Of a stretch of DNA of 34,581 bases, positions 1 through 34,581 are shown in pieces. The position numbers and the translations under genes were made by a program. The DNA comes from Paracoccaceae bacterium (lineage in GTDB: Bacteria; Pseudomonadota; Alphaproteobacteria; Rhodobacterales; Rhodobacteraceae), in assembly GCA_007692585.1 (NCBI GenBank), contig REBU01000038.1, positions 1-34,581 of the forward strand, given 5' to 3'. Each line of letters opens with the position of its first letter. Position 1 is the first letter of the stretch. A model generated the notes under the pieces. The model saw only the letters and a program-made list of their open reading frames with translations, had not been told where the DNA came from and made no database searches.

Positions 1-28
1 GAAGCCCCGCTTCAAGAAAATCAATTAC

Positions 29-48
29 TTAACACTCCCAAGTGTTAA
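29..48. repeat. Perfect 8-bp inverted repeat with 4-nt loop
   Basis: TTAACACT and AGTGTTAA flank the loop CCCA. The hairpin sits exactly where similarity to the transposase fragment begins, and the reading frame has a stop (TAA at 30-32) just before it. It could be part of an insertion end or a small terminator-like hairpin. No T-run follows. The structure is certain; its role is not. Confidence 0.5.
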
Positions 49-317
49 AGTTGGGCGCCCCGGTTCACCATCGCCTGCCTGATCGCATTCGCGCCCATGC
101 GCTCACCTGCTTCCTGGCCCTGACCCTCTACCGCGTCATGCGCATGCGCCTGAAGGCCAAGGGCCACGGCGCGAGCCCAAAGACTGCACTGGAAATCCTC
201 GCCAAAGTCCAACGTTTCACCGCCTATATCGGCGAGAAGCCATTCACCGGAACCACTCGAACCAAGCCGGAGCAACTGTCCCTCTTCGAAGCCCTGGACG
301 TCTCAAAGCCTGCTTGA
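42..317 (+). pseudogene. C-terminal remnant of an IS1634/IS4-type transposase
   Basis: About 85 residues resemble the end of IS1634-family DDE transposases. They include the stretch HHRLPDRIRAHALTCFLAL, then a YRVMRMRLK segment and a C-terminal region ending in LFEALDV, followed by a stop. Full-length family members have roughly 450-600 residues, so the catalytic core is missing. The frame opens with GTG at 42 and is closed upstream by TAA at 30-32, with no ribosome binding site. This is therefore a dead remnant rather than a gene. It marks past insertion-sequence activity at the left edge of the chemotaxis block. The family call rests on recalled sequence pattern, not on a search. Confidence 0.75.
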
Positions 318-531
318 ACCGCCTGATGTTGTGGCAATTCCAGAAATCGTCACAAGTGAATTCAATTGCTTAGCGGATTTGCTGTCGAACTTGGGCAAAC
401 CGAATGCATTTAAGATGTGAAACCTTCGCGGACAGAATTCTGCAACAACGCCCATGAAGATGTCAGATCGCCGAGGGGAAATATGATCATTAAGGATCAA
501 ACACATAGGGAGCAATCCCAACAAAGGATAG
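318..531. other. Gene-free AT-rich stretch downstream of the che operon
   Basis: This stretch lies between the transposase remnant and the end of the leftward chemotaxis operon. It is AT-rich and shows no recognisable protein on either strand. A small dyad TGATC-N6-GATCA lies around 484-499. No T-rich intrinsic terminator for the operon was found. Confidence 0.5.
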
Positions 532-930
532 TCAGCGCCAAATATCGACACTATCATCCGAGGCTGATATAGTCCCCGCACCAAAACCAAGTCGGCTTAC
601 TTGCGCTTTCAATCCAAGAACCGAAGACGCAAACACTGGGTCACAATAAAATTTTGCATCGAAAGTCTTTTCCAACTCTCGCAAAAATAACTCCAACCCG
701 ACCAGCGACTGCCGCAACAGATCTATACTCTGGACAACCTCCTGATCCAGCACATCAACACGCCCGTTGATTTCACCGAAGGCCACGTCCAAAACACCCG
801 CCGATTCAGCTAGTAGATTCACTTCATTTAAAATTCTCGAATAAACCACACTAAATTGAACTAGATTCTCATCATTGATTGAATCGATCGAATCACTGCA
901 AACCTGTCCATCGCTACGCTTAAAGTTCAT
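532..930 (-). CDS. Small helical chemotaxis-operon protein, candidate CheZ/CheT-like phosphatase
   Basis: This is a 132-residue soluble protein with no signal peptide. Residues 20-92 are rich in hydrophobic heptads and should form one or two long helices. Two DxxxQ motifs are visible, D59-Q63 and D70-Q74, eleven residues apart on the same predicted helix. DxxxQ is the catalytic signature of CheZ-type response-regulator phosphatases and has also been reported for rhizobial CheT. The gene is last in the leftward che operon. Its ATG overlaps the cheY stop in an ATGA junction (927-930), so it is probably translationally coupled to cheY. Overall similarity to CheZ is not evident by eye, and the protein is shorter than CheZ (about 214 residues). 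The gene is clearly real; the phosphatase role is inference. Confidence 0.7.
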   Translation of the reverse strand: MNFKRSDGQVCSDSIDSINDENLVQFSVVYSRILNEVNLLAESAGVLDVAFGEINGRVDVLDQEVVQSIDLLRQSLVGLELFLRELEKTFDAKFYCDPVFASSVLGLKAQVSRLGFGAGTISASDDSVDIWR

Positions 931-1316
931 TGCAGCTTCCCAGTCACAGATTCGATACAGTGCAGCAAGCCTTCTTTCTTAAACGGTTTCATCAAGAAGT
1001 TATTCATACCCGCTCGCTGCCCACGCTCAAGAAGGGCCTTATCAGCCTTCCCAGTGATAAGAATAAAACCTATTCTGTGAGTCGACTTGTTGGAACGCAA
1101 AGCCTCTAACAAAGAGATTCCATCCATGCCGGGCATATTATAATCAGATATGACCAAATGCACTGGAGCCGCACTTAACTTCTTAAATGCAGTTGCACCA
1201 TCAGCTTCGTATCTTACATTAGTAATTCCTGCCCAATCCAACGCTTGCTCTATCAAACCACGACTTGTGGACATATCGTCCACAACCATCAGGTGAAGTT
1301 GGCTTTTCAGTGGCAT
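927..1316 (-). CDS. cheY: Chemotaxis response regulator CheY (first copy)
   Basis: A single-domain receiver of 129 residues, the usual CheY length. The acidic pair is D13-D14, the phospho-acceptor is D58 within SDYNMPGMDG, the switch residue is T88 and the conserved lysine is K110 in MKPF. It should be phosphorylated by the CheA encoded in the same operon and either bind the flagellar motor or act as a phosphate sink. The ATG at 1316 is supported by a strong AGGAGG four bases upstream. The gene follows cheR by 34 bp and overlaps the next gene by 4 bp. Two CheY copies with one CheA is common in alphaproteobacteria. Which copy drives the motor cannot be told from sequence. Confidence 0.93.
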   Translation of the reverse strand: MPLKSQLHLMVVDDMSTSRGLIEQALDWAGITNVRYEADGATAFKKLSAAPVHLVISDYNMPGMDGISLLEALRSNKSTHRIGFILITGKADKALLERGQRAGMNNFLMKPFKKEGLLHCIESVTGKLQ

Positions 1317-1320
1317 AATT

Positions 1321-1326
1321 CCTCCT
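1321..1326 (-). promoter_or_regulatory. Strong Shine-Dalgarno of cheY
   Basis: A perfect AGGAGG on the minus strand lies four bases before the cheY ATG at 1316 and fixes that start. It is stronger than the weak or absent sites in front of cheR and cheW, so this cheY may be made in larger amounts. Confidence 0.7.
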
Positions 1327-1350
1327 GCACATCGGCCACAATCACAGATC

Positions 1351-2175
1351 TCAAGACTTTACGTAATGGGTAGCGCCAGCGAGTTTAAACCCACTAGCCG
1401 CTTCTCCATCAAGTCGTTCAGAATGCCCAATAAACAGACTCCCTCCGCGATTGAGCCGCTCACCCAGCCGACCCCATAAGCGTTTACGCCCTTCTGAGTC
1501 AAAATAAATAACCACATTTCGACAAAAAATAATATCGAATCGCCCCGAGAAGGGCCAGTCACCATGCAAATTAAGCGTCGCAAACCTCACAATACTCTTA
1601 ACAGAATCGCTGATGCATACCGTCCTGTTAGAGCCCCTCGCAAAAAAGCTGCAAAACTCTCTGGGAATCTGCCTCTCCGCATCTTGATCAAAAACTCCAG
1701 CCTGAGCCTTAGCGACAACTAACGGGTCAATGTCAGTTCCAAGTATTAGAAAATCCATCTTTGCAACTTCACGCTCAAGATTAAATACGGATAAGGCAAT
1801 TGAATAGACTTCTTCGCCTGTAGAGCATGCACAGGACCATACTCGTACACGCTCCCCCCTCCTTGCCGCCTCGAGAAGTGGCGGGAGAACTTTAGACCTG
1901 AGCGCTTCGAAATGATGTACTTCTCGAAAAAAGGCTGTTACATTTGTAGTAATGGATGAAATAATTTCTTGGCGCTCAGATTCACCGCCTGGTTGGCGGA
2001 GAAAAGAGCAGTATTCATCGTAACTCGATAAACCCAGGTGACGTAATCTTCTGTTAAGCCGAGCAGTTAACAATCCACGTTTCGCTTCCGTGATAACAAT
2101 GCCCGAGTTCTTATGAACGATTTCAGAAAGAAAAGAAAATTGCTGATCCGTTAGAAAGACATCACTTACGACCAT
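1351..2175 (-). CDS. cheR: Chemotaxis protein methyltransferase CheR
   Basis: CheR uses S-adenosylmethionine to methylate glutamates of chemoreceptors. The protein has 274 residues from the chosen start, typical of the family. The N-terminal helical domain is followed by TTNVTAFFRE, which matches the TTNLTxFFRE signature. The SAM-binding loop is WSCACSTGEEVYS, then CRNVVIYFD, then FIGHSERL near the end. An ATG further upstream (2253) would extend the protein into cheW. The ATG at 2175 is preferred because GGAAAG lies eight bases before it and it starts four bases after the cheW stop. No C-terminal TPR or receptor-tethering extension is present. Codon use is AT-richer than in the right half of the window. 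Confidence 0.95.
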   Translation of the reverse strand: MVVSDVFLTDQQFSFLSEIVHKNSGIVITEAKRGLLTARLNRRLRHLGLSSYDEYCSFLRQPGGESERQEIISSITTNVTAFFREVHHFEALRSKVLPPLLEAARRGERVRVWSCACSTGEEVYSIALSVFNLEREVAKMDFLILGTDIDPLVVAKAQAGVFDQDAERQIPREFCSFFARGSNRTVCISDSVKSIVRFATLNLHGDWPFSGRFDIIFCRNVVIYFDSEGRKRLWGRLGERLNRGGSLFIGHSERLDGEAASGFKLAGATHYVKS

Positions 2176-2179
2176 GCTT

Positions 2180-2662
2180 TCAACTTTCCAAGATTTTTGA
2201 CTCAGGCAAAAGCTGAGAAAGATCGATTTTTCTGAGGATGCTACCATCATCAAATGTTATCATGCCAACAATAAACTCCCGCGAAGGATCTGAAGCAATT
2301 TCCGGGACCGACTGTATTCGGCTATGATCGATAGTCATAATATCCGAAACCAAATCCGCCAACAAACCCACAATACGTCCCTCATGCAATGCAATAATGA
2401 CAACATGTCTCTGAGAAATTTCGGACGGCCCAAATCCGAGACGGGCGGAGAGATCTATCACCGTTACGACAGAGCCCCTGAGATTTATCACGCCTTTCAC
2501 ATAACTTGGGGCATGTGGAAGCAAGGTAGTTGGAGACCATCCTCGGATTTCACGGACGAGATTTATGTCTATGCAAAAGTCTTGCCCTGCAAGCCTGAAT
2601 GCCACCACATCATTCTTACCTAGCGCAGTTTCAGATACCGTGTCTAACATGATTTCATCCAT
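2180..2662 (-). CDS. cheW: Chemotaxis adaptor CheW
   Basis: CheW is a scaffold that links receptors to the kinase CheA. The single CheW domain is recognisable from VVAFRLAGQDFCIDI, then a VREIRGW segment, then VKGVINLRGSVVTVIDL, the classic CheW core, and a C-terminal ILRKIDLSQLL. The protein has 160 residues from the ATG at 2662, which overlaps the cheA stop by 8 bp. A second ATG at 2650 starts just after the cheA stop and is also possible, while an upstream TTG at 2671 is less likely. The tight overlap suggests coupled production with CheA, with which it forms signalling arrays at the membrane. Confidence 0.95.
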   Translation of the reverse strand: MDEIMLDTVSETALGKNDVVAFRLAGQDFCIDINLVREIRGWSPTTLLPHAPSYVKGVINLRGSVVTVIDLSARLGFGPSEISQRHVVIIALHEGRIVGLLADLVSDIMTIDHSRIQSVPEIASDPSREFIVGMITFDDGSILRKIDLSQLLPESKILES

Positions 2663-4781
2663 AAGCCGCAATTTTCAGATTATTACGAGCGTGTTCCATT
2701 CCACTCGCAAAGATTATTTCCTCCGGATCGATGATGAGTGCTATATTTCCATCACCCAGTATCGTTGCAGCTGAGACACCGGGAATTTTGCCGTAATTTT
2801 CTTCTAAGCTTTTAATGACCACCTGCCGCTGATCGAATATCGCGTCCACAAAGAGCGCTGCGCGACGATGGCTGTCGTTTTCTATTACTATCAGAACGCC
2901 ATCTTCAAGAGGTGCGGGTTCATCGCGAATGCCAAACGTGCAAGCTATATCCACAATCGGAATCAGCTCTCCCCTATTAAGCAGAAGCTTTCCAGTTTTT
3001 CCCACATAGTGAAGGCAAGAACTAGAGGGTCTCAAAGTTTCCTGGACTGCGGTAATTGGCAAGACCATCGACTGATCTCCCAATTGGATCAACATGCCTT
3101 CCAGTACCGCTAGCGTAAGCGGAAGGGTGATAGAGAATTTTGTTCCTTTGTTTTCCGTCGACTGGATCATTACTCTTCCGCCGAGTGACATGATTTCTCT
3201 GCGAACGACATCCAGACCGACACCTCGGCCTGAAAGTGCGGAAACCTGTTCTTTGGACGAGAAGCCAGGTAAGAAAAGCAGGGAATCAATTTCGCTCGAT
3301 GACAGCTGTGTACCCGGCGCAATCAAACCTCGATCTTCGGCGATTTTTCTTACTCGCTCTCGGTCGATACCTCCGCCGTCGTCAGAAACTTCTATTAGCA
3401 CGCGGCCTGATCTATGTGCAGCGGAGAGCGTAATCGTCCCTTCTAGTGCTTTACCCCTTCTTTGACGTGTTACGGCATCCTCCAAACCATGATCTACCGA
3501 ATTTCGAATCATGTGAGTCAGAGGATCAATCAGGCGCTCAATCATCGTCTTATCGACTTCAGTATTTTCGCCTATTGTATCGAGACGGACCTTCTTTCCG
3601 GTTGCATCTGCCGCCTCACGCACGATCCTATGCATCCGTTGAAATACGAGCTTAAGTGGTTGAGCGCGAATTGACATAACGCTTTCTTGAATATCTCCGG
3701 CAAGTTGACGTATTCCATCAAGCGCCGAGACAACGTCAGGCTGATTGGTCAGACCTGCCGTCTCAATTACCTGATAAAGCATTGCTTCTTTGATTACTAG
3801 TTCGCCGATCATGTTCATAAGTTTATCGACGCGCTCAAGGCTTACCCGAATACTTGCCGCCGCATTGGCATTACCTCCAGGTCCATTGCTGGTTTTTGCC
3901 GCTTTCTCTGATTTGTTTTCGTCTAGTTCGACGCTTTTATGTTCTTCGGCATTTTGAGGATTGTTGGCCAGCTCTTTTTGTTCTTGAGATCCCACCGTCG
4001 CTACAGGGTTTTTCTCAAAAAAATCATTTTGTATCGGCTGCTCAAAGCTACTGATTTCAATCGCAGCGCAATCCGCGACGAACTCAAATATCTCGTTTAC
4101 CTTTCCAACTGGCTCATCGGTGATGAGGGTTACCTTCCAAGACAGGTAAGTTTCTTCAGCCCTCCAGTCTCGAAGCAGTGGAACAAGTGCATGATCGATC
4201 GTTACTTCCGTTTCACCCAATTGTTGCAAGGAAAACAGCAAAGCTACAGGATCATTTCCACTTCGATAAAGTTCGGCATCAGGTGAGAAGATGATCTGAA
4301 ACGTGTTCAAAGGAGTCCCACCGTCCAGCGGTGTTAGATCAAGGGTTAAAGGGACAAATTCAATACCTTCATCCTCGTCTTCAGTCGAGACATCCTCATG
4401 GCCGATGATATCATCCAACTCGTTCAGAAGTTCTTTTAGTCGGGCTTGATCGGCACATTCTGACTGTCGCGCCGCCGTCACCAAATCAGAGAGGAAATCC
4501 GAGGACCGGTGTAGTGTCACCATTACGGATTGTGTAGCGTCCAGCTTTTCGGATCTCAATTCGTCCAGAACGGTTTCAAACCGATGAGCGAAGGTCACAA
4601 GATCTGACAGCCCGAAAGCAGCAGCTGCTCCTTTCATTGAGTGGACAGCACGAAAAACGGAATGGACAGTTTCTACGTCGCCCGTAGCCGAGTCCATCGC
4701 ACGTAAACCCGTAGAGAGGGCTTCAAGTAGTTCGTCACATTCGACGAAAAACATCTCGAGAAATTCGTCCATATCCGACAT
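2655..4781 (-). CDS. cheA: Chemotaxis histidine kinase CheA
   Basis: CheA autophosphorylates on its Hpt domain and passes phosphate to CheY. The protein has 708 residues. The Hpt domain covers about 1-125, with phospho-histidine H47 in VHSMKG. A variable middle domain spans about 150-245, followed by a charged linker. The dimerisation domain starts near 308 (SIRVSLERVDKLMNMIGELV). The ATPase domain shows an N box HMIRNSVDHG (423-432), a G1 box DDGGGID (467-473), an F box around 503-512 and a G2 box GRGVGLDV (518-525). A CheW-like regulatory domain fills 555-708. The start at 4781 has GGAAGG nine bases upstream and lies 5 bp after the cheY stop. All catalytic boxes are intact. The region is AT-richer than the window average. 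Confidence 0.97.
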   Translation of the reverse strand: MSDMDEFLEMFFVECDELLEALSTGLRAMDSATGDVETVHSVFRAVHSMKGAAAAFGLSDLVTFAHRFETVLDELRSEKLDATQSVMVTLHRSSDFLSDLVTAARQSECADQARLKELLNELDDIIGHEDVSTEDEDEGIEFVPLTLDLTPLDGGTPLNTFQIIFSPDAELYRSGNDPVALLFSLQQLGETEVTIDHALVPLLRDWRAEETYLSWKVTLITDEPVGKVNEIFEFVADCAAIEISSFEQPIQNDFFEKNPVATVGSQEQKELANNPQNAEEHKSVELDENKSEKAAKTSNGPGGNANAAASIRVSLERVDKLMNMIGELVIKEAMLYQVIETAGLTNQPDVVSALDGIRQLAGDIQESVMSIRAQPLKLVFQRMHRIVREAADATGKKVRLDTIGENTEVDKTMIERLIDPLTHMIRNSVDHGLEDAVTRQRRGKALEGTITLSAAHRSGRVLIEVSDDGGGIDRERVRKIAEDRGLIAPGTQLSSSEIDSLLFLPGFSSKEQVSALSGRGVGLDVVRREIMSLGGRVMIQSTENKGTKFSITLPLTLAVLEGMLIQLGDQSMVLPITAVQETLRPSSSCLHYVGKTGKLLLNRGELIPIVDIACTFGIRDEPAPLEDGVLIVIENDSHRRAALFVDAIFDQRQVVIKSLEENYGKIPGVSAATILGDGNIALIIDPEEIIFASGMEHARNNLKIAAYG

Positions 4782-4786
4782 ATGCG

Positions 4787-5155
4787 TTACCTTCCCAGAA
4801 CCCGGTTGATGACCGAAACGAAGTGCTTGTCTTCAAATGGCTTCACGATCCATCCGGTCGCCCCAGCATTGCGCGCACGCGCTTTTAGCTCAGGGCTACT
4901 CTCCGTCGTCAGCACAAGGATTGGTACGCTGGAATACTCGCCTGTTGCGCGAACAGCTTCGATCAGACCAAACCCGTCCATCCGTGGCATGTTGATGTCG
5001 GTAATGATAAGAGCCGGATCAGCGTCAGATAAACTACCGACGCCTTCGACACCGTCACCTGCAAGATACACTTCGAATCCCGCCCGCCGCAATACACTCG
5101 ACACAAGCCCTCGGATCGTAGGAGAATCATCGACAGCCAAGATCCGAGCGGTCAT
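4787..5155 (-). CDS. cheY: Chemotaxis response regulator CheY (second copy)
   Basis: A stand-alone receiver of 122 residues. Key residues are D9-D10, phospho-acceptor D53 in TDINMPRMDG, switch T83 in LTTESS and K105 in VKPF. It resembles the CheY usually found immediately upstream of cheA in alphaproteobacterial operons. Its ATG overlaps the stop of the STAS gene by 4 bp (ATGA at 5152-5155), and cheA follows 5 bp after its stop, so the three genes are probably translated together. It differs considerably from the other CheY of the operon, so the two are unlikely to be recent duplicates. Confidence 0.94.
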   Translation of the reverse strand: MTARILAVDDSPTIRGLVSSVLRRAGFEVYLAGDGVEGVGSLSDADPALIITDINMPRMDGFGLIEAVRATGEYSSVPILVLTTESSPELKARARNAGATGWIVKPFEDKHFVSVINRVLGR

Positions 5156-5427
5156 GACTGCACCTCTACCTGAAACTGCGTGGTACTCAGTCCCAGAGTG
5201 GCAATCGCTTTTTCGGCATTTGCGGACCAGTCGCAGACCTCGAATGCGACACCGTCAGACTGCCATTGCCGTTGCGCGGCAAGCAGCATCTCGACGCCAA
5301 TCGTTCCCAGTCGCGTGATGGCAGAGGCATCAAGCTTGATCGGCTTGCCAATTTCCTCGATCAGGAGTGTCGCAACCTTCTGCGCCGCGCGCTGATCGAG
5401 AATCTCCGGAAGCTGTATGTCTGGCAT
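5152..5427 (-). CDS. STAS-domain protein of the chemotaxis operon
   Basis: A 91-residue protein consisting only of a STAS fold, the domain of anti-sigma-factor antagonists such as SpoIIAA. The core DASAITRLGTIGVEMLL (33-49) matches the conserved strand-helix motif. At the position of the SpoIIAA phospho-serine it appears to carry T42. The ATG at 5427 is chosen over the upstream one at 5463 because AGGAG lies five bases before it. As first gene of the leftward operon and overlapping cheY by 4 bp, it probably acts with the Che proteins. No partner anti-sigma kinase is visible in the window. Small STAS proteins occur in other che operons, but their biochemical role is not something I can state. 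Confidence 0.85.
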   Translation of the reverse strand: MPDIQLPEILDQRAAQKVATLLIEEIGKPIKLDASAITRLGTIGVEMLLAAQRQWQSDGVAFEVCDWSANAEKAIATLGLSTTQFQVEVQS

Positions 5428-5632
5428 CTCATCTCCTCTACGTGGCGGGCCGTCAAGTTTCATATCGCAAGGCTTTTCGGGTCAAATCTTCGGCTTCATG
5501 ACTCGGTGATACTGATCTGAAATTAAGAAAGAGTTTCTGGGCGGCAGAAACTTTGTCCCGCGCGCGATCAGAGAGATAGGGAATTTTAAGCAATTGTTCC
5601 TAGGGTGCTCGGATCATTTCAGGGAGCTTGCG
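5428..5632. promoter_or_regulatory. Divergent promoter region between the two che transcription units
   Basis: These 205 bp separate the leftward STAS-cheY-cheA operon from the rightward cheB-cheD pair, so both promoters should lie here. The clearest element is a perfect hairpin at 5532-5552, AGTTTCTG-GGCGG-CAGAAACT. It could be an operator for both units. I found no convincing sigma-54, FliA-type or sigma-70 promoter that I would defend. Confidence 0.55.
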
Positions 5633-6640
5633 ATGTTTGATCCTCAAATTCTTGTCGTCGATCCGAATCTTGTTCGCAGAAGGAAAGTGATCGAAGCATG
5701 CGCCGAGGCAACGACAGCCCCCGCACTCTTTGCCACAACGCTGGATGACGCGTATCAGCTTGCCGAAGTGCATAGACCCTCAAGGATTGCCATCACTGCG
5801 GAATTCACCCGCACCGGCGAATTTCAGGCCTTGCTCGACCTGATCCATTACATTGGAGCCGATGTCATTGTTTACGGCACTGATGAGGAATGCGCAGACC
5901 GAACCGTGCATCAGATCAACGATCCGCGCGGAATGCACAGCCTGGTAAGCGCTCTGACATCCGGCCTTGGCCTCTCTCGCGCACCGCAAAAGCAGGCAAG
6001 GCAGATGGAAGCGCCCTCCCAGGTCCAGGTGCGGCCCGCGATGCAGGGGATCTTGCTCATCGGAGCTTCGACCGGCGGTGTCACTGCGCTTGAAACAATC
6101 GTGGGCCAACTCCCTCATGACTGCCCACCGGTGCTGATCGTCCAGCATATGCGCCCCGGCTTTGGAGACGGGCTGATTCGCCGGTTGGATTCCATCGGAA
6201 AACCGCGTGTCAGGGCGGCCAGCGATCGGGTTTTGCTGGAAAATGGCACAGTCCATGTCGCGGCCGGGAACGGACGTCACCTCGGGGTGGTCCAACGCGG
6301 GGGTCTGATGACGCAGCTGCTGGATGACGCGAATGTATCGGGTCATTGCCCTTCGGTTGATGTCCTGTTTGAACACGGCGCGCGGCTCGCCGGGAAAGTG
6401 CCCGTGGCTGCAGCGCTGCTGACCGGAATGGGCGCAGATGGTGCAGAAGGCATGTGCCGACTGCGCGAGGCTGGTGCGTATACAATCGCACAAGATCGGG
6501 ACAGCTCGGTCGTGTGGGGCATGCCACGGGTGGCCGCTGAAATGGGTGGGGTGGACGATGTGCTGCCGATCGACAGGATCGCCGATGCGCTGTTGCACGG
6601 ACCGGCGCGCTGCAGAAAATCCACGTATCAGGTGCGATGA
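5633..6640 (+). CDS. cheB: Chemotaxis methylesterase CheB with degenerate receiver domain
   Basis: CheB removes methyl groups from (and deamidates) chemoreceptors. The C-terminal esterase domain (about 137-325) is complete: S146 in GASTGG, H172 in VQHMRPGFG and D269 in LLTGMGADGAEGM, the Ser-His-Asp triad. The N-terminal 1-115 has a receiver-like layout but lacks its chemistry. The acidic pair is reduced to VVDPN (D10), and the strand that should end in the phospho-acceptor reads RIAITAEFTRT with no aspartate. It should thus not be switched on by phosphate from CheA. The ATG at 5633 is preferred over 5594 because AGGGAG precedes it. The total of 335 residues is normal for CheB. cheD overlaps its stop. 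Confidence 0.93.
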   Translation: MFDPQILVVDPNLVRRRKVIEACAEATTAPALFATTLDDAYQLAEVHRPSRIAITAEFTRTGEFQALLDLIHYIGADVIVYGTDEECADRTVHQINDPRGMHSLVSALTSGLGLSRAPQKQARQMEAPSQVQVRPAMQGILLIGASTGGVTALETIVGQLPHDCPPVLIVQHMRPGFGDGLIRRLDSIGKPRVRAASDRVLLENGTVHVAAGNGRHLGVVQRGGLMTQLLDDANVSGHCPSVDVLFEHGARLAGKVPVAAALLTGMGADGAEGMCRLREAGAYTIAQDRDSSVVWGMPRVAAEMGGVDDVLPIDRIADALLHGPARCRKSTYQVR

Positions 6641-7158
6641 CAATGGTTTACCGAAACAAGACCGTTCACGTGGTTCAGGGCGAGCACCATGTCTCAGATG
6701 ACCCCGAAGTCGTGATCACGACAGTTCTAGGCTCTTGTGTGGCGGCCTGCATTTATGACCCGGTCTGCAGGATCGGCGGGATGAATCATTTTCTGCTGCC
6801 CTTGGCCAAACAGGACAAGAGCGACATCCGCTATGCCGCTGCGGCAATCGAGACATTGGTAAATTCGCTGCTGCGCAACGGCGCAAGACGTGAGCGGCTG
6901 GAAGCCAAACTTTTTGGCGGCGCGCGCATGATCCCATCGCTGCCCGATATCGGCCGCCAGAATGCCGAAGCCGCAAAACGCATTCTTCAGGATGACGGAA
7001 TTCGCATCGTCAGCGGCGATCTCTGTGGTGCCGAAGCGCGCAGGATCAGGTTCTGGCCCACGAGCGGGCGCGTGCAGATGCAGCTTCTGGGCGACGAAGC
7101 GCCACCTCCAGTGGAAACCCCGCGTCGCCCGGCCACCGGGGATATAGAACTCTTCTGA
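6637..7158 (+). CDS. cheD: Chemoreceptor glutamine deamidase CheD
   Basis: CheD deamidates glutamines of chemoreceptors and in some species interacts with a CheC-type phosphatase. The protein has 173 residues. The catalytic cysteine is C34 in TTVLGSCVAACIYD and the histidine is H51 in GGMNHFLLP. The conserved KLFGGARM stretch follows near residue 90. The start codon overlaps the cheB stop in an ATGA at 6637-6640, so translation is coupled to CheB. Both enzymes modify the same receptors. No CheC gene is seen in the window. Confidence 0.95.
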   Translation: MTMVYRNKTVHVVQGEHHVSDDPEVVITTVLGSCVAACIYDPVCRIGGMNHFLLPLAKQDKSDIRYAAAAIETLVNSLLRNGARRERLEAKLFGGARMIPSLPDIGRQNAEAAKRILQDDGIRIVSGDLCGAEARRIRFWPTSGRVQMQLLGDEAPPPVETPRRPATGDIELF

Positions 7159-7780
7159 AAGCGGGGTGTCGGTGCCGCCTTGCATCTTCGAAAAAAATCA
7201 GCCTGTGACGTGAGGCATCCTTGAGCCGCGCAAGCCATGATGATGATGGCAGCGGCGGGGACAGGACGCTGGACAGGGTTGCTGCGCGCAGATCACACCA
7301 TTGCGCGACATGTGCCTTGTGCTCCTTGCGCTGCGACGCGGCCATTGAACGGAGCACGGGCAGCAGGTCAGTCTACTCGCGATTCAGGCCTCCCGAGAAG
7401 CATGTGCGACAGACTGGTCTTGGCCGGCTCCTTCACCGTCAGGGCCATTTCTCCGAAAAGCTACGCAGAAGAGTCACCACGGCGTGGCGCTGCGAACCGG
7501 CGATCCACTATGTCGAACCCGTCACTCTGCAGATCGAGCGTCTTTGCCTGCACAAGGCGGAAAGGTTTGGGAATCCCGCCGGACGCGAGCATCACCGCTC
7601 TCTTGATCCAACAGCGATCACAACCCGCGGACTTCGGTCCACTCATGTCCAATCAGCGTCCTGGCGGGCATTTGCGCCGCCTTCAAGCATCAAGATCCGC
7701 GCCTCACCCGGACGGAGGCAGGACCGGTATCCATGCATACGCATGCACCGCGCGGATCCCGTAGCGCCTTGAAATTTTGA
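7159..7780. other. Long stretch without a convincing gene
   Basis: About 620 bp lie between cheD and the end of ccmE. Open frames exist on both strands (for example 7237-7764 on plus and 7461-7652 on minus). Their translations are low-complexity, arginine-rich or unrelated to any family I recognise, and none has a good ribosome binding site. In many Rhodobacterales I would expect ccmF beyond ccmE, but no trace of it was found. The stretch could be a decayed gene or a junction left by insertion of the chemotaxis block. Confidence 0.5.
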
Positions 7781-8248
7781 TCAACTCTGCGGGTCAGGCA
7801 GGCCCTGCGGATCAGGGCCGCGCCATTCGCCCTGCGCCTTGAGCGCTTCCATGACCTCACGCGGCATGTAGGTTTCGTCATGCTTTGCAAGGATTTCACT
7901 CGCCTGAAATACCCCGTCGATGAAACGCCCGGTGCCGACCATGCCTTCATTCTCGCTGAAAAGATCCGGCAGGATGCCGCGATAATGCACCTCAACCGAA
8001 GCGGGACCGTCAGTCACGCGAAACACCACTGTGTCGGACTGACCACGCAGGATCGACCCTGGCTCGACAAGACCACCGATTCGGAACACTTCTGTCGGCG
8101 CAGGCGGCTCGGCCAGAACCTGACTGGGCGAGCGGAAAAAGTTGATCCCGTCGCGCATCGCGTAGCCGATCAACGCCGTAGACAGCGCCAGCGCGACAGC
8201 AGCCACCGAGATGATCTGGATACGGCGGGTTTTCTTCAAACTTTTCAT
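7781..8248 (-). CDS. ccmE: Cytochrome c maturation heme chaperone CcmE
   Basis: CcmE binds heme covalently in the periplasm and hands it to the cytochrome c heme lyase. The protein has 155 residues. It starts with a basic cytoplasmic tail and one membrane anchor (about 10-31), followed by the periplasmic OB-fold domain. The heme-binding histidine is H123 within AKHDETYMP, and Y127 supplies the conserved ligand position. It lies 14 bp after argC on the same strand, probably as the last gene of that operon. The rest of the Ccm system is not in the window. Confidence 0.95.
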   Translation of the reverse strand: MKSLKKTRRIQIISVAAVALALSTALIGYAMRDGINFFRSPSQVLAEPPAPTEVFRIGGLVEPGSILRGQSDTVVFRVTDGPASVEVHYRGILPDLFSENEGMVGTGRFIDGVFQASEILAKHDETYMPREVMEALKAQGEWRGPDPQGLPDPQS

Positions 8249-8262
8249 AGCATCCTCAAAGC

Positions 8263-9291
8263 TTACGGGAATACGGGTGCACCCGTCAGCCCCATCGTCT
8301 CATCCAGCCCCAGCATCAGGTTGGCGTTCTGAACCGCCTGCCCGCTGGACCCTTTGCACAGGTTATCGAGTGCGGCCACGACCAAGGCGCGGCCCGGCAC
8401 GCGATCCCCAACCACCCCGATATGCACGAAATTGGACCCGCGCACATCATGCGTCGAGGGGGTTGTGCCAAAAGGTAGCACGCAAATCATTGATTCATCG
8501 CAATAGCGTGCCTGCAAAACTTCGTGAAGGCGCTTCGGGTCGCCATCCAACCAGGCTGTCGCCAGAATTCCGCGATTCATCGGCAAGAGATGCGGCGTGA
8601 ACTGGATCTGCACCGGCCGCCCTGCCAGCGCGCTGAATTCCTGATCGAATTCGCCCAGATGCCGATGCGTCCCGCCGGTCGCATAGGCCTGCGTGCCCTC
8701 GGACAATTCGGCATGCAGCAGGTTTTCCTTCAACGCCCGCCCTGCCCCGGACACTCCGCATTTCAGGTCCAGAATGATCCGGTCGAGGTCAACCACCCCT
8801 GCCTCGATCAGTGGGCGCAGGATGTATTGACCGGTCGCGGCATTGCAGCCCGTCCCCGCTACCAGCCGCGCCGCACGGATCTCCTCGCGGTAAAATTCGG
8901 TCAACCCATAGACCGCCTCGCGCTGCAAATCGGGCGCGGCATGGGGCTGGCCGTACCATTTGGCGTAAGCGGCCGGGTCACGCAGCCGGAAATCGGCGGA
9001 CAGATCGACAATTTTCAGATCGCGCGGCAGCGCCTTGATCACCGCCTGAGAGGTCGCATGCGGAAGCGCGCAAAAGGCCAGATCGATGGTTGAAAAATCC
9101 ACATCTTCGATCCGACAGAGATCAGGCAGATCGAGGTGACGCAGGAAGGGAAAAACCTGCGCCATGGCCTGCCCGGCCTTGCGCTCGCCGGTCAGCGCGG
9201 TGAGGCGCATCTGCGGATGGGTCGAGATCAGCCGCACAAGCTCCGCACCCGTATAGCCCGAAGCCCCGAGAATGGCGATGGATTTGGTCAT
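8263..9291 (-). CDS. argC: N-acetyl-gamma-glutamyl-phosphate reductase ArgC
   Basis: ArgC performs the NADPH-dependent reduction of N-acetylglutamyl phosphate to the semialdehyde in arginine synthesis. The protein has 342 residues. It has an N-terminal Rossmann fold with [10 protein letters not shown] (9-18) and the catalytic cysteine C149 in AGTGCNAATG. The conserved [10 protein letters not shown] segment follows, and there is a late [13 protein letters not shown] helix. Length and motifs match the long type-1 family. The start ATG overlaps the stop of the GIY-YIG gene by 4 bp, and ccmE follows closely. Confidence 0.97.
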
Positions 9292-9638
9292 TTTTGGTCC
9301 TCATCATCAACGCGTCGAAACCCACTATCCACAGAGGAGGTTTTCTTGCGATGCGTACGGTTATACCCGATTTCCGAAACGTTCGAGCGGTTTTCCCGAA
9401 TGAGCTCCGACTCCTTGCGCGTCACTTCGTACTTGTCCGCGCTCTCGAAAAGGATTTCCTTTCTCACTGTAAAATCACGCAATTCCTGATCCGAAAAATC
9501 CGCAGACACAGTGGTGTTGTCCCACGATCCGAAATAGCGCAGCGAATGACCTCGACCGCCAATGTCTTTCCCGATGTAGATTCTGCCGTTGGGGAAAGTC
9601 AGTCGGTAGACAACGTAGCGCAGTCTTGGCCCCGCCAT
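9288..9638 (-). CDS. GIY-YIG nuclease-like protein
   Basis: A 116-residue protein with a compact GIY-YIG-like domain. The paired strands read YVVYRLTF and RIYIGKD, corresponding to the GIY and YIG motifs. A catalytic-type glutamate lies in RKEILFES near residue 61 and a late asparagine in GYNR near 93. This matches a small alphaproteobacterial family whose substrate is unknown to me. Its ATG at 9638 shares one base with the murI stop (TGATG), with an alternative GTG three bases upstream. Its stop overlaps argC by 4 bp. It appears more AT-rich than murI and argC. The fold call is good, while activity as a nuclease is unproven. Confidence 0.8.
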
Positions 9639-10450
9639 CACGCCGCTCGAAACACCGTCTGGCGGCGCAGGAATTGCGTGGCCTTGCGCGAGACATTGAC
9701 CGGATCGCCCGTTGTCAGGAAGGCACTGCTGCGCCCTGCCCCCAGCATTTCCGGGCGGCGTTTGAGGTAATCGTCAAGGCTCGCCGCGACGAGTTTGGGC
9801 TGCGAATAGACATCGACCGACGGCCCCAGCGCCTCGCGAAACGCATGTTCGACCAGCGGGTAATGCGTGCAGCCGAGCACTGCCGCATCGGGCCGCGGCA
9901 TCCGGCGCAGGAGCGATTCGACATGGGAATGGACCAGCGCTTCGGCCAGCTGCATATCGCCCTGCTCGATCGCGTCGACGACGCCCCCGCAGGGTTGCGC
10001 TTCGACATCGACGCCAATCGCGCGGAAGGCCAGTTCGCGCTGGAAGGCGCGGCTGGACACAGTGGCGGGGGTCGCAAACAGGGCCACATGCTTGACAGCG
10101 ACCTCGCGCGGCGGGGAATTGTCGCCCCATTGGCGCTCCGTCAGCGCCTCGATCAGCGGGACAAAAACGCCAAGCACGCGCTTGTCGGCGGGCACCCAGG
10201 TTTCCTGCATCCGTTTCAGCGCCGCCGCCGAGGCCGTGTTGCAGGCCAGGATCACCAGATCGCAGCCCTCCGCCCAGAGCCGTTCGACATTCCCGCAGGT
10301 CAGCGTGAAGATATCTTCGGCATCGCGCACCCCGTAAGGCGCATGAGCATTGTCGCCCAAGTAAACGAAAGGCGTGTCCGGCAAACGCTCGGTCAGCGCG
10401 CCCAGCACTGTCAGCCCGCCGAGGCCCGAATCGAATACGCCCACTGCCAT
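9638..10450 (-). CDS. murI: Glutamate racemase MurI
   Basis: MurI makes D-glutamate for peptidoglycan. It has the N-terminal [11 protein letters not shown] motif, the first catalytic cysteine in ACNTAS and the second in GCTHYPL, the two-cysteine signature of the family. The ATG at 10450 gives 270 residues and starts just before VGVFDSG, with GGAG about eight bases upstream. An ATG at 10486 adds 12 non-conserved residues and is less likely. The gene follows ior by 72 bp and overlaps the GIY-YIG gene, so it probably belongs to the same leftward transcription unit. Confidence 0.95.
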
Positions 10451-10522
10451 CTGCCTGTCTCCGGCCCTGAAATCCTGCCCCTGCATAGAACTGGCAGGGG
10501 CGGAAATCCAGTCTGTTCGCGC

Positions 10523-13500
10523 CTATTCAGCGGCGATCCGGGCCGGGCCTGCGTGAAAGGCGGCCAGCAACTCGGCGCGGCGCGCGGCGGCGTTTTCAGC
10601 ATTGCGATGCTTGACCGGGCCGAAACCGCGAATGGTCAGCGGCAATTCGGCAAGCTCCACGGCAATCGCGTGGTTTTCCGGGCTCAGCCCGGTCAGGATC
10701 TGCGCGATCAGCGCTTCATAGTCGCGGATCAACTGGCGCTCCATCCGCCGCTCGGCCGTGTAGCCGAACGGATCGAGCGGCGTGCCGCGCAGGATTTTCA
10801 GCGCGGCCAGAGGCTTGAAGGCGCGCAGGATCCATGGCCCGAAGCTGCGCTTCACCGGGCGGCCATCGGGCCCCATAGGCGACAGAAGCGGTGGCGCGAG
10901 GTGGAAGCGCGGGGTGAAATCGCCGTCAAATTCCGCACGCGCCTTTCCAACCGTCTGCAGATGCAGGCGCGCGACCTCATATTCGTCCTTGTAGCTCAGA
11001 AGCTTGTGATAGCCGCGCGCAATCGCGTCGCGCATCTGCGCATCGGGGGCCTGATCGACCAGCTTGCGGTAGCGCCGCGCCAGACGTTTGGACTGGTATT
11101 GCGTCAGATGCTCCTCGCGCAGCGCGATTTTCTCGTCCAGTGACAGGGGCTTTCGCGCCACCTTGTCGTCGAGCATCTTTGCTGCGGCCTTGGGGTGGAC
11201 CACCGACCAGCGCCCAAATGCGAAGGCGCGCGTGTTGCCCGCAACCGCCGCGCCATTCAACTCGATCGCGCGCAGGATCGCGGCCTCGGAAAGTGGCACC
11301 AGCCCCATCTGCCAGGCCGCGCCCAGCGCCATCATGTTGGAAAAGATGCTGTCGCCCAGAAGCCGCCGCGCCAGATCGGAATAATCGAAAAGCTGCACCC
11401 GCGCGCCGAGCCGGGCTTGCAGCGCAAGTTTCAGATCCTCGGTCGGGATGCGGAATTCGGTGTTGCGGGTGAATTCGCCGGTGATGATCTCATGGCTGTT
11501 GACCGCAGCGCCCGTCTGGCCCGCGCGCATCAGCCCCATGGTCTTGGCGCCCGCCGTCACGACCAGATCGCCGCCGATGACGCAATGCGCCTCGCCAACG
11601 GCGACACGGATAGCCGAGATATCCTCGGGGCGTTCGGCCAGACGGCAATGGATATGCACCGCGCCGCCCTTCTGCGCGAGCCCCGCCATCTCGATCAGCC
11701 CCGCGCCCTTGCCGTCAAGCTGCGCCGCCTGCGCCAGGATCGCGCCCACCGTCACGACGCCTGTGCCGCCGACGCCCGTGATGACGATGTTATGCGTGCC
11801 GTTGATCGCAGGCAGATCGGGCGCAGGCAGCTCCGGCAAATCGACCGAAGCGGTCGCGGCTTTCTTCACCTGCGCGCCCTCCAGCGTCACGAAAGACGGG
11901 CAAAACCCCTTCAGGCAAGAGAAATCCTTGTTGCAGGACGACTGATCAATCGCACGCTTGCGGCCCAGCTCCGTCTCGACCGGCACGATGGAGACGCAAT
12001 TGGATTGCACCCCGCAATCCCCGCAGCCCTCGCAGACATCGGTATTGATGAACACGCGCTGGTCGGGGTCGGGGAAGTGCCCGCGCTTGCGTCGACGGCG
12101 CTTTTCGGCAGCACAAGTCTGCACATAGATGATCGCCGACACGCCCTGATAGGCCGCGCACTCCCTCTGCACCCCCTCCAGCCCGGCGCGGGGATGCCAG
12201 CCCACCACGCGCGGGAAATCGGCGCGGGTGGGCTCTTCCTTCTCGTCGAAGACAACCTCGATCTTGCCCACCCCCATCGCGACCAGCTCATGGGCGATCT
12301 GCGCAGGGCTCAGGCCCCCTTCATTCTTCTGCCCGCCGGTCATGGCGACAGCATCGTTGAACAAGATCTTGTAGGTGATATGCGTGCCCGCCGCGAGTGC
12401 CGCGCGGATCGCCTGCACCCCGGAATGGTTATATGTCCCGTCGCCGAGGTTCTGGAACACATGGGGCCGCGTGGAAAAAGGCGCCTCGCCGATCCAATTC
12501 GCGCCCTCGCCGCCCATCTGCGTGAAGCCCGTCGTCGCGCGGTCCATCCATTGCACCATGTAGTGACAGCCGATGCCCGCATAGGCGCGATGCCCCTCGG
12601 GCACTTTTGTCGAACTGTTATGCGGGCAGCCCGAACAGTAATAAGGCAGCCGCGCCGCCAGATCCTGCGCATTATCCGCCCGGCGCGCATCCGCCAGCAT
12701 CGCCAGCCCCGCCTTCACGCGATCCGTGGCGCGCCCCTCCTCGATCAGGATCGCGCCCAGTTTCTCCGCGATCATGATCGGATCGAGCGCGTAGCGGGTC
12801 GGAAACAACTCGACCTGCCGCCCGTTTTCCCAGGTATCGCCCTTGTGCCAACCATAGACGCGGCGGCCCCGGCGATCGTCGAAAATCGCCTCCTTGACCT
12901 GCACCTCGATCAGCTTGCGCTTTTCCTCGACCACAACGATCAGATCGAGCCCCTCGGCCCAGTCATGAAATCCGCGCATGTCCAGCGGAAAACTCTGGCC
13001 GATTTTGTAGGTCGTGATCCCCAGCCGCTCGGCGCCCGCGGCATCGATCCCCAGCAAGCCCAGCGCATGCACCAGATCGAGCCAGTTCTTGCCCGCGGCC
13101 ACCAGCCCGATCTTCGCCCCCGGTTTGCCCCAGACGCGCCGATCCAGCCCGTTTGCATGCGAAAACGCCTCTGCGGCGAAACGCTTGTAATCGATCATCC
13201 GGGCTTCCTGCGCCACAGGCGTGTCACCCAGCCGGATATTCAGCCCCCCCTCGGGCATCTTGAAATCGGGGGCCGCGAACTGCATCCGATGCGGGTTGCC
13301 ATCAACAATCGCTGTGGCCTCGACTGTCTCCTTGACTGTTTTCAGTCCCACCCAGACGCCCGCGAAACGCGACAGCGCATAGCCGTAATGGCCGAAATCG
13401 AGCACTTCCTGCACGCCCGCGGGCGACAGGACCGGGATATAGGCATCGACCATCGCCCAGTCCGACTGGTGCAGCACGGTCGAGGATTCGCCCGTATGGT

Positions 13501-13936
13501 CATCCCCCATCGCCACCAGAACGCCCCCATTGCGCGACGTGCCGGCCATATTCGCATGACGAAACACATCGCCTGTGCGGTCCACCCCCGGCCCCTTGCC
13601 ATACCAGAGCCCGAACACCCCGTCGAAACGGCCCTCGCCGCGCAGTTCCGCCTGCTGGCTGCCCCAGAGCGCCGTCGCGGCCAGATCTTCGTTCAGCCCT
13701 TCCTGAAACCGGATCTCCGCCGCCTCCAGAAGCGCGCGCGCCCGCCCCATCTGCAAATCGACCGCCCCCAGGGGCGAGCCACGATAGCCTGTCACATACC
13801 CTGCGGTTTTCAGCCCCGCCACCCGGTCGCGAGCGGCCTGCGCCAGCATCAGCCGCACCAGGGCCTGTGTGCCATTGAGCAACACTGGCGATTTCTGAAG
13901 ATCGAATCGGTCCGAAAGCGTGATATCCTGACGCAT
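10523..13936 (-). CDS. Fused indolepyruvate:ferredoxin oxidoreductase
   Basis: This enzyme oxidatively decarboxylates aryl-pyruvates such as indolepyruvate to the acyl-CoA and passes electrons to ferredoxin. It has 1137 residues from the chosen start and fuses the IorA-like and IorB-like subunits. The N-terminal part holds the pyruvate-binding domain. A thiamine diphosphate domain carries GDGTYNHSG (498-506) and FNDAVAMTGGQ. Iron-sulfur cysteines lie in CEGCGDCGVQSNC (635-647) and again at C668, C674 and C679. The C-terminal gamma-type domain starts at GVGGTGVVTVG (721-731). The ATG at 13936 is fixed by GGGAGG seven bases upstream. An earlier ATG at 14077 would cover the shared promoter with the LysR gene. 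No frameshift is seen. Confidence 0.95.
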   Translation of the reverse strand: MRQDITLSDRFDLQKSPVLLNGTQALVRLMLAQAARDRVAGLKTAGYVTGYRGSPLGAVDLQMGRARALLEAAEIRFQEGLNEDLAATALWGSQQAELRGEGRFDGVFGLWYGKGPGVDRTGDVFRHANMAGTSRNGGVLVAMGDDHTGESSTVLHQSDWAMVDAYIPVLSPAGVQEVLDFGHYGYALSRFAGVWVGLKTVKETVEATAIVDGNPHRMQFAAPDFKMPEGGLNIRLGDTPVAQEARMIDYKRFAAEAFSHANGLDRRVWGKPGAKIGLVAAGKNWLDLVHALGLLGIDAAGAERLGITTYKIGQSFPLDMRGFHDWAEGLDLIVVVEEKRKLIEVQVKEAIFDDRRGRRVYGWHKGDTWENGRQVELFPTRYALDPIMIAEKLGAILIEEGRATDRVKAGLAMLADARRADNAQDLAARLPYYCSGCPHNSSTKVPEGHRAYAGIGCHYMVQWMDRATTGFTQMGGEGANWIGEAPFSTRPHVFQNLGDGTYNHSGVQAIRAALAAGTHITYKILFNDAVAMTGGQKNEGGLSPAQIAHELVAMGVGKIEVVFDEKEEPTRADFPRVVGWHPRAGLEGVQRECAAYQGVSAIIYVQTCAAEKRRRRKRGHFPDPDQRVFINTDVCEGCGDCGVQSNCVSIVPVETELGRKRAIDQSSCNKDFSCLKGFCPSFVTLEGAQVKKAATASVDLPELPAPDLPAINGTHNIVITGVGGTGVVTVGAILAQAAQLDGKGAGLIEMAGLAQKGGAVHIHCRLAERPEDISAIRVAVGEAHCVIGGDLVVTAGAKTMGLMRAGQTGAAVNSHEIITGEFTRNTEFRIPTEDLKLALQARLGARVQLFDYSDLARRLLGDSIFSNMMALGAAWQMGLVPLSEAAILRAIELNGAAVAGNTRAFAFGRWSVVHPKAAAKMLDDKVARKPLSLDEKIALREEHLTQYQSKRLARRYRKLVDQAPDAQMRDAIARGYHKLLSYKDEYEVARLHLQTVGKARAEFDGDFTPRFHLAPPLLSPMGPDGRPVKRSFGPWILRAFKPLAALKILRGTPLDPFGYTAERRMERQLIRDYEALIAQILTGLSPENHAIAVELAELPLTIRGFGPVKHRNAENAAARRAELLAAFHAGPARIAAE

Positions 13937-13976
13937 CCTTGCACCTCCCGTCGCAATGTTGCGTAAGGTTTGATCA

Positions 13977-13997
13977 TAGGTCACATTTGCTGACCTA
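13977..13997. promoter_or_regulatory. Perfect 7-7-7 palindrome with LysR-type T-N11-A box
   Basis: TAGGTCA, a 7-bp spacer and TGACCTA form a perfect dyad between the divergent ior and LysR genes. Inside it, T at 13981 and A at 13993 give T-N11-A, the standard LysR-family core. It lies 41 bp from the ior start codon and 100 bp from the LysR start codon. It is a likely operator for the adjacent LysR protein. Confidence 0.65.
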
Positions 13998-14013
13998 CAA
14001 AATGATTTCTTGC

Positions 14014-14051
14014 GTTTAAGCGCTTTTGTGAACAGCAAAAAACGCTTAGAC
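14014..14051. promoter_or_regulatory. Imperfect inverted repeat in the lysR-ior promoter
   Basis: GTTTAAGCG (14014-14022) and CGCTTAGAC (14043-14051) pair at eight of nine positions around a 20-bp AT-rich spacer. AAGCGCTT (14018-14025) is also a palindrome on its own. This may be a second regulator-binding site or a promoter region. No function can be read from it. Confidence 0.4.
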
Positions 14052-14096
14052 AGATCGCGAATTGTTTGCGTAATCAACTGTTGTGGAAATTATGCC

Positions 14097-14990
14097 ATGG
14101 ATTGGGACAAGCTCAGAATCTTTCACGCGGTCGCCGATGCGGGCAGTCTCACCCATGCCGGGGACACACTGAAACTGTCGCAATCCGCCGTCAGCCGCCA
14201 GATCCGCGCGCTCGAGGAATCGCTCGATGCGATTCTGTTCCACCGCCATGCGCGCGGCCTGATTCTGACCGAACAGGGCGAAGTGCTGTTCGCTGCTACC
14301 CGCGACATGAGCCGCACGCTTGAATCTGCCTCCGCGCGCATCCGCGACACTGAGGACGAGGTTTATGGCGAATTGCGCGTCACTTCGACCACAGGCTTCG
14401 GCACGCTGTTTCTTGCCCCCCGCCTGCCTGCACTTTATACACAATATCCCGACATCAAGATCGACCTGATGCTTGAGGAGCGCGTGCTCGATCTGCCAAT
14501 GCGCGAAGCCGATGTGGCGATTCGCATGAAAGAACCCTCGCAGGCCGATCTGATCCGCAAAAGATTGATGACCGTAACGATGCGGCTCTATGCCTCCGAG
14601 GAGTATCTGCGCGCCAATGGCAGGCCCGAAACGATTGAAGATCTTGCCGATTTCCGGCTGATCTCGCAAAACATCGCCTCCGCGCAAGTCAGTGTGGGCG
14701 CGCAGCTGATCCGCGAACTGACCGCCCGCCCCTTGCGGTCAAGCTTCACTGTGAACAACTATTTCGGCGTGCTGCAGGCCGTTATCAATGATCTGGGGAT
14801 CGGAGTGCTTCCCGATTACGTTTCCGAAGATTTCCCCGAGCTGGTCCATGTCCTGCCAGAGGTCGCCAGTGGCGATATCCCGGTTTTCCTCGCCTATCCC
14901 GAAGAATTGCGCCATTCCCGCCGCATTGCCGCGTTTCGTGATTTCGTCGTCGAAGAGATCGTCGCCTATCGCCGCGCACGCCAGAGCTGA
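14097..14990 (+). CDS. LysR-family regulator, LsrB/VtlR-like
   Basis: A LysR-type regulator of 298 residues. The N-terminal winged helix-turn-helix (about 4-62) reads MDWDKLRIFHAVADAGSLTH and then SQSAVSRQIRALE. This opening closely matches my memory of rhizobial LsrB and Brucella VtlR. The substrate-binding domain fills the rest. The ATG at 14097 is chosen because it begins the conserved MDWDKLR block; an in-frame ATG at 14010 adds 29 residues without family match. The gene diverges from ior across 160 bp. A predicted small RNA lies about 125 bp downstream, as AbcR RNAs do next to lsrB/vtlR in Rhizobiales. The LysR family is certain; the LsrB/VtlR subgroup is likely. Confidence 0.9.
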   Translation: MDWDKLRIFHAVADAGSLTHAGDTLKLSQSAVSRQIRALEESLDAILFHRHARGLILTEQGEVLFAATRDMSRTLESASARIRDTEDEVYGELRVTSTTGFGTLFLAPRLPALYTQYPDIKIDLMLEERVLDLPMREADVAIRMKEPSQADLIRKRLMTVTMRLYASEEYLRANGRPETIEDLADFRLISQNIASAQVSVGAQLIRELTARPLRSSFTVNNYFGVLQAVINDLGIGVLPDYVSEDFPELVHVLPEVASGDIPVFLAYPEELRHSRRIAAFRDFVVEEIVAYRRARQS

Positions 14991-15082
14991 GCACTGCCCC
15001 GCGCGCTAAGGCTCTGTAACTTTAGCATGAGGCAAGTTTGCAACGCAGGGCTGTATTCTGCAGCAGCGTCAAAACATTTAAC

Positions 15083-15110
15083 TTGCGTAATGTGCATGCG
15101 GCTCCATATT
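15083..15110 (+). promoter_or_regulatory. Predicted sigma-70 promoter of the small RNA
   Basis: TTGCGT (15083-15088) and CATATT (15105-15110) are separated by 16 bp. Read as CTTGCG and CATATT the spacing is 17 bp, close to the alphaproteobacterial consensus. The expected start falls near 15117, right at the base of the first hairpin. A GCAA-GT-TTGC palindrome lies upstream at 15032-15041 and could bind an activator. Confidence 0.5.
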
Positions 15111-15116
15111 AGGATC

Positions 15117-15189
15117 AGGGCCGACGCTGAGGCATCGGTCCTAACCTCCCTGTTGGACTTTGGCCGAGCTCTGCGCTCGGCCTTTTTTT
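15117..15189 (+). ncRNA. Predicted trans-acting small RNA with anti-Shine-Dalgarno linker, possibly AbcR-like
   Basis: The stretch of about 73 nt forms two hairpins. The first pairs 15117-15124 with 15135-15142 (eight pairs including one G-U). The second is a strong terminator with an eight-pair stem and seven Ts. The linker between them (15143-15161) is predicted to be single-stranded and contains CCTCCC (15145-15150), which can pair with ribosome binding sites. A promoter-like sequence lies just upstream and no open frame covers the stretch. Its place after an LsrB/VtlR-like LysR gene parallels the AbcR RNAs of Rhizobiales, which repress transporter mRNAs through CUCCC-type motifs. The RNA is predicted from structure only, and the AbcR link is inference. 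Confidence 0.6.
15162..15189 (+). terminator. Strong rho-independent terminator
   Basis: GGCCGAGC and GCTCGGCC form a perfect eight-pair stem around the loop TCTGC, followed by seven Ts. It ends the predicted small RNA and any read-through from the LysR gene, and insulates purL. Confidence 0.93.
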
Positions 15190-15336
15190 ACGTCATCGCC
15201 GGCGCATGCAGGCGCAGGGCGCGGTTTCTGGCAGAGCGCCCCCCCTTTCCCCTCCCGCAGCTATGGCTTATGGACGGTCCAACGGCCCCTGACCGAAATT
15301 CCGGCCCTCGCGAAACCTGCGCAAAGGTAGACCAAG

Positions 15337-17502
15337 ATGACTGATCCCGCCCTGACTGATGACCTGATCGCCGCGCATGGGCTGAAACCGGATGAATATG
15401 CGCGCATCCTTGAGATCATCGGGCGCGCGCCCACCTATACCGAACTCGGCATCTTCTCGGCCATGTGGAACGAGCATTGTTCCTATAAATCCTCGAAGAA
15501 ATGGCTGCGCACCTTGCCGACCAGTGGCCCGCAGGTCATTTGCGGCCCCGGCGAGAATGCGGGCGTCGTCGATATCGGCGACGGGCAGGCGGTGATCTTC
15601 AAGATGGAGAGCCACAACCACCCCAGCTATATCGAGCCCTATCAGGGGGCTGCGACCGGCGTCGGCGGTATCCTGCGCGACGTGTTCACTATGGGCGCGC
15701 GGCCGATTGCGGCGATGAACGCGCTCAGCTTCGGCGCGCCCACGCATCCCAAGACCCCGCATCTTGTACGCGGTGTGGTCGAAGGCATCGGCGGCTATGG
15801 CAACGCTTTCGGCGTGCCGACTGTGGGCGGCGAAGTCCGCTTCCATTCGGCCTATAACGGCAATTGTCTTGTGAATGCCTTTGCCGCCGGGCTGGCCGAT
15901 GCGGACAAGATCTTCTATTCTGCAGCCAGCGGCGTCGGCATGCCGGTCGTCTATCTGGGCGCCAAGACAGGCCGCGACGGGGTTGGCGGGGCCACCATGG
16001 CCAGCGCCGAGTTTGACGACACGATCGAGGAAAAGCGCCCCACAGTGCAGGTCGGTGACCCCTTCACCGAAAAGCGCCTGCTGGAAGCCTGTCTGGAGCT
16101 GATGGCCTCGGGCGCGGTGATCTCGATTCAGGACATGGGCGCCGCCGGGCTGACCTGTTCGGCTGTGGAAATGGGCGACAAGGGCGGCTTGGGCGTCAAG
16201 CTGCAGCTCGATCATGTGCCCCAGCGCGAAGCCGAGATGACCGCATACGAGATGATGCTCTCGGAAAGTCAGGAACGCATGCTGATGGTCCTCAAGCCCT
16301 CGATGGAGGCCGAAGCCCGCGCGATTTTCGACAAATGGGATCTCGATTTCGCCATTGTCGGCGAAACCATCGCCGAGGACCGTTTCCTGATCCTGCATGG
16401 CAATGAGGTCATGGCCGATCTGCCGCTGTCAAAACTCTCCTCCAGCGCGCCGGAATATGACCGCCCATGGGTGGAAACACCTGCCCCCGCGCCCCTGACG
16501 GACATCCCCGAAATCGCGCCCATCGACGCCCTGCGCGCCCTGATCGCAAGCCCCAGCTATGCCCACAAGGCCTGGGTCTGGGAACAATACGACACGCAGG
16601 TGATGGCCGATACTGTGCGTACACCCGGCCTCGGCGCGGGCATCATCCGCGTGCATGGCACGGACAAGGCGCTCGCTTTCACCTCTGATGTGACCCCGCG
16701 CTATGTCCGCGCCAACCCGTTTGAAGGTGGCAAACAGGCGGTAGCCGAAGCCTATCGTAACCTGACGGCCGTGGGCGCGCGGCCCCTCGCCTCGACCGAC
16801 AACCTGAATTTCGGCAATCCCGAAAAGCCCGAGATCATGGGCCAGCTTGTCGGCGCGATCAAGGGCATCGGCGCGGCCTGCGAAGCCCTCGACATGCCGA
16901 TCGTGTCGGGCAATGTCTCGCTCTATAATGAGACCGACGGGCGCGCGATCCTGCCCACCCCGACCATCGGCGCGGTCGGGCTGATCGACCATCTCGACCA
17001 GATCATAGGCGGGCGGCCCGACGCGGGCGATCTTGCGCTGATGCTGGGCGAGACGCAGGGCCATCTGGGCCAGTCCGCGCTTCTGGCCGAAGCCTTCGGA
17101 ATCGAAGCGGGCGACGCGCCTGCGGTCGATCTGGATGCCGAACGGCGCAATGGCGAATTCCTGCGCGACAACCGCGCCTGGGTGAAGGCCGCGACGGATC
17201 TTTCTGATGGCGGGCTTGCGCTCGCCGCTTTCGAGATGGCCGAGGCCGCAGGTCTGGGCGTCAGTCTCGACGCGCGCGACATCGCGACGCTCTTTGGCGA
17301 AGATCAGGCGCGCTACCTGCTGGCCTGCAGCTTCGATCAGGCCGAAGCGCTCATGGTCGCCGCAGGTCAGGCCGGGGTGACGCTCGCCGTGGTGGGCCGT
17401 TTCGGCGGCGAAGACATTGCACTGGGCGGCGAAAGCGCACCGCTTGCCGATCTCTCGACGCTCTATCGCACAAGCTTCGCGCACGCGATCGGCGACGCTT
17501 GA
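15337..17502 (+). CDS. purL: Phosphoribosylformylglycinamidine synthase subunit PurL
   Basis: PurL is the ATP-using subunit that, with PurQ and PurS, converts FGAR to FGAM in purine synthesis. The protein has 721 residues, the size of the small PurL type. Recognisable segments are [10 protein letters not shown] (45-54), ESHNHPS (91-97) followed by [14 protein letters not shown], and an AIM-like internal duplication with [10 protein letters not shown] in the first half and [10 protein letters not shown] in the second. AAGG lies upstream of the ATG. The 147 bp between the small-RNA terminator and the start hold no clear promoter or riboswitch. bolA follows 53 bp downstream. Confidence 0.97.
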
Positions 17503-17555
17503 TCTGGTCCGACAGCGGGATTACCTTCACGCCAAAGGGAAAAGGAATTGCCACG

Positions 17556-17798
17556 ATGGCCATAACTGTCACCGAACTGGAACAGCTTCTGCGGGACGGG
17601 TTTCCCAACGCCAAGGTCACGATCACGGATCTGGCCGGCGACGGAAATCACTACGCGGCCGAAGTGATTGACGAAAGCTTTCGCGGCCTGAACCGCGTCC
17701 AGCAACAGCGCGCGGTCTATGCTGCGCTCAAGGGCAAGATGGATGGCAATCACGGCGAATTGCATGCCCTCGCCCTGACCACCAAAGCCCCCGACTAA
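17556..17798 (+). CDS. bolA: BolA family protein
   Basis: An 80-residue BolA domain. It has the N-terminal VTELEQLLRDGFPNAKVTI, a loop GDGNHYAAEV with H32, FRGLNRVQQQRAVYAAL, and the conserved late histidine H70 in GELHALAL. With a CGFS glutaredoxin, BolA-type proteins hold a shared [2Fe-2S] cluster and act in iron signalling or cluster delivery. The ATG at 17556 is preferred over 17499 because AAGGA precedes it and it begins the conserved domain. The CGFS glutaredoxin gene starts 17 bp downstream, the usual partner pairing. Confidence 0.93.
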   Translation: MAITVTELEQLLRDGFPNAKVTITDLAGDGNHYAAEVIDESFRGLNRVQQQRAVYAALKGKMDGNHGELHALALTTKAPD

Positions 17799-17815
17799 TT
17801 TTGAGAGGACCCGCC

Positions 17816-18175
<360 letters not shown>

Positions 18176-18495
18176 GACGCCGCATTGCGGGGGCTGCACG
18201 CGCGCAGGCCCCGCACCACACTGCGCGACACATCTGGCAATCTGATGCGCAAGCCGCCGAGCGCGCGGAATTTTGCGACAGTGACTTTCCCAAAATGGCA
18301 GACAGCCCCTGAAATCCAAGGCGTGTCATTCACGCCCTGCGACCCCGCTCAGACACGCTTGCCGACCGCCTGTTGCGCATCCGCGTCAAGACTGCCCCAT
18401 GCCCTCGTCAATGTCGAAACGCCGCCTGACCGAAGCGCGTGAGATGCGTGCAACCCGACCGTGGCCAATGCGGACCGGCTTGCCCCTCGACACCT
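18176..18495. other. Gene-free convergent spacer between grxD and comEC
   Basis: This 320-bp spacer has no recognisable protein on either strand. It holds a small hairpin GGCGTG-TCATT-CACGCC at 18320-18336 and an imperfect GC-rich stem near 18192-18215. Neither has a T-run. No promoter was identified. Confidence 0.5.
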
Positions 18496-20592
18496 CTAGC
18501 CACCGGTCCACTGGCGATGGCCACTGCGCGCAGTGACGGTCTGCATCTGGACCTGCCCGTTTTTCAGCACGTAGCTGCGCGCCCCAGTCGCACGCAGATC
18601 GCGCGGTGTGATCACCTCGCACGGCCCGGCGCGCTGCTCCGGCGGTTCCGACACCACAACGATCCGGCCCGGCAGGCACACGGCCTCCAACTGCGTCAAG
18701 GCCCGCTTGCCTGCCAGATGCACCACGTCAAACCCGCCGCCGTGCAGATGCACGACCATATCGCGCGGCCCTGCCCCGCTGCGCGCGTGGGCCGCCTCCT
18801 GCTCGGCGCTGTCCCCATCGGCCTGTAGCCAGCTGGACGCCGCGAAACTCCCCGCCTTTGCCCGGCTCAGCACGCGCCCCTCCGAGGTCATAAGCCCCAC
18901 CACATCGGCCTCAGGCGCGATCAGCAAGGTCGGGCGCGGGGTCATGGTCCAACCAATCAACGCCACGCAAATCGCGGGCACAGCCGCCCAGGCCGCGCGT
19001 CCGTTCCACAATATGCCCCACAACGCCCCAAGTGCGATTACCGGGATGACCCAGGGCGCGGGCTGTACGATGGGGATGACTGCGCCCTCCAGCGCGCTCA
19101 CCCAGGCTGCGACCTGCAAAACCCACCCTATCGCCGGTCCCATCACCGCCAGCCCCACAGCTTCCAGACCGAAGGGTGCCAGGATCGCTGCGATCACGGC
19201 TGCAGGCATGATCACCATCCCCATCAAGGGCACGGTCAACAGATTGGCGATCAACCCGTATTCGGCGATGCGGTTGAAACTCGCCGCGGCAATCGGCGCG
19301 GTCGCGACCCCGGCGACGACCGAGCAGATCACGACCGAGATCACCGGCAGCACCCAGCGCGGCACCCGCGCGCGCCAGCCGCGCTCGTCGGCCAGAAAGC
19401 GAAACACCGCGACCAGCGCCACCGTTGCCGCGAAACTCATCTGGAATCCGGCCTGCACCAGCGCTTCGGGCCTCAGGATCAGGATGATCATCGCCGCCAT
19501 GGCGACCGAGCGCAACGAGATCGCGCGGCGATCCAGCAAGACCGCGACCAGCATCACAGCCACCATGATGAAGGCGCGCTCTGTGGCCACATTGCCCCCC
19601 GACAGCGCCAGATAGAACGCGCCCGCCCCCAGCGCGCCAAGCGCGGCCAGCTTGCGCGTTGGCACGCGCAGCGCGAAGGGCGGCACCAGCGTCATTGCCA
19701 GCCGCAGCAGGCCATAGACGAAGCCGGTCAGCAGCCCCATATGCAGCCCAGAAATCGCCAGCAGATGCGCGAGATTGGAGCGGCGCAACTCCTCCATCTG
19801 TGCCTGCGCAATCCCGGAGCGATCCCCGGTCAGGATCGCCGCCGCAAATCCGCCGCGATCCCCCGGCAGCCGCTCTTGCACCGCCGCCGAAATCGTCATG
19901 CGCAGCCGATGCAGCGCCAGACCGCGCGCCCCGTCGGGACGCGGGACCGCGGCAAGCACCGGCACGCGAGTATAGCCGACGGCGCCCAGCCCCTCGAACC
20001 AGGCAAGGCGGCGGAAATCGAACCCGCCCGGCTCGGACGGTGCTGGCGGCGGGCCAAGATGGCCGGTTGTCATCACCCGCACACCCGGCTCCAGCTGCAC
20101 GAACCCCTGCGCACCATGCAGCGACAGGCGCACATGCGCCGGTGTGCGCGCTGGACCGATCCCTTCCAGCACCACCTGATCCAGCGTCAGGCGCACCGCA
20201 TCGCTTGCCGAGCGGTCAATCTTGACGATCCGGCCCTCGATCGCCCCGAAGAACCGATATTCCAGCACCGGCGCTGCGACCTGATAGCTGCGATACCCCG
20301 CAACCAACATCCCCGCCACAGCGATGACGACCGCCAGCAGAAGCGGCGCAAGGTCGCGCGGCACAGCGCGACTGAGCGCCAGAAGCGCCAGCCCCAGACC
20401 ACCAAGCGCACCCCACTCCGCGACGGAGGGCTCGCGCGGCAGCGCGAAATACAGCCCGATCCCGATCGCAAAAACCACCGGCACAAAGAGAAACAGACGT
20501 CCGTGTTGCCGCGCCAGCCCCGCGCGGCAGCTCTCTAGCCAGGCCGCAGGCCATGGCGCAGAAAAGGTCAGCCAATGCGCCCTTGTTTCCAA
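18496..20592 (-). CDS. comEC: ComEC/Rec2-type membrane DNA-uptake protein
   Basis: This protein forms the inner-membrane channel for DNA uptake in transformable bacteria. It has 698 residues. The N-terminal hydrophobic segments (about 32-50, 63-102) are followed by a DUF4131-like soluble stretch. The Competence domain lies at about 230-510 and contains [15 protein letters not shown], its hallmark, and many membrane spans. The C-terminal tail after 545 is short. It does not show the HxHxDH metal site of the beta-lactamase domain found in longer ComEC proteins, as is usual in alphaproteobacteria. The start is a TTG at 20592 with GGGAAGG seven bases upstream. It diverges from gltX across 68 bp. 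Confidence 0.92.
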
Positions 20593-20660
20593 CTCGGACC
20601 TTCCCTAAAACTGTGGCAGTCACCTTGCCCCAGATTGCTTTACAGAAAGTTAACGCCGCC

Positions 20661-22061
20661 ATGTCCGCCCCTGTCGTCACGCGCTTTGCCCCTTCGCCCA
20701 CAGGTTTCCTGCATATCGGCGGGGCGCGTACGGCGCTGTTCAACTGGCTCTATGCCCGCGGCCGGGGCGGCAAGTTCCTGTTGCGCATCGAAGATACCGA
20801 CCGCGCCCGCTCGACGCCCGAAGCCACGGCGGCGATCCTCACGGGCCTGACCTGGCTCGGGCTCGATTGGGATGGCGACCCCGTCAGCCAGTTCGCCCGC
20901 GCCGACCGCCATGCAGAGGTCGCCCATCAGATGCTCGCGAGCGGTCACGCCTATAAATGCTTCGCCACGCAAGACGAGATCGAAGCCTTCCGCGAAGCCG
21001 CCCGTGCCGAGGGGCGCTCGACGCTCTATCGCTCGCCCTGGCGCGACGCGGATCCCGCCAGCCATCCCGACGCGCCCTTCGTGATTCGCGTCAAGGCCCC
21101 GCTGGACGGCGAGACAATCATCCGCGATCAGGTGCAGGGCGATGTGCGCATCCGCAATGACCAGCTTGACGATATGATCGTGCTGCGCTCGGACGGCACA
21201 CCGGTCTATATGCTGGCCGTGGTGGTCGATGATCACGACATGGGCGTGACCCATGTGATCCGGGGCGATGACCATCTCAACAATGCCGCGCGGCAGATGC
21301 TGATCTACACAGCGATGGGCTGGGACGTGCCGGTTTTCGCGCATATTCCGCTTATTCACGGGCCGGATGGCAAGAAACTCTCGAAACGTCACGGCGCGCT
21401 CGGGGTCGAGGAATATCAGCGCATGGGCTATCCGGCGGCGGCGATGCGCAACTATCTGGCGCGGCTGGGCTGGAGCCATGGCAATGACGAATTCTTCACC
21501 GATGCACAGGCGCGCGACTGGTTCGATCTGGCGGGAATCGGCAAATCCCCGGCGCGGCTGGATTTCAAGAAACTCGACCACCTGACAGCCCAACACATGA
21601 GCGCCGCCGAAGATGCTGCGCTGCTGCATGAATTAGAGGCATATCTCGGTGCGACCGACGCCCCCGCCTTGACGGAGCCGCAACGCGCCAACCTGCACAA
21701 AGCCCTTCCCCTGGTCAAGGACAAGGCGAAGAACTTCGGGCAAATACTTGAAAAAGCGCAGTTTATCCTCGCCGAACGCCCGCTGGATATCGACGAGAAA
21801 GCGCAGGCCAGTCTCGATGATGTATCCCGTGGTATACTGCGGGAATTGACGCCGCGCCTGCAAAATGCTAATTGGGCGCGAGAAACATTGGAAGGGGTGG
21901 TCGGAGACGTCGCGCAGGCACATGGGCTGGGTCTGGGCAAGATTGCACAACCCCTGCGCGCCGCGCTCGCCGGACGGACCACCAGCCCCAGCGTTTTCGA
22001 CATGATGCTCCTTCTGGGCCAGGACGAAACCCTTGGCCGGCTACAAGATGCGACGACCTGA
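20661..22061 (+). CDS. gltX: Glutamyl-tRNA synthetase GltX
   Basis: GltX charges tRNA with glutamate, supplying both translation and, in alphaproteobacteria, often tRNA-Gln mischarging. (Heme in this lineage is normally made by the ALA synthase route rather than from Glu-tRNA.) It has 466 residues. The class I HIGH-type site is at [11 protein letters not shown] (11-21) and the KMSKS equivalent is KLSKR (239-243). The ATG at 20661 begins the conserved domain, and an upstream in-frame ATG at 20553 would run into the comEC promoter. gltA follows after 82 bp on the same strand. Confidence 0.97.
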
Positions 22062-22143
22062 ACCCGCGACCCAGGTCGCAGCGCGCAGGCCCTGATCTGC
22101 CTGGATGGAACCCTTCCTTCAGGCCCAAAAGAAAGGTTGATGA

Positions 22144-23439
22144 ATGACAAACGGGACAGAGACTGCCAAGTTGACTATCGGGAACAAGGTCATTGATCTG
22201 CCAATTCTCAAACCCTCGGTCGGCCCGGATGTGCTGGATATCCGCAAGGTCTACGCTCAGGGCGACGTCTTCACCTATGACCCCGGCTTCACCTCAACCG
22301 CGTCCTGTTCCTCGACCATCACATTCATCGACGGCGACAAGGGCGAATTGCTCTATCGGGGCTATCCCATCGAACAACTGGCCGAAAAATCGCATTTCCT
22401 CGAGACCTGCTACCTGCTGCTCTACGGCGAACTGCCTTCCGCGAACGATCTGGAGGATTTCGAGAGCCGCGTGACCCGCCACACGATGCTGCATGAACAG
22501 ATGCAGTATTTCTTCCGCGGTTTCCGGCGCGACAGCCACCCGATGGCGATCATGACCGGCGTGGTCGGCGCCATGTCGGCCTTCTACCATGACAGCACCG
22601 ACATCAACGACCCCTGGCAGCGCGAAGTCGCCGCGATCCGCATGATCGCCAAGATGCCCACGATTGCCGCATGGGCCTATAAGTATTCCATCGGCCAGCC
22701 CTTCGTGTATCCGAAAAACAGCCTCGATTACGCGGGGAATTTCCTGAACATGTGCTTCTCGGTCCCGGCCGAAGAATATGTCGTCAACCCGATCCTGTCG
22801 CGCGCGATGGACCGGATCATGATGCTGCATGCCGATCACGAACAAAACGCCTCGACATCGACCGTGCGGCTTGCGGGCTCTTCGGGCGCCAATCCTTTCG
22901 CCTGTATCGCCGCCGGGATTGCCTGCCTCTGGGGGCCTGCGCATGGCGGCGCCAATCAGGCCTGTCTGGAAATGCTGCAGGAAATCGGCACCGTCGACCG
23001 CATCCCCGAATATATCAAGCGCGCCAAGGACAAGGACGATCCCTTCAAGCTGATGGGCTTCGGCCACCGGGTCTACAAGAATTTCGACCCGCGCGCCAAG
23101 GTGATGAAGCAATCCGCTGACGAAGTGCTGGGCCTTCTGGGCATCGAGGATAACGAGACGCTGAAGATCGCCAAGGAGCTGGAGCGCATCGCGCTGGAGG
23201 ACGAATATTTCGTCCAGAAGAAGCTCTATCCGAATGTCGATTTCTATTCCGGCATCATCCTGGAAGCGATGGGCTTCCCGACCGCGATGTTCACGCCGAT
23301 CTTTGCGCTGTCGCGCACAGTCGGCTGGATCAGCCAGTGGAAAGAGATGATCTCGGACCCAGAGCAGAAAATCGGCCGTCCGCGTCAGCGCTACACGGGC
23401 GCGCCCTCGCGCGACTATGTGGAAATCGAGACACGCTAA
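22144..23439 (+). CDS. gltA: Citrate synthase GltA
   Basis: GltA condenses oxaloacetate and acetyl-CoA in the first step of the TCA cycle. It has 431 residues, the size of the hexameric NADH-sensitive type II enzymes. Active-site residues are H267 in GPAHGGAN, H308 in [15 protein letters not shown] and D366 in PNVDFYSG. The substrate-binding segment HADHEQNAS spans 229-237. AAAGG precedes the ATG. A strong terminator follows 24 bp after the stop. Confidence 0.98.
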
Positions 23440-23462
23440 GGCCAACTCGCATCGCACCCCCC

Positions 23463-23489
23463 TGCCGCCCCTGACCGGGGCGGCATTTT
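23463..23489 (+). terminator. Rho-independent terminator of gltA
   Basis: TGCCGCCCC and GGGGCGGCA form a perfect nine-pair stem around the loop TGACC, followed by TTTT. It ends the gltA transcript. Confidence 0.9.
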
Positions 23490-23536
23490 GCTTGGCGAAA
23501 AAGGAACCAGTCGCGTCGCGCCTGCGTATCACCCAC

Positions 23537-24259
23537 ATGAAACAAAACCTGCCCGTCCTGACCCTGCTCGCCACCCTCGCTTTCGTGGTCTCCCCGCTCG
23601 TCACTGACCCGTTTTCGGGCTTCGCGCCCGACCGCTTTCCGGTGCCGCAGATCGACCCGCCTGTGCAACCGGCGGGCTATGCCTTCGGCATCTGGGGGCT
23701 GATCTATCTCTGGCTTGTGGTCATGGCCGTGGCGGGCGTGACGCTGCGCCGCCACGCGCCGCAATGGCAAGGCGTGCATCTGCCGCTGATCCTCAGCCTC
23801 GGCCCCGGCGCGGCCTGGCTCTGGGTCGCAGGCTTCGCACCGCGCGCCGCGACCGTGCTGATCTTCTGGATGATGGCGACCGCGATCTGGGCGCTCTTGC
23901 GCACGCCTGCGCAGGACCGTTTCCTCCTGCGCCTGCCGGTCGCGCTTTATGCGGGCTGGCTGACAGCGGCGGCGCATGTCTCGCTCGGCATCAATCTTGG
24001 CGGCTTCGGCATCGCCCCCGCAGAAATCGCCGCCGTCATCGCGCTTGCGCTCGCCTCGGGTGTGATGCTCACCACGCTCTATTTCCGCCCTGACCTGCCG
24101 GATTACGGGCTGGCTTTCGTCTGGGCGCTGGTGGCGGTGATCGTGGCGAATTGGGGCGGCGCGGCTCTTGTGCTGATCGCGGCTGCAGTGGCGCTGGTGC
24201 TCGTGCTTTTCGCGATGATCCGGGGTTTGCGCACTGGACAGCTTGCGCATGGGCTGTAA
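23537..24259 (+). CDS. TspO/MBR-like tryptophan-rich membrane protein
   Basis: A 240-residue integral membrane protein with about seven hydrophobic segments, starting with one at 5-22. Tryptophans are frequent. YAFGIWGLIYLWL (48-60) resembles the conserved segment of the longer TspO/MBR homologues. Classical TspO has about 160 residues and five helices, so this is the extended type and porphyrin binding should not be assumed. The start at 23537 opens the first membrane helix; a longer frame from 23417 overlaps gltA and the terminator. No clear ribosome binding site is seen. mazG follows after 36 bp and may be co-transcribed. Confidence 0.72.
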   Translation: MKQNLPVLTLLATLAFVVSPLVTDPFSGFAPDRFPVPQIDPPVQPAGYAFGIWGLIYLWLVVMAVAGVTLRRHAPQWQGVHLPLILSLGPGAAWLWVAGFAPRAATVLIFWMMATAIWALLRTPAQDRFLLRLPVALYAGWLTAAAHVSLGINLGGFGIAPAEIAAVIALALASGVMLTTLYFRPDLPDYGLAFVWALVAVIVANWGGAALVLIAAAVALVLVLFAMIRGLRTGQLAHGL

Positions 24260-24295
24260 CACAAGGGGCTGACACCCCTGACCCGGACCCTCGCC

Positions 24296-25123
24296 ATGCC
24301 CCATGACCCGCTGATCTTTGCCCCCGATGGCTCTGTCGCGCGGCTGCGTGCGATCATGCGCGCCCTGCGCGACCCTGACACGGGCTGCCCCTGGGATATC
24401 GAGCAGGATTTCGCCTCCATCGCGCCCTATACGATCGAAGAAGCCTATGAGGTCGAGGACGCGATCACCCAACAAGACTGGCCAGCGCTCGAAGGCGAAT
24501 TGGGCGATCTGCTGTTGCAGGTGGTCTATCATGCGCAAATGGCCGAAGAAGCCGGGCATTTCAGCTTTGAAAGCCTCACCCGCGCGATCAGCGACAAGAT
24601 GCTGGCCCGCCACCCCCATGTCTTCGGCAATGAGAGCCGCGACAAGAGCGCCGAGGATCAGACCGTCGACTGGGAGCGCATGAAAGCGCAGGAGCGCGCC
24701 GCGCGCGACCGGGGCGGCGTGCTCGACGATGTGGCGCTCGGCCTGCCTGCGCTGATGCGCGCGGTCAAACTGCAAAAACGCGCGGCCCGCGTGGGGTTTG
24801 ACTGGCCCGACACCGATCAGGTGCTCGACAAGATCGTGGAAGAAGCGAGCGAATTGATCGAGGCCCGCGACCAGATGGGCGCCGCCGAACAGGCCGAGGA
24901 ATTTGGCGATCTTCTCTTTGTCATGGCCAATCTCGCCCGCCATCTGGACATCGACCCCGAAGCGGCCTTGCGCGCGGCCAATGCCAAATTCACCCGCCGC
25001 TTCCGCGCCATCGAGGCGGCGCTGGCGGCCCAGAACCGTCGCCCCGAGGACAGCACGCTGCAGGAAATGGACGCCCTATGGGATGCAGCCAAAGCACGCG
25101 AGAAGCAAGATGCACCCAGATGA
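24296..25123 (+). CDS. mazG: Nucleoside triphosphate pyrophosphohydrolase MazG
   Basis: MazG hydrolyses nucleoside triphosphates to monophosphates and pyrophosphate, a house-cleaning and stress-related activity. It has 275 residues with two MazG repeats. The first has EE48-49 and E52 with GELGDLLLQ (67-75), and the second has EE182-183 and E186 with EEFGDLLF. This is the duplicated layout of the E. coli-type protein. The start ATG opens with the conserved VARLRAIMRALRDP and CPWD motif. The next gene begins inside its last codons. Confidence 0.95.
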   Translation: MPHDPLIFAPDGSVARLRAIMRALRDPDTGCPWDIEQDFASIAPYTIEEAYEVEDAITQQDWPALEGELGDLLLQVVYHAQMAEEAGHFSFESLTRAISDKMLARHPHVFGNESRDKSAEDQTVDWERMKAQERAARDRGGVLDDVALGLPALMRAVKLQKRAARVGFDWPDTDQVLDKIVEEASELIEARDQMGAAEQAEEFGDLLFVMANLARHLDIDPEAALRAANAKFTRRFRAIEAALAAQNRRPEDSTLQEMDALWDAAKAREKQDAPR

Positions 25124-25748
25124 CCAGAGCCTGACCGAAGCAGGGCTTGCGCCACAAGGACGCGGCTCGATCCTGCTTCTGGCCTGCGGGGCGCTGGCGC
25201 GCGAGATCCTGGCACTGCGCGCCGCGAATGGCTGGACGCATATGGATCTGCACTGCCTTCCGGCCAATCTGCACCTCTGGCCCGAACGCATCCCCGACGC
25301 CGTCGAACAGGCTGTGCGCAAGCATCGTGATCGCTATGCGCGGATCTTCGTCGTCTATGCCGATTGCGGCACGGGCGGGCTTCTGGCGGCGCGCTGCGCC
25401 GATCTGGGCGTCGAGATGGTCGCAGGGCCCCATTGCTACGCCTTCTTCGAGGGCGTCGAGCGCTTCCAAGCCCAGGCCGAAGACGAGATCACCGCCTTCT
25501 ATCTGACCGATTTTCTGGTCCGCCAGTTCGATGCCTTTGTCTGGCAGCCGATGGGCTTTGACCGCCACCCCGAACTGATCGCGATGATGTTCGGCAATTA
25601 CACGCAGCTGATCTATCAGGCCCAGACCGACGACCCGGCGCTCGATGCCAAGGCCCGCGACTGCGCCGCGCGGCTGGGGCTGGCCTATACGCGCCGCGTC
25701 ACAGGCTACGGTGATCTTGCAACCGCGCTTGCGCGCCAGGCCGGCTGA
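25110..25748 (+). CDS. DUF1638 family protein
   Basis: A 212-residue soluble protein with the pattern of DUF1638. It has LLACGALAREI (23-33), a LHCLPANLHLWPE block, the signature YADCGTGG (83-90) and AGPHCYAFF. Several conserved cysteines (C26, C49, C86, C109) and a histidine (H108) suggest a metal or corrinoid-related role, but that is inference. In other genomes the family is seen near corrinoid methyltransferase genes. None is visible here, where the neighbours are mazG and hemB. The ATG at 25110 overlaps the mazG end by 14 bp in another frame. Confidence 0.8.
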   Translation: MHPDDQSLTEAGLAPQGRGSILLLACGALAREILALRAANGWTHMDLHCLPANLHLWPERIPDAVEQAVRKHRDRYARIFVVYADCGTGGLLAARCADLGVEMVAGPHCYAFFEGVERFQAQAEDEITAFYLTDFLVRQFDAFVWQPMGFDRHPELIAMMFGNYTQLIYQAQTDDPALDAKARDCAARLGLAYTRRVTGYGDLATALARQAG

Positions 25749-25858
25749 GCCGCGCAAAAGCCGCCCCGCGGCCCGCGCGCGCCAGCACCATCCGGGGGCT
25801 TCCCTTTGCCTGCGCAACATGGCACCAACGCGCAGAGATGACGAAAGGCCCCTCGACC

Positions 25859-26851
25859 ATGACCCCAGCCCCCTTCCCCGCCGCCCGCATGCGCCGCCTG
25901 CGCCGTACCCGCGCCCTCCGCGATATGGTTCAGGAAAACGGGCTTTCGGCGCGCGATCTGATCTGGCCGGTCTTCATCTGCGAAGGAACCAAGGTCCAGC
26001 AACCCATTGCCTCGCTGCCCGGTGTCAACCGGCTGTCGCTCGACGAAATGCTGCGCGCGGCAGCGGACGCCCATGCGCTAGGCATCCCCGCAATCTGCCT
26101 CTTTCCCTATACAGACCCCGCGCAGCGCACCGAAGATTGCGCCGAGGCCTGGAACCCCGAGAACCTGACCAACCGCGCGATCCGCGCGCTCAAGGCCGAT
26201 CTGCCTGATCTGATGGTCATGACCGATATCGCGCTCGATCCCTATAATGCCAATGGCCATGACGGGCTGGTGCGCGACGGCGTGATCCTGAACGATGAAA
26301 CCGTCGAAGCGCTGGTGCGGCAGGGGCTTGCGCAGGCGGAAGCGGGCGCGGATATCCTCGGGCCATCGGATATGATGGACGGGCGCATCGGCGCGCTGCG
26401 CATGGCGATGGAAGCCGAGGGGCACAGCGATGTCGCCATCCTGTCCTATGCGGCGAAATTCGCGTCGAGCTTCTATGGCCCGTTCCGCGATGCCGTGGGG
26501 GCAGCAGGTCGGCTGGTGGGCGACAAGGCCACCTATCAGATCAACCCTGCCAACCGCGATGAAGCGCTCGCCTGCGTGGCGCGCGATCTGGCGGAAGGGG
26601 CGGATATGGTCATGGTCAAGCCTGGCATGCCCTATCTCGACATCTGCCGCGCCGTGAAGGATCGCTTCCAGCGGCCGACCTTCGCCTATCAGGTCTCGGG
26701 CGAATATGCGATGCTGATGGCAGCGGCGCAAAATGGCTGGCTCGATGGCGAAAAGGTCATGCTGGAAAGCCTGATGGCGTTTAAGCGCGCAGGTTGCGAC
26801 GGGGTCTTGACCTATTTCGCCCCGCGCGTCGCCGCCGCCTTGCAAGCCTGA
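25859..26851 (+). CDS. hemB: Delta-aminolevulinic acid dehydratase HemB
   Basis: HemB joins two 5-aminolevulinate molecules to porphobilinogen for heme and other tetrapyrroles. It has 330 residues. The Schiff-base lysines are K200 in YAAKFASSFYGPFRDA and K254 in MVKPGMPYLD. The metal-site region reads DIALDPYNANGHDG (123-136) with no cysteines where zinc-type enzymes have three, so this is the Mg-type enzyme seen in alphaproteobacteria and plants. The ATG at 25859 is preferred for similarity to family N-termini; an in-frame ATG at 25838 adds seven residues. Confidence 0.97.
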   Translation: MTPAPFPAARMRRLRRTRALRDMVQENGLSARDLIWPVFICEGTKVQQPIASLPGVNRLSLDEMLRAAADAHALGIPAICLFPYTDPAQRTEDCAEAWNPENLTNRAIRALKADLPDLMVMTDIALDPYNANGHDGLVRDGVILNDETVEALVRQGLAQAEAGADILGPSDMMDGRIGALRMAMEAEGHSDVAILSYAAKFASSFYGPFRDAVGAAGRLVGDKATYQINPANRDEALACVARDLAEGADMVMVKPGMPYLDICRAVKDRFQRPTFAYQVSGEYAMLMAAAQNGWLDGEKVMLESLMAFKRAGCDGVLTYFAPRVAAALQA

Positions 26852-26989
26852 TCCTGCGCCGCACAAGGGCGAAGCCCTGCCGAAAGCGCATCACACGCAC
26901 CAGTTGCAGGTGACAAAGCCGCGCGGGCGCGGTACAAAGAGCGCACAAGAGGGCAACAAAGCCCCCACCTGATCACATGAGGCAGACGC

Positions 26990-27550
26990 ATGACCCAGAT
27001 GAACCGGCGGGTATTCGCATTCTCGGGGCTGGCCGCAATGACCGCGCTGGCTGGCTGTTCCAATCCAATCGGCAGCGAAGGGGCTGCGGCCCTTGATGCC
27101 CGTGTGGACGCGGCGCGCGACTATCTGCGCACGAATTATCCCTCGCTCGATGACCTGTTTCGCAATGCGCGCGGGATCCTCTATATTCCCGTCGTGTCGG
27201 AAGCCGGACTGTTCGTCGGTGGCGCCTATGGGCGCGGCGCGCTGCGCATCAGTGACGCAACGGTCGATTACTATTCCGCCACCCGCGCCAGTATTGGCTT
27301 GCAGATCGGCGCGCAGCAATATGCGCATGCCCTGTTCTTCATGACCGAACAGGCGCTGTCGGATTTCCGCTTCTCGCCGGGCTGGGCTGCCAGCGCCGAT
27401 ATGCGCTATGCCACACCGACGCAGGGCGGCTCGCTGGGGACCGAGACGACGACCCAGTTTTCGCCTGTGATCGCAGTTGTCTTCGGCCAGTCGGGCATCC
27501 TTGCCGGGGCGTCGCTGGCAGGCGTCAAATACAACCGCATCATTCCCTGA
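26990..27550 (+). CDS. SYLF-domain (YSC84-like) lipoprotein
   Basis: A 186-residue predicted lipoprotein. Signal peptide 1-22 ends in the lipobox LAGC with C23. The mature part matches the SYLF/DUF500 domain: ARGILYIPVVSEAGLFVGG followed by a YGRGALRI segment, then a glycine-rich C-terminal half ending in GVKYNRIIP. SYLF domains in eukaryotes bind lipids; the bacterial role is unknown. The 138-bp upstream stretch may hold its own promoter. It converges with fabD, separated only by a GC-rich hairpin. Confidence 0.85.
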   Translation: MTQMNRRVFAFSGLAAMTALAGCSNPIGSEGAAALDARVDAARDYLRTNYPSLDDLFRNARGILYIPVVSEAGLFVGGAYGRGALRISDATVDYYSATRASIGLQIGAQQYAHALFFMTEQALSDFRFSPGWAASADMRYATPTQGGSLGTETTTQFSPVIAVVFGQSGILAGASLAGVKYNRIIP

Positions 27551-27557
27551 GCATCGG

Positions 27558-27577
27558 GCCGCGCGCAGACGCGCGGC
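27558..27577. terminator. GC-rich hairpin between convergent genes, possible bidirectional terminator
   Basis: GCCGCGCG and CGCGCGGC form a perfect eight-pair stem with loop CAGA. It fills the 33-bp gap between the stops of the SYLF lipoprotein gene and fabD. There is no T-run on either side, so termination is plausible rather than proven. Confidence 0.5.
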
Positions 27578-27583
27578 GCAGCG

Positions 27584-28513
27584 TCACGCCGCCAGCGCTG
27601 CAATATCCTGCGGCGTGGCGACATTCTGCGTCAGCGCACCCCGCGCAATGCGCTTGACCATGCCTGACAGCGCCTTGCCCGCGCCGATTTCCCAGAACTC
27701 CGTGACGCCCTGATCGGCCATCCAGGTCACGGATTCACGCCAGCGCACAGCGCCCGTGACCTGCGCGATCAGAAGCGCGCGGATTTCTTCGGGGTCGCTC
27801 ACGGCACTGGCGCGCACATTGCTCACCAGCGGCACGCGCGGCGCATGCAGTGTCACCTCGGCCAGCGCCGCCTGCATCGCCTCGGCGGCAGGCTGCATCA
27901 GCGCGCAATGGAACGGGGCCGAGACGGGCAGCAGCAGCGCGCGCTTGGCCCCGCGTGCTTTCGCGATCTCGACGGCGCGTTCGACCGCCGCCTTGTGGCC
28001 CGAGACGACGACCTGCGCGGGGTCATTGTCATTGGCGGCCTGACAGACCTCGCCCTGTGCAGCCTCATCGGCAACCGCGCTCACCGCCGCAAGATCCAGC
28101 CCCAGCACCGCCGCCATGGCACCGACACCGACCGGCACCGCATCCTGCATCGCGCGCCCGCGCACCCGCAAAAGCCGCGCCGCATCCGCGACGCTCAGCG
28201 CGCCACTGGCCGCCAGCGCCGAATATTCCCCCAGCGAATGGCCCGCCACAAAAGCCGCACTGTCAAGCAGTACGCCTTCGGTCTCCAACGCACGCAGCGC
28301 CGCGATCGAGGTCGCCATCAGCGCGGGCTGTGCATTGGCCGTCAGGGTCAGCTCCGCAATATCGCCTGACCAGATCAGCCCCGACAGGTTCTCGCCCAGC
28401 GCCGCGTCCACCTCCTCGAACACGGCGCGGGCCGCTGGATAGGCCTCGGCCAGCGCCTGTCCCATACCGATGGTCTGCGCGCCCTGACCGGGAAAAATGA
28501 ATGCACGGCTCAT
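27584..28513 (-). CDS. fabD: Malonyl-CoA:ACP transacylase FabD
   Basis: FabD loads malonyl groups onto acyl carrier protein for fatty acid synthesis. It has 309 residues. It has the FPGQGAQ start (7-13), the nucleophile S93 in GHSLGEYSAL, R118 and catalytic H202 in PVSAPFHCALM. The ATG at 28513 is fixed by AGAGG seven bases upstream. It stands without fabG or acpP on its downstream side here, since it ends against a convergent gene. Confidence 0.97.
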   Translation of the reverse strand: MSRAFIFPGQGAQTIGMGQALAEAYPAARAVFEEVDAALGENLSGLIWSGDIAELTLTANAQPALMATSIAALRALETEGVLLDSAAFVAGHSLGEYSALAASGALSVADAARLLRVRGRAMQDAVPVGVGAMAAVLGLDLAAVSAVADEAAQGEVCQAANDNDPAQVVVSGHKAAVERAVEIAKARGAKRALLLPVSAPFHCALMQPAAEAMQAALAEVTLHAPRVPLVSNVRASAVSDPEEIRALLIAQVTGAVRWRESVTWMADQGVTEFWEIGAGKALSGMVKRIARGALTQNVATPQDIAALAA

Positions 28514-28585
28514 GATGTTCCTCTCCCAAAACTGCCCGCTTCCTTGCCGCAAACGATGCGCGCGCGCAACCCTTGCGGCGCGGTG

Positions 28586-29407
28586 TCAGAACCCCAGCGC
28601 CTTGCGCAGCATGTTCAGCGCCATCACCATGATGAACACCGCAAAGATACGTTTCAGCGGCTTGGGGTCAAGCGCATGCGCCAGCCGCGCCCCCAGTGGC
28701 GCGGTCAGAAGCGTCATCGCAATGACGATCCCGAACGCCGGCAGGTTCAGCGCCCCGAGGCTCAGCGGCGGCGCAGGCGCGACCGGGACCAGCGCGAATG
28801 CCGCGACGGAAGGCACAGCGATCAACAGCCCGAACCCTGCTGCCGTTGCAACCGCGCGATGCATCGTGACCCCGTAAAGCGACATCAGCGGCACGGCGAA
28901 AGACCCGCCGCCGATCCCCATCAACACGGACAGGAAGCCAATGGTGCTGCCTTGCGCCGCGCGTGTCAGCCCGACGGGCATCCGCGGCCCCAGTCGCCAG
29001 TCGGGGTGCCCCAGCGCCATGAACAGCCCCAGCATCATCCCCAGAACACCGAAAATCCCTTGCAAGACCACCGAACGCAGGCTTGCGGCGACCAGCACGC
29101 CCAGCACCGCCCCCAGCGCGATGACCGGCGCCCAGCCGCGCAGGATCGACCAATCGACCGCGCCGCGCCGATGATGGGCCTGCACGGAGCGCGCCGAGGT
29201 CACGGCAATCGTCGCAAGCGACGTCGCCAGACACATCTGCATCAGCTGTGGGCCGCCATAGCCCAGCGCCGTGAAGGCATAGAAAAAACCCGGCACAAGA
29301 ATGATGCCCCCGCCGACGCCCAAAAGCCCCGCCAGCACGCCCGCAAAGCCCCCGGTGACCAGAAGCATCACGGCCATCTGCACCAGCAGCGTGGTATCAG
29401 CACTCAC
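28586..29407 (-). CDS. TauE/SafE-family membrane permease
   Basis: A 273-residue membrane protein with about eight hydrophobic segments. The N-terminal GVLAGLLGVGGGIILVPGF and the later GIGGGSFAVPLMSLYG form the duplicated glycine-rich signature of the TauE/SafE family. Members are sulfite, sulfonate or other organic-anion exporters; the substrate here cannot be read. The start is a GTG that overlaps the sufE stop (GTGA, 29404-29407), so it is translated with SufE. The pairing with a sulfur-transfer protein hints at sulfur metabolism, but that is weak. Confidence 0.9.
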   Translation of the reverse strand: MSADTTLLVQMAVMLLVTGGFAGVLAGLLGVGGGIILVPGFFYAFTALGYGGPQLMQMCLATSLATIAVTSARSVQAHHRRGAVDWSILRGWAPVIALGAVLGVLVAASLRSVVLQGIFGVLGMMLGLFMALGHPDWRLGPRMPVGLTRAAQGSTIGFLSVLMGIGGGSFAVPLMSLYGVTMHRAVATAAGFGLLIAVPSVAAFALVPVAPAPPLSLGALNLPAFGIVIAMTLLTAPLGARLAHALDPKPLKRIFAVFIMVMALNMLRKALGF

Positions 29408-29829
29408 GCACGGGCCTGCGCGGCAATCCCCTCGATCCGCGCGACCATCGCGCGCAGACCGTTCGAGCGTTGCGAGGACAGATGCGCGTCCAGCCCCAGC
29501 CGCCCCAATTCGGCCATCGCATCGACCTGTCGCAACTCGGCCACGCTCAGCCCGGAGTAGAGCGCATGCAGCACCGCGATCAGCCCGCGCACGATCATCG
29601 CGTCACTGTCGCCGGCGAAATCGAACTGCGCCTGCGCGCCCTCGCCCACCAGGCGTGGATGGATCCAGACTTGCGAGGCGCAGCCATCGACCTTGGTCGC
29701 AGGCGTCTTGAGCGCGTCCTCCATGGGCGGCATGGCACGGCCCAGCTCGATCACATGTCGATACCGGTCTTCCCAGTCCTCCAGAAATTCGAATGTCTCG
29801 GCAATCTCTTCGAAAGCGGTCGTGGCCAT
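29404..29829 (-). CDS. sufE: Cysteine desulfurase accessory protein SufE
   Basis: SufE takes persulfide sulfur from SufS and passes it on for iron-sulfur cluster assembly. The protein has 141 residues from the chosen ATG, which has GGAG seven bases upstream. An ATG five codons earlier (29844) is also possible. The acceptor cysteine is C50 in KVDGCASQVWI. The characteristic LEDWEDRYRHVIELGR segment lies at 16-31. The rest of the Suf system is not in the window. The downstream TauE/SafE gene overlaps it. Confidence 0.94.
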   Translation of the reverse strand: MATTAFEEIAETFEFLEDWEDRYRHVIELGRAMPPMEDALKTPATKVDGCASQVWIHPRLVGEGAQAQFDFAGDSDAMIVRGLIAVLHALYSGLSVAELRQVDAMAELGRLGLDAHLSSQRSNGLRAMVARIEGIAAQARA

Positions 29830-30012
29830 CTGCGCGCGCTCCATGTCATCTGCCCTGTAGCTAAGCGCGCAGGCGTCAAAGGTCCAGCCCCACGCGCCTG
29901 ACCTGTGCGCCTGCCTCTGCCCCCGGTCGCGCGATGCGGCACTTTTCAAATCCTGCAGATTGCGCTAGGCCAAGGCAACCGGCCCGCGCCACAGCCATCG
30001 GAAGGACCAAGG

Positions 30013-30480
30013 ATGCAAAAGCCCCTCATCGCCGCAATGGCCATGCTGCTTTTTCTTGGGGCCTGCGGCGGCGTGCGCGACTCGCGTCTCAACCCGCTGA
30101 ACTGGTTTGGCCGCGAAAGCACCGAAACGCTTGTGCCGCAGGGCGGATGGAACCGCCCCATCGACAATCGCGCCCTCGTCCCCGTCGTGACAGAACTCGA
30201 GCTGATCCCCACCAGCAGCGGCGCATTGCTGCGCGCCTCTGGCCTGCCCGACACCCAGGGCTGGTGGGATGTCGAGCTGCGCGCGCTCAATAATGGCCGC
30301 CCGGTCGACGGCGCGCTGGTCTATGAATTCGTGATCGCCGCCCCGCGCGCAGGTGCGGCGACATCAACCGAAGCTGCGCGGCTCGTGACGGCAGGCGTGG
30401 CGATCCCCGCATCCCGGCTGGCAGGCCTGCGCCAGATCACCGTCCGGGGTGCCACCAACGCGCGCACGATCAACCGCTAG
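30013..30480 (+). CDS. Hypothetical lipoprotein
   Basis: A 155-residue predicted lipoprotein. The signal peptide has lipobox LGAC with C18. The mature part begins with a linker containing RLNPLNWFGRE, followed by a compact domain of strands ending in QITVRGATNARTINR. I do not recognise a named family; such proteins are common conserved unknowns in Rhodobacterales. GGACCAAGG lies directly before the ATG. It diverges from sufE, and pgm starts 53 bp after its stop. Confidence 0.8.
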   Translation: MQKPLIAAMAMLLFLGACGGVRDSRLNPLNWFGRESTETLVPQGGWNRPIDNRALVPVVTELELIPTSSGALLRASGLPDTQGWWDVELRALNNGRPVDGALVYEFVIAAPRAGAATSTEAARLVTAGVAIPASRLAGLRQITVRGATNARTINR

Positions 30481-30533
30481 AGCACGCGCGCCAGCTGATC
30501 TGCCGCACCCGCGACGAAAGAAAGCCTGCCTAC

Positions 30534-32162
30534 ATGATCCAGATCGTCCCGACGACCGCCATCGATGGCCAGAAACCCGGCACATCGGGTCTGCGCAAGA
30601 AAACCCCGGTCTTCATGCGCGATCCCTATCTGCAAAATTATGTGCAGGCGATTTTCGACGGGATCGGCGGCGTGCAGGGCAAGGTGCTGGTCGTGGGCGG
30701 CGACGGGCGGTATTTTAATGACACGGCCATCGGGGTGATCCTGCGCATGGCCGCGGCCAATGGCGCGGCGCGCTGTATCGTCGGGCAAGGCGGGCTGCTC
30801 TCAACCCCGGCCGCATCCAACCTGATCCGGCTGCGCGGCGCGGATGGCGGGCTGATCCTGTCGGCCAGTCACAATCCCGGCGGGCCTGATGCCGATTTCG
30901 GGCTGAAATTCAACGGCGCGAATGGCGGGCCTGCCTCTGAAACCGTGTCCGAGGCGATCCATGCCTGCACGGCCAGCCTCAGCGAATACCGCATCTGGGA
31001 CGGCCCCGCCCCCGATATCACGGGCTTGGGCGAAGCCACTCTCGGCGCGATGGTGGTCGAGGTGATCGACCCGGTCGCCGATTATGCCGAGATGATGGCG
31101 CGGATCTTCGATTACGACGCCCTGCGCGCGCTGTTTGCAAGCGGCTTCCGGCTGCGCTTTGACGCGATGCACGCCATCACCGGCCCCTATGCACGCGAAA
31201 TTCTGGAACGGCGGCTGGGCGCGGCCCCCGGTTCGGTCGTCAACGCAACCCCCCTGCCCGATTTCGGCGGCGGCCACCCCGACCCGAACCCGATCTGGGC
31301 GCATGCGCTGATGGACACCATGTATGCCACGGACGCGCCCGATTTCGGCGCGGCCAGCGATGGCGACGGCGACCGCAACATGATCGTCGGGCGCGACTGC
31401 TATGTCAGCCCGTCCGACAGTCTGGCGGTGCTGGCCGATCTCGCGCATCTCGCGCCGGGCTATGCGGGCGGGCTGAAAGGCGTGGCGCGCTCCATGCCCA
31501 CTTCCTGCGCGGTCGACCGCGTGGCCGAGGCCAAGGGCATCGCCTGCTTTGAAACCCCCACAGGCTGGAAATTCTTCGGCACCCTGCTCGATGCGGGCCG
31601 CGCCACGCTCTGCGGCGAGGAATCGGCGGGCACGGGCTCGGACCATGTGCGCGAGAAGGATGGGCTCTGGGCGGTGCTGCTCTGGCTCAATATTCTGGCC
31701 GCGACCCGCAAAAGCCTGGCCGAGCTGATGGCCGATCACTGGGCGCGCTACGGGCGCAACTATTACTCGCGCCACGATTACGAGGAAGTCGACGCAGATG
31801 CCGCCCAAGCGCTGATCGCCGATTTGCGCGCCGCGCTGCCGACACTCGCAGGCCAGAGCATCGGGCCGCTGAAAATCACACGGGCCGATGAATTCGCCTA
31901 TGATGATCCGGTCGATGGCTCACATGCCAGCGCGCAGGGCTTGCGCATCTTCTTTGACGGCGGCGCACGGCTTGTGCTGCGCCTGTCGGGCACGGGCACG
32001 GCCGGGGCCACGCTGCGGGTCTATCTGGAAAAACTGGAAACCGACCCAGACCAGCTGCAGCGCGACCCGCAAGCCGCCCTTGCGGATCTGATCGCGGCGG
32101 CCGATGCCATTGCCGGGATCGCCGCGCGCACGGGCCGCGCCAAGCCCGATGTGATTACCTGA
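30534..32162 (+). CDS. pgm: Alpha-D-glucose phosphate-specific phosphoglucomutase
   Basis: Pgm interconverts glucose-1-phosphate and glucose-6-phosphate, linking glycolysis with glycogen and envelope sugars. It has 542 residues, the usual length of this group. The N-terminal PGTSGLRKK is followed by the phospho-serine S112 in SASHNPGGPDADFG, the metal loop D276-G-D278-G-D280-R, and the sugar-binding GEESAGTGSDH. A C-terminal phosphate-binding RLSGTGTAG motif is present. All catalytic parts are intact. Confidence 0.96.
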   Translation: MIQIVPTTAIDGQKPGTSGLRKKTPVFMRDPYLQNYVQAIFDGIGGVQGKVLVVGGDGRYFNDTAIGVILRMAAANGAARCIVGQGGLLSTPAASNLIRLRGADGGLILSASHNPGGPDADFGLKFNGANGGPASETVSEAIHACTASLSEYRIWDGPAPDITGLGEATLGAMVVEVIDPVADYAEMMARIFDYDALRALFASGFRLRFDAMHAITGPYAREILERRLGAAPGSVVNATPLPDFGGGHPDPNPIWAHALMDTMYATDAPDFGAASDGDGDRNMIVGRDCYVSPSDSLAVLADLAHLAPGYAGGLKGVARSMPTSCAVDRVAEAKGIACFETPTGWKFFGTLLDAGRATLCGEESAGTGSDHVREKDGLWAVLLWLNILAATRKSLAELMADHWARYGRNYYSRHDYEEVDADAAQALIADLRAALPTLAGQSIGPLKITRADEFAYDDPVDGSHASAQGLRIFFDGGARLVLRLSGTGTAGATLRVYLEKLETDPDQLQRDPQAALADLIAAADAIAGIAARTGRAKPDVIT

Positions 32163-32293
32163 GACCTGCGCTTCCCGGCAGGCAAAACCCGCGCGATGCG
32201 TCGATCTCGCCGCGATGGTGTCTCATGGCGTTCTGGCAAACAGGGGACAAGCATATCGGAACCGGGATGCATGCTGCAGCGTTGTTCACTGAG

Positions 32294-32313
32294 CGGTGCT
32301 CATTGAAGCACCG
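32294..32313. repeat. Perfect 7-bp hairpin downstream of pgm
   Basis: CGGTGCT and AGCACCG flank CATTGA within the 284-bp gap between pgm and the glycine-zipper lipoprotein gene. There is no T-run. AT-rich promoter-like sequence with TATACT lies at 32372-32377, just before the next gene, but I found no matching -35 element. Confidence 0.45.
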
Positions 32314-32434
32314 TCAGAATCTCGCGTCTTTGTGCACATGGAACCGAAACTAAACCGTGCGGCATCACATATATACTATACATGCGAGAACGCTGTGACG
32401 CATCTTGCGCGGCGCTCTGCACAGTATCAGACCA

Positions 32435-32440
32435 AGGAGG
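32435..32440 (+). promoter_or_regulatory. Strong Shine-Dalgarno of the small lipoprotein
   Basis: AGGAGG lies six bases before the ATG at 32447 and only three before the ATG at 32444. This favours the later start. Confidence 0.65.
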
Positions 32441-32446
32441 TCCATG

Positions 32447-32659
32447 ATGACATATCTCAAACTCTCGAGCCTGATGGCGGCCAGCGCGATCGTGATCTCG
32501 GCCTGCTCGAATGATCCGCAGATCAATGCGGCGGTGGGCGGGCTGTCCGGCGCGGCTGTCGGCACGCAGATCGGCTCGGGCTCCGGCAATACGGCCGCAA
32601 TTCTGGGCGGCGCTGCCGTCGGGGCCGCCATCGGTGCAAATACTCAGCTGACGCCGTGA
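32447..32659 (+). CDS. Small glycine-zipper lipoprotein
   Basis: A 70-residue predicted lipoprotein. The signal peptide ends at a lipobox ISAC with C20. The mature part is rich in glycine and alanine with GxxxG-type spacing (30-63), the glycine-zipper pattern of small outer-membrane or entericidin-like lipoproteins. It has one of the best ribosome binding sites in the window and its own AT-rich upstream region. It is therefore probably expressed strongly as a separate unit. The cellular role is unknown. Confidence 0.8.
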   Translation: MTYLKLSSLMAASAIVISACSNDPQINAAVGGLSGAAVGTQIGSGSGNTAAILGGAAVGAAIGANTQLTP

Positions 32660-32858
32660 ACCCTCACGCGGCGCTGGCTGCAGGCACAGATGACGCAGAC
32701 AGCGCCGGGAAGGCATCAGCGTCCCGGCCCTTTGGCTTGAGGCGCTGCAGGCCGACGCAAAACCCATCCCCGCGCCCCTCGACACGGGGGCGGGCTTGGA
32801 TTATGCAACGCGCTTGCAAAGCGCCCTTGCGGGGGCCACTCCCCAAGGATTCCTGCCC

Positions 32859-34581
32859 ATGATCTCGACCCTCTCCGAAGCCCTCACCGAGCGCGGCTTT
32901 GACACCCTGACCGATGTGCAGGAAGCTGTGACCGCGCCCGAACTGGCCGATGCCGATCTTCTGGTCTCGGCACAGACAGGCTCGGGCAAGACCGTGGGCT
33001 TTGGCCTTGCCATCGGCCACACGCTTCTGGGCGATGCGCTCCATTTCGGCCCCGCAGCCCTGCCGCTGGCGCTGGTTATCGCACCCACGCGCGAACTCGC
33101 GATGCAGGTGCAGCGCGAATTGTCCTGGCTCTACGAAAAAGCCGGCGCGCAAGTGGTGCCCTGCATCGGCGGCATGGATGCGCGCAACGAGCGCCGCGCG
33201 CTGGAACGTGGCGCGCATATCGTCGTGGGCACCCCGGGGCGCCTGCGCGACCACATCATGCGCGGCGCGTTCGATATGTCGGAGCTGCGCGCCATCGTGC
33301 TGGACGAGGCCGATGAAATGCTCGACATGGGCTTTCGCGAAGACTTGGAATTCATGCTGGCAGAAGCCCCCGCGAGCAAGCGCACACTGATGTTTTCAGC
33401 CACAGTGCCGCCCGCGATTGCCGAGATTGCGAAGAAATATCAGCGCGATGCCGTGCGCGTCACGACGGTCTCCAAAGGCGCGCAGCATGCCGATATCTCC
33501 TATCAGGCGGTCAAGGTCGCGCAGGCCGATGCCGAGCACGCGATCATCAACCTGCTGCGGCTCCATGATGCGCCCGCTTCCATCGTGTTCGCCAATACCC
33601 GCGCCACGGTTGCGCGGCTGGCCGCACGTTTTGCCAATCGTGGCCTGTCCGTGGTCAGCCTTTCGGGCGAACTCAGCCAGGACGAACGCTCGAATGCGCT
33701 GCAATCGCTGCGCAACGGGCGCGCGCGGGTCTGTGTGGCGACCGATGTGGCCGCGCGCGGGATCGACCTGCCCAATCTGGACCTCGTGATCCATGCCGAT
33801 CTGCCGATGAATACCGAAGCGCTTTTGCACCGCTCGGGCCGCACAGGCCGCGCCGGGCGCAAAGGCGTGTCGGTGCTGATCGTGCCCGACCGCGCCGCCC
33901 CCAAGGCCAATCGGCTGCTGGGCTGGGCCAAGATCAAGGCCGAATGGATCAGTGCGCCAACGCCCGAGGAAATCCTCGCACTGGACGAGCAGCGCCTGCG
34001 TGCCAATCCCGTCTGGCATGATGACCCCAACGAGGATGAACTCCGCTTCGCGCAGGAATTGCTGTCGGAACTGACCCCCGAAGCCATCGCCGTCGCGTGC
34101 CTGCGGCTCTATCGCGAGGGGCTGTCCGCCCCTGAGGATATCGGCACACTCCCCGACACCAAGGCCCGCCCCGAACGCGCGGCGTTCGGACCTTCAGCCT
34201 GGTTCGAGCTGTCCATCGGGCAGGATAAACGCGCCGAAGCGCGCTGGCTCTTGCCGCTTCTGTGCCGCGCGGGCAATCTCGACAAAGGCCAGATCGGGCG
34301 CATCAAGGTGCAGACCAGCACCACATTTGTCGAAATCGCCGAAGCCGCCGCAGACAAGCTCGAAGCGCATCTGGGCGCGTCGGGCGTGCTCGAAGAGGAC
34401 GTGACGGCGCGCAGACTCGCAGCCCCGCCCGCCGATCTCAGCGCGCCCCGCGACAGCGCCCGCCCACCCCGCGACAGCGCCCGTCCCCCTCGCGACAGCG
34501 CCCGCCCACCGCGCGCTGAACCGCGCCCGCGCCCTGCCGATGGGCCGACAGGCCCACGCAAACACGATGGCCCACGCAAAC
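32859..34581 (+). CDS. DEAD-box RNA helicase, DeaD/CsdA-like (runs off window)
   Basis: An ATP-dependent RNA helicase with at least 574 residues and no stop in the window. The Q motif ends at Q21. Walker A is AQTGSGKT (38-45), then PTREL (76-80), TPGR (125-128), DEAD (149-152), SAT and the late HRSGRTGRAG arginine finger. After the helicase core, a DbpA-like RNA-binding domain lies at about 450-508. It is followed by a basic, arginine- and proline-rich tail with three heptad repeats. DeaD-type enzymes help ribosome assembly and RNA decay in the cold. AAGGA lies 11 bases upstream of the ATG. Confidence 0.94.
   Translation, partial: MISTLSEALTERGFDTLTDVQEAVTAPELADADLLVSAQTGSGKTVGFGLAIGHTLLGDALHFGPAALPLALVIAPTRELAMQVQRELSWLYEKAGAQVVPCIGGMDARNERRALERGAHIVVGTPGRLRDHIMRGAFDMSELRAIVLDEADEMLDMGFREDLEFMLAEAPASKRTLMFSATVPPAIAEIAKKYQRDAVRVTTVSKGAQHADISYQAVKVAQADAEHAIINLLRLHDAPASIVFANTRATVARLAARFANRGLSVVSLSGELSQDERSNALQSLRNGRARVCVATDVAARGIDLPNLDLVIHADLPMNTEALLHRSGRTGRAGRKGVSVLIVPDRAAPKANRLLGWAKIKAEWISAPTPEEILALDEQRLRANPVWHDDPNEDELRFAQELLSELTPEAIAVACLRLYREGLSAPEDIGTLPDTKARPERAAFGPSAWFELSIGQDKRAEARWLLPLLCRAGNLDKGQIGRIKVQTSTTFVEIAEAAADKLEAHLGASGVLEEDVTARRLAAPPADLSAPRDSARPPRDSARPPRDSARPPRAEPRPRPADGPTGPRKHDGPRK
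34449..34511 (+). repeat. Three tandem 21-bp repeats encoding RDSARPP
   Basis: Units 34449-34469, 34470-34490 and 34491-34511 differ by only a few bases and stay in the helicase reading frame. Each encodes RDSARPP. They lie in the disordered basic tail, where copy number is likely to vary between strains. Confidence 0.9.

Follow-up and report, generated by a model that had tools for sequence, protein, structure and literature searches.

A SorY small RNA beside an LsrB-type regulator gene in a Paracoccaceae bacterium and its relation to the AbcR RNAs

The small RNA encoded between a LysR-type regulator gene and purL in a Paracoccaceae bacterium is the syntenic orthologue of SorY, i.e. an RNA of a kind known in a photosynthetic relative (R. 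sphaeroides) and not an undescribed one. We consider it quite probable that this element is a SorY RNA at whose promoter the adjacent LsrB-type regulator and a stress sigma factor act, and whose CCUCCC stretch covers the ribosome-binding sites of transporter mRNAs. A preliminary description of the locus, made from the sequence alone, had implied an undescribed RNA equivalent to AbcR; synteny with R. sphaeroides replaces that RNA by the known SorY. Hereafter, the window is the whole analysed stretch of DNA (34,581 nucleotides, contig REBU01000038.1).

Organization of the locus and structure of the RNA

The features of the locus are compiled in Table 1. The name Ior for the divergent gene upstream of the regulator is our own reading of its Pfam POR and DUF6537 domains. 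Elsewhere in the window, a chemotaxis cluster is present at 1351-7158, in which CheA and CheB are recognized by Pfam and CheW-, CheR- and CheD-like products from translations only.

Table 1. Features of the regulator and small RNA locus in window coordinates
Feature	Position	Strand	Basis or remark
Gene upstream of lysR in divergent orientation, indolepyruvate ferredoxin oxidoreductase-like	10523-13966	-	Pfam POR, DUF6537; synteny
LysR-type regulator, LsrB/VtlR orthologue by mutual best match, 297 aa, no cysteine	14097-14990	+	Pfam HTH_1 and LysR_substrate
Small RNA unit (box, promoter, hairpin, CCTCCC, T7 terminator)	15045-15189	+	Intergenic, lysR / purL
Predicted LsrB-type box GCAGGGCTGTATT	15045-15057	+	One mismatch to published consensus GCAT-N3-TG-N3-T
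Predicted -35 element CTTGCG	15082-15087	+	TTG invariant in 33 aligned loci
Predicted -10 element CATATT, 17 nt spacer	15105-15110	+	Alignment with CCTAAAT of R. sphaeroides
SorY orthologue, ~73 nt	15117-15189	+	Start placed by alignment; SorY/SorX models, synteny
5' hairpin	15118-15141	+	Fold; pairing in 25 relatives
CCUCCC, presumed anti-Shine-Dalgarno pairing site	15145-15150	+	In 33/33 loci
Conserved 15-nt linker CCTCCCTGTTGGACT	15145-15159	+	33/33 Rhodobacteraceae loci
Intrinsic terminator with T7	15162-15189	+	Helix 98.5% paired in 25 sequences
purL	15337-17502	+	Pfam AIRS domains; also downstream neighbour at the R. sphaeroides sorY locus

A promoter-like pair, a 5' hairpin, a CCTCCC stretch and a seven-T terminator had been noticed earlier between the LysR gene and purL, and all of them are present. 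For the segment 15118-15189 the folding energy is -32.7 kcal/mol (z -3.72), which none of 200 shuffles matches, while the span initially proposed (15083-15189) folds more weakly (z -2.48, 2 of 200 shuffles as good). The CCTCCC stretch had been called exposed; it is mostly open, with a mean unpaired probability of 0.66 over 33 loci, but not fully so because of a 2-bp CC/GG mini-stem, and the probability exceeds 0.8 in only three of the 33 loci. Conservation downstream of the regulator, which had been proposed as a check, is evident in the Rhodobacteraceae: the linker occurs in all 33 loci, and the 5' hairpin covaries in 25 of these sequences. The covariation score is 0.206 against 0.131 in shuffles (0/500), and slid versions do not exceed 0.132, a comparison to be read with the caveat that related sequences can outscore shuffles without structure. 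In the 25 relatives, 78% of cells of this hairpin are paired and six of the eight pairs have changed on both sides.

The terminator stem (15162-15182, 8 pairs) precedes the T7 tract. One terminator is found in the scanned region against 1.3 expected by chance, so alone it is not beyond chance; terminators after genes are ordinary. The element might on these grounds be read as a mere lysR terminator with no RNA function, a reading that we find barely credible given the 15-nt linker in every Rhodobacteraceae locus, the covarying 5' hairpin, the conserved promoter-like pair and the established R. sphaeroides orthologue. Beyond chance for the window RNA are its Rfam SorX score (see below), the conservation of the linker and the covariation.

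Identity of the RNA

The SorX model of Rfam (RF02784) scores 52.8 bits at the window RNA (E 2.9e-10 for the window), above its gathering score of 46.6; no other Rfam family passes its cut-off there. The SorY model (RF02651) gives 45.6 bits (E 3.7e-8) and does not reach its gathering score of 111. That cut-off marks near-identity, since only one of 149 genomes of the family passes it (G051, at G051:C4:1632645). The 5' ends published for R. sphaeroides are 1,632,642 for SorY and 2,598,224 for SorX (PMC6238624), and the SorX model matches 2,598,225 on the same contig as the SorY match of G051. Because the coordinates of both matches fit the published 5' ends, we take G051 to be R. sphaeroides.

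The gene order at the sorY locus of G051 is that of the window, i.e. Ior reversed, LysR (72.7% identical), RNA and PurL (89.5%), and its sorY-adjacent LysR gene (G051:C4:1631580-1632467) is the lsrB orthologue. Both RNAs also have the hairpin-linker-terminator plan and the linker CCUCCCUGUUGGACUU. They differ in the sequence of the 5' hairpin and, as the SorY score indicates, in their distance from the gathering threshold; in addition, the function of SorY is published for R. sphaeroides, whereas here it is a predicted one. A second RNA in the window genome (G000:C39:100990-101064) matches the SorX model at 36.7 bits, below the cut-off, and is flanked by genes for a response regulator and an exonuclease-family protein, which is the SorX arrangement in G051; SorX of R. 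sphaeroides adjoins ompR-1, on its downstream side. Because the locus orders match, the window RNA is assigned to SorY and the second RNA is the likely SorX. The Rfam SorX match at the window is a paralogue cross-hit.

If the window RNA were instead SorX, it would be 3'UTR-derived and cut from the lysR mRNA by RNase E. It shares with SorX the linker and terminator plan, and SorX is the sole Rfam family whose cut-off it passes. However, SorX of R. sphaeroides is processed from the 3'UTR of ompR-1, and the window genome has its own ompR-linked SorX-like RNA in that place (L002, the sub-threshold match described above), while the neighbour of the window RNA is a LysR gene. The locus in the window corresponds to that of SorY, and a conserved promoter-like pair lies directly upstream of the RNA. 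We therefore reject SorX identity, which appears very unlikely.

The adjacent regulator

That the LysR protein is of the LsrB/VtlR type had been proposed earlier and is borne out by mutual best match. Its best PDB sequence match is 9hh1 (232 bits; next 98), labelled only as a LysR-family regulator; we identify this entry with LsrB of A. tumefaciens, given its 99% identity to the lsrB locus in a record from A. tumefaciens and the description of an LsrB structure in PMC11975290. The best match of the window LysR is the lsrB gene in 7/7 Rhizobiales genomes (228-248 bits versus at most 167 for the next), and A. tumefaciens LsrB in turn finds the window LysR as the best match in the window genome (232 versus 120 bits). 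Judged in this way, the window LysR is an LsrB/VtlR orthologue.

The regulator is present in 143 of the 149 Rhodobacteraceae genomes (E<=1e-90), and 168 of 289 class genomes contain matches at E<=1e-60. The gene trxB, a known lsrB neighbour, lies beside 75 of 85 loci outside the Rhodobacteraceae and beside none of the examined Rhodobacteraceae loci, only 5 of 33 of which span at least 1000 nt upstream. In a tree with paralogues, the long outgroup branch joins next to the Rhodobacteraceae (support 91/69), and the root is not resolved. Two records titled Arenimonas sp. (L194) and Bacillus subtilis (L238) carry Rhizobiales-type lsrB genes (93% and 69% identical to LsrB, respectively) and are probably mislabelled or contaminated. 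LsrB has been stated to be unique to the Rhizobiales (PMC11975290); the mutual best match in the Rhodobacteraceae speaks against this, as do the matches across the family and the class. Conservation of VtlR/LsrB and AbcR in many Alphaproteobacteria has already been stated (PMC7486931, PMC8844928, PMC5461406) and is not new.

In A. tumefaciens LsrB, replacement of C273 alone raised H2O2 sensitivity, replacement of C144 alone did not, and joint C144/C273 replacements behaved like a deletion (PMC11975290). Cysteines 144 and 273 are both present in all 80 Rhizobiales-type lsrB loci and in 0/33 Rhodobacteraceae, and the window LysR has no cysteine at all; among other loci of the class, C144 is found in 7/85 and C273 in 1/85. 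Judging from these residues, any sensing by the Rhodobacterales regulator would not operate through cysteines 144 and 273. Because hardly any loci beyond the Rhizobiales have the redox cysteines, thiol oxidation was probably not the ancestral input.

Regulator and RNA pairs across the class

In at least 121 of the 143 Rhodobacteraceae genomes that encode the regulator, its gene is followed on the same strand, at a distance of 72-256 nt, by a SorY match; 22 have no SorY match behind the gene among the matches listed. In alphaproteobacterial loci outside the Rhodobacteraceae, CCTCCCT followed by a terminator occurs within 500 nt downstream in 48 of 85 cases. The same combination is found zero times on the reverse strand, in 20 shuffle rounds and in the 500 nt upstream, the last being a mild control because it is largely coding sequence. 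These counts uphold the earlier proposal that the regulator and the RNA are paired outside the Rhizobiales.

The common form of these RNAs is ACGU-CUCCCAG-ACGU-GAAG-CCUCCCUGUU-nnACU-terminator. A model of 48 such RNAs (hereafter R1) includes no Rhodobacteraceae and, judged by the adjoining LTTRs, no Rhizobiaceae; with four base pairs it is nearly a sequence profile and hence no test of structure. With R1, SorX of R. sphaeroides scores 40.8 bits and the window RNA 30.4 bits; all 20 other Rhodobacteraceae loci tried (of 32) also match, and within the window genome the window RNA is its best match (E 8.5e-7; next 1.7e-4). The link of SorY to a class-wide RNA family behind LsrB orthologues is solid.

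The ad hoc criterion of terminator plus motif failed in 37 of 92 non-Rhodobacteraceae loci (e.g. L045, L046, L114 and L132), and Rfam searches up to E 0.1 found nothing in seven of nine loci scanned (L114, L132, L072, L045, L093, L098 and L131), although one of these, L072, contains a candidate RNA under the ad hoc criterion. Two further arrangements were observed. Three tandem RNAs of the family lie behind one LsrB orthologue at L055:2592-3188, recalling the tandem abcR1/abcR2. In the window genome, an RNA-like sequence at G000:C26:5248-5346 (L258 near 1501-1600) combines two CCTCCCTG motifs with a terminator-like hairpin carrying a run of Ts, and scores 23.3 bits with R1.

Relation to AbcR and MmgR

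The covariance model of AbcR (ar15, RF02345, gathering score 40), which the preliminary description had named as a check, gives no match in the window: ar15 is unlisted there up to E 10 in a search that kept only the best member of each clan, and there is no match in the window genome at E<=0.001. Membership in ar15 was rejected on the lack of a listed match. The ar15 scan of the class found 0/289 genomes, and its controls gave no match either, so absence is not provable from it. A search of 385 class genomes with A. tumefaciens LsrB gave no match of more than 55% identity, for which reason the class samples seem to hold no Rhizobiaceae.

AbcR carries the M1 motif CUCCCA in the loop of its first hairpin (PMC5461406); M1 is missing here, as the hairpin at 15118-15141 contains no CUCCC. 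Among 14 Rhizobiales loci tried with R1 (of 80), four gave marginal matches (E 0.017-1.6) and ten gave none up to E 10. Since three matches elsewhere reach E 0.14-2.1, the four are near noise. In L231 and L233, two of these four that were also scanned with Rfam, the R1 matches lie inside the ar15 match. In sequence, homology between SorY and AbcR is at noise level.

The SorY family is linked to AbcR by position, promoter box, anti-Shine-Dalgarno stretch and the Rfam clan that contains ar15 and suhB (CL00108), with no significant sequence match. Like AbcR1/AbcR2, the window RNA lies behind lsrB/vtlR, has an anti-Shine-Dalgarno sequence and has a predicted LsrB-type box, with one mismatch, upstream, and both AbcR and SorY have been published as Hfq-bound regulators of transporter mRNAs. 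Unlike them, it has no ar15 match, no M1 CUCCCA hairpin and no second hairpin before the terminator, and its box is one helical turn further from the -35 element. With MmgR (suhB, RF00519, of the same clan), it shares CCUCCCU...GACUU before the terminator and a weak match of 21.1 bits (gathering score 41), but RF00519 gives no match at E<=1e-4 in the window genome. A suhB/mmgR match at or over the cut-off is present in 134 of the 289 genomes of the class (e.g. G289, G421 and G206), and the few listed strong places that were compared by eye with LTTR places are not at the LsrB gene.

Of the earlier claim of an AbcR/LsrB-equivalent pair outside the Rhizobiales, the regulator and the place stand, while the ar15 match and the M1 hairpin are lacking. 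The window RNA could be a true AbcR, a direct descendant of the rhizobial family, as its place behind an LsrB orthologue, its anti-Shine-Dalgarno stretch, the LsrB-type box, the class-wide intermediates and the marginal R1 matches (two of them inside ar15 matches) might indicate. We regard this as unlikely: an ar15 match is listed neither in the window nor in the class genomes (where controls were silent too), most of the Rhizobiales loci tried lack an R1 match, the marginal matches are near noise, and the RNA has a different linker and no M1 hairpin. We lean somewhat towards a reading in which the LsrB-type regulator and its RNA form an old Alphaproteobacteria-wide module, and in which SorY (Rhodobacterales) and AbcR (Rhizobiales) diverged from a single ancestral RNA that was activated by LsrB, bound by Hfq and repressed transporters; the redox switch through the cysteines of rhizobial LsrB would have been added later and the original signal would be something else.

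Promoter and LsrB-type box

A strict scan with an E. coli-type consensus found no promoter in the region. Nevertheless, CTTG occurs 50-78 nt before CCTCCC in 31 of 33 Rhodobacteraceae loci, and the TTG of the -35 element is invariant across their alignment. The LsrB box published for PabcR1 is GCAT-N3-TG-N3-T at -61 to -49 (PMC8844928). Of 33 intergenic regions from Rhodobacteraceae, 22 contain its relaxed form GCAT-N3-[TG]G-N3-T (mean 1.5 and maximum 4 in 100 shuffles; 5 on the reverse strand) and the other 11, the window among them, lack it; the exact published form is found in only 4/33 (shuffle mean 0.8). When GCAG, as in the window, is allowed, 21/33 Rhodobacteraceae loci have the box 36-38 nt ahead of TTG and 1/33 has it at 25-27 nt. 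By contrast, the box of Rhizobiales-type lsrB loci lies 26 nt before TTG in 54/80 and 37 nt before it in 0/80, i.e. relative to rhizobial loci, the Rhodobacteraceae box is displaced upstream by one helical turn.

Across the class, the relaxed box is present in 23 of 57 loci with the CCTCCCT RNA core (shuffle mean 2.2, maximum 7) versus 4 of 28 loci without it (shuffle mean 1.4, maximum 5), and the 57 loci have no common box-to-TTG spacing. Ahead of the regulator's own gene, the box is found in 1/33 loci and not in the other 32.

Proposed mechanism and implications

According to published work, SorY of R. sphaeroides is induced by stress and bound by Hfq; it acts on the mRNA of the transporter gene takP and restricts the import of malate. 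From these properties and the conserved locus, a mechanism can be proposed: (i) the LsrB-type regulator probably binds the predicted GCAT-N3-KG-N3-T type box at about -70; (ii) it would work with a stress sigma factor at the sorY promoter; (iii) the Hfq-bound RNA would cover the ribosome-binding sites of transporter mRNAs with its single-stranded CCUCCC, takP being a published target in R. sphaeroides whose pairing site is our prediction; and (iv) uptake would be lowered under oxidative stress. The earlier suggestion that the RNA may repress transporter mRNAs gains from the anti-Shine-Dalgarno CCUCCC and from the action of the orthologue on takP, while targets in the present species are predicted ones.

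The sequence data point to SorY as probably being under the control of the adjacent LsrB-type regulator. Alternatively, adjacency to the LTTR gene may be passive, with SorY transcribed through RpoH only and the box serving another regulator. SorY of R. sphaeroides is published as RpoHI/RpoHII-dependent, and the available part of that account does not mention a role of LsrB; in S. meliloti, LsrB is required for AbcR1 and RpoH1 for AbcR2 (PMC8844928). Passive adjacency nevertheless seems doubtful to us, as the pair persists in the large majority of regulator-bearing Rhodobacteraceae genomes and the box, similar to the LsrB consensus in the literature, is spaced in phase with the helix.

Among the papers listed in searches of the openly accessible literature, we found none that joins SorY or SorX to AbcR, LsrB or VtlR; the available parts of the nearest ones (PMC9670543 and PMC3927594) do not make this connection. 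The pairing ties SorY and SorX, known from photo-oxidative stress, and AbcR, known from nutrient uptake, symbiosis and virulence, to one regulator lineage, and it predicts a candidate activator of SorY in R. sphaeroides, a tractable laboratory organism.
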